55,106 nucleotides of DNA from contig JACNKZ010000029.1 of assembly GCA_014381785.1 (NCBI GenBank), forward strand, positions 1-55,106, given 5' to 3'. Positions within the stretch are counted from its first letter, which is position 1; every line of letters begins with the position of its first letter. Both the position numbers and the translations under genes were made by a program. The notes under the pieces were generated by a model. It was not told where the DNA came from, ran no database searches, and was given only the letters and a program-made list of their open reading frames with translations. The stretch comes from Kiritimatiellota bacterium. Its GTDB lineage: Bacteria; Verrucomicrobiota; Kiritimatiellia; Kiritimatiellales; Tichowtungiaceae. Positions 1-55,106 of this stretch are shown here, one piece after another.

Positions 1-302
1 TGATCGAGTTCGAAGCGAGCGAAAAACAGATCGATATCGAAAAAGAAGAGCTGCGTAAGAAGCTCAACATCAGCGTCAACGAAATTGAGCTCAGCGTTCG
101 CGCTGCCAACTGCCTCAACAACGCTAACATCACCACCGTCGGTGAGCTGGCGCAGAAAACCGAGGCTGAAATGCTCAAATACCGTAACTTTGGTAAAAAA
201 TCGCTGAACGAAATCAAGCAGAAGATTATCGATATGGGTCTGTCGCTCGGCATGACCTTTGATGCCGACCTGCTGAATCCGCCGGCCAAAGATTTTGAAT
301 AA
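1..302 (+). CDS. rpoA: DNA-directed RNA polymerase subunit alpha, C-terminal part
   Basis: The gene is cut by the left window edge; the reading frame starts at base 3 and ends with TAA at 300-302. The visible part is the alpha C-terminal domain, which binds UP-element DNA and activators. The protein reads through [17 protein letters not shown] and [16 protein letters not shown], the two helix-hairpin-helix segments that are hallmarks of alpha-CTD. It is followed 23 bases later by rplQ, the standard rpoA-rplQ order at the end of a bacterial ribosomal protein operon. Identification is secure; only the N-terminal assembly domain is missing, because of the window boundary. Confidence 0.96.
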
Positions 303-325
303 TCTGAAAAGTAGAAGGACATCTC

Positions 326-706
326 ATGAGACATCGCGTTAAAAAAATTAAACTCGGACGCCGCGGCGCGCACCGTGACTCCATGCTGGCCAATATGGTC
401 TGCAGCCTGATCAACGAGCGCCGCATTAAAACCACGCTTTCCAAAGCGAAAGTGGTGGCTCCGATGGCCGACAAAATGGTCACGCTGGGTAAAAAGGGAA
501 CGCTGGCAGCACGCCGCAATGCGCTTTCCAAATTGAAACAGGAAGCGTCCGTTAAAGTGCTGTTTGAAGAAATCGCACCGGGATTCGCCAGCCGCTCAGG
601 CGGTTACACGCGAATCACTAAACTCGGACCGCGCATGAGCGATGCTTCCGAGATGGCAATTCTTGAATGGGTGGAAGCCGCTGAACCGGCCGCCGCCGAA
701 AAGTAA
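326..706 (+). CDS. rplQ: 50S ribosomal protein L17
   Basis: This 126-residue protein matches L17 along its length: MRHRVKKIKLGRR at the N-terminus, then HRDSMLANMVCSLI and a C-terminal GGYTRITKLGPRMSDAS segment. L17 binds 23S rRNA in the large subunit. An AGAAGGA Shine-Dalgarno sequence precedes the ATG. It directly follows rpoA and is itself followed by a strong intrinsic terminator, so it is the last gene of the operon. The C-terminus is slightly Ala/Glu-rich (AAEPAAAEK), a normal variation in this family. Confidence 0.97.
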   Translation: MRHRVKKIKLGRRGAHRDSMLANMVCSLINERRIKTTLSKAKVVAPMADKMVTLGKKGTLAARRNALSKLKQEASVKVLFEEIAPGFASRSGGYTRITKLGPRMSDASEMAILEWVEAAEPAAAEK

Positions 707-725
707 ATCGGAGATTGCCGATGAT

Positions 726-765
726 GAAAAAGACCTCTTAGCAGAATGCTTAGAGGTCTTTTTTT
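726..765 (+). terminator. Intrinsic terminator after rplQ
   Basis: A stem of about 11 base pairs (AAAAGACCTCT paired with AGAGGTCTTTT) is followed by a T run. It ends the rpoA-rplQ transcript and separates it from pta. Confidence 0.9.
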
Positions 766-803
766 GTTTCTGTGGGAACGGGAGAAAGAATAGGTTAAAC
801 AAG

Positions 804-1787
804 ATGAGTCGCAGTGCATTTATTACAGAGATTATTGAAAAGGCCAAAGCCGACCCGCGCACCATCGTGCTGCCGGAAGGTGCGGATGAGCGGATAACGG
901 ATGCCGCCAACGCGATTGTGGCCGAAGGCATCGCCAACGTGATTGTTCTGGGGGACGACACCGTTGCCGCGCGTGCCAACCCCGGCGTCACCGTGGTGAA
1001 TCCGGCAACATCCGAGAAGCTCGATGACTACGCCCAGGCATTTTATGAGCTCCGCAAAGCCAAGGGCATGACCCTTGAGAAAGCCAAAGAGATTCTGCAG
1101 AGCGAAGTGAACTATTTCGGCATGATGATGGTGCAGTGCGGCGATGCCGACGGACTCGTCTCCGGTGCGGCCCATTCCACGGCCGATACCGTGCGCCCCG
1201 CGCTTCAAATCATTAAGGGTGCCCGCAAAGGCGGGATGGTTTCCTCACTGTTTTTCATGGTTTGCAACGGAACCGCCTATATCTTTTCCGACAGCGGATT
1301 AGTTGAGAATCCCGATGCGGATCAACTGGCGCAAATTGCCGTGCAGAGCGCACAAACCGCCAACCAGTTCGGTTTGCCGGCCAGAGTGGCGATGCTTTCG
1401 TATTCGACGAAGGGATCGGCCTGCAACCCGCTGGTGGATAAAGTGGTGGAGGCGACCGCAAAAGCGAAGCAAATCATCGCTGATGAATTTTCCGATCAGG
1501 GAATTGAGCTCGACGGGGAATTTCAGCTCGATGCGGCTATTGTGCCGTCTGTGGCGGCCTCCAAAGCTCCGGATAGCGACGTCGCAGGAAAAGCTCGCGT
1601 TTTGATCTTCCCGGATCTTAACGCCGGCAATATCGGCTACAAGCTCGTCCAGCGTCTTGGCGGTGCCGAGGCCTACGGTCCGATTCTGCAAGGGCTCAAC
1701 AAGCCCGTTAACGACCTTTCTCGCGGATGTTCCACTGAAGATATTGTAGGGGTTATCGCTGTGACAGCGGTTCAGTCGTTGGGCTGA
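804..1787 (+). CDS. pta: Phosphate acetyltransferase
   Basis: This 327-residue protein interconverts acetyl-CoA and acetyl phosphate. I chose ATG 804, which gives MSRSAFITEIIEKAKADPR and then IVLPEGADERI, a typical short Pta N-terminus; a longer open frame upstream crosses the rplQ terminator and is not used. Family motifs seen include DGLVSGAAHSTADTVRPALQ and the C-terminal GGAEAYGPILQGLNKPVNDLSRGCS. Length matches the short, single-domain Pta class without the P-loop/DRTGG N-terminal domain. It lies 69 bases ahead of ackA, separated by a small hairpin, so the two form the acetate/ATP fermentation pathway. Confidence 0.95.
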   Translation: MSRSAFITEIIEKAKADPRTIVLPEGADERITDAANAIVAEGIANVIVLGDDTVAARANPGVTVVNPATSEKLDDYAQAFYELRKAKGMTLEKAKEILQSEVNYFGMMMVQCGDADGLVSGAAHSTADTVRPALQIIKGARKGGMVSSLFFMVCNGTAYIFSDSGLVENPDADQLAQIAVQSAQTANQFGLPARVAMLSYSTKGSACNPLVDKVVEATAKAKQIIADEFSDQGIELDGEFQLDAAIVPSVAASKAPDSDVAGKARVLIFPDLNAGNIGYKLVQRLGGAEAYGPILQGLNKPVNDLSRGCSTEDIVGVIAVTAVQSLG

Positions 1788-1803
1788 TAAATTTATTTGG
1801 AAT

Positions 1804-1831
1804 GCGGTGATCAGGTAATGTCCATCACCGC
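1804..1831 (+). other. Intercistronic hairpin between pta and ackA
   Basis: GCGGTGAT at 1804-1811 pairs with ATCACCGC at 1824-1831. There is only a weak T run after it, so it may be an mRNA-stabilising or partial-termination stem that tunes pta versus ackA expression rather than a full terminator. Confidence 0.5.
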
Positions 1832-1856
1832 TTTAAGACACTAAGGAAAACTAAAA

Positions 1857-3056
1857 ATGAAAATTCTCGTGATTAATTCGGGATCCTCCTCGATCAAATA
1901 TAAACTCTATGAATCCACCGCCACCGACGGCGACTTCGGTGTGCTGGCGCAGGGGGGAGCAGACCGCATCGGCATTTCCGGAGCCAGCGTAGACTGCAAG
2001 CGCGACGGCAAAGAGCGCGAGCATGTCTATCTTGACCTGCCCGACCATAAAAAAGCCATCAACGCGATTTTCCAGATGCTGACCGATCCGGAAAAGGGAT
2101 CCCTCGCGCGCCTCAGTGATCTGGCCGGTGTGGGTCACCGCGTTGTGCATGGCGGGGAGGACTTCTCCAAATCCGTTTTGATCGATGGTGATGTAGTCAA
2201 AGCGATCCGCGACAACTCCGTACTGGCCCCGCTGCACAACCCACCCAATCTGATGGGGATTCAGGCTGTCTATGAACTGGTTCCTGACATGAAGCAGGTC
2301 GCGGTGTTCGATACCGCAACCCACCAGACCATGCCGCCTAAGGCCTATCTGTATGGCTTACCAAAAACGCAATATACCACCCACAAGATCCGCCGGTATG
2401 GGTTCCACGGAACCTCCCACGGCTACGTGGCTCAAAAAGCGGCTGATCAGCTGGGCAAACCGATTGAAGAGCTGAAACTCATCACCTGCCATCTCGGTAA
2501 CGGTGGATCCATCACCGCGTTTGACGGCGGAAAATCGGTCGATACCTCAATGGGCATGACTCCGCTGGCGGGTATCCTTATGGGAACCCGTTGCGGCGAT
2601 CTCGACCCCTATATTCCGCTACACATTATGCAGACACAGGATATGACCATTGATGAGGTCGGCTCTCTAATGAACAAGCAGGGCGGATTGCTCGGCCTGT
2701 GCGGAAACCGCGACATGCGGGATACCATGGCCGGCTATCACAAAGGACTCGAAGGCTGCACTCAGGCCATCGAAAAATTTGTGTATGAAATTCAAAAATA
2801 TATTGGGGCCTATACTGCCGCACTCAATGGAGTGGACGCCATTGTCTTCACCGCTGGAATAGGTGAAAACGAGCGCACCATCCGCAAAATGGTTCTCGAA
2901 AACTTCTGCTACCTCGGACTGCTGTTCGACGAGGAAGCCAACGAGACCCACGGTCCTGTCATTACGAAAGCCGAATCCAAAGTGACGGTTCTCGTGATTC
3001 ACACCGATGAAGAAAAAGTGATTGCCGCAGACACCTTTGAAATCCTCAACGGATAA
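1857..3056 (+). CDS. ackA: Acetate kinase
   Basis: This 399-residue protein makes ATP and acetate from acetyl phosphate. The N-terminal MKILVINSGSSSIKYKLY is the ASKHA phosphate-binding loop signature; VGHRVVHGG, RRYGFHGTSHGYV, HLGNGGS and FTAGIGENE are the other acetate-kinase motifs. An AAGGAAA Shine-Dalgarno site precedes the ATG. It follows pta in the same orientation, and the orn start lies four bases after its stop, suggesting co-transcription of all three. Length is normal for the family. Confidence 0.97.
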   Translation: MKILVINSGSSSIKYKLYESTATDGDFGVLAQGGADRIGISGASVDCKRDGKEREHVYLDLPDHKKAINAIFQMLTDPEKGSLARLSDLAGVGHRVVHGGEDFSKSVLIDGDVVKAIRDNSVLAPLHNPPNLMGIQAVYELVPDMKQVAVFDTATHQTMPPKAYLYGLPKTQYTTHKIRRYGFHGTSHGYVAQKAADQLGKPIEELKLITCHLGNGGSITAFDGGKSVDTSMGMTPLAGILMGTRCGDLDPYIPLHIMQTQDMTIDEVGSLMNKQGGLLGLCGNRDMRDTMAGYHKGLEGCTQAIEKFVYEIQKYIGAYTAALNGVDAIVFTAGIGENERTIRKMVLENFCYLGLLFDEEANETHGPVITKAESKVTVLVIHTDEEKVIAADTFEILNG

Positions 3057-3060
3057 CTTT

Positions 3061-3672
3061 ATGAAAAAAATCCCCTCCACAGCGTATGTCTGGTTCGACA
3101 CCGAGTTTACCTCACTGGACCTGGATGAAGCGCAACTGCTGCAGGTCTCCGTCATGCTGACGGATAAAGACCTTAAGCGGCTCACGCCGCCGGAGGAGGA
3201 CATCAATATCTACGTCCGGGTGGCCGACGGCGTGCCGCTCAGCCCCTGGGTGCAGAAAAACCTGCCCGATCTCGTTAAAAAATGCCGCTCCCGTTCCGCC
3301 GTGCCGATTGAAGAGATCGACGAAAAGCTCACCGCCTTCATCGACCGCTGGTGCGACACGCCCACCAAGACCATCAAGAAACGTCCGCTGATGGCCGGGA
3401 ACAGTGTTCACAACGACTGGATTCTGGCGCGCAAATTCTTCCCGAAATTCATTAATCGCCTTCATTATCGTCTGCTCGACGTCTCCACTCTCAAAGTGCA
3501 GTGGCTCGACCTAACCGACGGCGTGGAATTTGATAAAAACGACGAAAAAAACGTCAAAAAATATTTTCCGGAAGCCGACCTGCGCCGCCTGCGTCAGCAC
3601 GATGCCTACTACGACATCGTCGCCTCCGCCGCCGAGCTCGCCTATTACCGCGAACATCTCTTACAGCGGTAG
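3061..3672 (+). CDS. orn: Oligoribonuclease / DEDDh 3'-5' exoribonuclease
   Basis: This 203-residue protein is of the Orn type, which degrades very short RNAs (nanoRNA) to mononucleotides. The ATG at 3061 was chosen because it sits just after ackA; the longer open frame overlaps ackA. Visible motifs: Exo I as WFDTEFTSLD (D-x-E), Exo II around GNSVHNDWILARKFFP, and Exo III as RQHDAYYDIVASAAELAYYR with the catalytic His and Asp. The closing YYREHLLQ resembles the Orn C-terminus. The family is clear; whether nanoRNA is the true substrate is inferred. Confidence 0.85.
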   Translation: MKKIPSTAYVWFDTEFTSLDLDEAQLLQVSVMLTDKDLKRLTPPEEDINIYVRVADGVPLSPWVQKNLPDLVKKCRSRSAVPIEEIDEKLTAFIDRWCDTPTKTIKKRPLMAGNSVHNDWILARKFFPKFINRLHYRLLDVSTLKVQWLDLTDGVEFDKNDEKNVKKYFPEADLRRLRQHDAYYDIVASAAELAYYREHLLQR

Positions 3673-3986
3673 AGGATCGTCATAAAAGCTGATTTTATTA
3701 GAAAATTTCAACACTGTCCCATACGTTTAAACGTATGAGAGAATTTTCCAATGGTTGGGAAATTTGATCCCTGGCCCCTGGCTCCTGTTCCCTGCTATTC
3801 AGCCGGTTTTTTGGAGAGGCTGTCCTGCATTTTGCTTTCGAACTCGTCGAGGCGGGGGGCAGGGTTTGGAAAGATAATTGAGTACAGGCTCAGCCTGTTT
3901 TCTAATGTTTGGAATTTTCAATCATCGGCCGGGCGTGCTAGCGTCTTTTTCTCTTTTGAAAACGAAAACGATGAAGCATCTGAAGC
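3673..3986. other. Intergenic region orn-thyA with palindromes
   Basis: No convincing gene: a 79-codon open frame (3751-3990) lacks a ribosome site and has no recognisable sequence. The stretch holds a perfect 18-base palindrome (3720-3737), a degenerate copy of the TTTCCAA/TTGGAAA repeat (3745-3762), and a partial composite repeat with CAGGCTCAGCCTG followed by a second degenerate half (about 3885-3918). The thyA promoter is presumably within 3900-3980. Confidence 0.6.
3720..3737. promoter_or_regulatory. Perfect 18-base palindrome
   Basis: CATACGTTTAAACGTATG is perfectly self-complementary. It lies 48 bases after the orn stop and has no T run after it, so it looks more like an operator or a stem-forming element than an intrinsic terminator. 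The function is unknown. Confidence 0.4.
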
Positions 3987-4859
3987 ATGAATATTGATCA
4001 GGTATACAAACAGGTTGTTGAAAAGGTCCTTCGCGAGGGGACTAGGAAAACGAACCGGACGGCCACGGAGTCCCTTTCCGTTAGCGGCTGTATGATTGAT
4101 TACGACATGGCCAATGGCTTCCCGCTGCTCACGACCAAAAAGATGGCGTGGAAGACCCTCCGGGTTGAATTAGAGGGATTCATCAAAGGCGTAACCGACA
4201 AATCGTGGTTTCAGGAGCGAGGTTGCAAAATTTGGAACGAGTGGTGCACGCCAGCCAAGGTGCCTTACGGCCACGACGAGGAAACGCTGAACGCTATGGC
4301 TGAGGAAAAAGACCTCGGGCCGATCTACGGCTTCCAGTGGCGTAATTTTAACGGCCAGTATCAATTCGGAGCCGAAAATTTCAGCGGCGGCATCGATCAG
4401 TTGGCCCATGCGATTGAGACTCTGAAGACCCATCCGAACAGCCGTCGCATTCTGGTGAATTCCTGGAATCCGCAGCAACTCGACCAGATGGCGCTGGTCC
4501 CGTGCCACTATTCCTATCAGTTGCTCTGCAACGAGGGTGTGCTGGACCTGCTCTGGAACCAGCGGTCGTGCGATATTTTCCTCGGTATTCCCTTCAATAT
4601 TGCTTCGTACGCCCTGCTGTTGGAGCTGATCGCCAAAGAGTGTGGCATGCAAGCCGGCAAGCTGATTGGCTTCCTCGGCGATGCCCACATTTATGTAAAT
4701 CATCAGGCTCAGCTGGATGAGCAGCTGAAGCGTGAGCCCTATGCTCCGCCGACGCTGATCCTGGAAGGCTACGACTCGATCTTCGATTGGGAGTGGCAAC
4801 ATGCCACACTCAAGGGCTATGAATGCCATCCCACCATCAAAGGCGAGGTAGCGGTTTAA
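3987..4859 (+). CDS. thyA: Thymidylate synthase
   Basis: This 290-residue protein converts dUMP and methylene-tetrahydrofolate to dTMP and dihydrofolate. The catalytic cysteine is in ALVPCHYSYQL; the phosphate-binding and folate motifs QRSCDIFLGIPFNIASYA and FLGDAHIYVNH are present, as are NGFPLLTTKK and GPIYGFQWRNF. It is slightly longer than the E. coli type (264 residues). Its TAA overlaps the ATG of folA by one base, so dihydrofolate made here is recycled by a co-translated partner. Confidence 0.97.
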   Translation: MNIDQVYKQVVEKVLREGTRKTNRTATESLSVSGCMIDYDMANGFPLLTTKKMAWKTLRVELEGFIKGVTDKSWFQERGCKIWNEWCTPAKVPYGHDEETLNAMAEEKDLGPIYGFQWRNFNGQYQFGAENFSGGIDQLAHAIETLKTHPNSRRILVNSWNPQQLDQMALVPCHYSYQLLCNEGVLDLLWNQRSCDIFLGIPFNIASYALLLELIAKECGMQAGKLIGFLGDAHIYVNHQAQLDEQLKREPYAPPTLILEGYDSIFDWEWQHATLKGYECHPTIKGEVAV

Positions 4860-5302
4860 TGATTGCGATTGTTGCCCGGTCTAAAAACGGAGTCATCGGC
4901 AAAGATGGTGGCCTCCCGTGGCGCTGTAAAGGCGATCTGCAGTTTTTTAAGCGCACCACGATGGGTCGGAAAATCGTCGTCGGCCGCACGACCTTTGAAG
5001 GTCTTCCGCCGCTGAAAGGGCGCGAACTTTTTGTGCTGACCCGTAATCCGGACGCACATTTTGAAGGGGCTACCGCCGTTTCCGGCCCAGCTGATATTCC
5101 GGCTGATGCGATTGTCTGCGGCGGTGCGGCGATTTATGACCTGTTGATTCCGCAGTGCGACCAGCTGCTGGTGACCACGTTGAAAAAAGAGGTCGAGGGG
5201 GATACCTTCTTCAATGGCCAATGGCTGGAAGGTTTTGAACCGGTGGAAACGATAGAAGAGACCGATGAATATTCGATCGTTTCCTACAGCAGATCGGTCT
5301 GA
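4859..5302 (+). CDS. folA: Dihydrofolate reductase
   Basis: This 147-residue protein reduces dihydrofolate with NADPH, completing the thymidylate cycle with ThyA. Motifs: MIAIVARSKNGVIGKDGGLPW (glycine-rich loop and substrate region), TTMGRKIVVGRTTFE and VCGGAAIYDLLIPQCDQL. The start is set by the TAATG overlap with thyA; the longer open frame begins inside thyA. It is a compact DHFR, a little shorter than the 159-residue E. coli enzyme. Confidence 0.95.
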   Translation: MIAIVARSKNGVIGKDGGLPWRCKGDLQFFKRTTMGRKIVVGRTTFEGLPPLKGRELFVLTRNPDAHFEGATAVSGPADIPADAIVCGGAAIYDLLIPQCDQLLVTTLKKEVEGDTFFNGQWLEGFEPVETIEETDEYSIVSYSRSV

Positions 5303-5320
5303 TCAACGTGCCTGTTTTTA

Positions 5321-5391
5321 GACAGGATAACAGGATCGACATGATTCCTTTTTTGAAGGGGAGTCGATCCCGTCCATCCTGTTATCCTGTC
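5321..5391. repeat. Inverted repeat of the ATCCTGTTATCCTGTC family
   Basis: GACAGGATAACAGGAT at 5321-5336 is exactly complementary to 5376-5391. Neither arm is followed by a T run on its own strand, so it is not a simple terminator. Related pairs occur at 25257-25317 and 40748-40897. Confidence 0.8.
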
Positions 5392-5461
5392 AAAAAAACG
5401 TTCCTGTTCTGACAGATCTCTCCTTTGGTTTGATGAAAAGCCGAAAAATCTGAACCGACGG

Positions 5462-5514
5462 TTGACATTTTATCCTCAAAGCGCATCATGTCGCATCAGT
5501 TAGGTGATGCGCTT
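5462..5514 (+). promoter_or_regulatory. TTGACA box and inverted repeat before the integrase remnant
   Basis: TTGACA at 5462 resembles a -35 box. Downstream, AAGCGCATCA (5479-5488) and TGATGCGCTT (5505-5514) form a 10-base inverted repeat that ends directly at the ATG of the remnant at 5515. It could be the promoter/operator of the former integrase gene, now reading into the aldolase gene. No good -10 box was found. Confidence 0.4.
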
Positions 5515-5703
5515 ATGGGTACATTTGAAGGAACAGGAATCAAAAACTTAAAAATCCGGGGCGGAGTATACTACTGGCGCCAGAAGATTGACGGGGTCCA
5601 GTTCTCTGAATCACTTCAGACCGGAGATCAGGACGAGGCCCTAAAGCGCATGGCGGAGAAAGTGGAGGCCGTGAAGAGCGGCGCAGTTTTAAAGGAGAGA
5701 AAA
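5515..5703 (+). pseudogene. Integrase N-terminal (arm-binding) fragment fused in frame ahead of the aldolase gene
   Basis: The frame from ATG 5515 reads GTGIKNLKIRGGVYYWRQK, then FSESLQTGDQDEALKRMAEK. This is the pattern of the arm-type DNA-binding domain at the start of tyrosine recombinases (a short basic beta-sheet with a VYYW/SLxTxDxxEAL signature). The core-binding and catalytic domains are absent. The frame runs without a stop straight into the aldolase. Because a strong Shine-Dalgarno site sits just before the aldolase ATG at 5704, I treat this part as a remnant. A 389-residue fusion protein cannot be excluded. Confidence 0.6.
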
Positions 5704-6684
5704 ATGACGAAACAAAAAGATATCAGCGCCGAATCGATTGATTACTGGCCGCAAATCAAAGTGCTCGACTGTACAATCCGCGACGGCGGGCTGATGAATA
5801 ATCATCAGTTCAGTAATGAATTTGTGAAAAAAGTCCATCAGTCGCTGGTGGCCTCGGGTGTGGATTATATGGAAATCGGCTACAAGGCCGACAAAAAGCT
5901 GTTCAGCCCCGATGAATACGGTCCGTGGAAATCCTGCACCGAAGACGATCTGAACCGCTTTTTCGGCGACGAAGATCCCGGGCTCAAAGTCAGTGTGCTG
6001 TGCGACATCGGCCGCACCGACGAGGACGACATTAAGCAGGCTGACCAGAGCGTAATCGATTTGATCCGTGTCGCCTGCTACATTCATCAGATTCCCGCCG
6101 CGTTGGAGATGGTGCGCATGGCCAAAGCCAAGGGCTACGAAACCTCCGTCAACCTGATGGCGATTTCCACCGTGCCGGAATTCGAACTGAACAAAGGGTT
6201 GGAGATGATCGGAAAATGTCAGGAAGCCGATATGCTCTACCTGGTCGACAGCTTCGGTTCACTCTACTATGAGCAGATCGAAGACCTCATGCGCCGCTAC
6301 CTCGGCGCGATGGAGCACGGTCAGCAGATCGGCATTCACGCCCACAATAACCAGCAGATGGCGTATGTGAACACCATCTGCTGCGCGATCAACGGGGCGA
6401 CGATGATCGACTCCACCATCGACGGCCTTGGCCGCGGCGCGGGCAACTGCCCGACCGAGCTGTTGCTCGGTTTCCTGCGCAACCCGAAATTCCATCAGCG
6501 CCCGATCATCGAAGCGGTTGAAAAGCTGATGGTTCCGCTACGCAAGGAAATTGACTGGGGCTACAGCGTGCCCTACATGATCACCGGTCAGATGAACGAG
6601 CACCCCCGATCAGCCATCAAACTGCGTGAAAGCGAAAAGAAAAACGACTTCGTTGCCTTCTACGACGAAATGCACGATCAGTAA
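5704..6684 (+). CDS. DRE-TIM (HMG-CoA lyase-like) aldolase-family protein
   Basis: This 326-residue metal-dependent TIM-barrel protein reads IKVLDCTIRDGGLMNNHQF (the T-R-D-G metal/substrate motif, equivalent to the DmpG/HMGL DxTLRDG). Later come IGIHAHNNQQMAYVN, with the HxHN metal-ligand pair, and GLGRGAGNCPTE. These point to the family of 4-hydroxy-2-oxovalerate aldolase, HMG-CoA lyase and isopropylmalate synthase. The substrate is not evident and no pathway partners are adjacent. Start choice: AAAGGAGAG lies 6 bases before ATG 5704. A terminator follows. The upstream in-frame sequence is an integrase fragment. Confidence 0.82.
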   Translation: MTKQKDISAESIDYWPQIKVLDCTIRDGGLMNNHQFSNEFVKKVHQSLVASGVDYMEIGYKADKKLFSPDEYGPWKSCTEDDLNRFFGDEDPGLKVSVLCDIGRTDEDDIKQADQSVIDLIRVACYIHQIPAALEMVRMAKAKGYETSVNLMAISTVPEFELNKGLEMIGKCQEADMLYLVDSFGSLYYEQIEDLMRRYLGAMEHGQQIGIHAHNNQQMAYVNTICCAINGATMIDSTIDGLGRGAGNCPTELLLGFLRNPKFHQRPIIEAVEKLMVPLRKEIDWGYSVPYMITGQMNEHPRSAIKLRESEKKNDFVAFYDEMHDQ

Positions 6685-6704
6685 AATCCGCAGAAGCGAA
6701 TTTT

Positions 6705-6738
6705 GAAGCCCCTGCTTGCAAAAGGCGGGGGCTTTTTT
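6705..6738 (+). terminator. Intrinsic terminator after the aldolase gene
   Basis: AAGCCCCTGC pairs with GCGGGGGCTT (one G-T pair), followed by a run of seven T. It isolates the gene from the tRNA downstream. Confidence 0.9.
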
Positions 6739-6760
6739 TATCTTCTGTGCTTCTCACCTT

Positions 6761-6847
6761 GCCGGGGTGGCGGAATTGGTAGACGCACGGGACTCAAAAT
6801 CCCGCGCTGGCAACAGCGTGAGGGTTCGATTCCCTCCCTCGGCACCA
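6761..6847 (+). tRNA. tRNA-Leu (anticodon CAA)
   Basis: This 87-base class II tRNA has acceptor GCCGGGG pairing with CCTCGGC, an encoded CCA, anticodon stem CGGGA/TCCCG with loop CTCAAAA giving CAA, an extended variable arm, and TTCGATT in the T loop. It decodes UUG. Terminator and tRNA are only about 20 bases apart, and an integrase remnant lies about 1 kb upstream. tRNA genes are frequent integration targets, but no attachment repeat was seen here. Confidence 0.96.
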
Positions 6848-6851
6848 GCCT

Positions 6852-8994
<2,143 letters not shown>

Positions 8995-9960
8995 CTAGTC
9001 GGTTTTGAGGTAGTTTTTCATGTACCGTCCGATCACCTTGAGGTAGTTGGCGCGCTCAAATTCTTCCGGATTCGGGACGCCTCGTTGCCCCATGATGCCT
9101 TTAAACTCGCTGATCGACTCATATTCGTTCTTTTTCATCCAGCTCTCTAAATCGCGGATCAGGGCGCCGACATACGCGGGTCCATGCTGAAGCAGGGCCG
9201 AGGCGGTCATGACCGCATCGGCTCCGGCCAGCAGGTATTTGACCACTTCAGCACCCGATTGCACCCCCGTGGATGCGCCCAGTGAAGCGTTGATTGTGCC
9301 CTGCGTCATGGCGATCCAACGCAACGGCAGGCGGAGTTCCTCCGGTCCGCTCAGCGCCAGACTCGGCTCTATCTCCATGGCCACCAGATTAAAGTCCGGC
9401 TGATAGAACCGGTTAAAGAGAACGAGGGCGTCGATTCCCAGATGATCAAGCCGATGGATCATATTGCCGAGCGAGCTGAAATAGGGGCTCAGCTTCAGCG
9501 CCACCGGAATGTCTACGGCCTCTTTTACCGCCCGAACGATGTCGAAATGACGGCGCTCAATTTCCTGCCCGGTCATATCCGGGTTGGCGGCCACATTGTA
9601 GATATTGAGCTCCAGGCCCTGCGCGCCGGCATCCTGGATGTTGCGGGCATAGGTGATCCATCCATCGGTTGTGACGCCATTGAGACTTCCAATGATTGGA
9701 ATGCTGTGCCGGGCCACGGTTTTGTGCAACAGATCAAAATAGGCATCCGGCGAGACCGCATAGTCTTCGCCGCCGGGAAAGTAGGGGTGTTCGGCGCCGG
9801 GCTTTGTGATTTGTTCCTCGAAAAGAGAAAACATAACGACTGCCGCGGCACCGGCGTCAACCGCTTTTTGGAGCTCCTCCTCGCTCGCCGAAATCGGCGA
9901 GGAGGAAATAACCAGCGGATTCTTCAACGTCAGCCCCATGTATGTGGTGCGTAAATCCAT
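8995..9960 (-). CDS. Dihydroorotate dehydrogenase-like flavoprotein
   Basis: This 321-residue FMN-type TIM-barrel protein begins MDLRTTYMGLTLKNPLVISS, the DHODH-family N-terminus, followed by PIIGSLNGVTTDGW, LELNIYNVAANPDMTG and VALKLSPYFSSLGNM. A C-terminal GADAVMTASALLQHGPAY phosphate-binding segment is present. In pyrD the catalytic Cys/Ser lies within LNxSCPN; here the equivalent stretch is NIYNVAANP, so the canonical Cys is missing. This matches the group usually called DHODH-like, of unproven activity. It lies upstream of pyrG on the same strand, but 123 bases separate them. Confidence 0.8.
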   Translation of the reverse strand: MDLRTTYMGLTLKNPLVISSSPISASEEELQKAVDAGAAAVVMFSLFEEQITKPGAEHPYFPGGEDYAVSPDAYFDLLHKTVARHSIPIIGSLNGVTTDGWITYARNIQDAGAQGLELNIYNVAANPDMTGQEIERRHFDIVRAVKEAVDIPVALKLSPYFSSLGNMIHRLDHLGIDALVLFNRFYQPDFNLVAMEIEPSLALSGPEELRLPLRWIAMTQGTINASLGASTGVQSGAEVVKYLLAGADAVMTASALLQHGPAYVGALIRDLESWMKKNEYESISEFKGIMGQRGVPNPEEFERANYLKVIGRYMKNYLKTD

Positions 9961-10113
9961 ATGGTCACTTGCTGGGTGGTCGCTGATGAAATTTTTTAAA
10001 ACAGACGGTGTGAAACCCGAATGACGAAAAACCAAAATACCCAATCACACGGCAAGACAAAGCCTCAGATTCATTTGGGTGATTTGGATTTCGTCATTCC
10101 CGGTATTCCGGAT

Positions 10114-10275
10114 TTAGGCTTCCGGTTCGAAGTATTCCTTCTCCGCGCCGCACTCAGGGCAAACCCAGTCAGCAGGCAGGTCAGCAAACGGTGTTCCAGC
10201 GGCTACGCCGTTATCGGGATCGCCCACTGCCGGATCGTAAATGTAACCGCAAGGTGTACATACATATTTTCCCAT
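10114..10275 (-). CDS. Rubredoxin
   Basis: A 53-residue one-iron electron carrier. It reads [20 protein letters not shown], then [19 protein letters not shown], with the two iron-binding pairs Cys6-x2-Cys9 (CTPCGY) and Cys39-x2-Cys42 (CPECG). The length is exactly typical. An AGGAGG Shine-Dalgarno site lies 8 bases before the ATG. It sits as a single gene between the DHODH-like gene and nifJ, and probably serves anaerobic electron transfer or oxygen/superoxide defence together with the pyruvate:ferredoxin system. Identification is secure despite its small size. Confidence 0.95.
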
Positions 10276-10488
10276 CTCTCATCCTCCTGGTTGGTTAATA
10301 AATCGAACCCAACTTTAGGCAGGGGGTCAGGGCTTGTCGAATAGAAATCAGAGGGAATGGATGGTCGGGGTGATGGAGTGGTGGATGAGTGAATTTGTGC
10401 GGTTTATCCAGCTTTCCAATGGTTCGGCAGGCTCACCACAGGTGTTTGGAAAAACCGGCTAAAAAGTAACGCCGATGGCGTCATAAAT

Positions 10489-10546
10489 TCCAATGCTTGG
10501 AAGCAGGCTGAGCCTGCACCCGACTATTTTTCCAATGTTTGGAAAA
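10489..10546. repeat. Composite repeat: palindrome - AGGCTGAGCCT - palindrome
   Basis: TTCCAATGCTTGGAA (10489-10503), then GCAGGCTGAGCCTGC, then TTTTCCAATGTTTGGAAAA (ending 10546). The same order, in the opposite orientation, occurs at 22731-22790 and 37043-37104, and a partial copy lies near 3885-3918. Confidence 0.8.
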
Positions 10547-10557
10547 CGGTGCTGGGT

Positions 10558-10619
10558 AGGGCGAACTCTCCGGGTGAGCCGTCGTTCAGGATCAGCGGCT
10601 CGTTCGGAGAACTCGCCCT
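10558..10619. repeat. REP-like inverted repeat (AGGGCGAACTCTCCG family), copy 1
   Basis: AGGGCGAACTCTCCG pairs with CGGAGAACTCGCCCT (13 of 15), with an inner GAGCCG/CGGCTC pair. The same design occurs at 23938-23997 with a perfect 16-base stem. Confidence 0.75.
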
Positions 10620-10635
10620 GCCTGAGGGATTAAAG

Positions 10636-10668
10636 AAAAAGCCGCCCCGGAAATCCGGAGCGGCTTTT
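10636..10668 (-). terminator. Intrinsic terminator after nifJ
   Basis: On the minus strand AAAAGCCGCTCCGG pairs with CCGGGGCGGCTTTTT with one mismatch, followed by T residues, about 22 bases after the nifJ stop. Confidence 0.88.
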
Positions 10669-10690
10669 GGGGTTCAGTTGAACCGGTCGC

Positions 10691-13600
10691 TTACATGATT
10701 TTCCCGAGCTGTTCGAGGAAGGTCATGCGGGCTTTGGCGTCAACTTCAGCCTGAGCGAAGAGAGCTTCGGCTTCGTCCGGAGCCGATTTGAGCAGCGCGG
10801 TGTAGCGGCGCTCAGAGCGGATGAACTCTTGGAAGTCACCTTTCGGCGGACGGCTGTCCCAGCTGAAACGGTTTTCTTCGAGAGCCGGGTTGTAGCGGTA
10901 GAGCGGCCAGTAACCGCACTCTGCTGCCCGTTTCTCTTCGGTCTGCGTTTTCATCATGTCGATACCGTGTGCAATACAGGGAGCGTAAGCCAGGATGATC
11001 GACGGGCCGTTATAGGCCGCGGCTTCTTCGAAGGCTTTCTGCGTCTGCATGCGGTTGGCACCCATGGCGATGGAGGCGACGTAGACGTAGCCGTAGCTCA
11101 TGCACATGAAGCCGAGGTTCTTTTTGCCTTGGCGTTTGCCAGCGGCGGCGAACTGCGCAACCGCGCCGAGCGGGGTGGCTTTGGAAGCCTGTCCGCCGGT
11201 GTTGGAATACACTTCGGTGTCCATCACGAGGATGTTGACGTTTTTGCCGGAGGCGACCACGTGGTCGAGTCCGCCGTAACCGATGTCGTAGGCCCATCCG
11301 TCACCCCCGAAGATCCAGACGCTTTTGTCAACGAAGTAGTCCTGGAGCTCTTTGATCTTGGCGAGAACTTCTTTGAGTTCACCGGAGGCGGCTTCCACAG
11401 CGGCCGGCAGGAGGGCTTTCACAGCGTTCTGTGCGGCAACCGCTTCGTCGCTGATGCAGTTGTCAACGCCGACATCCACTGCGGTGTTCATCGCGGCGGC
11501 CAGATCGGCGCCAACGCCCAGTTCGAGGGCTTTGGCCACATTGCTATGGAGCAATTTACGGTTGGAATCGACTGCCAGGCGCATGCCCATGCCGTATTCG
11601 GCGTTGTCTTCGAACAGGGAGTTGGCCCAGGTCGGCCCGCGGCCTTCTTTGCTTTTGCAGTACGGGATGGCCGGGAAGGTTCCACCGTAAATGGAGGAGC
11701 AACCCGTGGCGTTGGCAACCATCATGTTCTCGCCGTACAGCTGGGTAACCAGTTTGACGTACGGGGTTTCGCCGCAACCGGCGCAGGCGCCGGAGAACTC
11801 AAACAGCGGCTTTTTGAACTGCAGCCCTTTGAGGGTGTTCACGTTGATGCCGTCGAGGACGTTATCCGGAAGGTCGTCGAAGAAGGCAACTTTCTCGCGC
11901 TGGCCGTTGGCCAGATGCTCGTCGAGGGTGATGAACTGCAGGGCTTTGGTTTTGGCCGGGCAGGTTTCCACACAGACACCGCAGCCGGTACAGTCTTCAC
12001 AGTAGATCTGCAGACGATACTCGAGGTCGCGCTCGTTCTTGGTGTTCGACTTGATGGTCGTGAAGCCTTCCGGTTTGTCGGCCAGATCCGCCGGGGCAAT
12101 CTGCTTGGCGCGGACGACGGCATGCGGACAGGACATGACACACTGGTTACACTGAATGCAGTTTTCGCTGACCCACCGCGGAACGCGCGGAGCGATGCCG
12201 CGTTTTTCCAGTTTGGTGGTTGCGGTCGGCAGGGTGCCGTCGATGGACATTTTGGAAACCGGTACGTCGTCGCCTTTAAGCAACAGAACGGGTTCCATGA
12301 CGTCTTTAGCGAAGGTGCCGGCCGGCTCGGTGATGAGCGTCGGAAATTCATAGGATTCCGTGATTTCCGCCGGAACAACCACTTCTTCGAGAGCCGCGAC
12401 GGAGTTGTCGATGGCATCCCAGTTCATCTTCACAATGTCTTCACCTTTGCGGGTGTAGCTCTTTTTGGCCGCGGCTTTGATCAGCTCGATGGCTTTGTCC
12501 GCATCTAGAACCCCGGAAAGTTTGAAGAACGCCGTCATCATGACGGTGTTAATGCGGTTTCCGAGTCCGCTGGCTGTTGCGATTTTGAGCGCATCAATGT
12601 TGAAGACCTTGATTTTGCGATCGATGATGATCTGCTGCATCTCTCTGGTCAGGTGGTTGAAGACCTGATCGGTGGGAATTTCCGAGTTCAGCAGGAAGGT
12701 TCCGCCTTCTTTGATTGCTCCGAGCATGTCGTAGCGACCGATGTAGGCCGGGTTATGACAGGCAATGAAGTCTGCATTTTGAATCAAGTAGGGGTAGTTC
12801 ACTTTGCTCTTGCCGAAGCGCAGATGCGAAACCGTGATGCCGTAGGACTTTTTGGAGTCGTATACGAAGTATCCCTGCGCGTTCATGTCGGTGTTGTCAC
12901 CGATGATCTTGATGGAGTTCTTGTTGGCACCCACGGTACCGTCTGAACCCAGACCCCAGAACATGCAGTTGACCACGTCGTCGGCTTCGATACGGATCGG
13001 CGCGCCGACTGTGAGGGATTTGTTGGTGACATCGTCGTTGATGCCGACGGTGAATCCGTGGAAGGCTTCGGCGCCGAGGTGATCGTAGACGGCTTTGACC
13101 ATCGCCGGGGTGAACTCTTTGGAAGAGAGACCGTAGCGACCGCCGATGATTTCGATGTTCTTATTCTGCAGAACGCTGACCACATCGAGGTAGAGCGGCT
13201 CGCCGGTTGCGCCCGGCTCTTTGGTGCGGTCGAGAACGGCAATTTTATTGCAGCTTTCCGGAAGCGCTTGAACGAAGTGTTTCGCGGAGAACGGACGGTA
13301 CAAACGGACTTTGATCAGGCCGAGTTTTTCGCCCTGAGCGTTCAGCTTGCTGATGGTCTGCTCGATGGTGTCGCAGGCGGAACCCATGGCGATGATGACT
13401 TTTTCAGCATCCGGTGCTCCGACGTAGTCGAACAGGTTGTACTGACGACCGATCTTGGCGGCAACTTTATCCATGTATTCCTGAACGATTTCCGGAATGG
13501 CATCGTAGAATTTGTTAACGGTTTCGCGGCCCTGGAAGTAGACATCCGGGTTCTGCGCGGCAACTTTGAGCATCGGAGCGTCCGGGCGAAGACCGCGTGC

Positions 13601-14212
13601 GCGGAAGGCTTCCACAAATTCCGGCTCGAGGAGCTCTTTCATGACGGAGTAGTCGACATCTTCGACTTTCTGCACTTCGTGGGAGGTGCGGAAACCGTCG
13701 AAGAAGTTGAGGAACGGCACGGAGGCTTTCAGTGTGGCGAGGTGGGAGACCATCGCAAGGTCCATGGTTTCCTGAATGCCGTTGGCGGCGATCATGGCAA
13801 ACCCGGTGTTGCGAACGCTCATGACATCGGAGTGGTCGCCGAAAATAGAGAGCGACTGCGCGGCGAGCGAGCGGGCGGATACGTGGAAAACCGTCGGGAG
13901 CATTTCGCCGGCGATCTTATACATATTAGGGATCATCAGCAGCAGACCCTGCGATGCGGTGAAGGTTGTGGTGAGAGCACCACCGGTTAACGCACCGTGT
14001 ACGGCACCGGCAGCACCGGCTTCCGATTGCATTTCCGTCACACCAACGGTCGTGCCGAAGATGTTTTTGCGACCTTGAGCCGCCCAGATGTCCGAATACT
14101 CACCCATGTTCGAAGACGGGGTGATCGGGTAAATCGCGGCGATTTCACTAAAAGCATATGCCACGTGCGCCGCTGCGGTGTTTCCGTCAATAGTAACCAT
14201 TTTCTTGCTCAT
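10691..14212 (-). CDS. nifJ: Pyruvate:ferredoxin (flavodoxin) oxidoreductase
   Basis: This 1173-residue single-chain enzyme makes acetyl-CoA, CO2 and reduced ferredoxin from pyruvate, feeding the Pta-AckA pathway encoded earlier. Domain order: N-terminal pyrimidine-binding domain (MVTIDGNTAAAHVAYAFSE, ITPSSNMGEYSD), transketolase-C-like and gamma domains, then two 4Fe-4S motifs around residues 690-760 (CIQCNQCVMSCPHA and CTGCGVCVETCPAK). A C-terminal TPP domain has ACAGCGETPYVKL, TGCSSIYGG, FGGDGWAYDIGYGG and SNTGGQASK. AGGAGG precedes the ATG. The length equals that of typical NifJ/PFOR. It is a stand-alone gene with its own terminator. Confidence 0.98.
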   Translation of the reverse strand: MSKKMVTIDGNTAAAHVAYAFSEIAAIYPITPSSNMGEYSDIWAAQGRKNIFGTTVGVTEMQSEAGAAGAVHGALTGGALTTTFTASQGLLLMIPNMYKIAGEMLPTVFHVSARSLAAQSLSIFGDHSDVMSVRNTGFAMIAANGIQETMDLAMVSHLATLKASVPFLNFFDGFRTSHEVQKVEDVDYSVMKELLEPEFVEAFRARGLRPDAPMLKVAAQNPDVYFQGRETVNKFYDAIPEIVQEYMDKVAAKIGRQYNLFDYVGAPDAEKVIIAMGSACDTIEQTISKLNAQGEKLGLIKVRLYRPFSAKHFVQALPESCNKIAVLDRTKEPGATGEPLYLDVVSVLQNKNIEIIGGRYGLSSKEFTPAMVKAVYDHLGAEAFHGFTVGINDDVTNKSLTVGAPIRIEADDVVNCMFWGLGSDGTVGANKNSIKIIGDNTDMNAQGYFVYDSKKSYGITVSHLRFGKSKVNYPYLIQNADFIACHNPAYIGRYDMLGAIKEGGTFLLNSEIPTDQVFNHLTREMQQIIIDRKIKVFNIDALKIATASGLGNRINTVMMTAFFKLSGVLDADKAIELIKAAAKKSYTRKGEDIVKMNWDAIDNSVAALEEVVVPAEITESYEFPTLITEPAGTFAKDVMEPVLLLKGDDVPVSKMSIDGTLPTATTKLEKRGIAPRVPRWVSENCIQCNQCVMSCPHAVVRAKQIAPADLADKPEGFTTIKSNTKNERDLEYRLQIYCEDCTGCGVCVETCPAKTKALQFITLDEHLANGQREKVAFFDDLPDNVLDGINVNTLKGLQFKKPLFEFSGACAGCGETPYVKLVTQLYGENMMVANATGCSSIYGGTFPAIPYCKSKEGRGPTWANSLFEDNAEYGMGMRLAVDSNRKLLHSNVAKALELGVGADLAAAMNTAVDVGVDNCISDEAVAAQNAVKALLPAAVEAASGELKEVLAKIKELQDYFVDKSVWIFGGDGWAYDIGYGGLDHVVASGKNVNILVMDTEVYSNTGGQASKATPLGAVAQFAAAGKRQGKKNLGFMCMSYGYVYVASIAMGANRMQTQKAFEEAAAYNGPSIILAYAPCIAHGIDMMKTQTEEKRAAECGYWPLYRYNPALEENRFSWDSRPPKGDFQEFIRSERRYTALLKSAPDEAEALFAQAEVDAKARMTFLEQLGKIM

Positions 14213-14444
14213 GTCTGCTTTTTCCTCCTGAGGTTTTGCAGTTTATATTAAAAATCCGTCAAAATAACTGTTGCCTGTTCGTTCGATTCGCCAACTTCCA
14301 CCAGTTTTCCGTAAGAAACAGAGTTTTTACCCCGCCAATTTTTACGCTTTTTCTGGTAAAGCCGAGAGAGTTCCAGAAAACGCCTCGGAAAAGAAGCCAA
14401 ATAGACCGCTGTTTTCTATTTATACCGGGTATAAAAAAGATAAT
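14213..14444. other. nifJ upstream region
   Basis: No gene. It holds a strong Shine-Dalgarno site for nifJ (CAGGAGGAAA on the minus strand). A 17-base palindrome TTTATACC-G-GGTATAAA at 14419-14435, ten bases from the end of the SDR gene, may be an operator or the SDR transcript end. Confidence 0.5.
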
Positions 14445-15314
14445 TCAGCGAAGTTTTTTACGCAACGTGGAGATCGCGATGGCATCGATTAATGCGGCGG
14501 GAAGAAATCGCCGGGCAAATGCACCGAAGTGAGCCACGACGGTAACGCGCACTCGGCGCGGCGGGCGCGCTTTTTCCAAACATTGGAAAACCGCTTTGGC
14601 CACCGCTTCCGGCGGCTTCATAAAGCCTTCGGCTGTGCGTTCGGCGGTACCGTTTTTACGCGTCTCAATCGCCTCCTTATAGAAGGAATAGAAAACCGAG
14701 TCCGGATTGGCTGCAAACTTGCCCGTCCGGTGCGCCAGGGTTTTGGAGAATTTTGTATCGATCGGGCCGGGCTGAACAATAGAAACCGATACCCCAGAAT
14801 CGAACAGCTCGCGGCGTAGCGCGTCGGACGCCGCCTCCACGGCAAACTTGGAGGCCGAGTAGGCACCTGCAAAGGGCAGGGCCAGTTCGCCCAAGACCGA
14901 ACTGATGTTGACGATCCGTCCAAAGCCCTGTTTGCGGAAAACCGGCACAAAGCGGTTGGTCAGTTCCTGCAGGCCGAACAGATTCACCTCAAAAACGGCG
15001 CGCAGCATATCGCGCGAACAATCCTCCATCGCGGCGGCGACACCGAACCCCGCGTTGTTAACCAGCGCGCCGAGCTGCCCGTCGAAACGGCGGAGCACTT
15101 CGTTTGAGGCGTCAGCAATCGATGCACTGTCGGTTACATCCAGCTGAACCGGCTCAAACCCCGCGGCGCGCAGCATCTCCAGATCTTCGGCTTTGCGCGC
15201 CGTCGGCGCAACCTGCCAACCGCGCTCGCGCAGTAGCTTCGCCGTCGCCAGCCCGATGCCGGAAGAGCATCCCGTCACCAGCACGGTTTTGGTTGTGATC
15301 GGTGCGGCTTTCAT
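14445..15314 (-). CDS. Short-chain dehydrogenase/reductase (NAD(P)-dependent)
   Basis: This 289-residue classical SDR has nucleotide-binding TGCSSGIG, then NNAGFG, the active-site Ser in NISSVLG and the catalytic YSASK. The C-terminus is hydrophobic/basic, as in SDRs acting on lipid or retinol-like substrates, but the substrate is unknown. The ATG overlaps the stop of the upstream methyltransferase (ATGA), so both are co-translated. Bases 14571-14590 within the gene are a full copy of the TTTTCCAA/TTGGAAAA palindrome, translated as FQCLEK. Confidence 0.85.
   Translation of the reverse strand: MKAAPITTKTVLVTGCSSGIGLATAKLLRERGWQVAPTARKAEDLEMLRAAGFEPVQLDVTDSASIADASNEVLRRFDGQLGALVNNAGFGVAAAMEDCSRDMLRAVFEVNLFGLQELTNRFVPVFRKQGFGRIVNISSVLGELALPFAGAYSASKFAVEAASDALRRELFDSGVSVSIVQPGPIDTKFSKTLAHRTGKFAANPDSVFYSFYKEAIETRKNGTAERTAEGFMKPPEAVAKAVFQCLEKARPPRRVRVTVVAHFGAFARRFLPAALIDAIAISTLRKKLR
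14571..14590. repeat. Palindromic repeat inside the SDR gene
   Basis: TTTTTCCAAACATTGGAAAA. Read on the coding (minus) strand it encodes FQCLEK near the C-terminal end of the SDR. Confidence 0.85.
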
Positions 15315-16129
15315 CGTTTCGTTCCCGTGGTGGCGAAGACACCGAGCGCGCCCCATGCATTGGGAGCGGCGGCGGCTTTTTTAATTTTCCGCAGCTGCGG
15401 CAGGGCGAGCAGTTTCTGGAGTCGGGTCAGCATCTCGACCCGGAACAGGACGGCCACGCCGAGGAAATAGTTTATGCCGATATCTTCGCTGGTGATCGGT
15501 TTGATGGTTGTCGAAACCTCCTGGTAGCCCGCTTTGGTGAGCAGGCCGAATAGTTGCGAACCGATCAGCCGGTTGCCGCCTTTACGTTTCTGACCCGCGC
15601 CCGTTTTGCGGATGAATTTCACAAAGGCATCACTTTCCGGAGAGAAGCTGGTCCAGTTGTCGTCGATATCGAGGATGCACAGCACGCCGCCGGGTTTGAG
15701 AATTTTCCAAACATTGGAAAGTGCGACCTCCGGTTTTTCCAAATGTTGGAAAACAAAGCGGGCATAGACAAAATCGAAGCTGTTTTCCGGCAGGTTGAGG
15801 TCATAGAGATTGCCGAGAGCGAAGGAAACATTCTCAAGGCCTTCGGATTCTTTGGCCTGATGCGCCGTGGCGATCAGTTCTTCGTTGATGTCGACGCCGG
15901 TTACATCGCCGTCGCCGATCGCCTTGGCCAGCTCGCAGGCGGTGAAGCCCGGTCCGCAGGCGAGGTCGAGCACCTTCATGCCGGGTTTCAGTCCGGACTC
16001 AGACCAGATTTCCTGCTCCTGTTTCAACGCGATCGTGGTCTGTAGTTTCAAGCGTTCGAGTTCCTCGGCATTCTTTTTGAATTTCCCGAACTGATACGAT
16101 CCGGCATCGGTAAGATTCTGTGTGCTCAT
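15311..16129 (-). CDS. Class I SAM-dependent methyltransferase
   Basis: This 272-residue protein has motif I VLDLACGPGFTACELA with the acidic motif GVDINEE, followed by NSFDFVYARFVFQHLEKPE and LKPGGVLCILDID (motifs II-III of UbiE/Methyltransf_11-type enzymes). ATG 16129 has AGGAG at a good distance. The stop overlaps the SDR start by four bases. Two copies of the palindromic repeat lie in the coding region (15703-15720 as SNVWK, 15734-15753 as FQHLEK), within normally conserved motif surroundings. The methyl acceptor is unknown; pairing with an SDR suggests a small-molecule or lipid pathway. Confidence 0.85.
   Translation of the reverse strand: MSTQNLTDAGSYQFGKFKKNAEELERLKLQTTIALKQEQEIWSESGLKPGMKVLDLACGPGFTACELAKAIGDGDVTGVDINEELIATAHQAKESEGLENVSFALGNLYDLNLPENSFDFVYARFVFQHLEKPEVALSNVWKILKPGGVLCILDIDDNWTSFSPESDAFVKFIRKTGAGQKRKGGNRLIGSQLFGLLTKAGYQEVSTTIKPITSEDIGINYFLGVAVLFRVEMLTRLQKLLALPQLRKIKKAAAAPNAWGALGVFATTGTKR
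15703..15753. repeat. Two palindromic repeats inside the methyltransferase gene
   Basis: TTTTCCAAACATTGGAAA at 15703-15720 and TTTTTCCAAATGTTGGAAAA at 15734-15753. They are read in two different frames, giving SNVWK and FQHLEK. Confidence 0.85.
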
Positions 16130-16430
16130 GTTGCTCCTGTCGTAAAACCTCAAGCGTACCTGTTTTTTCCAATGTCTGGAAACTCATATTAGGCAGGGAT
16201 ACATATCCAGTTCATAAGTTCGGTTAAATTTGGGACATATATTTTGTAATCTATTAATTGATAAATAGTTATGTGTTTTATCTATATATTTTCCCATACC
16301 TATATAGGTCCGGGATTATGGAGGTCGTAAATATATCTATTGCAATAGCTTACCTTGTTTAATAACGGTAATTTATTCCCCGGTAATCTTTATTTAAACC
16401 GGCCCTTATCAATGCATCAATACCCGGTCA
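16130..16430. other. AT-rich intergenic region between the methyltransferase and pyrC
   Basis: No gene seen. It holds a palindromic repeat at 16165-16183 (TTTTTCCAATGTCTGGAAA). From about 16185 to 16430 the base use changes to clearly AT-rich, with several CCGG-containing short inverted segments (ACGGTAATTT, CATTACCGGTTAA). The upstream part is probably the promoter of the methyltransferase-SDR unit. The AT-rich part lies after the pyrC stop and has no obvious role. Confidence 0.5.
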
Positions 16431-17849
16431 TTACCGGTTAAAGATGAGGCGCTGTCCGCGCACGGCAGGATTGACCGCATTGTTTTGCCATGCGATCTGA
16501 CCGGAGACGATGGTGGTGTCGACCGAGGAGCGGAAGGTGATGCCTTCGAAGGGCGACCAGCCGCATTTGTAGAGAATGGTTTCTTTGGTGACGGGGTTGG
16601 GGCGGTTGAGGTCGACCAGTACGAGGTCGGCCCAGTAGCCCTCGCGAATGAAGCCGCGCTCCTGCACGTTGAAAATGCGCGCGGGGCTGTGCGCAATTTT
16701 TTCGGCAATGGTTTCGAGGCTTAGAATTTCGTTGTGAAAATGTTCCAGTACGGAGGGCAGGGCGGATTGGATGACCGGCATGCCGGAGGGCGCGCTCCAG
16801 TAGGTTCCGCTTTTTTCTTCGAGTGTGTGCGGGGCGTGGTCGGTGCCGATGGTGGCGAGCCGATCGCTGACGAGCCCTTTGAGCAGGGCGTCGCGGTCGG
16901 CGGCGGTTTTGATGGCCGGGTTGCATTTGACCAGCGAGCCTTTTGTGTCGTAGGCGGAGTCGTCGAAGAAGAGGTGGTGTACACAGGCCTCGCCAGTGAT
17001 GTTGTTTCCCTGTTCTTCGGTAAAGCATTCGTTTTCGCGGGCGGTGCCGACGCGCACAACCCGGGAGTCGAACAGGTCGAGCTCGGCGGCGGTGCTGATG
17101 TGCAGAATGTGCAGCCGCGTTTCGTATTTGCGTGCCAGTTCAACGGCCACTTTTGAGGATTCGTAGCAGGCTTCAGCGCTGCGGATGAGCGGGTGGGCCG
17201 AGAAGGGGGTGGCGTCGCCGTACTGCTCACGGAAACGTTTCGTGTTTTCGGTGATGATTTTCGCGTTTTCGCAGTGAGCGGTCAGGTTGACCGGACACTC
17301 GCGGAACAGATCTTCCAACGTTTGGATGCGATCGACCAGCATGTCGCCGGTCGAGGAGCCCATGTAGACCTTTACGCCGCAGACGTTGGCGCGGTCGACG
17401 GCTTTAATCTCATCCAGATTGTTGAGCGAAGCGCCGAGATAGAACGAGTAGTTGGTCGTCATCTTTTCGGCGGCGATGGAAAACTTTTCTTCGAGCCGTT
17501 TGTTGGTGACGGCCGGCGGGTTGGTGTTGGGCATTTCCATCACGGAGGTGACCCCCCCGGCAACGGCGGCGGCCGATTCGGTCGTCATATCGCCTTTTTG
17601 CGTCAGGCCCGGCTCGCGGAAGTGAACATGACAGTCGATCATGCCGGGCAGCAGCGCTTTGCCGGAGGCGTCGATGACGATATCGGCCTCGGCTGAAATG
17701 GAGCTGTCGATGCGGTCAATGCGTCCGTTGCGGATCAATACGTCGCCGGAAAAGATAACGCCTTCGTTAACAATATCTGCGTTTTTAATCAGAATGGATG
17801 GAAGATCGGAGTGCTGGAGGGTTGGAATACTGGATTTCTGCTCATTCAT
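16431..17849 (-). CDS. pyrC: Dihydroorotase, class I type
   Basis: This 472-residue amidohydrolase forms dihydroorotate in pyrimidine synthesis. Metal ligands are seen in GMIDCHVHFREPG (HxH), with HILHISTAAELD and GTDHAPHTLEEK further on. KVYMGSSTGDM is the region around the third strand. Its size (about 450 residues) places it in the multifunctional-type dihydroorotase class rather than the short E. coli PyrC. It is the last gene of a minus-strand set nadK-lgt-pyrC, 56 bases after lgt. The first 15 residues are poorly conserved, so the start may lie slightly inside. Confidence 0.93.
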   Translation of the reverse strand: MNEQKSSIPTLQHSDLPSILIKNADIVNEGVIFSGDVLIRNGRIDRIDSSISAEADIVIDASGKALLPGMIDCHVHFREPGLTQKGDMTTESAAAVAGGVTSVMEMPNTNPPAVTNKRLEEKFSIAAEKMTTNYSFYLGASLNNLDEIKAVDRANVCGVKVYMGSSTGDMLVDRIQTLEDLFRECPVNLTAHCENAKIITENTKRFREQYGDATPFSAHPLIRSAEACYESSKVAVELARKYETRLHILHISTAAELDLFDSRVVRVGTARENECFTEEQGNNITGEACVHHLFFDDSAYDTKGSLVKCNPAIKTAADRDALLKGLVSDRLATIGTDHAPHTLEEKSGTYWSAPSGMPVIQSALPSVLEHFHNEILSLETIAEKIAHSPARIFNVQERGFIREGYWADLVLVDLNRPNPVTKETILYKCGWSPFEGITFRSSVDTTIVSGQIAWQNNAVNPAVRGQRLIFNR

Positions 17850-17875
17850 AAATCGGACAATATCAGGGTTTTATA

Positions 17876-17911
17876 AATCCAACAATCCACTATTCCTTTA
17901 CTCCCTCATTC
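17876..17911. repeat. ACTCC/ATTCC pseudo-tandem repeat between lgt and pyrC
   Basis: AATCCAACAATCCACTATTCC followed by TTTACTCCCTCATTCC. It is one of six such tracts in this window (also 18731-18754, 21391-21437, 29582-29624, 37795-37862, 49010-49085). Confidence 0.7.
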
Positions 17912-18757
17912 CGCTTTGCAAGGTCGGTAGAGCTTTTTTGCGACGAAGATTGCGATGGCACCCACAATCATAAAACTGGAGAAGAGCTGACCTTTAGTGA
18001 TCCAGCCGAGGTAGAGATCGTAGCCCGCGTCGGGGGTGCGGAAAAATTCGGAGGCGATGCGCGCGGCGGCATAGATCAGCAGAAAGAGAACACTGACGCT
18101 TCCTTCGCGTTTGCCCCACGCGGTTTTACGGACGGCCCACAGGGCGATGAATAGCAACAGCCCTTCGCCCAGTGCTTCGTAGAGCTGTGACGGATGGCGC
18201 GGCGTCGGAACCGCATCGCCCGCCTGAGGAAAGATGACGCCCCACGCCACCTGCGTCGGGCGGCCCCACAGCTCGCCGTTCACAAAGTTGGCGATGCGCC
18301 CGAAAAAGAGTCCGATCGGCGCGACCAGCGCCAGACCGTCGGTCAGATTCCAAAACGGCATTTTCTTTTTCCACGCGTACCATCCGACAACAGCCAGTAC
18401 GCCCAGGATGCCGCCGTGGCTGGCCATGCCGCCCTCCCAGACGCGGAACGCAAAAAGCGGATCCTGAAAAAACAGATCCCGTGCGTAGAACAGGACGTAG
18501 CCGAGGCGTCCGCCGAGGAAAACGCCGAAGATGGCGAGGTGGACAATGAAGTTGCCGAGTTCCTCTTCCGGAACGGCGAACTCCCCGCGTTTGGCGAGGC
18601 GTTTGAGAATCAGGTAGCCGCCGAGAAAACCGAGCAGATAGGCGACGCCGTACCAGCGCACCGCCATCGGCCCCCAGATGTGAAAGAGGACCGGGTTGAG
18701 GTCGTGAGTCCAGTAGGCGAGGAGAGGGGTGTGGGAGTAGTGGAGTAGTGGAGTCAT
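17906..18757 (-). CDS. lgt: Prolipoprotein diacylglyceryl transferase
   Basis: This 283-residue inner-membrane enzyme puts diacylglycerol on lipobox cysteines; its clients in this window include the lipoproteins at 25813, 36166, 44666 and 50550. Several membrane segments are visible. The Lgt signature is present as GRIANFVNGELWGRPTQ, with GGMASHGGILG and HPSQLYEALGEG. The N-terminal MTPLLHYSHTPLLAYW is encoded by an ACTCCACTACTCC repeat tract, and no other start codon exists before the conserved LNPVLF segment, so the repeat supplies the true start. It lies 17 bases after nadK. Confidence 0.95.
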   Translation of the reverse strand: MTPLLHYSHTPLLAYWTHDLNPVLFHIWGPMAVRWYGVAYLLGFLGGYLILKRLAKRGEFAVPEEELGNFIVHLAIFGVFLGGRLGYVLFYARDLFFQDPLFAFRVWEGGMASHGGILGVLAVVGWYAWKKKMPFWNLTDGLALVAPIGLFFGRIANFVNGELWGRPTQVAWGVIFPQAGDAVPTPRHPSQLYEALGEGLLLFIALWAVRKTAWGKREGSVSVLFLLIYAAARIASEFFRTPDAGYDLYLGWITKGQLFSSFMIVGAIAIFVAKKLYRPCKAE

Positions 18758-18774
18758 GAAGTATGGGGGTGCCT

Positions 18775-19635
18775 TTATAGGTTTGAGCCGCGCCAGTGCA
18801 GTTTCTTGCGCAGGACGGAATAATAGCTGTAGCCCGGGGGATAGAGAAAGTAGACCGGCTTTTCACTGCGGGTGATGCGCACGGTGTCGCCCGGAGAAAG
18901 CTCATCGACGTCCTGCCCGTCAACGGAGAAAATCAACGCCTTGTGAGAGGTCTGCACAGAGATTTCAATCACACTGGAGCCGGGAAGCACCAGCGGGCGG
19001 TTGCTGAGTGTGTGCGGGCAGATCAGATTGATGCCGAAGACATTGGTGCCGGGCTGAAGGATCGGCCCGCCAGTCGAAAGGGCGTGGCCGGTGCTTCCGG
19101 CCGGGGTGCTCACGATCAATCCGTCGCAGGCGAAGGAGCTGATCGGCTCGCCGTCGACCGTCAGGTCGAGCGTTACCATGCGCGAGGATCCGCCGAAAGC
19201 GATGACCACATCGTTGAGAACCCGGCGGGTGGGGCCGGCGTTGCCGTCGCGCACAACGGTGCAGTCCGCCGCCATCCGTGCGGCGGAGGTGCAGTGTTCC
19301 GAATGCAGTGCGGCGAGCGTCGCCTCCAGATTGTCTTCACTGACCGACGTCAGGAATCCGAGGCTGCCGAGGTTGATTCCAAGGATTGGAACGGTTGCGC
19401 CTTCCAGGAGCTTGGCGCAGAACAGCACGGTGCCGTCGCCGCCCATGGCGAGCAGAACGTCGACGGTGGCGGCGAACTGCTCGAAGTCAATAACGGTGGC
19501 GGCGGGCAGGTGTTGAGCCGAGGCCTCATCGGCGAACAGCGACCAGCCCAGCTCGTCCGCTTTGCGGGCGAGCCGTTCGAAGACGTCCGCGGCGTGCGGG
19601 CGTTTAGAGTTTGCAATAACGCCGACTTTTTTCAT
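18775..19635 (-). CDS. nadK: NAD kinase
   Basis: This 286-residue ATP-dependent NAD kinase makes NADP. It has the diagnostic LLAMGGDGTVLF, then TVVRDGNAGPTRRVLNDVVIAFG (NE/D-like region), DGLIVSTPAGSTGHALSTGG and a C-terminal VDGQ. ATG 19635 gives MKKVGVIANSKRP, the usual NadK start; the 12 preceding codons are not conserved. No strong Shine-Dalgarno site. It is the first gene of a minus-strand cluster with lgt and pyrC. Confidence 0.94.
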   Translation of the reverse strand: MKKVGVIANSKRPHAADVFERLARKADELGWSLFADEASAQHLPAATVIDFEQFAATVDVLLAMGGDGTVLFCAKLLEGATVPILGINLGSLGFLTSVSEDNLEATLAALHSEHCTSAARMAADCTVVRDGNAGPTRRVLNDVVIAFGGSSRMVTLDLTVDGEPISSFACDGLIVSTPAGSTGHALSTGGPILQPGTNVFGINLICPHTLSNRPLVLPGSSVIEISVQTSHKALIFSVDGQDVDELSPGDTVRITRSEKPVYFLYPPGYSYYSVLRKKLHWRGSNL

Positions 19636-19686
19636 AACTTGGATTGTTACCGCGACCCTTCGGCCGCACAAGGATTATTTAAAAGC

Positions 19687-19800
19687 ATGAGCCGTAAAAT
19701 GATTGTCACACGCTGCGACCGCACATCCGTGCGGAACGCCGGTTCGACATTCACCTTGCTGCGCCGCCGCGGCATGATAATCCTCGGGGAAGATGCCTGA
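19687..19800 (+). CDS. Possible 37-residue small protein ahead of the flippase
   Basis: A short open frame starting MSRKMIVTRC and ending RGMIILGEDA. AAGGATT lies a suitable distance before the ATG, and its TGA overlaps the ATG of the flippase by one base, an arrangement used elsewhere in this window for coupled genes. It could be a leader peptide or a small real protein. No family is recognised and it may be chance. Confidence 0.3.
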   Translation: MSRKMIVTRCDRTSVRNAGSTFTLLRRRGMIILGEDA

Positions 19801-21389
19801 TGGATATGAACGAACACATGCTGGTAGAAGAGGAAAGGGATGCCTTTTTCTCCCGTCAGGCGATTGCCGGTGTCCCCTGGATGGTTTTCAGCAAAGGCAT
19901 TCTCTTTTTTGTCTACTTCGCCATTTCCGTTTTGCTCGTCCGTTTGCTGGGCGATGTGCAGTACGGCGTGTACGCCATCTGCATAAACATTGCCGAAAGC
20001 GCCGGGATTCTTTGCAGCCTCGGTCTGGTCGCCGCGCTCTTCCGTTTTGTACCCGAGCTGGTTGTGCAGAAGAACTTGGCGGGCCTGAAGCGCCTGCTCT
20101 GGAAGTCGTTGGCCCTGTAGGGTTTTGCGGTCCTGCTGGTCACAATCCTCTTCGTCAGCATCAAGCCGCTGTTTGATCGCTGGTTCGACATCGACTTTCA
20201 CCACTACCTGCTTTTGATCGGGTTTATCATTATAGCTAGACTGATGAAGGACAACGTCTCGGCGGTTGAAACCTCGCTTTTCCGCGTCAAAAACGTCTCC
20301 ATCATGTCGCTGGTTCGCGGGCTCTTGCTGCTCACGCTGGTGGCGGTCGGCCTCACCCTTTCCCCCACCGTCACCACGGCCCTCTCGATTCAGATTGCCA
20401 TCGGCCTCGTCTATGTGGTCGGCGCGGTGCTGATGTTCCGCCACATCTACAGCTTCGACTGGCGCTCCCCGCTCTACGGCATCGGCAGACGCCGCGCCAT
20501 GAGATTTTCCGGCGCCATCACGAGCAGCACCATTTTGAGCATGATGACCATGAAATACACCGAAGTCTTCTTCCTCGGTCTCGTCGTCGCTCCGGAGATC
20601 GTCGGCGCCTACGACCTCGGCTACTCCCTGCCGCCGATGGTCATCTTCTTCATTCCCGATGCGCTGCACATGCTCTTCACCTCCGGCTTTGCCGAAGCCT
20701 ACAGCCGCGACAAAAAGTGCCTGCCGCGCCTCATCAAAGCCTACTACAAAATGCAGATTGCCTTCACCGTGCCGCTGGCCGTCTTCGGCTTCTTCTTTGC
20801 CGTGGTCGCCGTCCGCCTCGTCTACGGCGGACAAATGGCGCTCGCCGGCGGCATCGCCTCCGCCTTCTGCCTCATTCATCTGCTCTCCACTGTCTCCGCG
20901 CCGCTTTCTATGGCGCTCAAAGCCAAAGAAAAAGTGATGGCCTCCATGCCCATCATGATCTTCCAGATTGTCGTCAACCTCGCGCTCGACTGGTGGCTGA
21001 TTATTCATCTCAAAATGGGAACCACCGGCGCGATGATCGCGCTCACCTCCGCGCTCGTCCTCTCCATGCCCGTCCGGATCATCATCATCCGCCGGATCCT
21101 CGGCGGCATCTACTTCCCCATCGCCTACATGCTTCGTATGGGCATCAGCCTCTTCGCGCTGGCCGGCTCCTTTGCGTGGGTTTCCAACCATTGGAAACTT
21201 TTGGAACGGTTCGAGACCGACTGGATGAACCTCATCACCCTGTTTGCGCTCGGCGGCCTCTACATGGCCTGCTACCTCATCGCCATCCGCTTCCTGCGCC
21301 TTATCCGCGAAGAGGATTTAGCCGACTTCCGCGCGCTGGGCATCAATCCGCTCAACAAAATCTTCGACCTGCTCAGCCCGCGCCGCTAG
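19800..21389 (+). pseudogene. Polysaccharide/oligosaccharide flippase (MATE-like) interrupted by one TAG codon
   Basis: One reading frame of 530 codons is split only by TAG at 20118-20120. Before it: 106 residues including membrane segments FSKGILFFVYFAISVLLVRL and GVYAICINIAESAG. After it, the same frame continues directly with GFAVLLVTILFVSIKPLFD and about ten further membrane segments to the natural stop. The layout is that of Wzx/RfbX-type polysaccharide exporters, which flip lipid-linked sugars. No frameshift or deletion is evident, so a single base change (or a base-call error) explains it. A palindromic repeat at 21181-21197 is translated as SNHWKLL. No glycosyltransferases are adjacent. 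Confidence 0.8.
21181..21197. repeat. Palindromic repeat inside the flippase gene
   Basis: TTTCCAACCATTGGAAA, a perfect 7-base inverted repeat with a 3-base centre, translated in frame as SNHWK. Confidence 0.85.
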
Positions 21390-21628
21390 AGAGTAGGAGA
21401 GCGGAAGAGTGGAGTAAGGGAGTAGTGGAGTATTGGAAAATCCCCTTTTCGTGTGTTTTGTGTATTTCGTGGTTCAATCTGATCCTGTTTTGTTGCTCGG
21501 AATCTGAGTTTATCCGTGGGGAAAAATGCTCCTGCATCCTGCGATGTCTTGAGTTTATCTGCGCTTAAATCTTCCAAACCCTGGAACTTTCCGCTATTCG
21601 TGTTGCTTGTTTTCCCGAAGGAATTTCT
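21390..21628. repeat. Intergenic region made of repeats before hisF
   Basis: It contains a GGAGTAGTGGAGTATTGG-type tract (21391-21437), a TTCGTGTGTTTTGTGTATTTCGTGG-type tract (21447-21480; only part quoted by position) and a palindrome variant TTCCAAACCCTGGAA (21572-21586). hisF has AAGGAA before its ATG. No gene is seen here. Confidence 0.6.
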
Positions 21629-22399
21629 ATGTTAGCCAAACGAATTATACCCTGTCTCGACGTCACCGGCGGCCGCGTGGTCAAAGGCGTGCAGTTTGTC
21701 GACCTGATCGACGCGGGCGACCCCGTTGAATGCGCCAAAGCCTACGAAGCGCAGGGCGCGGACGAACTCACCTTCCTCGACATCACCGCCTCAAGCGACG
21801 GGCGTGACACCATGGTCGACATTGTCCGCCGCTGCGCCGAGCAGGTCTTTATGCCGCTCACCGTCGGCGGCGGCATCCGCACCGCCGCCGATGTGCGCAA
21901 AATGCTCAACGCCGGGGCCGACAAAGTCTCCTTCAACACCGCCGCCATCAACAACCCGGAAATTCTCAACGAATGCTCCGAGCAGTTCGGCGCGCAGTGC
22001 ACCGTGCTCGCCATCGACGCGCGCCGCAACGATCCCAACGATCCGTCGCAAGGCTGGACCGTCTACACGCACGGCGGACGCAACCCCACCGAACTCGATG
22101 CGGTTGAATGGGCGAAAGAAGGGGTGGCCCGCGGCGCGGGCGAAATTCTGCTCACCAGCATGGATGCCGACGGCACCAAAGACGGCTACGATCTCGAACT
22201 CACCCGCGCGGTGTCTGACGCCGTCGGCGTTCCCGTCATCGCCTCCGGCGGCGCGGGAACGGTGCAGCACATGGTCGACGCAGTAACGGAAGGAAAAGCT
22301 GACGCGGTACTGGCCGCCTCCATCTTTCACTTCGGCGAATTCACCATCCGCGAAGTCAAAGAACAGATGCGTGCCAAAGGCGTGACGGTTAGGTTGTAA
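21629..22399 (+). CDS. hisF: Imidazole glycerol phosphate synthase, cyclase subunit
   Basis: This 256-residue TIM barrel joins PRFAR cleavage with ammonia from HisH to make IGP and AICAR in histidine synthesis. It starts [20 protein letters not shown] (catalytic Asp in PCLDV) and carries [32 protein letters not shown] (second catalytic Asp region) and [15 protein letters not shown]. Length is exactly typical. No other his genes are adjacent; it is flanked by repeats and appears to be a single-gene unit. Confidence 0.97.
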
Positions 22400-22993
22400 C
22401 GGTGCGGGTCAGGTTTTAACCACCCGCTTCGTTAGAGACAACAGCCGAGCAAGTCAGAGTTCTTTTTCTCGGAAGTCTTTCGGACTCCCTCTAGCGTGCC
22501 ACGCCGCAGCCTTAGCGGAGGCGGGCGAAGCGGGTAGTGAAATTCCCCCTACCTGTTGATCCCGTTTTTGCGGTTTCTGTGTTCTTTTGCGGTTAAAATC
22601 TGAAAACGGAGATCCAGTGTTTGATCTTTGTGTCTTCGCGTCTTAGCGGTCAGAACCCGCCGCCGTATGGAGTGCTGATCTGGAACGGTTTTTATGACCG
22701 CGAAGGCGCTAAGAAGCAAAGGAGAGGGCGTTTCCAATGTTTGGAAAAAAAGACGGGTGAAGGCTCAGTCTTCTTCTAATGTTTGGAAAAACGTCGTGGC
22801 GAAGGGTTGGCATGGCGGACGGTGCGGGTCAGTCATTGCCACGAAAAGTCACAACATCATAATAATCCCGTTTTCGTGTGCTTTTGTGTTTTTGCGGCTA
22901 TCCATTCCCTGTGGTCGAGTGAAAAAACGGGAGTGCGGAACGGGGCGGATGGTTAGTTCGTTTGGCGCGGATATTGCTTCGTATACAGGGACT
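22400..22993. other. 594-base repeat-rich intergenic region hisF-omp
   Basis: No credible gene. Contents in order: a spaced inverted repeat CACCCGCTTCG (22421-22431) with CGAAGCGGGTAG (22526-22537), possibly a folded RNA or small element; three tracts of the TTTGTGTTTTTGCGG family (22564-22602, 22621-22656, 22870-22902); the composite double-palindrome repeat (22731-22790); and one copy of the GGCGAAGGGTTGGCATGGCGG repeat (22798-22822). The barrel gene promoter must be near 22900-22980. Confidence 0.6.
22731..22790. repeat. Composite repeat, second copy
   Basis: TTTCCAATGTTTGGAAAAAA (22731-22750), then GGTGAAGGCTCAGTCTTC, then TTCTAATGTTTGGAAAA. Same architecture as 37043-37104 and, inverted, 10489-10546. 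Confidence 0.8.
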
Positions 22994-23629
22994 ATGTCAT
23001 TTGTTATTAAAAAACTCCTTTTCGTTCTATTTTTGAGTTCCGTTGTTTCTCTCGAGGCGCGGGCGGCTTCTCCTTATCTCCGCGCGGGCGGCGGGGTTTC
23101 GGTTCCAGCTGATGTGCGCCTATACAGCATAGATGTTGAGGTGGGTGAGCTGAAGCAGAAGACAGGAACCGTTTTTGAAATGGCTGTTGGCCTGATTTCT
23201 GAAAAACTTCCCATTCGCGCTGAGTTATCATTTTCGAGAATTGAGAACAGCCTGGAGACGCTGATTATAGAGGAGCAGTTGGGAAAAGTGTCGCGCCCGG
23301 TTCGGGGCAATGTGGTTGTTTCCAGTCTGATGGCCAACCTGCAGTATGATATTTCAACCGGAACCGCTCTGACTCCGTATATAAAGGCGGGGATTGGCGG
23401 GGCGGACATTTCCATCGAAATTGATGGCATAGTCACGTGGAGCGATCTGGTTCTTGCCGGGCAGGTCGGTGGCGGGCTTGCTTATGAGGTGAGCGAAAAC
23501 CTCAGTCTGGATCTGGGCTATACGTATATTGTGTCGGATCGAACCTCGGAAGAGCTGATCGGCGGGCTCCCCGTCGGTGTGGAGTATAACGGGCATATCG
23601 TTCAGTTCGGGGTTTGTTATCAGTTCTGA
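22994..23629 (+). CDS. Outer-membrane beta-barrel protein (OmpA/opacity-like)
   Basis: This 211-residue protein has a Sec signal peptide (VIKKLLFVLFLSSVVSLEARA, cleavage after ARA). About eight alternating beta strands follow, such as YLRAGGGVSVPADVRLYS, GTVFEMAVGL, IRAELSFSRIEN, LMANLQYDIS, LTPYIKAGIG and LSLDLGYTYIV. It ends in the terminal aromatic strand VQFGVCYQF. This is the pattern of small 8-strand barrels; no periplasmic domain follows. AGGGA lies before ATG 22994, and the longer upstream open frame is repeat sequence. Role unknown; envelope or adhesion is likely. Confidence 0.75.
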   Translation: MSFVIKKLLFVLFLSSVVSLEARAASPYLRAGGGVSVPADVRLYSIDVEVGELKQKTGTVFEMAVGLISEKLPIRAELSFSRIENSLETLIIEEQLGKVSRPVRGNVVVSSLMANLQYDISTGTALTPYIKAGIGGADISIEIDGIVTWSDLVLAGQVGGGLAYEVSENLSLDLGYTYIVSDRTSEELIGGLPVGVEYNGHIVQFGVCYQF

Positions 23630-23733
23630 TGAACCCTGCGCGCGCTTTTTCGTCACATCCGTGCCGATGTTTTTGCCTGCTGAGAAAACGGCATAGCGAA
23701 GGGCTGGCATGGCGGGGAGGGAGATCATGCTCG

Positions 23734-23826
23734 TTTTTCACAGAAGGTAACAAAGAGAATGAAGTAAGATTCCGGCAATACTCAACGGCAGGGTGCTTTG
23801 TTTCCTTCGTTCCCTTCTGTAAAAAA
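23734..23826. repeat. Spaced inverted repeat, ACAGAAGG family, copy 1
   Basis: Left arm TTTTTCACAGAAGGTAAC (from 23734) and right arm ending CCCTTCTGTAAAAAA (to 23826) are imperfect inverted copies about 30 bases each, with about 30 bases between them. The sister copy is at 32600-32703. Confidence 0.7.
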
Positions 23827-23937
23827 TGAATAAAAAAACCCGCATAGCTGGAATGGCGGGACAAGATGGTTGCGAAACCATACCTTGCAAGGTGTGGTTT
23901 AGGGGGAGAAGTTCCAGGCATTAGAAGAGAGGGGTAG

Positions 23938-23997
23938 GGCGACCTCTCCGAGGGAGCCGCCGAGCTTGAGCATCGGTTCACTCGGAGAGGTCGCCCC
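23938..23997. repeat. REP-like inverted repeat, copy 2
   Basis: GGGCGACCTCTCCGAG (23938-23953) pairs perfectly with CTCGGAGAGGTCGCCC, with GAGCC/GGTTC inside. Related to 10558-10619. Confidence 0.8.
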
Positions 23998-24142
23998 ACC
24001 TTGGGAAACCTCTGTTTTGCGTTCTTTGAGCTCTTTTGTGGCCAAATTTAAAAACGTCTTGGCGAAGGGCTGGCATGGCGGGGAGGGGGTGTGTATATTC
24101 CTCTCCTGATTTTCAACATCTTAATTTTCCAAAGGATTCCCC

Positions 24143-25237
24143 ATGTCATTTGAAAGCGGCTCTGTGAGCCTTCGCATGTTTTATGTTCCCAAAGAACTGC
24201 CGGACGATATTCTGGAGCGGTTCGCCGAACATACCATCGGCTCGGTCGACACCCTGCGCGACGAGGAAATCCACGGCTGGGTCGGTCCGCGTCATCTGCT
24301 CGACCGCGAAATCTCCGAAGACAACGCGTTGCCGGGCGGCTATCTGCGTCTGACGCTCACACAAGCTCAGCGCAAAATCCCGACCGCGCTGCTGCGCGCC
24401 GAGTGCCGCATCGAAGAAATGGTCTGGATGGCGGCGGAGCAGCGCGACTACATCAACCGCCAGACCCGCAGCGAAATCAAAAAAGAGGTGACCGAAAAGC
24501 TGCTGCCGCAGATGCCGCCGACGCTGAAGGGGATCGATTTTGTTTATGACCGCGCACATGGACTGTTGTATGTCACTGCCATGTCAGAAAAACAGCTCGA
24601 TGCCTTTTTAATTAATTTCACCTTAGTTGCTGGCGTACAGCTGGTCGCCGCCGACCCCGCCGCCATGGCTTGGCAACTGGCGCAAAGCCGCACCGACAGC
24701 TGGCACTCGCTCGGCTTTGCCGCTGATCAGTGGGCCGACTGCGCCCCCGGTCGCGAATTTTTGATGTGGCTGTGGTTCATTTCCGAAGCCAAAGGCGGGG
24801 AAATCAATCTGCCGGAGAGCGGCCCGTTTGCCATGCTGGTCGAAGGCCCGCTACAGTTCGACCAGGAAGAGCAGGGCGAAATCGTCATCCGCAAAGGCGA
24901 GCCGATGGTCAGCGCCGAAACGCGCGCCGCACTGCTCAGCGGCAAAAAACTGCGCCGCGCCAAACTGACGCTCGCGCGCGGCGAAGAAATCTGGAACTGC
25001 ACCCTCGATGCTGACGAATTTATCTTCCGTGGCCTCAAATTGCCCAAAACTGAGGCCTACGATGTGCTCGGCAAGTTCACCGAGCGCATGGAGTTTCTTG
25101 AAACCTTCCGTATCGCCTTTGGCGAGCTCTACAAACAGTTCGTTGAGCAGCGCGACAGCGATGCCGCCCGCGAAAACCTGCGCACCGAAATGCGCGAATG
25201 GATCCGCACCCGCCCGGCCCGCAAGACCGAAGATTGA
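24143..25237 (+). CDS. rdgC: RdgC-like recombination-associated protein
   Basis: This 364-residue protein resembles RdgC, a ring-shaped DNA-binding protein that limits RecA. Supporting segments: RMFYVPKELP near the start, HGWVGPRHLLD, the basic central helix TRSEIKKEVTEKLLPQMPPT followed by LKGIDFVYDRAHGLLYVTAM, and late IWNCTLDADEFIFRGLKLP. Gene order and strand layout match RdgC (conserved KEV..LLP block, then I..D...G.L.V strand). It is somewhat longer than E. coli RdgC (303). AAAGGA lies before the ATG. Assignment is by pattern, not by strong identity. Confidence 0.65.
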   Translation: MSFESGSVSLRMFYVPKELPDDILERFAEHTIGSVDTLRDEEIHGWVGPRHLLDREISEDNALPGGYLRLTLTQAQRKIPTALLRAECRIEEMVWMAAEQRDYINRQTRSEIKKEVTEKLLPQMPPTLKGIDFVYDRAHGLLYVTAMSEKQLDAFLINFTLVAGVQLVAADPAAMAWQLAQSRTDSWHSLGFAADQWADCAPGREFLMWLWFISEAKGGEINLPESGPFAMLVEGPLQFDQEEQGEIVIRKGEPMVSAETRAALLSGKKLRRAKLTLARGEEIWNCTLDADEFIFRGLKLPKTEAYDVLGKFTERMEFLETFRIAFGELYKQFVEQRDSDAARENLRTEMREWIRTRPARKTED

Positions 25238-25256
25238 TCCGGCAGGGACTTTTTTT

Positions 25257-25317
25257 GACGGGATTTACAGAATGAACAGGATTTTGTTTTTATCCTGTCG
25301 ATCCTGTAATCCTGTCT
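25257..25317. repeat. Inverted repeat of the ATCCTGT family, copy 2
   Basis: Left arm GACGGGATTTACAGAATGAA (from 25257) and right arm ATCCTGTCGATCCTGTAATC (from 25292) are imperfect inverted copies of about 26 bases. Confidence 0.7.
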
Positions 25318-25339
25318 GAAATTTATAAATAACGAGTTA

Positions 25340-25438
25340 GGCGGACTGACCCTCACCCTGGCGAAAGCCGACAGTGCCGGGATGGAAAACGGCCCGTACC
25401 CGATCCGCTTGAGTGGAGCCGCCGCCTCCGGTTTTTAG
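25340..25438 (+). pseudogene. C-terminal remnant resembling an MBG-type repeat domain
   Basis: The frame reads GGLTLTLAKADSAGMENGPY and then PIRLSGAAASGF before TAG. The PYPIxLSGA pattern resembles the end of MBG (mucin-binding-glycan-like) repeats in bacterial surface proteins. No start codon or upstream domain exists, so it is a fragment. The assignment is weak. Confidence 0.25.
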
Positions 25439-25812
25439 AACCTGACTTGAACAAGGAGCCGACCCTGTTACAAACCCGAACCAAACTGGAATCCGTCTTT
25501 ACGGCGGACAACCGCATCGTCTTTGAATGGGTAGTATGCAGGGAAATACCGCATGATTTTCTGGGACGCCGGGAGGCTTTGAATCGCCCGGCAGCCGCGC
25601 CCCCGCTTCACGGCGGGGAATCTCGCCGCCTGAGCCCGCACGGTTGTTTGAGCGGCATCTTTGCCGACTCGCACATGAAGAAATAAAACCGGCCGTTGAT
25701 CTGTCAGGAAAGCAAAACCCGCTGCGCTTCAACTAGAGAAGAGGCGCAACGGGAATAGGAGTTTTTTTGTCTTTACCTAAACGGGCTTAATGGTTGTTCG
25801 AAAAATTTGATT

Positions 25813-26478
25813 TTAGTCAGCTATGGGTACGGGTTGCTTAATATAGTTCTCCTTGAACTGTTTGAGAAATTCAGAATCTACATCCCAATGTGATTTTTCA
25901 AGAAAGGTTCCTGTTTCCAGCATTAACCAAAGATGCGCGGTTAGGGAGTCAACAAAATGATGATCGTTGGGGTTAAGCTTCCTCGCTATTTCTTTGTCAT
26001 TAATGATCCCGTGGGCATCACAGGTTCCTGCTTTCTCCCATAAATTAAGGTTTTTAACTGCAATGCTCTTTGGGAATTCGGCTCTGTCAATCCTATCCCA
26101 TTTGCTATTTTTAGTGTTGTAGCGATATAGCTTGCTGTTCGAAAGTTTCTCGGTGAAAAACGATTTCGTCCAAATGTAAAAATCGCCCTCATATTTATTA
26201 AGTAACAACCAAATTTCATCGCTTTTCATTGAAATTGTTTTGTTGGCATATTCAAAACTGTATTCATAAGTATGTTTTTTCCCGAAGGAAATATATCCAT
26301 GAAAAATGAACGGGACGGAGGTTCCTCGGGGAGATGTAATTATTTCATTTAAAGTAATAGTTTCTCCGCTGAAGAGCTTTACCGAGTCTGAGTAATGGGA
26401 TGTTTCATATCGAAGGGAGGCGCATCCAAATAACGGCAAACTGAAAATGAGCAAGCCTAGTATCATTTTAGTCTTCAT
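25813..26478 (-). CDS. Lipoprotein, candidate immunity partner of the RHS mini-toxin
   Basis: This 221-residue protein has a lipobox (LLIFSLPLFGC, Cys19) and an otherwise unrecognised, AT-rich and aromatic-rich sequence with YEYSFEYANK, WDRIDRAEF and an alpha-helical tail. No family assigned. Its start overlaps the end of the upstream RHS-core gene by 11 bases, so it is made with it. Position directly after a probable exported hydrolase, plus membrane anchoring in the periplasm, fits an immunity protein; this is inference. It is the last gene of the three-gene cassette. Confidence 0.7.
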   Translation of the reverse strand: MKTKMILGLLIFSLPLFGCASLRYETSHYSDSVKLFSGETITLNEIITSPRGTSVPFIFHGYISFGKKHTYEYSFEYANKTISMKSDEIWLLLNKYEGDFYIWTKSFFTEKLSNSKLYRYNTKNSKWDRIDRAEFPKSIAVKNLNLWEKAGTCDAHGIINDKEIARKLNPNDHHFVDSLTAHLWLMLETGTFLEKSHWDVDSEFLKQFKENYIKQPVPIAD

Positions 26479-27268
26479 CGGAATTATCCTCTTCGAGTTT
26501 TAAGTCCTTAAACTCTGTTCCTGCGCGAACCTCTGGTTTCTCAACGGTGTTCAAGACATTTTCATTTAGGTATGTTTCAACTTCAGGCCATGGCGCATCG
26601 TTTTCTGTTAACTTCATTAAACCAGCCGTGGCGTCGATAGACTGTTGGATTTCAGGCCTAATGTTACCTTCATCATCTTTTAGCCTATCCAGTTCCTTAT
26701 GACGCTCACTTCCATCTTTCAGCTGTTTTTGAGCTTCATAATCGAGAAAGGCCTCAATTTCACCTTCGCTATTTCTATCTGCATGCCCGGGAGCGAAAGT
26801 ATCCTCGACCATGTGGTACAATTTACCTAGGCCATCGCTTCCTCCTTTTTCATACCACTCCTTTGCCTGAGTCATCATTTTATCTCTTGTCTCCTTTGCT
26901 GATCCTCCTACTGCAGTGCTATGCTTGAAATTGTTTTCTTTGTTAAAATGAGATGCACGAATATCTGCTCGTGTGGATGCTCCACGAACGCGGCTCATTC
27001 TTTTGAACACATTCATTTTAACTCCACTCTGTTTTATTGCGTTTTTTGTAATGTATTGATGAACTCTTCCGCCAAAACCTGGCGCCACTCCCCATAAACC
27101 TTGAGGATCAATTTTGTTAATGGGATTACCATGAACATAGCAATATTGATTTGGCCCATCTTGGAATCCGGCTGGGTCTCGGGTCAGAAACGTTCCAGTT
27201 TCTTGGTCCCGATACCCATAAGATACAGAGCAAGATAATAGTAAAAGTAGTATTATGTGTTTTCTCAT
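26468..27268 (-). CDS. Secreted mini-RHS protein with phospholipase C/P1 nuclease-like C-terminal domain
   Basis: 266 residues. Residues 1-18 are a Sec signal (IILLLLLSCSVSYG; LLSC could also be a weak lipobox). Residues 19-58 are only the tip of an RHS core: YRDQETGTFLTRDPAGF, NQYCYVHGNP, then the DPQGL cleavage motif. The large YD-repeat cage is absent. Residues 60-266 resemble zinc-dependent phospholipase C/P1 nuclease: VHQYITKNAI (His70), ASHF (His107) and YHMVEDTFAPGHADRN with His152-x3-Asp156-x5-His162. That spacing equals the His118/Asp122/His128 spacing of the PLC zinc signature. The ATG overlaps the stop of the upstream transglutaminase-like gene. Probably an exported toxin or hydrolase. 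Confidence 0.68.
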   Translation of the reverse strand: MRKHIILLLLLSCSVSYGYRDQETGTFLTRDPAGFQDGPNQYCYVHGNPINKIDPQGLWGVAPGFGGRVHQYITKNAIKQSGVKMNVFKRMSRVRGASTRADIRASHFNKENNFKHSTAVGGSAKETRDKMMTQAKEWYEKGGSDGLGKLYHMVEDTFAPGHADRNSEGEIEAFLDYEAQKQLKDGSERHKELDRLKDDEGNIRPEIQQSIDATAGLMKLTENDAPWPEVETYLNENVLNTVEKPEVRAGTEFKDLKLEEDNSDED

Positions 27269-28173
27269 AATTCGTTTCCTTCTGATTTTAAAATTTTAAG
27301 GCGGGTTATTCGTAAGCTGGTTATCTGTGAATTAGGGAAAATTTGTTGAGCAATCTCCTCGCAAAATAGTGCTTCATCATATCGCTGATGCTCTTGAAAA
27401 CATATGGCTCTTAGAGATGCAAAGATTCCGAGCATCTCTTTGTTGGTTGAATTTTTCATCATGCACTCTTCTGCGATTTCTTTTTTGGAAATAGGGCGAG
27501 GGAAGTTTAGATAATATTCGTCATTTTCAGTTTTGACTCCCTTGTTATTGGTGATGTCAAAGTTGAACCGTTCGATCCCATCATCCCAGCGCACAAACAT
27601 GTGTCCGCTACACTTAACAAGGTGAAGTGGATATTCACAACGTCTGCCGAGTACAACCATCAAAACCGGCATGGATGAGCATGTGCCTTTGAGGTCGTTG
27701 ATTAGGCCATTGATAAATATATTGGATGAATCATGGAAAAACCTTGTGCTGGTTCGATCTTCCATTGCTCCAGATTCATACAACTCCATATTGTAGTCGC
27801 ATTTAAAATCATCTTGGATTGCAAATCCCAAATAGGCTCCTTTAAACAGAGCCATCGAATTTTTGTATTTCTCTTTGTATTTAAAAAATACAGGGAGGCT
27901 TTGTTGTTCACGTAATTTCACATGTTGTGCCCATTGGTCCAGTTTCAAAAGGCATTGCTCAATATCAAGATCTTCCGACCCCGGAAGACCTTTGGCGCAA
28001 AGTAGATTCATGCGAGCAATGTCGAAATTTTCAATCTCCTCATCTGACAGTTGGATTAACTCTTCAAAGGTCTGGGGTATTTGGGGCGTCTTGTTTTTCT
28101 GGTATGCAAATGCGATTCCGCCGACAATGGTTAGCGCAATCACAGAAGCTATAATGTGCTTATTAATTTTCAT
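27265..28173 (-). CDS. Exported transglutaminase-like (SirB1-type) protein
   Basis: 302 residues with an N-terminal signal/anchor (HIIASVIALTIVGGIAFAY). A papain-fold catalytic arrangement of the transglutaminase/SirB1 type is visible: Cys165 in GTCSSMPVLMVVLGRRC, His191 in CSGHMFVRWDDG, Asp206 in FNFDIT. A helical C-terminal tail (EHQRYDEALFCEEIAQQ) looks TPR-like. It is first in the cassette, overlapping the RHS mini-toxin gene by four bases (ATGA). Bases are clearly AT-richer than surrounding housekeeping genes, suggesting transfer. It may process or cross-link the co-made RHS protein. The function is inferred. Confidence 0.65.
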   Translation of the reverse strand: MKINKHIIASVIALTIVGGIAFAYQKNKTPQIPQTFEELIQLSDEEIENFDIARMNLLCAKGLPGSEDLDIEQCLLKLDQWAQHVKLREQQSLPVFFKYKEKYKNSMALFKGAYLGFAIQDDFKCDYNMELYESGAMEDRTSTRFFHDSSNIFINGLINDLKGTCSSMPVLMVVLGRRCEYPLHLVKCSGHMFVRWDDGIERFNFDITNNKGVKTENDEYYLNFPRPISKKEIAEECMMKNSTNKEMLGIFASLRAICFQEHQRYDEALFCEEIAQQIFPNSQITSLRITRLKILKSEGNEL

Positions 28174-28532
28174 TTGTAATTTCGAACGTTGAGTTGGGCG
28201 GCCTGTTTTTCTTTAAATCCATCCGGTTTATATGGCGGTCAGCTTATATTCCGGAAGATTAACTTAAAAGGCAAATGACTGGTAAAGAGTCGGCTTTTAG
28301 GGAGGGGAGAACTTTCAGCCACAAAAAACACAAGAACCCACAAAGAGCAGAGTGTTGACCTTTTCGTGAACTCTTGTGCTTTTTGTGGCCAATCCCAATC
28401 CTTCCCGGTTTCCAACGTTGGGAACTCACGGAAAGGGGCCTTCCGCGATTTTTGTGCTTTCTTCGCGGCTTTGCGGTTAAATCCTGATTCCAGAGCTTTA
28501 AAACATGGGTCAATGGGGCTATATTGCGCGGC
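28174..28532. other. Repeat-rich region between the RHS cassette and nadA
   Basis: No gene. It holds two tracts of the CACAAAAAACACAAGAACC / TTTTTGTGCTTTCTTCGCGG family in inverted arrangement (28314-28392 and 28437-28486) and a degenerate palindrome TTCCAACGTTGGGAA (28410-28424). The divergent promoters of the cassette (minus) and nadA (plus) must be inside. Confidence 0.55.
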
Positions 28533-29438
28533 ATGAAGTCGATTGAAGAACAGATTCAGGAGCTGAAGGCGCAGCGCGGAGCAGTGATTCTGGCGCATAA
28601 CTATCAGTTGGATGAAGTACAGGCCATCGCGGATTTTACCGGCGATTCGCTGGAGCTCAGCCGTAAAGCCGCACAGATGACCGAGGAGGTCATTGTGTTC
28701 TGCGGCGTCCATTTTATGGCCGAGACCGCCGCAATCCTGTCGCCCGAAAAAACCATTTTGATTCCCGACCCCAATGCGGGCTGCCCGATGGCCGACATGG
28801 TCACCGCCGAGCAGCTACGCGCACTGAAGGCGAAGCATCCCGGCGCGAAGGTGGTCTGTTATGTCAACAGCTCGGCTGAGGTGAAGGCGGAGAGCGATAT
28901 CTGCTGCACCTCGTCGAATGCGGTGAAGGTCTGCGAGTCACTTGGCGATGTGCAGATACTTTTTGTGCCGGACCGCAATCTCGGCGCGTTCGTGGCCGAG
29001 AAGCTGGGCAAAGAGTTTGTTTTGTATAACGGGTTCTGCCCGACGCATGAGCGCATCCGCGATGTGGATGTGAAGGCGATGAAGGAGAAATATCCCGAGG
29101 CGGTGGTGATGGCGCATCCGGAGTGCAGCAGGCCGGTGCGTGAGCTGGCCGATGAGCTGCTTTCGACCGGGCAGATGTGCCACTACGCCAAGGCGTCTGA
29201 GAAAAAAGAATTTATTGTCGCCACCGAGCTGGGTATTAACTACCGCCTGCGCACGGAAAACCCGGGCAAGTCGTTCTATCCGGTCAATCCCGACCGCGCG
29301 GTCTGCCCGAATATGAAGAAAATCACTCTCGAAAAAATCCTCTGGTCGCTGCAGGACATGAAGGAGAGGGTGACCGTTGAGCCCGATATCGCCGCCCGCG
29401 CAGTGGGCTCCATTCAACGTATGCTGGAAATTGTGTGA
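28533..29438 (+). CDS. nadA: Quinolinate synthase A
   Basis: This 301-residue 4Fe-4S enzyme condenses iminoaspartate with dihydroxyacetone phosphate to quinolinate for NAD synthesis. The three cluster cysteines are in VIVFCGVHFMAE, NGFCPTHERI and RAVCPNMKKI. VILAHNYQ and AIADFTGDSLELSR at the N-terminus, SDICCTSSNA and AHPECSRPV are further hallmarks. ATG 28533 gives MKSIEEQIQEL; a TTG nine bases earlier is also possible. No clear Shine-Dalgarno site. nadB and nadC are not nearby. Confidence 0.96.
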   Translation: MKSIEEQIQELKAQRGAVILAHNYQLDEVQAIADFTGDSLELSRKAAQMTEEVIVFCGVHFMAETAAILSPEKTILIPDPNAGCPMADMVTAEQLRALKAKHPGAKVVCYVNSSAEVKAESDICCTSSNAVKVCESLGDVQILFVPDRNLGAFVAEKLGKEFVLYNGFCPTHERIRDVDVKAMKEKYPEAVVMAHPECSRPVRELADELLSTGQMCHYAKASEKKEFIVATELGINYRLRTENPGKSFYPVNPDRAVCPNMKKITLEKILWSLQDMKERVTVEPDIAARAVGSIQRMLEIV

Positions 29439-29454
29439 GGGGGCAGTACGATGA

Positions 29455-29473
29455 TTTTCCAATGTCTGGAAAA
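29455..29473. repeat. Palindromic repeat between nadA and nifU
   Basis: TTTTCCAATGTCTGGAAAA, one mismatch from a perfect palindrome. Confidence 0.8.
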
Positions 29474-29481
29474 AACTGCAG

Positions 29482-29530
29482 GGCGGGTCACCCGACCCGC
29501 CGACTTGGCCGGTGGGGTCACCGGCCCCAC
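29482..29530. other. Two GC-rich hairpins in tandem
   Basis: GGCGGGT (29482-29488) pairs with ACCCGCC (29495-29501); GTGGGG (29512-29517) pairs with CCCCAC (29525-29530). No T run follows; they may end or protect the nadA transcript. Confidence 0.5.
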
Positions 29531-29581
29531 AGGTTGTGAAAAAAATGGAGAAATTTTTAAAATTTAATAAACGTGATTTAT

Positions 29582-29624
29582 TGACTCAACAATCCATCAA
29601 TCCAATACTCCATTAATCCAATCT
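29582..29624. repeat. ATCCAATACTCC pseudo-tandem tract before nifU
   Basis: CAACAATCCATCAATCCAA followed by TACTCCATTAATCCAATC. It belongs to the ACTCC/ATTCC family and lies directly ahead of the nifU Shine-Dalgarno site (AAGGAG). Confidence 0.7.
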
Positions 29625-29637
29625 TAAGGAGATTCCC

Positions 29638-30471
29638 ATGTGGGACTATACAGATAAAGTAAACGAACATTTCCGCAACCCGCACAATGTGGGCAAAATT
29701 GAAGGCGCAGATGGTACCGGCGAGGTTGGTTCGCTGGCCTGCGGCGATGCGCTCAAACTGATGTTTAAACTCGACGACGAGGGACGGATCGCCGAAGCCA
29801 AATTCCAGACGTTTGGCTGCGCCAGCGCGATTGCGTCGTCGTCGGCGCTGACCGAAATGATTCTCGGCAAAACGCTCGAAGAGGCCGAAACGATTACCAA
29901 CAAGGATATTGCCAATTACCTCGGCGGTCTTCCGAAGCAGAAGGTGCACTGTTCGGTGATGGGCCGCGAGGCGCTTGAGGCCGCGATTTATAACTATCGC
30001 ACCGGCAAAAAGTGGAATAAGGAAATTGAAGGCGAAGTGATCTGCCACTGTTTCGGCGTGACCGATAAAGAAATTGAAAAGGTGGTTCGCGAACACGATG
30101 TGACCACGATTGAAGAGCTGACGAATGCCTGCAAAGCGGGCGGAGGCTGCGGAAACTGCATTCCCGAACTCGAATCTATGATTCAGCGCCTGGTTGCCAA
30201 AGAGGTTGCCGAAGAATCGGGTGTACCTCTCATGACCAATCTGCAGAAGATTCACCTGATCGAGGATGTGATCGACCGCGAAATCCGCCCGGCGCTTCGT
30301 CAGGACGGCGGCGATTTGGAACTGGTGGATGTCGACGGCAAAACGGTGAAAGTCCGTTTCCGAGGCGCCTGCTCCGGCTGTGTGGTGTCGGCCATCACTC
30401 TCAAGGATGTGGTGGAAGCCCGCCTGAGAGACAATGTGTCGACCGATATCGTTGTTGAGGAGATCAAATAA
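29638..30471 (+). CDS. nifU: Fe-S cluster scaffold protein NifU (three-domain)
   Basis: This 277-residue protein has the full NifU architecture. An IscU-like N-domain (SLACGDAL, QTFGCASAIASSS, KQKVHCSVMG) holds the three scaffold cysteines. A central 2Fe-2S BFD-like domain has VICHCFGVTD and CKAGGGCGNC. A C-terminal Nfu domain has RQDGGDLELVDV and GACSGCVVSAITLK. It assembles Fe-S clusters on sulfur from NifS, whose ATG overlaps its TAA by one base. In this anaerobic gene set the pair probably serves general Fe-S needs (NifJ, NadA), since no nitrogenase genes are present. Confidence 0.96.
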   Translation: MWDYTDKVNEHFRNPHNVGKIEGADGTGEVGSLACGDALKLMFKLDDEGRIAEAKFQTFGCASAIASSSALTEMILGKTLEEAETITNKDIANYLGGLPKQKVHCSVMGREALEAAIYNYRTGKKWNKEIEGEVICHCFGVTDKEIEKVVREHDVTTIEELTNACKAGGGCGNCIPELESMIQRLVAKEVAEESGVPLMTNLQKIHLIEDVIDREIRPALRQDGGDLELVDVDGKTVKVRFRGACSGCVVSAITLKDVVEARLRDNVSTDIVVEEIK

Positions 30472-31625
30472 TGAGAATCGTTTATCTCGATAACAACGCC
30501 ACTACGCAGATCGCGGATGAAGTCCGCGAGGCCATGCTTCCGTTCCTGACCGATCTATGGGGCAATCCATCGAGCATGCATACCTTCGGCGGGCAGACCA
30601 AAAAATATATTGAGACCGCCCGCGAGCAGGTCGCCGCGCTGATCGGCGCCGACGACCCGCAGGAAATCACCTTCACCAGCTGCGGTTCTGAGAGCAATAA
30701 TCTCGCGATTCGCGGCGGAGCCGAGGCCATGGATAAGCAGCCGCATGTGATGACCTCCAAGGTGGAACACGCCGCGGTGTCCGGACCGTGCCACTATCTC
30801 GAAGACCGCGGCTTCCGCCTGACCAAACTGGACGTCGACGAAAAGGGCCGCCTCGATGTGGAGACCCTGCGGCGTGAAGCAAAAGCCGGTAAAAGCCTGA
30901 CTTCCATCATGTGGGCCAACAATGAGACCGGCGTCATCTTTCCGGTCGGGTTGATCGGCGAAATCGTTCATGAGTTCGGCGGAATTTTCCATACCGACGG
31001 GGTGCAGGCGGTCGGCAAGATCCCGATGAAGGTTAGCGAGCTGCCGATTGATATGCTTTCGCTTTCCGGCCACAAGCTACACGCACCGAAAGGTGTGGGC
31101 GCGCTGTATATTCGCCGTGGCACCAAAGTGAAGCCGCTCATTCTCGGCGGGCATCAGGAACGCGGACGCCGCGCCGGAACTGAAAACGTTCCCTATATTG
31201 TCGGGCTGGGCCTGGCGTGTGAGCTGGCCGGTAAAAAGCTTAAAGAGGAAAACACGCGCGTGAAAGCGATGCGCGACCGGCTCGAAGCCGGAATTCTCGA
31301 AACCTGCCCTGGCGCGCGCCTCAACGGCGATCCGGCGGCCCGCCTGCCGAACACCACCAATATCAGCTTTGATTACATTGAAGGCGAAGCCATCCTCTTA
31401 ATGCTCGATGATAAAGGCATCTGCGCCTCGACCGGCTCGGCCTGCGCCTCCGGTTCGTTGGAACCATCGCACGTGCTGCGCGCGATGCAGGTGGCCGGTA
31501 TGTCCGTTCACGGCTCCATCCGTTTCAGTTTCAGCACCTACAACACCGAAGAGGATGTCGATGCGGTGTTGACCGAGCTGCCTAAAATTGTGCAACGTCT
31601 TCGCGAACTTTCACCGTTTGTATAG
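30471..31625 (+). CDS. nifS: Cysteine desulfurase NifS/IscS type
   Basis: This 384-residue PLP enzyme takes sulfur from cysteine for NifU. It starts MRIVYLDNNATTQIADEVR; the PLP lysine is in LSGHKLHAPKGVGAL; ESNNLAIRG and FHTDGVQAVGKIP are conserved; the active-site cysteine is in CASTGSACASGSLEPSHVL. It overlaps nifU by one base (TAATG) and is followed after 17 bases by purC. The length fits NifS. Confidence 0.97.
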   Translation: MRIVYLDNNATTQIADEVREAMLPFLTDLWGNPSSMHTFGGQTKKYIETAREQVAALIGADDPQEITFTSCGSESNNLAIRGGAEAMDKQPHVMTSKVEHAAVSGPCHYLEDRGFRLTKLDVDEKGRLDVETLRREAKAGKSLTSIMWANNETGVIFPVGLIGEIVHEFGGIFHTDGVQAVGKIPMKVSELPIDMLSLSGHKLHAPKGVGALYIRRGTKVKPLILGGHQERGRRAGTENVPYIVGLGLACELAGKKLKEENTRVKAMRDRLEAGILETCPGARLNGDPAARLPNTTNISFDYIEGEAILLMLDDKGICASTGSACASGSLEPSHVLRAMQVAGMSVHGSIRFSFSTYNTEEDVDAVLTELPKIVQRLRELSPFV

Positions 31626-31642
31626 CAACTTTTAGAGGAGAG

Positions 31643-32533
31643 ATGATGAGCCAGGCCCTGACAAAAATTGAAATTCCGAACACCACCTCGCGCAGCGGAA
31701 AAGTCCGCGAAATTTTTGATGCCGGCGATAAATTGCTGTTTGTGGCCAGCGACCGCATTTCCGCTTTTGACTGCGTGATGCCCAACGGAATCCCGCAGAA
31801 GGGCGAAGTGCTGACGCAGATTTCCAAATTCTGGTTCGAGCGCACCGGTGAGATCGTCAAAAACCACATGCTGTCCGTGGATGTGGCTGACTTCCCCGCG
31901 CCATTTAACGAGTACCCCGACCAGCTGGCCGGCCGGTCGATGCTGGTGAAAAAAACCGAGGTGCTTCCGGTGGAATGCATTGTGCGCGGCTACCTGATCG
32001 GCTCCGGCTGGAAAGAATATCAGAAGAGCGAAACCATCGGCGGGATGCCGCTGCGTTCCGGCTACAAAATGGCCGACAAACTCGACGAGCCGATTTTCAC
32101 CCCGTCCACCAAAGCGGAGCAGGGGCTGCACGACGAGAACATCTCCTTTAACAAAATGAAAGAGATTGTCGGCGAGGAGAAAGCCGAAAAGCTCAAAGCA
32201 ATCAGTATCGCGCTCTACAAACAGGCCGCGGAATACGCACTGACCAAAGGTATCATCATTGCCGACACCAAATTTGAATTTGGTGAGCTCGATGGTGAAA
32301 TCATTCTGATCGACGAAGCGCTCACCCCGGACAGCTCCCGCTTCTGGCCCGCCGACACCTACGAAGTCGGCTGCTCGCCGATGTCCTTCGACAAACAGTT
32401 CGTGCGCGACTACCTCGAAACACTCGACTGGGATAAAACCCCGCCCGCGCCCGCGCTGCCGGATGAAATCCTCAAAAAGTCGCAGGCGAAATACCTCGAA
32501 GCCTACGAACGGCTGACCGGGCAGACCCTGTGA
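31643..32533 (+). CDS. purC: Phosphoribosylaminoimidazole-succinocarboxamide synthase
   Basis: This 296-residue SAICAR synthase attaches aspartate to CAIR in purine synthesis. Motifs: SGKVREIFDAGDKLLFVASD, RISAFDCVMPNGIPQKG, PVECIVRGYLIGSGWKEY, IIADTKFEFG and DEALTPDSSRFWPAD. It belongs to the longer (eukaryote/Bacteroidetes-like) form. Two adjacent ATGs exist (31643 and 31646); GAGGAGAG ahead of them gives the better spacing to the second. It is co-directional with nifU-nifS and probably in the same transcript. Confidence 0.96.
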   Translation: MMSQALTKIEIPNTTSRSGKVREIFDAGDKLLFVASDRISAFDCVMPNGIPQKGEVLTQISKFWFERTGEIVKNHMLSVDVADFPAPFNEYPDQLAGRSMLVKKTEVLPVECIVRGYLIGSGWKEYQKSETIGGMPLRSGYKMADKLDEPIFTPSTKAEQGLHDENISFNKMKEIVGEEKAEKLKAISIALYKQAAEYALTKGIIIADTKFEFGELDGEIILIDEALTPDSSRFWPADTYEVGCSPMSFDKQFVRDYLETLDWDKTPPAPALPDEILKKSQAKYLEAYERLTGQTL

Positions 32534-32828
32534 AATTTGAAATTCGGGACCTGTCTGGAATGGCGCTACGTTAAGGCAATATAGCCGGGAAATGAGCAAT
32601 TTTTTAACAGAAGGAAACGAAGAGAACGAAGGGGTCCGGGGGCATGCCGCCATTGCTTTTTGATGTTATTCTACTTCATTACCTTTGTTGCCTTCTGTGA
32701 GAAACTCGGAGTTTAAAACGGCTTAACCTAGCGCCATTCGAGCCTGCCTTCTTTCTGTGGGCAGGCTTTTTTATATAATCGGTACGAATTCGTGTTTATT
32801 CGTGTCCATTAGTGGTTAGTATCTCCCC
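32534..32828. repeat. Repeat-rich region purC-xerD
   Basis: It contains the second ACAGAAGG-family inverted pair (arms 32600-32631 and 32673-32703), an intrinsic terminator (32741-32773) and a TTCGTGTTTATTCGTGTCCA tract (32786-32820) just before xerD. No gene. Confidence 0.65.
32741..32773 (+). terminator. Intrinsic terminator downstream of purC
   Basis: AGCCTGCC pairs with GGCAGGCT, followed by TTTTTTA. Probably ends the nifU-nifS-purC transcript. Confidence 0.85.
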
Positions 32829-33716
32829 ATGCGCGCACTTTTAGACCAGTTTTTGGATTACGTTTCGCTGGAACGCGGACTGAGCAAAAACACGCGCGCG
32901 GCGTATGCGGACGATATCGCCCGGTTTATCGACTTCCTGGCAAAACAGAGGGTTACCTCGGTGAATGAGGTCACCCGCAAACAGATTCTCGACCACCTGA
33001 TGGCGGAAAAAGCGCGCGGCCTTTGCGCCAACTCGCTGTCGCGTCATCTCGTTTCGCTAAAGGTCTTCTTTCGCTGGCTGGCGCAGGAAGGGCTGCTCAG
33101 CGTCAACGTGGCCGAGACGATGGACTCGCCCAAAGTCTGGAAGATGCTTCCCGGTGTACTGACTCCGAAAGAGATCAACCGCCTGTTTGAAGCGCCGGAT
33201 TTAGACACCCCGCTCGGCCTTCGCAACCGCGCCATCCTGGAGCTGTTTTACGCCTCTGGCCTGCGCGTCTCTGAGCTGGCCGGACTTCAGCTGACCGATC
33301 TGCATTTTGATGAGCGTTTTTTGCGCTGTATCGGCAAAGGCCGCAAGGAGCGGGTGGTGCCGGTCGCCAAAACCGCTATCAAATGGGTGGAGCGGTATAT
33401 CGAAGAGGTTCGCCCGCAGTTAACGCCCGGCGATCATGAGCAGACCGTTTTTCTCAGCAAGCGCCGGCAGGCGCTGTCGCGCAAAACCATTTGGGACATG
33501 ATCAAAAATTGCGCGCGCGATGCCGGGATTACCAAAAAAGTCTATCCGCATTCGCTGCGGCACTCCTTCGCCAGTCATCTGCTGGCGAATGGCGCCGAGC
33601 TGCGCATCATTCAGGAAATGCTTGGTCACGCCGACATCGCCACCACCCAGATCTACACCCATGTCGACCCCGACCGCCTTAAAGGCGTCCACCGTCAGTT
33701 CCATCCCCGGGCGTAA
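32829..33716 (+). CDS. xerD: Site-specific tyrosine recombinase XerC/XerD
   Basis: 295 residues. The N-terminal SAM-like core-binding domain reads FLDYVSLERGLSKNTRAAYA. The catalytic domain has the first Arg in ASGLRVSELAGLQ, Lys in GKGRKERVVPV, and HSLRHSFASHLLANGAELR with LGHADIATTQIYTHV carrying His-x2-Arg, His and the Tyr nucleophile. It is full-length and lacks arm-binding domains, so it is a chromosome-dimer-resolution type enzyme rather than a phage integrase. XerC versus XerD cannot be decided with certainty; the layout favours XerD. Confidence 0.9.
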   Translation: MRALLDQFLDYVSLERGLSKNTRAAYADDIARFIDFLAKQRVTSVNEVTRKQILDHLMAEKARGLCANSLSRHLVSLKVFFRWLAQEGLLSVNVAETMDSPKVWKMLPGVLTPKEINRLFEAPDLDTPLGLRNRAILELFYASGLRVSELAGLQLTDLHFDERFLRCIGKGRKERVVPVAKTAIKWVERYIEEVRPQLTPGDHEQTVFLSKRRQALSRKTIWDMIKNCARDAGITKKVYPHSLRHSFASHLLANGAELRIIQEMLGHADIATTQIYTHVDPDRLKGVHRQFHPRA

Positions 33717-33796
33717 CGTTTCGATCGCGCGCGCCGGGTGTTCGCTGACCGTTTTTGTTAAACGGTCAGAAACAGCCGAAGATGTTTGAGTGACGA

Positions 33797-36076
<2,280 letters not shown>

Positions 36077-36112
36077 TTAATGGCGAAAAAGAGGTTGGCA
36101 ATGGGATAGCAC

Positions 36113-36141
36113 AAAAAAACGCCCCGCGGTGCGGGGCGTTT
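36113..36141 (-). terminator. Terminator after the SHOCT lipoprotein gene
   Basis: On the minus strand AAACGCCCCGC pairs with GCGGGGCGTTT, followed by a run of T (A run 36114-36119 on the plus strand). Confidence 0.88.
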
Positions 36142-36165
36142 CGGCAGACTTTAAAAACTCCGATT

Positions 36166-36927
36166 TTACAGCGCGTTGATGATGGCCTGCCGCTTGGTGA
36201 TGTATTCCTCTTCGGTAATCACGCCATCCGCCATGAGCTGTTCGAGTTTTTCGATCCGGTCGTGCGGTGCGGATTTGTAGTAGTGCAGCTTGGTGGCAAT
36301 CTGCTGGGCGACATAGTCGGCGACCGTCGGATCGGCCAGCTGGGTGACCAGCGGGGTGACGGTTTCATCGTAATTCATGTAGACCAGACCCCCGATCAGC
36401 GAGGGGATGCCGAGCGTGACCCAGCTGACGCCGTCGGTCCATGTGCGGCTGATATCGGCGTGCCTCACTTTGAGGCGGACAGGAATGTAGATGGTGTTGA
36501 TCAGCTGGCCGCTCTGGGCGTCGCTGAGCCGCACGTCGATATCGTAGTTGGCCTGGTAGTTATATCCGTGCCAGGCGGGGAACCAGATGAGGAACCCGGG
36601 AAATTCCGCCCAGAAGTTCCATCCGGATCCCTTGTATTCCGGAACCACCGCGATGTCGGCGAAGACGTCGAGGGAGGCGTTTTCATTGTCGATCGTCATG
36701 ACGCTGTCGGCATTGTATTGAAGCAAATCGCGCCGGATGGCGTGAATCAGCCGGTGTCCCTGCAGGTCGGGCGCGGTCGCGCGGACACCAATGCTCAGGC
36801 GTTCTTCAAGCGGGATGAGGGTCGAGGGTCTGTAGTTGTTCAGGTTGGTAACCGCGATCGGGTGGGTGCAACCGGTCAGAACGGCGGTTGCAATCAGAAG
36901 AGTCAGGGTAAAATGGATTGCTTTCAT
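36166..36927 (-). CDS. Lipoprotein with C-terminal SHOCT domain
   Basis: 253 residues. Lipobox at LLIATAVLTGC (Cys20). The middle has an aromatic-rich stretch (GSGWNFWAEFPGFLIWFPAW) and beta strands, similar to outer-membrane-associated lipoproteins of unknown function. The end, HDRIEKLEQLMADGVITEEE followed by YITKRQAIINAL, is a textbook SHOCT (short C-terminal) oligomerisation helix pair. GAACAGA is the only weak ribosome site. It has its own terminator and no obvious partners. Confidence 0.75.
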   Translation of the reverse strand: MKAIHFTLTLLIATAVLTGCTHPIAVTNLNNYRPSTLIPLEERLSIGVRATAPDLQGHRLIHAIRRDLLQYNADSVMTIDNENASLDVFADIAVVPEYKGSGWNFWAEFPGFLIWFPAWHGYNYQANYDIDVRLSDAQSGQLINTIYIPVRLKVRHADISRTWTDGVSWVTLGIPSLIGGLVYMNYDETVTPLVTQLADPTVADYVAQQIATKLHYYKSAPHDRIEKLEQLMADGVITEEEYITKRQAIINAL

Positions 36928-37014
36928 TCTCTGTTCCTTTCAGGTTCCGGTCAACGAGTCATTCATATCGCGAAAGCGCCGTGGCTGTAAATCTTAAAGC
37001 CGTCTCTCTCTGAG

Positions 37015-37137
37015 TTTCCAATCTTTGGAAAATTATGGTTAATTTTTCCAATGGTTGGAAAAAAAGAGGGGTGAAGGCTCAGCCTTCTTCCAGACATTGG
37101 AAAAAAACGTATGAAAAAGTTCCAGACCTTGGAAAAA
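37015..37137. repeat. Cluster of four palindromic repeats running into rnc
   Basis: Copies at 37015-37032 (TTTCCAATCTTTGGAAAA), 37043-37062, 37088-37104 and 37120-37137. The middle two flank GAAGGCTCAGCCTTC. The fourth lies inside the rnc coding region (codons 3-9). Confidence 0.88.
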
Positions 37138-37785
37138 CGGATTGGCTACCGCTTTAAAAACAAGCAGCGGCTGCGGGCGGCGCTGACGCATCCGTCGTTC
37201 CGGTATGAAAACTCCGAGGTGTCTGTCGATAATCAGCGGCTTGAATTCCTCGGCGACTCGGTGCTCGGCCTACTGGCCGCCGATGCGCTGATGAAAACCA
37301 ATCCCGATGCCGCCGAAGGCGATCTGACCCAGATGAAAAGCGCCATGGCCTCCGGCGCGGCGCTCGCGCGGGTCGCGACGGAGATCGAGCTGGGGGATTA
37401 TCTACTGCTGGGGCGCGGCGAGTCCGCGGCCGGCGGCGCGGAGCGCGAGTCCAATCTGGAGGATGCGCTCGAGGCGTTGATCGGCGCGATCTGGCTCGAC
37501 GGCGGACTGCGCGCGGTGCGCCGCTTTTTTGATCGGCATATTTTTCAGCCGCTTAAAGACACCGAACCCTCGCTGCTGAACCCCAAAGGAACGCTGCAGG
37601 AGTTTGCTCAGAAAAACGGGCTCGGCGTTCCAGAGTATAAGGTGCTGGAGCAGAGCGGGCCGGATCACGACAGTCTTTTTGTGGTGGAAGTCACCGTGTC
37701 TACCTTCGGGTTCAAGGGCGAGGGCCGCAGCCGTCGTGAAGCCGAAAAGAAGGCCGCCGAAAAGGCGGTACAGAGTCTGACGTAA
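37111..37785 (+). CDS. rnc: Ribonuclease III
   Basis: This 224-residue protein cuts double-stranded RNA in rRNA processing and decay. The RNase III domain has NQRLEFLGDSVLGLLAADAL (catalytic Glu/Asp) and NLEDALEALIGAIWLDGG (second acidic site). The dsRNA-binding domain has KGTLQEFAQ and GRSRREAEKKAAEKAV. The N-terminus MKKFQTLEKRIGYRF is partly made by a copy of the palindromic repeat (FQTLEK). No other ATG lies nearby, so translation must begin in the repeat. No Shine-Dalgarno site is visible; the preceding palindrome could fold over or expose the start. Confidence 0.95.
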   Translation: MKKFQTLEKRIGYRFKNKQRLRAALTHPSFRYENSEVSVDNQRLEFLGDSVLGLLAADALMKTNPDAAEGDLTQMKSAMASGAALARVATEIELGDYLLLGRGESAAGGAERESNLEDALEALIGAIWLDGGLRAVRRFFDRHIFQPLKDTEPSLLNPKGTLQEFAQKNGLGVPEYKVLEQSGPDHDSLFVVEVTVSTFGFKGEGRSRREAEKKAAEKAVQSLT

Positions 37786-37794
37786 TTCATCGGA

Positions 37795-37862
37795 GGTTTG
37801 GAGTGGTGGAGCATTGGATTTTTCAATAATCCAGCACTCCTATACTCCTATACTCCAATCTC
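37795..37862. repeat. GGAGTGGTGG/ACTCCTATACTCC inverted tract between rnc and the rhomboid gene
   Basis: GGAGTGGTGGAGCATTGG on the left and CCAGCACTCCTATACTCC on the right form an imperfect inverted repeat between convergent genes; it could act as a two-way transcription end. Confidence 0.65.
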
Positions 37863-38613
37863 ATCGTTTTCCCGCGCGTTTCAGTTTGGCGCGTTCGTCG
37901 CGAGTGAGGCTTTGCATTCCCTGCGCGGCGGCTTTGTCGAGGATCCGGTTGATTTCGTTCTGGGTGATTTCCGGCTGCGCGTTGCGTATTTTAGCCTTCC
38001 ATCTGATTTTGCGCATGAAGTTGGGATGGCCAATGATCAGCGCGTAGATGTAGCCCGCGATGCCGCCGCCGAGATGCGCGGCATTGGCGACCGCGCCGCC
38101 GGGGCCGCCGAGCGTGTGGAACAGTTCGTAGGCTCCCAAGCCCAGAACCAGCGCCCAGGCTTTGACCGGAAGCACCCCCCAGATATACAGTTCGCGGTTG
38201 GGGTGGAGCGCGGCGTACGCTCCAAGCACACCGAAGACGGATCCCGAGGCTCCCACACAGCTGTGCCAGTCCGGCGAAAGCATTGACCAGCCGAGCCCGC
38301 CCAGGATACCGCTCATAAAATAGAGAATAAAAAAGCGGTGGGTGCCGACGCCGCGTTCCACTTCCGGGCCGAGAAAGTAGAGGCCGAGCATGTTGGCCAG
38401 CAGATGCATGGGGCCCTGATGCAGGAACTGGTAGGTGATCAGCTCCCAGAATCCAAAGTGGCTAATCCAGTTGGCAGACAGCTGCAGAAAGGGTTTGAGC
38501 GGAAAAATGAGCCAGTCGATCAGCGCGGCGGCGATGTTGGCGACCAATAGCATTTGCACGCCGTAGGTCATGCCGCGCGGGTTTCCATAATGGGTGTAAC
38601 TTGTGTTTCGCAT
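37861..38613 (-). CDS. Rhomboid family intramembrane serine protease
   Basis: 250 residues with six hydrophobic segments. The catalytic Ser is in GASGSVFGVLGAY and the His in AHLGGGIAGYIYAL; the oxyanion-side FLHQGPMHLLANMLGLYFLG (H and N residues) is present, and a short basic cytosolic tail follows (ITQNEINRILDKAAAQG). The catalytic residues are intact, so it is probably active, unlike many bacterial pseudo-rhomboids. No Shine-Dalgarno site was seen. Substrates are unknown. It is convergent with rnc. Confidence 0.9.
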   Translation of the reverse strand: MRNTSYTHYGNPRGMTYGVQMLLVANIAAALIDWLIFPLKPFLQLSANWISHFGFWELITYQFLHQGPMHLLANMLGLYFLGPEVERGVGTHRFFILYFMSGILGGLGWSMLSPDWHSCVGASGSVFGVLGAYAALHPNRELYIWGVLPVKAWALVLGLGAYELFHTLGGPGGAVANAAHLGGGIAGYIYALIIGHPNFMRKIRWKAKIRNAQPEITQNEINRILDKAAAQGMQSLTRDERAKLKRAGKR

Positions 38614-38705
38614 GCGGGTGAGTGTAGTGGATTTTTAATGGATTGCAAAAGGATGTGCTTTGGATTAGTTTCGCACCTCACTTTGAGCGACTCAGGACGA
38701 AAAAA

Positions 38706-39656
38706 ATGTCAGATATTTATGTAAGACCTTATGGCGAGCGGAGCAGGAACCCTTTGCGGTTTTTGTTGCCTGTACTGCTGATCGCGGCTGTGGTCGGCGG
38801 GGTCGTCTGGTGGTTGCTCGAACGGCCGGAGTCGATCGAGGAGCCCGCCCCGGCGGCGGCTGAAGCTTCCGCACAGCCGTCTTCGTCTGTTGCGTCGAAA
38901 ACGCCCTCAACGGCGGTTGCACAGGCCTCGGCGGTCGATGTGCAGCGGATGTATAACCGGGCGCAATCTGAACTGGCGGCCGGCAAGCTGGTCGAGGCGT
39001 CCGCTCTGCTCGACGAAGTGATTGAGAAAACCACCGATCCCGCTTTAAAGAATAATGCGCTTCGCGTGCAGGGCCGCATCAATGTGCAGCTTTTCCTCTC
39101 CGCGGTGCCGACGCCCGAAAAGAAAAGCTATGTGATCCAGCCCGGCGACTCGCTCGACCGCATCGCCCGCAGAAACAACACGACTGTGGAGTTGATTCGC
39201 ACGATGAACGGAATTAAAGGCGATCTGATTTATCCCGGTGCCCGTCTGCTGCTTCCCGCCGTTCCGTTTGAAGTCCTCGTGGACAAGTCCGCCCGCCAGC
39301 TCGATCTCATGATGAACGGCAAACTGTTCAAACGCTATTCCATCGGAGTGGGGCAGTATGGCAAAACACCTGTCGGAACCTTCCACACGGTGGTTCATCA
39401 GGAAAACCCGGACTGGACCCCGCCCAGCGGTGGCATTATCCCCTTTGGCGATCCGCGTAACGTACTCGGAACCCGCTGGATGTCTTTTGAGGACAAAGAC
39501 CGTCCGGATCTGAAAGGATTCGGTATTCACGGCACCTCGCAACGCGACAGTATTGGCGGAGAAACCAGCAACGGTTGCATTCGCATGTTGAATGAAGACG
39601 TTGAAGAGGTCTTTTTGCTGATTCCGCGTGGAACTCAAGTTGTCATCCAAGAGTAA
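38706..39656 (+). CDS. LysM and L,D-transpeptidase (YkuD) protein
   Basis: 316 residues. An N-terminal membrane anchor (LRFLLPVLLIAAVVGGVVWW) is followed by an Ala/Ser/Pro-rich linker and a helical TPR-like unit. A LysM peptidoglycan-binding domain (YVIQPGDSLDRIARRNNTT to YPGARLLLP) comes next. The C-terminal YkuD domain has IHGTSQRDSIGG and TSNGCIRM (catalytic Cys with His). It cross-links peptidoglycan stems in a penicillin-insensitive way or attaches proteins to the wall. ATG 38706 has AGGA before it; the longer open frame is not used. Confidence 0.9.
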   Translation: MSDIYVRPYGERSRNPLRFLLPVLLIAAVVGGVVWWLLERPESIEEPAPAAAEASAQPSSSVASKTPSTAVAQASAVDVQRMYNRAQSELAAGKLVEASALLDEVIEKTTDPALKNNALRVQGRINVQLFLSAVPTPEKKSYVIQPGDSLDRIARRNNTTVELIRTMNGIKGDLIYPGARLLLPAVPFEVLVDKSARQLDLMMNGKLFKRYSIGVGQYGKTPVGTFHTVVHQENPDWTPPSGGIIPFGDPRNVLGTRWMSFEDKDRPDLKGFGIHGTSQRDSIGGETSNGCIRMLNEDVEEVFLLIPRGTQVVIQE

Positions 39657-39661
39657 AAAAA

Positions 39662-39679
39662 GTCATCCTGACGGATGAC
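39662..39679 (+). other. Small hairpin between the L,D-transpeptidase gene and accA
   Basis: GTCATCC and GGATGAC flank a 4-base loop, directly before the accA Shine-Dalgarno AAGGAG. It may reduce read-through. Confidence 0.45.
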
Positions 39680-39696
39680 GGAAAAAAGGAGCCCCC

Positions 39697-40653
39697 ATGC
39701 CCCCCTTTACATTGCCTTTTGAAAAACCTGTTTTCGATCTGGAAAAAAAACTGCACGAGCTGGAAGACTTCAGCAAAGAGCAGGACATTGATGTGTCGCA
39801 TGAAGTCGAGCGCATGAAAGAAAAGATCAAAGCCACCCGGGAACAGATCTACAGCAATCTCACCTCGTGGCAGAAAGTCCAGGTCGCGCGTCATCCTGAA
39901 CGTCCGTACACCCTGGACTACATCAAACACATGACCACCGACTTCGTCGAAATCCACGGCGACCGGATTCATAAAGACGACCGCGCCATCATCGGCGGTT
40001 TTGCCAAAATCGACGGACAGAAAGTCATGATCATCGGCTCGCAGAAAGGGCGCGACACCAAGAGCAATCTCATTTGCAACTTCGGTTGCGCCTATCCCGA
40101 AGGCTACCGCAAAGCCCTGCGTCTGATGCGCCTGGCCGACAAATTTAATGTGCCGATCCTCACGCTCATCGACACCCCCGGCGCTTTCCCCGGCCTCGAA
40201 TCGGAAGAACGTCATATTGCCGAAGCCATCGCGGTAAACCTGCGCGAAATGTTCAACCTGCGTGTTCCGATGATTGTCACCATCATCGGTGAAGGCGGCT
40301 CCGGCGGAGCGCTCGGCATCGGTATTGGCGATCGCATCCTGATTCTCGAGCACGCGTATTATTCCGTGATTTCGCCGGAAGGCTGCGCCGCGATTCTCTT
40401 TAAAGACCGCGCCTATGCCGACAAATCCGCCGACGCGCTGAAAATCACCGCGCAGCACCTGATTGAAAACAAGCTGGCCGACGAAATTGTTCCCGAGCCG
40501 AAGGGCGGGGCGCATACCGACCATGAGGCCGCTGCCGCCAATCTGAAAGAGGTGATCCTGCGAAATCTGAATGAGTTAAAGCAACTCTCTGAAGAAGATC
40601 GCATGAACGGACGCTACGATAAATTCCGCGCCATGGGTGTGTTTGAAGAGTAA
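39697..40653 (+). CDS. accA: Acetyl-CoA carboxylase carboxyltransferase subunit alpha
   Basis: This 318-residue protein transfers the carboxyl from biotin to acetyl-CoA, with AccD, in fatty acid synthesis. Motifs: FEKPVFDLEKKLHELE at the start, ARHPERPYTLDYI, TLIDTPGAFPG, EGGSGGALGIGIGDR and LEHAYYSVISPEGCAAILF. Length matches E. coli AccA (319). AAAAAAGGAG lies before the ATG. accD is not adjacent. The transcript ends in a terminator built partly from the palindromic repeat. Confidence 0.97.
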   Translation: MPPFTLPFEKPVFDLEKKLHELEDFSKEQDIDVSHEVERMKEKIKATREQIYSNLTSWQKVQVARHPERPYTLDYIKHMTTDFVEIHGDRIHKDDRAIIGGFAKIDGQKVMIIGSQKGRDTKSNLICNFGCAYPEGYRKALRLMRLADKFNVPILTLIDTPGAFPGLESEERHIAEAIAVNLREMFNLRVPMIVTIIGEGGSGGALGIGIGDRILILEHAYYSVISPEGCAAILFKDRAYADKSADALKITAQHLIENKLADEIVPEPKGGAHTDHEAAAANLKEVILRNLNELKQLSEEDRMNGRYDKFRAMGVFEE

Positions 40654-40654
40654 T

Positions 40655-40731
40655 CTTCCGAACCTTGGAAGATGTGGCCCCGTTTTTTCCATGTTTGGAA
40701 AAACGGGGTTTCTTTTTTCCAACCATTGGAA
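40655..40731. repeat. Three palindromic repeats after accA
   Basis: CTTCCGAACCTTGGAAG (40655-40671), TTTTCCATGTTTGGAAAA (about 40684-40702) and TTTTTTCCAACCATTGGAAG (40713-40732). The middle one is the upper stem of the accA terminator. Confidence 0.85.
40678..40720 (+). terminator. accA terminator containing a palindromic repeat
   Basis: CCCCGTTTTTTCCA pairs with TGGAAAAACGGGG, followed by TTTCTTTTTT. The repeat forms the loop-proximal part of the stem; a CCCCG/CGGGG clamp extends it. Confidence 0.85.
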
Positions 40732-40747
40732 GCCGGGTCATTTTTTT

Positions 40748-40897
40748 GACGGGATCAACAAGATAGACAGGATAAAAAATCTTGTAAATCAAGGGGGCTA
40801 ATCAATTTTTGTAATGTCTCCTTATATTTGCTGGATGTTGATCCACTGGATGTGGATGTCGTTTATTAAAAATCCTGATCATCCTGTTTATCCTGTC
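40748..40897. repeat. Spaced inverted repeat of the ATCCTGT family, copy 3
   Basis: Left arm GACGGGATCAACAAGATAGA (from 40748) and right arm ATCCTGATCATCCTGTTTAT (from 40872), with 98 bases between. Nothing gene-like lies in the spacer. Confidence 0.7.
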
Positions 40898-40996
40898 AAA
40901 AAACTAGCCGTAGCTCAGAGCAGATGCAGGGCAAAATGGTAGCTCGACAAAACGGGACATTCTCAAACATTGGAATTACGTATTACGAATTACTCG

Positions 40997-41353
40997 TTAC
41001 GCAGTACGGCTTCTCGTCACTTCCACCGCAACGCTTTTGCAGAAGCGCAGCGCGCCGGGCTTATCGATGGTCACGGTGGCGCTCTGAACTTTTGAATCGT
41101 TCAGGCAGATTTGGGCAATGCCTTCCGCCAGTGACTCAATCAGATTGAAGCTGCTGTTTTCTACAAAATCGAGAATGTTCAACTTGATGGTTTTGTAATC
41201 AACCGTGTCGGTCAGATCGTCGCTCTTTCCTGCCGCGCGCAGGTCGGTTTCCATCGTCACGTTGATGATGACATCCTGCTTCTTTTCCCGCTCCTCGGGG
41301 TAGAGCCCGATGATGCAGCGCAGCGCGAAATCTCTGATATAAATTTTGTCCAT
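40997..41353 (-). CDS. folB: Dihydroneopterin aldolase
   Basis: This 118-residue protein starts MDKIYIRDFALRCIIGLYPEER, then VIINVTMETDL, DTVDYKTIKLNILDFVENSS, FNLIESLAEGIAQICL and a C-terminal VTIDKPGALRFCKSVAVEVTR. This is the FolB/T-fold pattern: active-site Glu and Tyr, with the Lys in DKPGAL. It makes 6-hydroxymethyl-dihydropterin for folate synthesis, upstream of the ThyA/FolA cycle. No usable Shine-Dalgarno site (the bases before the ATG read CCTCCT). Other fol genes are not adjacent, although a FolM-like SDR lies at 47362. Confidence 0.92.
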   Translation of the reverse strand: MDKIYIRDFALRCIIGLYPEEREKKQDVIINVTMETDLRAAGKSDDLTDTVDYKTIKLNILDFVENSSFNLIESLAEGIAQICLNDSKVQSATVTIDKPGALRFCKSVAVEVTRSRTA

Positions 41354-41578
41354 AGGAGGAAATTATCAGCAGATACGGCCTTTCACAAGGTTGGCTTTTA
41401 TGTCGATTATAGATTGGATTTAGACTTAACAAAAACCACGCCGCCACCCGTGGAAAATGGAAGGCTGTTTGAGTCAAAGAATATGGTTAAAAATAGAATA
41501 GAAACCTTATACAAGAGTTTTGTACAGTGTTGGTGAAGTGACCATGGAATAATTAGAATAGAAAGCTATAGTTCAGAA

Positions 41579-41603
41579 GATTGTCAAATTATCGGACTGA
41601 CCC
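41579..41603. mobile_element. Solo right-end sequence of the REP-associated transposase element
   Basis: ATTGTCAAATTATCGGACTG plus ACCC matches the right end of the element at 47275-47300. The bases before it read in one frame as VQKIVKLSD and stop, close to the LQKIVKLSD tail of the intact transposase, so this is the leftover end of a second copy. It forms the left border of the accessory island. Confidence 0.75.
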
Positions 41604-41610
41604 GAATGGC

Positions 41611-42066
41611 ATGACCCGAATGGCACAAAGCCGGCGACTGCTCGACTGCATCAAGGCCCTTGTGCGTTCCCGCTGCGAAGCAGAGCAGCAAAGTCCAGAC
41701 ACTGTCTGGTTTAGCCGCCGTGAGCTGTGCGAGTCCAGCGGCTGGAGTTACAGTCAGGTCAAGCGGCACCTTCCCCGGTTGCAGGAGCTCGAACTCATCG
41801 GCGCCCGCTCCGGGCGCATGGGGGCAACCATGCGCTACGAGCCGTTCGCCGACGTGCACGAGCCGGAGCGCGGCGAGTCAATCGGCCTGCTTGATGTCAG
41901 CAAACTTAAAGGTACGACAGCAGCCTTGACGGGCAAAAAGGCAACCTTGACCCCCCATTGCCAAAAACCGGCGGCAAAGTTAAAGCGTTCAGAGTCAACA
42001 AGTAGCTCCAACCTTTCCACCTTGCCGAAACGCACATCTGGAACCCCGGTTTTAGCGGGGTCGTAG
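41611..42066 (+). pseudogene. Truncated winged-helix protein (C-terminal part of a mobile-element primase/helicase?)
   Basis: 151 residues from ATG 41611. The recognisable part is a winged-helix motif: VWFSRRELCESSGWSYSQVK, then RHLPRLQELELIGARSGRMG. This pattern is typical of C-terminal DNA-binding segments of primase/helicase proteins on integrative elements. The rest (GLLDVSKLKGTTAALTGKKA) is low complexity. The upstream part of the gene appears replaced by the transposase end sequence directly in front, so it is probably a remnant. It may still be translated with the integrase that follows two bases later. Confidence 0.5.
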
Positions 42067-42068
42067 TC

Positions 42069-43130
42069 ATGGCAAAACACCGGGGATATAAAACCGCCGT
42101 GGCCACCATGCGCGGACGCGATCCGGCGCACTACGGCGGAGCCGAACGAGCCGCCGACCACTTCAACCGCAACGACCAGACGCTGGCCGTCTGTGTCGAT
42201 GACTACCTCGATACAATGAAGGTTTTAAACCGTACCGAGTGCGCTCAGAAGAGCTGGCGCGGACAGCTGGCCCCGTTCCTTCAATGGACGGATGAGCGCG
42301 ACCTGATTGTTCCCGAGCAGATCACCCGTTCCATCCTCGAAAGCTATCAGCGGCATCTCTACCACTACCGCAAGGCAAACGGAAAGCCTCTGAGCATCAA
42401 CACCCAGCGCGACCGGCTCGGATGCGTTAAAAGCCTCTTTGCATGGCTCTGCCGCAAACGCCGGCTCGAAGCCAACCCGGCCAGCGAGCTGGATTTACCG
42501 AAACCGGAAAAGCGGCTTCCGGAAGAAGCCCTAAGCCGGTCGGAGGTGGAGAGTATCCTGTCCGCGCCCGACATCACCGATCCGCTCGGGATCCGCGACC
42601 GCGCCATCATGGAGCTGTTCTACTCGACCGCCGTCCGCCGCGCTGAAATGGCCCGGCTGAGTATCTCCGACTTGAATATCGAAAAGCGGATCCTCTGGGT
42701 TCGGAAAGGGAAGGGGAACAAAGACCGCGTGGTTCCGGTCGGCAGTCGCGCTTTGCTGTGGGTTGAAAAATACCTCAACGATGTCCGGCCTCTGCTCGTG
42801 CCGTCGGTTGACGAACACGCGCTTTTCCTTAGCGGCTACGGCCATCCGTTCAAGCCCGATGCGCTCGGCCACCTTGTCACCAAATACATTCGATCCGCCG
42901 ACATCGGCCGCACCAAAGGCGGCTGTCATCTGTTCCGGCATACCTGCGCAACGCACCTGCTCGAAGGCGGGGCGGACATCCGCTATATCCAGCAGCTTCT
43001 CGGACACGAAAGCCTGGAAACCACGGCGATCTATACCGCCGTCAACATCACCGAACTGCAAGCCGTTCATGGCCGCTGTCATCCCGCCGAAAAGGCTTCA
43101 AATTCGAAGGAAGAAGGGGTATCTTCATGA
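42069..43130 (+). CDS. Tyrosine recombinase/integrase coupled to HicBA
   Basis: 353 residues. N-terminal core-binding domain with LAVCVDDYLDTMKVLNRTEC and FLQWTDERDL. Catalytic domain with STAVRRAEMARLSISDLN (first Arg), GKGNKDRVVPVGS (Lys), HLFRHTCATHLLEGGADIRY, then LLGHESLETTAIYTAVN (His-x2-Arg, His, Tyr). No integron-specific insertion is visible. The stop codon overlaps the hicB ATG by four bases (ATGA). It lies inside the island between two transposase end sequences. It likely mobilises an integrative element; the attachment site is unknown. Confidence 0.88.
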   Translation: MAKHRGYKTAVATMRGRDPAHYGGAERAADHFNRNDQTLAVCVDDYLDTMKVLNRTECAQKSWRGQLAPFLQWTDERDLIVPEQITRSILESYQRHLYHYRKANGKPLSINTQRDRLGCVKSLFAWLCRKRRLEANPASELDLPKPEKRLPEEALSRSEVESILSAPDITDPLGIRDRAIMELFYSTAVRRAEMARLSISDLNIEKRILWVRKGKGNKDRVVPVGSRALLWVEKYLNDVRPLLVPSVDEHALFLSGYGHPFKPDALGHLVTKYIRSADIGRTKGGCHLFRHTCATHLLEGGADIRYIQQLLGHESLETTAIYTAVNITELQAVHGRCHPAEKASNSKEEGVSS

Positions 43131-43339
43131 GCATGAAATTTATGACTACAGTTTATCGCGACGAAGACGGTGCATGGATCGCCGAATGTCCTGCCATTCC
43201 CGGATGTATCAGTCAGGGCGAAAATCACGACGATGCGTTACGCAACATTCAAGAAGCAATCGCCGCTTGTCTGGAAGTTCGTTCTGAGCGTGGAATGCCG
43301 TTGACCGTTGAAACCCATCAGGTTGAGGTGATGGCCTGA
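43127..43339 (+). CDS. hicB: HicB family antitoxin
   Basis: This 70-residue protein has the HicB partial RNase-H-like fold: FMTTVYRDEDGAWIAECPA, IPGCISQGENHDDALRNIQE and AIAACLEVRSE. It normally binds and blocks HicA and represses its own operon, but a C-terminal DNA-binding helix domain is absent in this short form. Its ATG overlaps the integrase stop and its TGA overlaps the hicA ATG (TGATG). The antitoxin-first order is one of the known arrangements. Coupling to an integrase suggests a stability module of the mobile element. Confidence 0.92.
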   Translation: MSMKFMTTVYRDEDGAWIAECPAIPGCISQGENHDDALRNIQEAIAACLEVRSERGMPLTVETHQVEVMA

Positions 43340-43566
43340 TGCCGCCGATTCCTCAGCTCAGCGGGCGCAAGGTTGTTCAGTATTTTCAGCGGGATGGATG
43401 GGAAGTTGTCCGGCAGCGTGGCAGCCATATCATTCTTGTGAAAGACGGGCATATCGCATCTCTCTCTGTGCCCGATCACAAAGCGGTTGCCAAGGGAACT
43501 CTACGCGGTCTCATCCGTGCCGCCGGTCTCACTGTGGACGAATTCCTCAGCCTTAAAAACCGCTAA
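43339..43566 (+). CDS. hicA: HicA family mRNA interferase toxin
   Basis: This 75-residue dsRBD-like toxin starts PPIPQLSGRKVVQYFQRDGW, then EVVRQRGSHIILVKDGH with the catalytic His in GSHIIL, and SVPDHKAVAKGTLRGLIRAA. It cleaves mRNAs when released from HicB. It overlaps hicB by one base. The catalytic histidine and the G-T-L-R-G-L-I-R helix are intact, so it is probably active. Confidence 0.94.
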   Translation: MPPIPQLSGRKVVQYFQRDGWEVVRQRGSHIILVKDGHIASLSVPDHKAVAKGTLRGLIRAAGLTVDEFLSLKNR

Positions 43567-43597
43567 CCTAGCCATTTTTTATCTTTAGCCGCCTTCG

Positions 43598-44608
43598 GTG
43601 AGTCGCTACATTCTTCGAATGCTTCTTGCCGATCCATATGCCCGGAAAAAATCGAGATCCCCCTCGAAAAACCGCGTCTGGAATTTTTTCGACCCTTCAA
43701 AGTCTTTTGCCGGTGATCTCTCCTCTAAAACCCAATGTTCGCAATGGGAAAAACCGGAATCGGCTACGACAACTGCGTCGGAACACAGTTACTTCGCACT
43801 CTACGAGGCGTATGGAACAAGACCGTACGAATGGGGCGACGATCCCGACCGCCAAAAGGCCAACACCAAAGAAGAAGAAACCGATCTAGGCCTCCTAAAC
43901 GAAGGTATGCGCTACCGCGATTTGGAGACAGGTACCTTCACGACTCGCGACCCTATCGGCTACGCTGACGGTCCAAACATCTACTGCTACGTTCACTGTA
44001 ACCCGATTACCAAATTCGATGCGTTTGGGTTAGAAATGAAATTTGTTAATGCAGATGGTTCGCCAAACGATTGGGCTAGCGGGATGTGGAATGATACAAA
44101 AGGATCTTTATCTGTGGATATGGTTAATGAAATGGATTCTGCGGATACAATGACAGTAGTTTTTGTTGTTGATAATCACAAAGATGTTGAAGTGGGGCAG
44201 TATTCGGAAGAAACCACTTACCAAATCATTGATAAGACTGATTTGCTCGCTGCGGAAGAAGGTACGCCTATGACCACTGCGAGCTTATTCCTTCATGAAG
44301 CTGTCGAGGGGTATGGCGCCCAAAACGAGGGTTTAAAGTACCCGGAGGCTCATAAGCAGGCGAGTGCGACAGAGGGCTTAGTGACAGGTTGGACTCGTGC
44401 AGAAAGTACGCTCTGGACTCCAATATGCGATGACAATGGAGAGCGGACCGGAGGGAAGCAAATGAAAACCAACTATCATCGCGAAATTGATGGAGGTATT
44501 CAAGATGCCACTGTTACGGTAACATCGGATCCAAAAGGAAACATCTCCTACTCAACCATCTATCACGAGGTGTTGAAACCGCCCGTGGAAGAGTCTGCGG
44601 AAGAATAA
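43598..44608 (+). CDS. Orphan RHS core tip with zincin-like C-terminal domain
   Basis: 336 codons from GTG 43598; the true start is uncertain. Only from about residue 62 (base 43781) is RHS homology seen: LYEAYGTRPYEWGDDPDRQK, then GMRYRDLETGTFTTRDPIGY and YCYVHCNPITKFDAFGL, a degenerate DPxGL site. Residues 1-60 look like unrelated junction sequence. The tail is AT-richer and includes SLFLHEAVEGYG (His233, Glu234, Glu237) and YPEAHKQASATEG (His252, Glu259), a possible zinc-metalloprotease motif. No cage or signal peptide. A lipoprotein gene follows, so it is a candidate toxin tip or cassette. Confidence 0.55.
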   Translation: MSRYILRMLLADPYARKKSRSPSKNRVWNFFDPSKSFAGDLSSKTQCSQWEKPESATTTASEHSYFALYEAYGTRPYEWGDDPDRQKANTKEEETDLGLLNEGMRYRDLETGTFTTRDPIGYADGPNIYCYVHCNPITKFDAFGLEMKFVNADGSPNDWASGMWNDTKGSLSVDMVNEMDSADTMTVVFVVDNHKDVEVGQYSEETTYQIIDKTDLLAAEEGTPMTTASLFLHEAVEGYGAQNEGLKYPEAHKQASATEGLVTGWTRAESTLWTPICDDNGERTGGKQMKTNYHREIDGGIQDATVTVTSDPKGNISYSTIYHEVLKPPVEESAEE

Positions 44609-44665
44609 AATAGATGATGAATGTGTTTTTCGATATCTGCTAACGGCAGAGGAAGGTGCGCTGAA

Positions 44666-45142
44666 ATGAGAGCTGAGACTATGAGTAAATCGTTAAAACT
44701 GGTGAAGTTTTGTTTCTTACAGATTATTTTTTTTGCGCTCCTTTCATGCAGCACGATAGATAAGGATAATCTGATCGTTTCATCCAATGGTATTGGATTG
44801 GGGAATCATGAAATCTATTTTGGAGGGAGGTTCTGTGTTGTTGACGAGACAACTCAAATGTCGCCAGTAGTTAGCATTTATGATTTGGAATTTATAAAGG
44901 CAAAGGTTCAGGCGAAGCGGGAAAACCAGAAAACCTATGTAGATCAAGCTCCGAATCTCCCCCAGTTACCATCGTTAATGGGGGAACCCCTGTTGCCATC
45001 AGAAAAGACACTTGCACATATTATAGCGATGTACGAAAAAGGCGATTTGTTAATGTACTATGGTTGGGTTAATTGGGGGTGGGCATTGTGGCGAAACGGG
45101 GAAATCATACAATATTGGACTCTATCTTATTCTAGCTTATAG
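44666..45142 (+). CDS. Small lipoprotein, candidate immunity partner of the zincin RHS tip
   Basis: 158 residues from ATG 44666 (GGAAGG nearby); ATG 44681 (MSKSLKLVK) is an alternative. A lipobox is visible at IIFFALLSCS. The rest is unrecognised: GIGLGNHEIYFGGRFCVV, a Pro-rich middle (QAPNLPQLPSLMGEPLLP) and a Trp-rich end (YYGWVNWGWALWRNGE). Base use is AT-rich like the preceding RHS tail. The RHS-tip-then-lipoprotein order mirrors the cassette at 25813-27268, which supports an immunity role. This is inference. Confidence 0.55.
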   Translation: MRAETMSKSLKLVKFCFLQIIFFALLSCSTIDKDNLIVSSNGIGLGNHEIYFGGRFCVVDETTQMSPVVSIYDLEFIKAKVQAKRENQKTYVDQAPNLPQLPSLMGEPLLPSEKTLAHIIAMYEKGDLLMYYGWVNWGWALWRNGEIIQYWTLSYSSL

Positions 45143-45165
45143 AAAAGGGGAACGGGGTCAGGAAC

Positions 45166-45237
45166 GGGGTCAGTCCGATAATTTGACAATTGACGGGGTT
45201 GGCGAGTAGAACGGGGTCAGTCCGATAATTTGACAAT
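45166..45237. repeat. Two REP/left-end copies in tandem
   Basis: GGGGTCAGTCCGATAATTTG continues to ACAATT in the copy at 45166-45191 and to ACAAT at 45213-45237. The first is followed by TGACGGGGTTGGCGAG as at the left end of the intact element; the second runs directly into an RHS reading frame. Confidence 0.85.
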
Positions 45238-45651
45238 GGACGGGAGAATATACGACCCCGTGATCGGCCGGATGATCTCCCCCGATCCCTCCATCCAGTC
45301 CCCCGACAGCCTCCAGAGCTTCAATCGCTATTCCTATTGCTGGAACAACCCGCTCAGCAGGACGGATCCCAGCGGGTTTAGCACTGAAAGCCTGGCGACT
45401 GCAGTGGGCGCGCTGGACGACTATAAAAACCTTGCTGAACCGGCAGTGGCTCAGTCTATCTCCCCGCAGAACTCCGTCGTTGACTCCTCGCAGGAGAGTG
45501 GGTCGGGGAGCGATGTTGGCAGTAAATATAAAACCTATTGCGATGGCAAAGTCGTCCTCCCGGCGTGGGTGAATCCGGATCAACAATGTGGCGGACTCAT
45601 CGATGGCAAATACCCTTGGGAGCTAGGCTCCTATAACCCGGGAGTCGATGG
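45207..45651 (+). repeat. 445-base direct repeat, copy 1 (RHS core fragment)
   Basis: By eye it is identical to 45771-46215, with a period of 564 bases. It starts within TAGAACGGGGTCAG and ends at GGGAGTCGATGG. Because 564 is divisible by three, the reading frame is preserved across both copies. Confidence 0.9.
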
Positions 45652-46215
45652 TTGCAAGGACTACGGCGCTCCCACTCCAAACGATCGAAAATCAAACGAC
45701 AAAGCTGGCGCGAACAATGATTCGGGCAAAAATGGAAACGGCTCCGGCACCGGTGGCGGCGGAAACAAAGTAGAACGGGGTCAGTCCGATAATTTGACAA
45801 TGGACGGGAGAATATACGACCCCGTGATCGGCCGGATGATCTCCCCCGATCCCTCCATCCAGTCCCCCGACAGCCTCCAGAGCTTCAATCGCTATTCCTA
45901 TTGCTGGAACAACCCGCTCAGCAGGACGGATCCCAGCGGGTTTAGCACTGAAAGCCTGGCGACTGCAGTGGGCGCGCTGGACGACTATAAAAACCTTGCT
46001 GAACCGGCAGTGGCTCAGTCTATCTCCCCGCAGAACTCCGTCGTTGACTCCTCGCAGGAGAGTGGGTCGGGGAGCGATGTTGGCAGTAAATATAAAACCT
46101 ATTGCGATGGCAAAGTCGTCCTCCCGGCGTGGGTGAATCCGGATCAACAATGTGGCGGACTCATCGATGGCAAATACCCTTGGGAGCTAGGCTCCTATAA
46201 CCCGGGAGTCGATGG
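45230..46215 (+). pseudogene. Duplicated RHS core fragment joined by translated REP sequence
   Basis: Open from TTG 45230 through both repeats. Each unit reads MDGRIYDPVIGRMISPDPSI, NRYSYCWNNPLSRTDPSGF and a variable tail to GSYNPGVDG. This is the standard RHS repeat-associated core with its DPSG cleavage motif, so it is the 3' end of an RHS gene. The REP sequence replaces everything upstream of MDGRIYDP. Copy 1 continues for 120 bases with a Gly/Asn-rich linker (NDSGKNGNGSGTGGGGNK) before the REP (ERGQSDNLT) leads into copy 2. No proper start signals exist, so expression is doubtful. Confidence 0.7.
45771..46215 (+). repeat. 445-base direct repeat, copy 2
   Basis: Second identical copy. It begins with a REP sequence (45777-45801) and is cut at GTCGATGG by the left end of the transposase element. 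The lack of visible differences implies a recent duplication. Confidence 0.9.
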
Positions 46216-46220
46216 GGAAC

Positions 46221-47300
46221 GGGGTCAGTCCGATAATTTGACAATTGACGGGGTTGGCGAGGGTCGTTAGATTGCGCGTATGGCACGAAAGATAAGGATT
46301 CAATACCCCGGCGCGGTTTATCATGTGATGAGTCGCGGAAATCATCAGGATGCGATTTTCCGCGATGATAAGGATTGTGAGATATTTTCAGATACGTTGG
46401 GCGAAGTGTGCATCAAGACCGGCTGGTTGGTGCACGCTTTTGTTTTGATGGGGAATCATTATCACCTGTTGGTGGAAACACCCGCCGCCAATCTGGTGGA
46501 GGGAATGAAGTGGCTGCAAGGAACCTACACTCAGCGGTTTAATGCCCGGCATAAGGTGTGGGGGCATCTGTTACAGGGGCGTTATAAAGCTCTGGTGGTT
46601 GACCGTTCCGAAAGCGGCTATTTTACAGCCGTCAGTAATTATATTCATTTGAACCCGGCGCGGGCCGGTCTGTTCAATTTACAGAGCGGGTCGCTGTCCG
46701 ATTACCGCTGGAGCAGTTATCCGGGATATATAAAGCCATCCAAACGGCCGGAGTGGCTTTGTGTCCGGCGTACGCTGGGCAATCTGAACTGTGCAGATGA
46801 TTCGAATGGTTTGTCCATGTATCGGCGGATCATGCGGAAGAGGGTTCTGGAGATCGCTCATTGCGATAATCCCCGCGAAGCAGATTCTGAGTGGGAGGCC
46901 ATTCGGAAGGGCTGGTGTTTCGGAGCGGAAGGATTTCAAAAAGAACTGATGAGGCATGTTCAAAAAGCCACAAGTCGTGTCCGCAAAGATTCGTTAGAGG
47001 GTAATGCGCTGCGAAGTTACGATCAGCAGGCTGCGGAAAATCTGTTGCGTCCTATGTTGAAGGAGCTAGGTGTTCAAGAGGCGGATTTGCAAACACTGCC
47101 TAAGGGGGCTCGTGAGAAGAAGCTGCTGGCGTGGGGGTTTCGAACTTTTACCACGGTGAGCCGGGAATGGATTACACAGCGGCTCAATATGGGACATGTT
47201 TCAAGAGTTACGCAAAGCGTCAATGAGGTGAACCGAAACGCGGAGTATCAGGATGGAAAGCTGCAACTGCAGAAAATTGTCAAATTATCGGACTGACCCC
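46221..47300 (+). mobile_element. REP-associated tyrosine transposase element with 26-base inverted ends
   Basis: Left end 46221-46246 and right end 47275-47300 are exact 26-base inverted copies (GGGGTCAGTCCGATAATTTG plus ACAATT). The element is about 1.08 kb and carries one gene. The transposase stop codon lies inside the right end. Further solitary end sequences occur at 41579, 45166, 45213 and 45777. Confidence 0.85.
46280..47296 (+). CDS. REP-associated tyrosine (Y1) transposase
   Basis: 338 residues. The N-terminal Y1_Tnp domain has MARKIRIQYPGAVYHVMSRG, then FVLMGNHYHLLVETP with the HxH (HYH) metal motif and QGTYTQRFNARHK carrying the likely Tyr nucleophile, followed by GHLLQGRYKALVV and YIHLNPARAGL. 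The C-terminal part includes a helix-turn-helix-like tail (SREWITQRLNMGHVSRVTQ). This is the RAYT family, which acts on single-stranded hairpin (REP) sequences. The protein tail KIVKLSD is encoded by the element end itself. All visible catalytic residues are intact, so it is likely active. Confidence 0.93.
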   Translation: MARKIRIQYPGAVYHVMSRGNHQDAIFRDDKDCEIFSDTLGEVCIKTGWLVHAFVLMGNHYHLLVETPAANLVEGMKWLQGTYTQRFNARHKVWGHLLQGRYKALVVDRSESGYFTAVSNYIHLNPARAGLFNLQSGSLSDYRWSSYPGYIKPSKRPEWLCVRRTLGNLNCADDSNGLSMYRRIMRKRVLEIAHCDNPREADSEWEAIRKGWCFGAEGFQKELMRHVQKATSRVRKDSLEGNALRSYDQQAAENLLRPMLKELGVQEADLQTLPKGAREKKLLAWGFRTFTTVSREWITQRLNMGHVSRVTQSVNEVNRNAEYQDGKLQLQKIVKLSD

Positions 47301-47361
47301 GCGTGTGAATGCGGGGGTGTGCGCTGTGATGGGGTGAAACAAGCGAATGCTTGGCGGCGTT

Positions 47362-48057
47362 CTAAAGCAGATTCTGCCCGCCGTCGATGAACAGCGTCTG
47401 GCCGGTGATGCTGTCGGCTTTTAAAAGGTAGAGCACGGCGTCGGCGATATCGGCGGGGGTGGGGCGCTTTTTGAGCGGAGTGGTGCCGGCCGGTTCCCAG
47501 GCGGTGTCGCTCTCTTTATCCGGCGGCGGTAGCACCGCGCCGGGGGCGACGGCGTTGACGGTAATGCCCGGCGCGAGGTCGAGCGCCGACAGCTGGGTCA
47601 GCTCTTCGAGCCCTTTTTTGCTGAGCATGTACGGCACGCAGCTGGTGTCGTGACCGGTGATGCGCCGGTCGAGCAGGTTGATGATTTTTCCCGCCTGGGT
47701 CTGCTGTGCAAAACCACGGGTCAGCGCCAGCGGGGCCAGCAGATTAATTTGCAGTTCTTTTAGCGTCAGCTCGTGCGTGGCGTCCGCCAGCCGGGTCGGA
47801 TAAAAAACGGCGGCGTTGTTGATGAGGACATCGATTTTTCCAAACTGCTCTGAAGCGCGCTGCATCAGGGTTTCGCACTGCGCCGGATCCGCGAGATCGG
47901 CCTGAATGGTTTTGGGCGACAGCGTATTGGCTTCCTCTTCCGAACCTTGGAAATGAACAATCACCTCCGCGCCTTCGGCTTGCAACGCCTCGGTAATCGC
48001 GCGGCCAATGCGCACCGCCCCGCCGGTTACCAATGCCCGCTGTCCTTCTAAAATCAT
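47362..48057 (-). CDS. Pteridine reductase-like (FolM-type) SDR
   Basis: 231 residues from ATG 48057 (MILEGQRALVTGGAVRIG); ATG 48072 would add five residues. TGGAVRIGRAI with NNAAVFYPTRL and the YMLSKKGLEE catalytic Tyr/Lys (VPYMLSKK) match FolM/pteridine-reductase SDRs, which make tetrahydrofolate or tetrahydrobiopterin-type products. A DRRITGHD motif is seen where many SDRs have the catalytic Ser. Bases 47938-47953 hold a palindrome variant read as HFQGSEE. The first 14 codons differ from a 5'-end copy of this gene at 48888-48954, suggesting that the gene's start was replaced by an insertion. Confidence 0.82.
   Translation of the reverse strand: MILEGQRALVTGGAVRIGRAITEALQAEGAEVIVHFQGSEEEANTLSPKTIQADLADPAQCETLMQRASEQFGKIDVLINNAAVFYPTRLADATHELTLKELQINLLAPLALTRGFAQQTQAGKIINLLDRRITGHDTSCVPYMLSKKGLEELTQLSALDLAPGITVNAVAPGAVLPPPDKESDTAWEPAGTTPLKKRPTPADIADAVLYLLKADSITGQTLFIDGGQNLL
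47938..47953. repeat. Palindrome variant inside the FolM-like gene
   Basis: TTCCGAACCTTGGAAA, the same variant as at 40655 after accA. Confidence 0.65.
47991..48030. repeat. 40-base direct repeat, copy 1 (5' part of the FolM-like gene)
   Basis: It starts CGGTAATCGCGCGGCCAATG and ends CCGCCGGTTAC. Copy 2 is at 48888-48927 with one difference. It encodes VTGGAVRIGRAIT on the minus strand. Confidence 0.9.
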
Positions 48058-48135
48058 TTGTGCATTATGCATAAACCGTTTGCGGGTGCAACGGCGGCTT
48101 TACAACCAGCGCCAAATATGGATTGATGATTCGCG

Positions 48136-48696
48136 ATGAATCGAATGGAACAGATCGACTATGTCTTTGAGACCGTCAGCAAAAAATTGCCTGAGGCGGG
48201 CGTTGAGTTTCTAATGATTGGTGGGCATGCGGTGAACTACTACGGCTATACCCGTGCCACCCTGGATGTGGATTTCATGATTGCCGCTCAAGATGTTTCT
48301 GCTGTTCGACAGGTGATGAAAGACGCCGGATTCACGAATATCTCAGAGGGGGAGACCGTTATCTTTTTTACACTTCCCGATTCCGCAGTTCGCGTGGATT
48401 TTCTACCGGTGGACTCCGGGACGATCGCCGAGCTGTTATCGAACGCGGTTTCGGTCGAGTACGGGGGCGTTTGGCTTACACTGCCTTGTCTGCCGGACCT
48501 GCTGTCCATGAAGTTGTTTGCGCTGAAAAGCGGTAGTCCGCGGCGCAAAGAACGGGATATGGCGGATATTGTTCAACTAGTTGTTGAAAACAGTTTGACC
48601 GCAGAGGTGGACTTGAAACCCCTTTGCGAAAAGTATGCCACGGATCGGATTTACGAAGAGCTGTCCGCACGGATTCGGGAGATGACCGATGCTTGA
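48136..48696 (+). CDS. Nucleotidyltransferase of the AbiEii/DUF6036-like type
   Basis: 186 residues. The polymerase-beta-type motif is FLMIGGHAVNYYGYTRATLD followed by VDFMI, with acidic residues in the D-V-D position, then SAVRVDFLPVD as a third acidic strand and LLSMKLFALKSGSPRRKERD in the helical part. Such proteins often act as type IV toxins or as antitoxins (AbiEii, MenT/MenA relatives). It overlaps the next small gene by 8 bases. Both lie between two copies of the FolM-like gene start, so they look like an inserted module. It could be toxin, antitoxin or defence; this is not decided. Confidence 0.75.
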   Translation: MNRMEQIDYVFETVSKKLPEAGVEFLMIGGHAVNYYGYTRATLDVDFMIAAQDVSAVRQVMKDAGFTNISEGETVIFFTLPDSAVRVDFLPVDSGTIAELLSNAVSVEYGGVWLTLPCLPDLLSMKLFALKSGSPRRKERDMADIVQLVVENSLTAEVDLKPLCEKYATDRIYEELSARIREMTDA

Positions 48697-48874
48697 TTTT
48701 CCAGAGATTAAGGGTTTAGAGGAGCCCGCCGTTCCGAAAATGTCACTGCGGGATTACGCCCATTTTTCCGTTTTCTGTTTGGAAAACAATCCGCACATCA
48801 CACCGGAGAACTGTCTCGATCACGATACCGGAGAACGTGATATCAAGGAACCGTTCCGGTTGCACGCAAACTAG
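48689..48874 (+). CDS. Small protein coupled to the nucleotidyltransferase
   Basis: 61 residues: MLDFPEIKGLEEPAVPKMSL, then RDYAHFSVFCLENNPHITPE and a charged tail DTGERDIKEPFRLH. No family is recognised. Its ATG overlaps the end of the nucleotidyltransferase by 8 bases, giving a two-gene unit. The size and arrangement would suit an antitoxin or a regulator. Confidence 0.6.
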   Translation: MLDFPEIKGLEEPAVPKMSLRDYAHFSVFCLENNPHITPENCLDHDTGERDIKEPFRLHAN

Positions 48875-48887
48875 CCGACCGGTGCCG

Positions 48888-48954
48888 CGGTAATCGCGCG
48901 GCCAATGCGTACCGCCCCGCCGGTTACGAGAGCTCGTTTGCCTTTCAGTGTCAT
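48888..48954 (-). pseudogene. 5'-end remnant of the FolM-like SDR gene
   Basis: From ATG 48954 the minus strand reads MTLKGKRALVTGGAVRIGRA, then IT, after which homology stops. The match to the intact gene (positions 47991-48030) is 39 of 40 bases; the first codons differ. It is the original start of the gene (or of a sister copy), separated from the body by the nucleotidyltransferase module. Confidence 0.8.
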
Positions 48955-49009
48955 AATCTTAATTAAATCTGTTGTTTTGGAATTGAACGCCTCGTTGTGA
49001 TCTGTCGGA

Positions 49010-49085
49010 TGGAGTAGTGGAGTATGGGAGTGGTGGCGTGGAAAAATTCAATACTCCAATAATCCTGTATTCCATTAATTCATTC
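49010..49085. repeat. GGAGTAGTGGAGTATGGGAG / ATACTCCAATAATCC inverted tract
   Basis: Left GGAGTAGTGGAGTATGGGAG and right CAATACTCCAATAATCCTG are partly complementary. It ends at the pepA stop and may serve as its transcript end. Confidence 0.65.
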
Positions 49086-50550
49086 CCTTAATCCACTCGA
49101 TGAGGGTGCGGGCGCCGAAGAGGGTGGCACCGGGATCCATCCACGGTTTGGGAGTTTCGATCCAGGCGGTGCCGGCGATGTCGATATGCGCCCAGGGAAT
49201 GTCGTCCGGAACAAATTCGCTGAGGAACGCGCCGGCGGTGATGGTGCCCGCAGTACCGGATTTGCCGATGTTCTGCAGGTCGGCGAAGGTGCCTTTCATG
49301 TCATCTTTGTGTTCCTGCCAGAGCGGCAGTTCCCATAAGCGCTCGCCGCCTGCTTCGGCGGCTTTGATGAGCTTTTGCGTAAGGCGGCTGTTATTGCCCA
49401 TCACGGCGGATGCACTGTGGCCGAGCGCGACGATGACCGCGCCGGTGAGGGTGGCGAGGTCGACGATGGCGGCGGGCTTATGTTTGAGGGCCAGGTCGAG
49501 CGCGTCGCACAGCGCGAGGCGGCCTTCGGCATCGGTGTTTAGAATTTCGATGGTTTTGCCGGCGCGGGATTTGATGATGTCGCCGGGGCGGGTGGCACCG
49601 CTGCCCGGCATGTTTTCGGCGACGGTGAGAATGCCGACCACCGGAGATTTCGGTTTGAGCAGGGCGACCATTTTCATGGCGGCGAGAACGGCCATGCCGC
49701 CGCATTTGTCGTAGAGCATCCACCCCATGCCTTTGCCGGGTTTGAGCGAGATGCCGCCGGAGTCGAAGGTGATGGTTTTGCCGACGAGCACCACCGGTTT
49801 GGCTTTGGGGTCGGTGCCTTTGTATTTCAGCGTGATGATTTTCGCATCCAGGTTGCTGCCGGCGACGGCGAGCAGGGCGTTGCAGTTTTGTTTTTTCAGA
49901 TCAGTTTTATTGAGCACGGAGCAGGTGAGTCCGGTTTCTTTGGCCATTTTCTGCGCCCAGTTGGCGATTTTCTGCGGGGTGGCAATGTTGCCGGGCAGGT
50001 TGGCCAGATCGGCGGTGGAAAGAAGCGCGTCGCTCTCCGCCTGCGCGTCGGCCAGTGCGCGGCGTCCGGCGGCGGCGTTTTTGCAGTCACCCGCGAACGT
50101 CAGCGATGCTTCCGGTTTCTTTTTGGGTTTTGTTTTGAAGGTGTTGAAGTCGTAGGTTCCCCAGCCGGCGCCGCGCGCAACGGCGTGGATAAAGGCGGGT
50201 TCGGTCACGTGGCTGAGATAGATGTCTGTTGCGGTGACGAAGCTTTTGGCGCCGGCTTTCTGCCCGGCGCGGATTGCGGCGGCGGCGGCGCGTTCAAGTT
50301 GTTCCATTCGGAAGTCGGCCGATTTGCCGAGACCGGCCAGAACGATGCGACCGGGTTTTGTTTTACCGAAGGTCGGAAAAACCGAGGTTTGTTGCGTTTC
50401 ACCGTCGAAGCCGCTGTGTTTGATCTGCTTCTCAACCAGCGCGCAGATTGTTTTGCTGCCGGAGAGCAGCGGTTTTTTGTTTTGGACAAATACAATGAGC
50501 GCGTCTTTTGCCTGCACATCGAGCGGGCGGGGGGTGAGGCTATATTTCAT
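49075..50550 (-). CDS. pepA: Leucyl aminopeptidase (M17)
   Basis: This 491-residue zinc/manganese aminopeptidase has the diagnostic NTDAEGRLALCDAL, with VGKTITFDSGGISLKPGKGM, MKYDKCGG-like LYDKCGGMAVL and a C-terminal WAHIDIAGTAW. ATG 50550 gives MKYSLTPRPL; it overlaps the TAA of the upstream lipoprotein by one base. Metal ligands in the two conserved blocks are present. Besides peptide turnover, M17 enzymes can act as DNA-binding accessory factors in Xer recombination; this is a known property of E. coli PepA, not shown here. Confidence 0.95.
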   Translation of the reverse strand: MKYSLTPRPLDVQAKDALIVFVQNKKPLLSGSKTICALVEKQIKHSGFDGETQQTSVFPTFGKTKPGRIVLAGLGKSADFRMEQLERAAAAAIRAGQKAGAKSFVTATDIYLSHVTEPAFIHAVARGAGWGTYDFNTFKTKPKKKPEASLTFAGDCKNAAAGRRALADAQAESDALLSTADLANLPGNIATPQKIANWAQKMAKETGLTCSVLNKTDLKKQNCNALLAVAGSNLDAKIITLKYKGTDPKAKPVVLVGKTITFDSGGISLKPGKGMGWMLYDKCGGMAVLAAMKMVALLKPKSPVVGILTVAENMPGSGATRPGDIIKSRAGKTIEILNTDAEGRLALCDALDLALKHKPAAIVDLATLTGAVIVALGHSASAVMGNNSRLTQKLIKAAEAGGERLWELPLWQEHKDDMKGTFADLQNIGKSGTAGTITAGAFLSEFVPDDIPWAHIDIAGTAWIETPKPWMDPGATLFGARTLIEWIKGMN

Positions 50551-50879
50551 TACCGGAGTTCCTCGGGCAGTTTGGCTTTGTCGGCCGGGTTGGCGGGCCA
50601 ATTTGGCAGGCTGAAGCCGGCTGCGACAATGGCGTATTCGATATTTTTCACATAAACCACCCGTCCGTCGAAGACGACAATGAGTTCGTGGTTTTCAAAG
50701 TCGGGGGTGATTTTCTGAATGCCTTCGAGCGGTTGCAGGGCCTTGGCAATGAGCTGAACGCTTTCCGGATTGCGGAGCTGTTCGATCTGGAATATTTCCG
50801 TGCGGATGTCGTTGCGGTGACATGCGGTGATCAGTAACAGCGCGGCGAGAGAAATCAAAACGGAGATTGGTTTTTTCAT
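50550..50879 (-). CDS. Lipoprotein with HMA-like fold lacking the metal cysteines
   Basis: 109 residues. Lipobox AALLLITAC (Cys20). The body NPESVQLIAKALQPLEGIQK, then ITPDFENHELIVVFDGRVVY and VKNIEYAIVAAGF, follows the beta-alpha-beta-beta-alpha-beta order of heavy-metal-associated domains (GI..V..D.....V.V.Y......I..AI...GF), but the CxxC motif is absent. It lies between the (alpha/alpha)6-barrel gene and pepA on the same strand and overlaps pepA. The role is unknown; perhaps a structural relative that binds a peptide or protein. Confidence 0.6.
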   Translation of the reverse strand: MKKPISVLISLAALLLITACHRNDIRTEIFQIEQLRNPESVQLIAKALQPLEGIQKITPDFENHELIVVFDGRVVYVKNIEYAIVAAGFSLPNWPANPADKAKLPEELR

Positions 50880-50916
50880 GCACAGAAAATAGTACGGAAT
50901 CGCAGAGGGGTAAACC

Positions 50917-53106
50917 TCATAATCCGAGGTCGTTCATCACCGGTAGCGTGTAGACCCGTTTCCATTTGGGCGGGATGCGGAATTCCGCATCCGCCAGGCG
51001 CATGAATTCATAGGCCAGTTCAATCAGAGCGTCATTCGGTCCGCCGCTGAGCTGAGCCTCATGGATGTCAAGAAAGTCGTTATAGCGCTGTATGGCCTCA
51101 TCGAACTTGCCGTTCAGTTGCAGGCTGAGTGCATAGCCGAACAGCGCAGAGGGGCTTTCGGTCTTTTCGAGTAGCGCCTGATAGTAGAGTTGTTCGGCGG
51201 ATTCGGGGTTGCCTGTGAGGGTCATCAGATTGCCCTGCAGGAACCGGGAGAGGGCGTTGTCCGGATAGCGCCGGCAGATTTTCATGGCTTCGCTGAATTG
51301 CCCCTGACGGTAGTTCAGGGCGGCTTCAGCCATCCGGGCGTTTTCATTGATGTGGGTCGGGGGGTGATAAAGCAGGTGCACCACCAGCATGGCCAGACCG
51401 ACCACCAGAATAATGCGCAGGTCGGAGCGGGTAAGCCGCATGCGGTGAATCAGGCGCTGGAGGTTTTTCAGTGTGGGGGCGTGGGTGAGCGCTTCGTGCT
51501 GAAATTCATATTGCGTTGTGAGCAGCAGGGATGCGGTGACCGGACCGAGAGCGTAGGCCGATTTTTCGATGTGCGCGTTGTGGCGTTGCAGTCGGGCCGC
51601 TTCAATGCTTTCGCGTTCAAACCATGCGGCAAACCCTTCCCGGGCCCGCCGTACAAAGAGCATGAGCAGTGCGCGGCTTTCATCGCCGCGCCGGAGGGTT
51701 TCGAAGGCCATAAACTGGTGGATGGCGGGAAGATGGACGGTGTCGTCGATCTGCTCCTGTTTCCAGCTGGCGGGATCGGCTCGTCCGGGGAAGCCGTGGG
51801 TTTCCTCAAAATTCTCCAGCAGAGGCTTTTTGAATTCGGCGGGAAGGCCTGACCAGTAGAGCGGCAGAAACGAGCCGAACGAGGGTTCGTGAATATAGTG
51901 GCCCTCTTTCCAGACATTGGAAAAGGCTTTCGTCTCCGGATTCCAGAACACCGTGGTGAGCGTTTGAGCCAGCTGGTCATGTTCGGCGGTCAACGGGCCG
52001 ATGGCGGCTTCGGAGTGGTCGCTTTCGTCGCAAAGACGCAGCAGGGCCTCGAGTTCGCCGAGTAGCATAACGGTCAGGTCGGGAGATGCTTTTCCCCGCT
52101 CAAAGCTTTCTGGAATAAAGACCTCCTGATCACTCTGCCAGGCGGGGATGAGATCGCGATGGGGATCGAACCGCCGCAAAGCCCACTGCATATATTTGCG
52201 CAGTGCGGGGAGTGTTTTTTTGAGCAGCACCGGATCGTGCTGATCCTGTAAGGCCAGCTCAAAAGCCTGGATGACAAAAGGCCAGGGGGCGGCTGCGGAG
52301 GCGGCTCCTTCGCAGTTTACCCAGGCCGGGAATCCGCCGGAGCTTTGTTGAAGCGCAAGAGCGGTATGGACCAGGTTCAGGGCGGTTTTCGGATGAATCA
52401 GACGCCAGGCCTGAACCAGCGGATAAAGCTCGTTGAGTGAAAACGTTTCGGGGCCGGGCATGTCGGAGGCGCTCCAGATGCCGGGCAGCGCGGCGTTTCG
52501 GCCGCGCAGTCGCAGGCGCAGCGATTCGGCCGCAAGCGCCACCGGCGGGTTGTGCCGGGGGTTGATGCTGAACAGGCCGGCGGTGGAAAGCCGTTTCTTA
52601 GTTTCCTCTTCTCTGAGTGCATTAAAATTTTCCTCCAGCGCCTCTTCAGCTTTCAGTAGAGCCAGTTCTCTCGGAAGGGTTCCTGTCACCAGAACAAAAC
52701 GCGAGCCCTTGCAAATGAGCAGGGCGTTGCAGGGGGCTGCTTTGATCCAGGTGAATCCGGGGTCTTGATTGGTCTGTTCGGTTGAGTTGAGTGCCGGTGG
52801 CGGGAGCCCCTGAACCGATCCGATGAGGATGCCGGGCTCCAGCAGAAGAGCCTCGATGTGTTTTTCTTTTTCCTGTTTGCGAACGTAGAGTGAAAGCCCG
52901 TTGCTCAGAAGCCGAACGGTGAGTGGAATGGTTGGGTCGAGCAGATGCAGGGTCCATGCGCAGTTTTTGGCGGTCAGTTCGCCCTGCGCATCGCCGGTCA
53001 AGAGCGGGCAGGGGTCGTCGGGTCCGGCCAGGAATCGCCATCCCTGTTTCCAGGGCACCGCCGGGTATTCTGTAAATACATTTTGCATAAAGTATGTTTT
53101 CATCAT
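50917..53106 (-). CDS. Membrane protein with (alpha/alpha)6-barrel glycosidase-like domain and C-terminal TPRs
   Basis: 729 residues from ATG 53106 (MMKTYFMQNVFTEYPA); upstream ATG 53196 and downstream 53088 are alternatives. The N-terminal half resembles MGH1/GH63-like (alpha/alpha)6 barrels: LQQSSGGFPAWVNCEG, DLIPAWQSDQEVFIPESFE, TTVFWNPETKAFSNVWKEG and FGSFLPLYWSGLP. A single membrane helix follows (LRIILVVGLAMLVVHLLY) after a basic stretch, then three or more TPR units (LNYRQGQFSEAMKICRRY; SPSALFGYALSLQLNGKFDE). A palindromic repeat at 51907-51924 encodes SNVWK. Substrate unknown; possibly a glycan-sensing envelope protein. Confidence 0.6.
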   Translation of the reverse strand: MMKTYFMQNVFTEYPAVPWKQGWRFLAGPDDPCPLLTGDAQGELTAKNCAWTLHLLDPTIPLTVRLLSNGLSLYVRKQEKEKHIEALLLEPGILIGSVQGLPPPALNSTEQTNQDPGFTWIKAAPCNALLICKGSRFVLVTGTLPRELALLKAEEALEENFNALREEETKKRLSTAGLFSINPRHNPPVALAAESLRLRLRGRNAALPGIWSASDMPGPETFSLNELYPLVQAWRLIHPKTALNLVHTALALQQSSGGFPAWVNCEGAASAAAPWPFVIQAFELALQDQHDPVLLKKTLPALRKYMQWALRRFDPHRDLIPAWQSDQEVFIPESFERGKASPDLTVMLLGELEALLRLCDESDHSEAAIGPLTAEHDQLAQTLTTVFWNPETKAFSNVWKEGHYIHEPSFGSFLPLYWSGLPAEFKKPLLENFEETHGFPGRADPASWKQEQIDDTVHLPAIHQFMAFETLRRGDESRALLMLFVRRAREGFAAWFERESIEAARLQRHNAHIEKSAYALGPVTASLLLTTQYEFQHEALTHAPTLKNLQRLIHRMRLTRSDLRIILVVGLAMLVVHLLYHPPTHINENARMAEAALNYRQGQFSEAMKICRRYPDNALSRFLQGNLMTLTGNPESAEQLYYQALLEKTESPSALFGYALSLQLNGKFDEAIQRYNDFLDIHEAQLSGGPNDALIELAYEFMRLADAEFRIPPKWKRVYTLPVMNDLGL
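51907..51924. repeat. Palindrome variant inside the barrel/TPR gene
   Basis: TTTCCAGACATTGGAAAA, translated on the minus strand as FSNVWK. Confidence 0.8.
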
Positions 53107-53237
53107 GTCGCAATCAGCTTGCTTCTTCAATCCCGGGCTTTTTAAATTCCCAGTTGGGCGAAAGGCTTGCTTTAGGCGCATTAAAGCGGTTATCATGAAG
53201 CGTTTTTAATAATAAAGAATGAAGGGTGGAACGTATT

Positions 53238-53597
53238 ATGGCTATTTCTCGTGCAATAGAAACGGTTCGTGAGCTGGTTCCTGATCTGGACGGACGGATC
53301 AGTCAGTTTGAAGTTGAGACGTTTGAGATGGATGACGAACTGATCAGCGCTTTTTGTGAAGAACTTGAACGGCTAGGCGCTGATTTGCACGCCGGAGCTG
53401 AAGAACCAGATGGCGAAAAAATTCGCATAGCGGCGCATTCCATTAAAGGGATGGGCGGCACCATGGGCCTGCCTGAAATTTCAGTGCTGGCTCAGGAAAT
53501 TGAACTGACCCTTCGCGCCGATGAGATGGATCGTTGTAAGAGCCTGTGCATGGCGCTGGTTAGATGGTCCCAGGATTTTGTAGCCGGTAATCAATGA
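53238..53597 (+). CDS. HPt (histidine phosphotransfer) domain protein
   Basis: 119 residues, a single HPt four-helix bundle. The phosphorylatable His is in RIAAHSIKGMGGTMGLPEIS; the flanking helices are acidic (FEMDDELISAFCEELERLG). ATG 53238 was chosen over GTG 53226 because AAGGGTGG lies at a better distance. The stop overlaps the next start by four bases (ATGA), so it works with the REC-PP2C protein and could pass phosphate to that receiver domain. The sensor kinase is not in the window. Confidence 0.9.
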   Translation: MAISRAIETVRELVPDLDGRISQFEVETFEMDDELISAFCEELERLGADLHAGAEEPDGEKIRIAAHSIKGMGGTMGLPEISVLAQEIELTLRADEMDRCKSLCMALVRWSQDFVAGNQ

Positions 53598-55106
53598 GCT
53601 TTTTTTCGGCAGATCTGACGGGAAAAGACAGCACTCAGGACGCCTCCAGACCTAATTTGGGTGGAACGATTCTGGTTGTTGACGATGAACTGCCGAATCG
53701 GCTCTATCTGAAAAAACTTCTTTCCCTGTATGGCTGTGAGGTATTGCAGGCTCCTGACGGACCCACTGCGCTTGAGCTCGTTCATACACAGCGCCCGGAT
53801 CTGGTTCTTGCGGATGTGGTGATGCCGGACATGGATGGGTTTGAATTGTGCGGCGCCATTAAGGAGTTGGCGACCATCAGCGACATCCCCGTTATTATGG
53901 TGACGGCGAAAGGGCATATCGATGACCTGAAAAGGGGATTTGATCTCGGAGCGATGGATTATATTCGCAAGCCGTTTGATGCCCGTGAGCTGGTTCTGCG
54001 GGTCGGGAATGCGCTGGCTCTGAAGCGGAGTCAGGAGGCGCTGGCCCGCTGGAAACGCCGGATGTCGCATGAGCTTGAACTGGCCGGAACCATTCAGCAG
54101 TCGATGTTCTCCGATACCCCCTATTTTTGCAGCGCGTTTGAAGTTCGGATCAAATATCTCGCGTCGATGGATGTGGGCGGCGATGCCTATGATGTGATCG
54201 CGCTGCCGGACGGCCGGTGCTGCGTCTATCTGGCGGATGTGTCGGGGCACGGTGTGGCCCCCGCGATGATCTCCTCCATGCTCAAGGCCACCGCGACCGA
54301 ACTGATTTGTTCTCTCTATGAGCGCGGCCCGGCCCATATCTGCAACGAGCTTCATGTGCGCCTGTGTTCCGCGTTGAACAATCCCTCGTACTACGCCACA
54401 CTGTTTATGGCCCTTTACGAGCCGGAGAAGAACCGCTGGGTCTGTATGAACTGTGGCCATCCCAATCCGATTATGGTGTGTAATGGAGAACCGGTTGCGT
54501 TTCCGGAGGGCGGCGGCGGAATCCCGGTCGGCATGCAGCTCGGCCCGCCCCGCCCCTATGAAGAGGCGGATCAAACCATTTTGGAATGCAGCGCCAACCT
54601 TCAGATTTTGCTGTATACCGACGGGTTGAGTGAGGCCAGACATTTTGAAACTGGCGAGGAATGCGGCGACGAGGCCCTGCAACGGTTCTTTGTCGGTGTG
54701 GCTTCCGATCCAACCGCCGTCGAAAAGCCCAATGTGCTGCTTGATCTGATTGGAAAGGAAAACTATGCGATCGGCAGCGATGACTGCACCGCGATGGTTA
54801 TTCGTATGACCAACCCGGCGCAGATCCTCCAGGAAGAATATATTATGATCGATATGGATGCGGTTTCCGAAAGCTGCGAGCAGATGGAACGGTTGGTCAT
54901 GGAACATGTGGATGAAGATGTTGCGGCCCGCGTCCGGCTGGTGGCAATGGAGCACGCCATGAATGTGGTGGAGCACAGCGGTCTGGATGCAGATAATGCC
55001 ATCTGGTCGCAGCTGTTGATCGATGAACACAGCTGCCGGCTGATTTTCTCCGATGGGGGTCGCGAATGGAATATCTCGTCGGCCAGCGCAACGGAATTTG
55101 ACGCCG
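53594..55106 (+). CDS. REC-PP2C-HATPase regulator (RsbU-type), runs off the window
   Basis: 504 codons are open to the window end. Residues 30-150 are a receiver domain: VVDDELPN (acidic pair), ADVVMPDMDG (phospho-Asp), IMVTAKG and DYIRKPFD (Thr/Lys switch). A linker coiled coil (KRSQEALARWKRRMSHELEL) follows. Residues about 190-410 are a SpoIIE/PP2C phosphatase: ASMDVGGDAYDV, YLADVSGHGVAPAM, LYTDGLSEA and GSDDCTAMVI (metal Asp residues). From about 425 an HATPase anti-sigma-kinase-like domain begins (RLVAMEHAMNVVEHSG). Such proteins dephosphorylate anti-sigma antagonists to control stress or biofilm responses. It overlaps the HPt gene by four bases. Confidence 0.9.
   Translation, partial: MSFFSADLTGKDSTQDASRPNLGGTILVVDDELPNRLYLKKLLSLYGCEVLQAPDGPTALELVHTQRPDLVLADVVMPDMDGFELCGAIKELATISDIPVIMVTAKGHIDDLKRGFDLGAMDYIRKPFDARELVLRVGNALALKRSQEALARWKRRMSHELELAGTIQQSMFSDTPYFCSAFEVRIKYLASMDVGGDAYDVIALPDGRCCVYLADVSGHGVAPAMISSMLKATATELICSLYERGPAHICNELHVRLCSALNNPSYYATLFMALYEPEKNRWVCMNCGHPNPIMVCNGEPVAFPEGGGGIPVGMQLGPPRPYEEADQTILECSANLQILLYTDGLSEARHFETGEECGDEALQRFFVGVASDPTAVEKPNVLLDLIGKENYAIGSDDCTAMVIRMTNPAQILQEEYIMIDMDAVSESCEQMERLVMEHVDEDVAARVRLVAMEHAMNVVEHSGLDADNAIWSQLLIDEHSCRLIFSDGGREWNISSASATEFDA

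What the first reader, a model, noticed from the sequence alone, without database searches (positions are those of the whole stretch)
25813..28173. Three-gene cassette: transglutaminase-like protein, secreted mini-RHS phospholipase/nuclease, lipoprotein
Seen: overlapping genes (4 and 11 bases), signal peptides on all three, a Cys165/His191/Asp206 triad, an RHS core tip of only about 40 residues placed directly after a signal peptide, and a His-x3-Asp-x5-His zinc signature. RHS toxins usually need the large cage for folding and release; here the cage is gone and the tip alone is exported by Sec, with a papain-fold partner instead. This could be a compact toxin or nutrient-enzyme system with a lipoprotein immunity factor and a dedicated processing enzyme. 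No such system is known to me.
Basis: partly seen in the sequence, partly recalled or inferred. Interest (0 to 1): 0.78.

Follow-up and report, generated by a model that had tools for sequence, protein, structure and literature searches.

The report
Cage-less RHS toxin with transglutaminase partner
A three-gene bacterial cassette makes a small exported toxin built on the tip of an RHS "toxin cage", a lipoprotein that very probably protects the producer, and a dedicated transglutaminase-like enzyme; the enzyme-plus-tip pair recurs in many bacteria with a different toxin end almost every time, an arrangement of bacterial toxins for which I found no description.

Summary
On the minus strand lie tgl (27265-28173), mini-RHS (26468-27268) and a lipoprotein gene (25813-26478), at the lowest GC of the window (40% against 54%).

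At 21 other Verrucomicrobiota and IMG/VR sites (15 with complete tgl), tgl neighbours a gene for signal peptide + ~40-residue RHS tip + variable C-terminus. C-termini are nearly all different; in one pair 98.5% identical DNA breaks off at the tip's RDP motif, so they are swapped. Tgl keeps Cys/His/acid in 21/21 sequences. The tip keeps both aspartates of the Rhs autoprotease in 30/32, without the cage.

The window's C-terminus is a zinc-PLC/P1-like domain also found on VgrG/DUF4280 spike effectors and ordinary RHS proteins. Its lipoprotein is homologous to the gene downstream of that domain in Tenacibaculum, Aquimarina and a Saccharospirillaceae bacterium: a toxin-immunity pair shared between carriers.

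In rhizobia the same module follows a separate RHS/TcdB cage gene, once beside a type II secretion operon. I call it a new variant of RHS polymorphic toxins. What Tgl does to the tip, and the toxin's activity, are untested.

The parts
27265..28173 (-). tgl: exported transglutaminase-like (papain-fold) protein with TPR-like C-terminus, 302 aa; triad Cys165, His191, Asp206 (Glu in most relatives)
   Evidence: Transglut_core2 in 7/7 members, best E 8e-7; Cys/His invariant and position 206 acidic in 21/21; TPR-like hits
26468..27268 (-). mini-RHS toxin gene, 266 aa: signal peptide + RHS tip + toxin domain
27215..27268 (-). signal peptide of the mini-RHS protein (residues 1-18)
   Evidence: sequence MRKHIILLLLLSCSVSYG
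27095..27214 (-). RHS tip (residues 19-58) with Asp31 (TRDP) and Asp54 (DPQGL), the counterparts of the Rhs autoprotease dyad
   Evidence: TIGR03696 E 4e-11; invariant R30, D31, P32, D54, G57; dyad in 30/32 relatives; RhsA D1324/D1346 (PMC8765631)
26471..27094 (-). toxin domain (residues 59-266), zinc-dependent PLC/P1-like; His70, Asp102, His107, His116, His152, Asp156, His162, His190, Asp194
   Evidence: family alignment of 13 members; Zn_dep_PLPC in 9/13 members; shared with VgrG/DUF4280 effectors
25813..26478 (-). lipoprotein, putative immunity protein, 221 aa
   Evidence: homologue directly downstream of the toxin domain in Tenacibaculum, Aquimarina and Saccharospirillaceae

Best explanation
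A polymorphic toxin-immunity cassette. All three products are exported by Sec. The mini-RHS protein is a small cartridge: an RHS tip that keeps the autoprotease dyad and the DPxGL motif but has no cage, followed by an exchangeable toxin domain. Tgl is the constant partner and, by elimination, serves the constant part, the tip: most likely it cuts at or near DPxGL, or fixes the tip to a surface or carrier protein, so that the C-terminus is released or displayed. In the window the C-terminus is a zinc-dependent phospholipase C/P1-type hydrolase expected to attack the envelope of neighbouring cells from the periplasmic side; the lipoprotein neutralises it in the producer. Shown by sequence: gene order, tgl/tip linkage, C-terminus exchange, conserved triad and dyad, and pairing of toxin domain and lipoprotein family across carriers. 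Inferred: export, toxicity, immunity, substrates, and the route out of the cell (one rhizobial relative points to type II secretion).
For: Toxin domain and lipoprotein family adjacent on a DUF4280 spike effector in Tenacibaculum and Aquimarina and on an RHS protein in Saccharospirillaceae; domain fused to VgrG in Zooshikella. tgl next to signal-peptide + RHS-tip + variable C-terminus at 21 further sites. About 25 unrelated C-termini among 28 mini-RHS proteins. DNA 98.5% identical through tgl up to the tip's RDP motif and then unrelated C-terminus. Small lipoprotein or membrane-protein gene just downstream in most Verrucomicrobiota loci. Tgl triad 21/21; tip dyad 30/32. Lowest GC of the window.
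Against: No experiment. Window protein alone does not reach the Zn_dep_PLPC cut-off; Foldseek not significant. Most other C-termini have no recognisable toxin domain. Tgl activity, substrate and even its contact with the tip are unknown. How the toxin leaves a cell with two membranes is not explained for the window organism.
Confidence: 0.74

Rival explanations
1. Split RHS toxin: the cage acts in trans. The mini-RHS cartridge is loaded into, or joined by Tgl to, an RHS/TcdB cage encoded elsewhere; the Verrucomicrobiota cassette is the cartridge half only.
For: In Rhizobium lentis and Neorhizobium a TcdB/RHS cage gene ends inside the tip and overlaps tgl, which is followed by signal peptide + tip + C-terminus. 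Tip keeps the dyad, which works inside the cage in RhsA.
Against: No cage gene beside tgl in the Verrucomicrobiota loci read; only one other RHS-repeat ORF in the window's genome (98% complete), and it has its own tip.
Confidence: 0.2
2. Secreted nutrient-scavenging hydrolase with accessory proteins, not a toxin.
Against: The C-terminus changes from copy to copy while tip and tgl stay; the domain and its lipoprotein partner occur behind VgrG and DUF4280 spike domains.
Confidence: 0.04
3. Decayed RHS remnant (orphan rhs tip) without function that happens to lie behind a signal sequence.
For: RHS tips are very common in the class (199 of 334 genomes) and the window holds other RHS fragments.
Against: Open, overlapping genes; in a set of 30 top tip loci the ORFs with a signal peptide directly before the tip were exactly those next to tgl (with the bias that the profile was built from such proteins); triad and dyad conserved.
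Confidence: 0.02

Closest known systems
Rhs polymorphic toxins with cage (T6SS RhsA; Tc toxin TcB/TcC)
   Same: RHS tip with autoprotease dyad and DPxGL-type motif, exchangeable C-terminal toxin, adjacent immunity gene
   Different: No cage; Sec signal directly before the tip; separate transglutaminase-like partner
Orphan rhs toxin-immunity modules (Salmonella, Serratia)
   Same: RHS tip + toxin end + immunity gene without the delivery part
   Different: Here each has its own signal peptide and a conserved enzyme partner, so it is probably exported as such
RHS toxins with an N-terminal inactive transglutaminase domain (Zhang et al. 2012, PMC3482391)
   Same: Transglutaminase fold linked to exported RHS toxins
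   Different: Here a separate gene with intact Cys/His/acid; no RHS repeats in the toxin
HET-C / zinc-PLC / S1-P1 toxin domains (Tox-HET-C, PMC3482391)
   Same: HxxxDxxxxxH and further His/Asp pattern; use in T6SS-type carriers
   Different: Distinct sequence family; Pfam HET-C is not matched; substrate unknown
T6SS-type VgrG/DUF4280 effectors of Flavobacteriaceae with the same C-terminus
   Same: Homologous toxin domain; in Tenacibaculum and Aquimarina also a homologous downstream gene
   Different: Delivered by a contractile spike, immunity protein anchored by a membrane segment rather than a lipid
Imm65 lipoprotein immunity (PMC3482391)
   Same: Immunity protein that is a lipoprotein
   Different: Imm65 goes with Tox-JAB-1; similarity to this lipoprotein was not tested directly, and no Pfam family matched it

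Membership tests
RHS-type polymorphic toxin system | Conserved N-terminal part with exchangeable C-termini | tested here: met
   About 25 unrelated C-termini among 28; exchange seen in DNA
RHS-type polymorphic toxin system | Immunity gene directly downstream | tested here: met
   Lipoprotein homologues track the toxin domain across carriers; small gene downstream in most loci. Protection itself not tested
Caged Rhs effector / Tc toxin | RHS-repeat cocoon in the same protein | tested here: not met
   Only residues 19-58 match RHS core; signal peptide directly before
Caged Rhs effector / Tc toxin | Aspartyl autoprotease dyad and DPxGL motif | tested here: met
   Asp31, Asp54; 30 of 32 relatives
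Caged Rhs effector / Tc toxin | Autoproteolytic release of the C-terminus | not testable with these tools
   Needs protein work
Zinc-dependent phospholipase C / S1-P1 superfamily | His/Asp zinc-ligand pattern | tested here: met
   Invariant or nearly invariant positions in 13 members; matching to the known ligands is from family knowledge
Zinc-dependent phospholipase C / S1-P1 superfamily | Pfam Zn_dep_PLPC above curated cut-off | tested here: not met
   Window protein E 0.18, 12.2 bits against 26.8; family members up to E 4.5e-6
Zinc-dependent phospholipase C / S1-P1 superfamily | Fold match to solved PLC/P1 structures | tested here: inconclusive
   All-helical model, pLDDT 68.8; Foldseek E above 2
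Transglutaminase-like (Transglut_core2 / SirB1 type) | Catalytic Cys-His-acid triad | tested here: met
   21 of 21
Transglutaminase-like (Transglut_core2 / SirB1 type) | Pfam Transglut_core2 above curated cut-off | tested here: inconclusive
   Window 21.5 bits against 23.5; all 7 members match, best E 8e-7
Inactive transglutaminase domain of RHS toxins (PMC3482391) | Domain fused to RHS repeats and triad lost | tested here: not met
   Separate gene, triad intact
T6SS effector | VgrG/PAAR/DUF4280 or similar carrier domain or neighbouring T6SS genes | tested here: not met
   Signal peptide instead of carrier domain; no such gene seen around the cassette in the ORF list, neighbours not all annotated

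The most novel reading that the evidence does not exclude
A modular export class in which RHS toxin tips are separate Sec-exported cartridges that a dedicated Cys-His-Glu/Asp transglutaminase-like enzyme joins, in the periplasm, to a carrier (an RHS/Tc-type cage in rhizobia, another surface structure in Verrucomicrobiota) for type II or related secretion, so that one carrier can be loaded with many toxins.
Probability: 0.18. Interest if true: 0.9.

Novelty: new variant of a known kind. Interest (0 to 1): 0.74.

Why it matters
RHS toxins are thought to need their large cage to carry and release the toxin. Here is a recurring form, in Verrucomicrobiota and in rhizobia, in which tip and toxin travel as a small separate protein with a constant enzyme partner. 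It makes two questions testable with small proteins: whether the RHS tip works without the cage, and whether a papain-fold enzyme can replace or assist it. It also gives a marker gene (tgl) for finding toxin-immunity pairs without known domains, and adds a lipoprotein immunity family shared with T6SS-type effectors.

Tried and rejected
Foldseek with the mini-RHS and Tgl models: nothing significant. A plant nuclease of the P1 fold (TBN1) and two clostridial PLC-fold entries appear among the noise hits, which I do not count; one search gave mainly TPR hits. Sequence searches of solved structures: no convincing relatives. PADLOC: none. Pfam on 20 other mini-RHS proteins and 10 downstream genes: almost nothing, except an S26 peptidase after the mini-RHS gene in L082. 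Idea that autocleavage after DPQGL exposes Trp59 as an N-terminal zinc ligand, as in PLC/P1 enzymes: attractive, but Trp59 is not kept in the T6SS-borne homologues and Trp after this motif also stands before a metalloprotease C-terminus in the same genome, so left as speculation. Search for a cage in the own genome: one other RHS-repeat ORF, with its own tip. Viral contigs: no relative of the toxin domain; tgl is in eight IMG/VR contigs, whose viral nature I did not test. Phage records: no toxin domain, no tgl. Papers on short or split RHS proteins with a transglutaminase-like partner: none found in the open library.

Full report
OBSERVATION. The three minus-strand genes are as described: tgl 27265-28173 (302 aa), mini-RHS 26468-27268 (266 aa), lipoprotein 25813-26478 (221 aa), overlapping by 4 and 11 bases. 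All three begin with hydrophobic leaders; the third has a lipobox (LFGC). The mini-RHS protein matches TIGR03696 (RHS core) only over residues 19-58, E 4e-11, directly after the signal peptide. The cassette has the lowest GC of the 2.4-kb stretches of the window (0.402 against 0.545 for the window), which suggests acquisition from outside.

THE TOXIN DOMAIN AND ITS PARTNER. The mini-RHS C-terminus has no close relative in the genus or in 388 sampled genomes of the phylum but one weak hit in an Akkermansia-type RHS protein (L014) and, by tblastn, one hit in 7.3 Gb of plasmids: the C-terminus of a DUF4280 (PAAR-like) protein near a baseplate-V (VgrG-like) gene in Tenacibaculum finnmarkense. Searched independently, the window lipoprotein has a single hit in the same 7.3 Gb: the gene directly downstream of that effector (E 3e-3 over 94% of its length; pairwise 1e-10). 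A profile scan of genomes gave 15 loci, mostly Flavobacteriaceae (Aquimarina, Flavobacterium, Apibacter), Zooshikella (fused to VgrG), an epsilonproteobacterium, a Saccharospirillaceae RHS protein (broken in frame) and the Akkermansia RHS protein. Homologues of the lipoprotein follow the toxin in Aquimarina (two loci) and Saccharospirillaceae; a profile trained only on the flavobacterial ones finds the window lipoprotein at E 5e-15 and the Saccharospirillaceae one at E 5e-6 among 2,205 ORFs. In other flavobacterial loci a different small membrane protein sits there. Same toxin domain, same downstream family, three kinds of carrier: this is the strongest evidence that the window pair is a toxin and its immunity protein. 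The partners are lipoproteins or have one N-terminal membrane segment, which fits protection on the periplasmic side (inference).

WHAT THE DOMAIN IS. In the alignment of 13 members Asp102, His107, His116, His152, Asp156, His162, His190 and Asp194 (window numbering) are invariant and His70 nearly so. This resembles the ligand pattern of zinc-dependent phospholipase C and P1 nucleases (family knowledge; Zhang et al. relate HET-C toxins to the same fold, PMC3482391). Pfam Zn_dep_PLPC is matched by 9 of 13 members, best E 4.5e-6, but by the window protein only at 0.18. The model is all-helical (mean pLDDT 68.8, tip not confident); Foldseek was not significant. Phospholipase versus nuclease cannot be told from sequence.

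THE RECURRING UNIT. tgl has relatives in 9 of 388 sampled genomes of the phylum with one sequence as query, and in 15 of 346 of the class with a profile. The phylum is Verrucomicrobiota, since the protein of genome G062 (L014) is the same as in an Akkermansia record (L031). Flanks of these and of eight IMG/VR contigs were read. Apart from the window, 15 sites have a complete-looking tgl (L059, L060, L062, L064, L067, L068, L069, L071, L072, L073, L079, L080, L081, L082, L083), and every one has a signal-peptide + RHS-tip + variable-C-terminus gene as neighbour; six more with a broken or truncated tgl (L065, L070, L074, L075, L078, L084) have one too. Left out: near-identical copies (L061, L063, L066), contigs that end inside tgl (L077, L085, L086), a 109-aa tgl remnant without a tip nearby (L076), and a distant SirB1-like protein (L039). 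The tip gene usually overlaps the end of tgl or starts within a short distance; in L068, L078 and L080 it lies upstream with a small membrane-protein gene between. Among 28 mini-RHS C-termini only four pairs are related, in two clusters. L059 and L062 are 98.5% identical over tgl and the first 118 bases of mini-RHS and then unrelated: the break lies at the RDP motif of the tip. L069 and L072 carry three and two mini-RHS genes, some with near-identical starts and different ends. In most Verrucomicrobiota loci the next gene encodes a lipoprotein or membrane protein; in the IMG/VR group it mostly lacks such a segment.

THE TWO CONSTANT PARTS. Tgl: Cys165 and His191 are invariant in 21 of 21 aligned sequences and position 206 is Glu (18) or Asp (3); Transglut_core2 is matched by all 7 members tested, best E 8e-7, with TPR-like repeats at the C-terminus. 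Tip: the invariant columns of alignment A6 are Arg30, Asp31, Pro32, Asp54 and Gly57. Asp31 and Asp54 correspond in motif and spacing to the catalytic dyad of RhsA (D1324, D1346), which is needed there for release of the toxin (PMC8765631); the pair is present in 30 of 32 proteins, 23 residues apart in the window, 22 in RhsA. So the cage is gone but the cutting motif and its residues are kept.

RHIZOBIA. One tblastn hit led to Rhizobium lentis, then to R. leguminosarum, Neorhizobium and Mesorhizobium plasmids. In R. lentis and Neorhizobium a TcdB/RHS cage gene ends inside the tip (YDPAFGRF..KDD), overlaps tgl by 4 bp, and is followed by signal peptide + tip + C-terminus and a small gene. In Neorhizobium a type II secretion operon lies directly upstream; in R. 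leguminosarum a secretin-like ORF lies downstream (my reading). Hence the same module exists with and without a cage gene, and type II secretion is a candidate route.

MECHANISM. Shown: order, linkage, exchange, conserved residues, pairing. Inferred: because C-terminus and downstream gene change while tip and tgl do not, Tgl must serve the tip. I favour proteolytic release or attachment; the choice needs experiment. Cage-in-trans is the main rival.

NOVELTY. Polymorphic RHS toxins, orphan rhs modules, HET-C/PLC-like toxins and inactive transglutaminase domains in RHS toxins are known. A cage-less, Sec-exported tip-toxin with a separate, apparently active transglutaminase-like partner was not found in the open papers searched; most subscription papers were not searchable. 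New variant of a known kind.

Noticed in passing
window 43598-45142 (+): Second RHS-tip gene: truncated RHS core, tip and a C-terminus with an HExxx motif (HEAVEGYG), followed by another small lipoprotein gene (lipobox LLSC); same toxin-lipoprotein order as in the finding.
   Followed up: partly
window 45145-47296 (+): RHS tip fragment repeated in tandem between 'aacggggtcagtccgataatttgacaat' repeats, followed by a REP-associated-type transposase ORF (46280-47296).
   Followed up: no
window 28259-28534: Stretch upstream of tgl with 'cacaaagagc'-like short repeats that looks like a dispersed repeat.
   Followed up: no
L002 172-2825: Same genome: RHS protein with a metzincin-like C-terminus (HELGHNLGLRH), followed by a small lipoprotein gene.
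   Followed up: partly
L124 4647-15017 and L121 1350-9192: Neorhizobium: complete-looking type II secretion operon between an RHS gene and a split RHS cage-tgl-tip cluster.
   Followed up: partly
L082 6147-6677: The gene after mini-RHS encodes an S26 signal-peptidase-like protein (Pfam E 3.7e-19) where an immunity gene is expected.
   Followed up: no
L065 3854-6367: tgl reading frame is chimeric: its second half is replaced by unrelated sequence before a mini-RHS gene, apparently a recombination product.
   Followed up: no
L067 1-259: Mini-RHS tip runs into upstream RHS-core sequence, as if recombined with a resident RHS gene.
   Followed up: no
L017 5299-7063: Saccharospirillaceae RHS protein with the same PLC-like C-terminus is broken in frame; the lipoprotein gene behind it is intact.
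   Followed up: no
L059-L066: tgl and mini-RHS arrays in contigs listed as viral by IMG/VR; nothing checked that they are viral.
   Followed up: no
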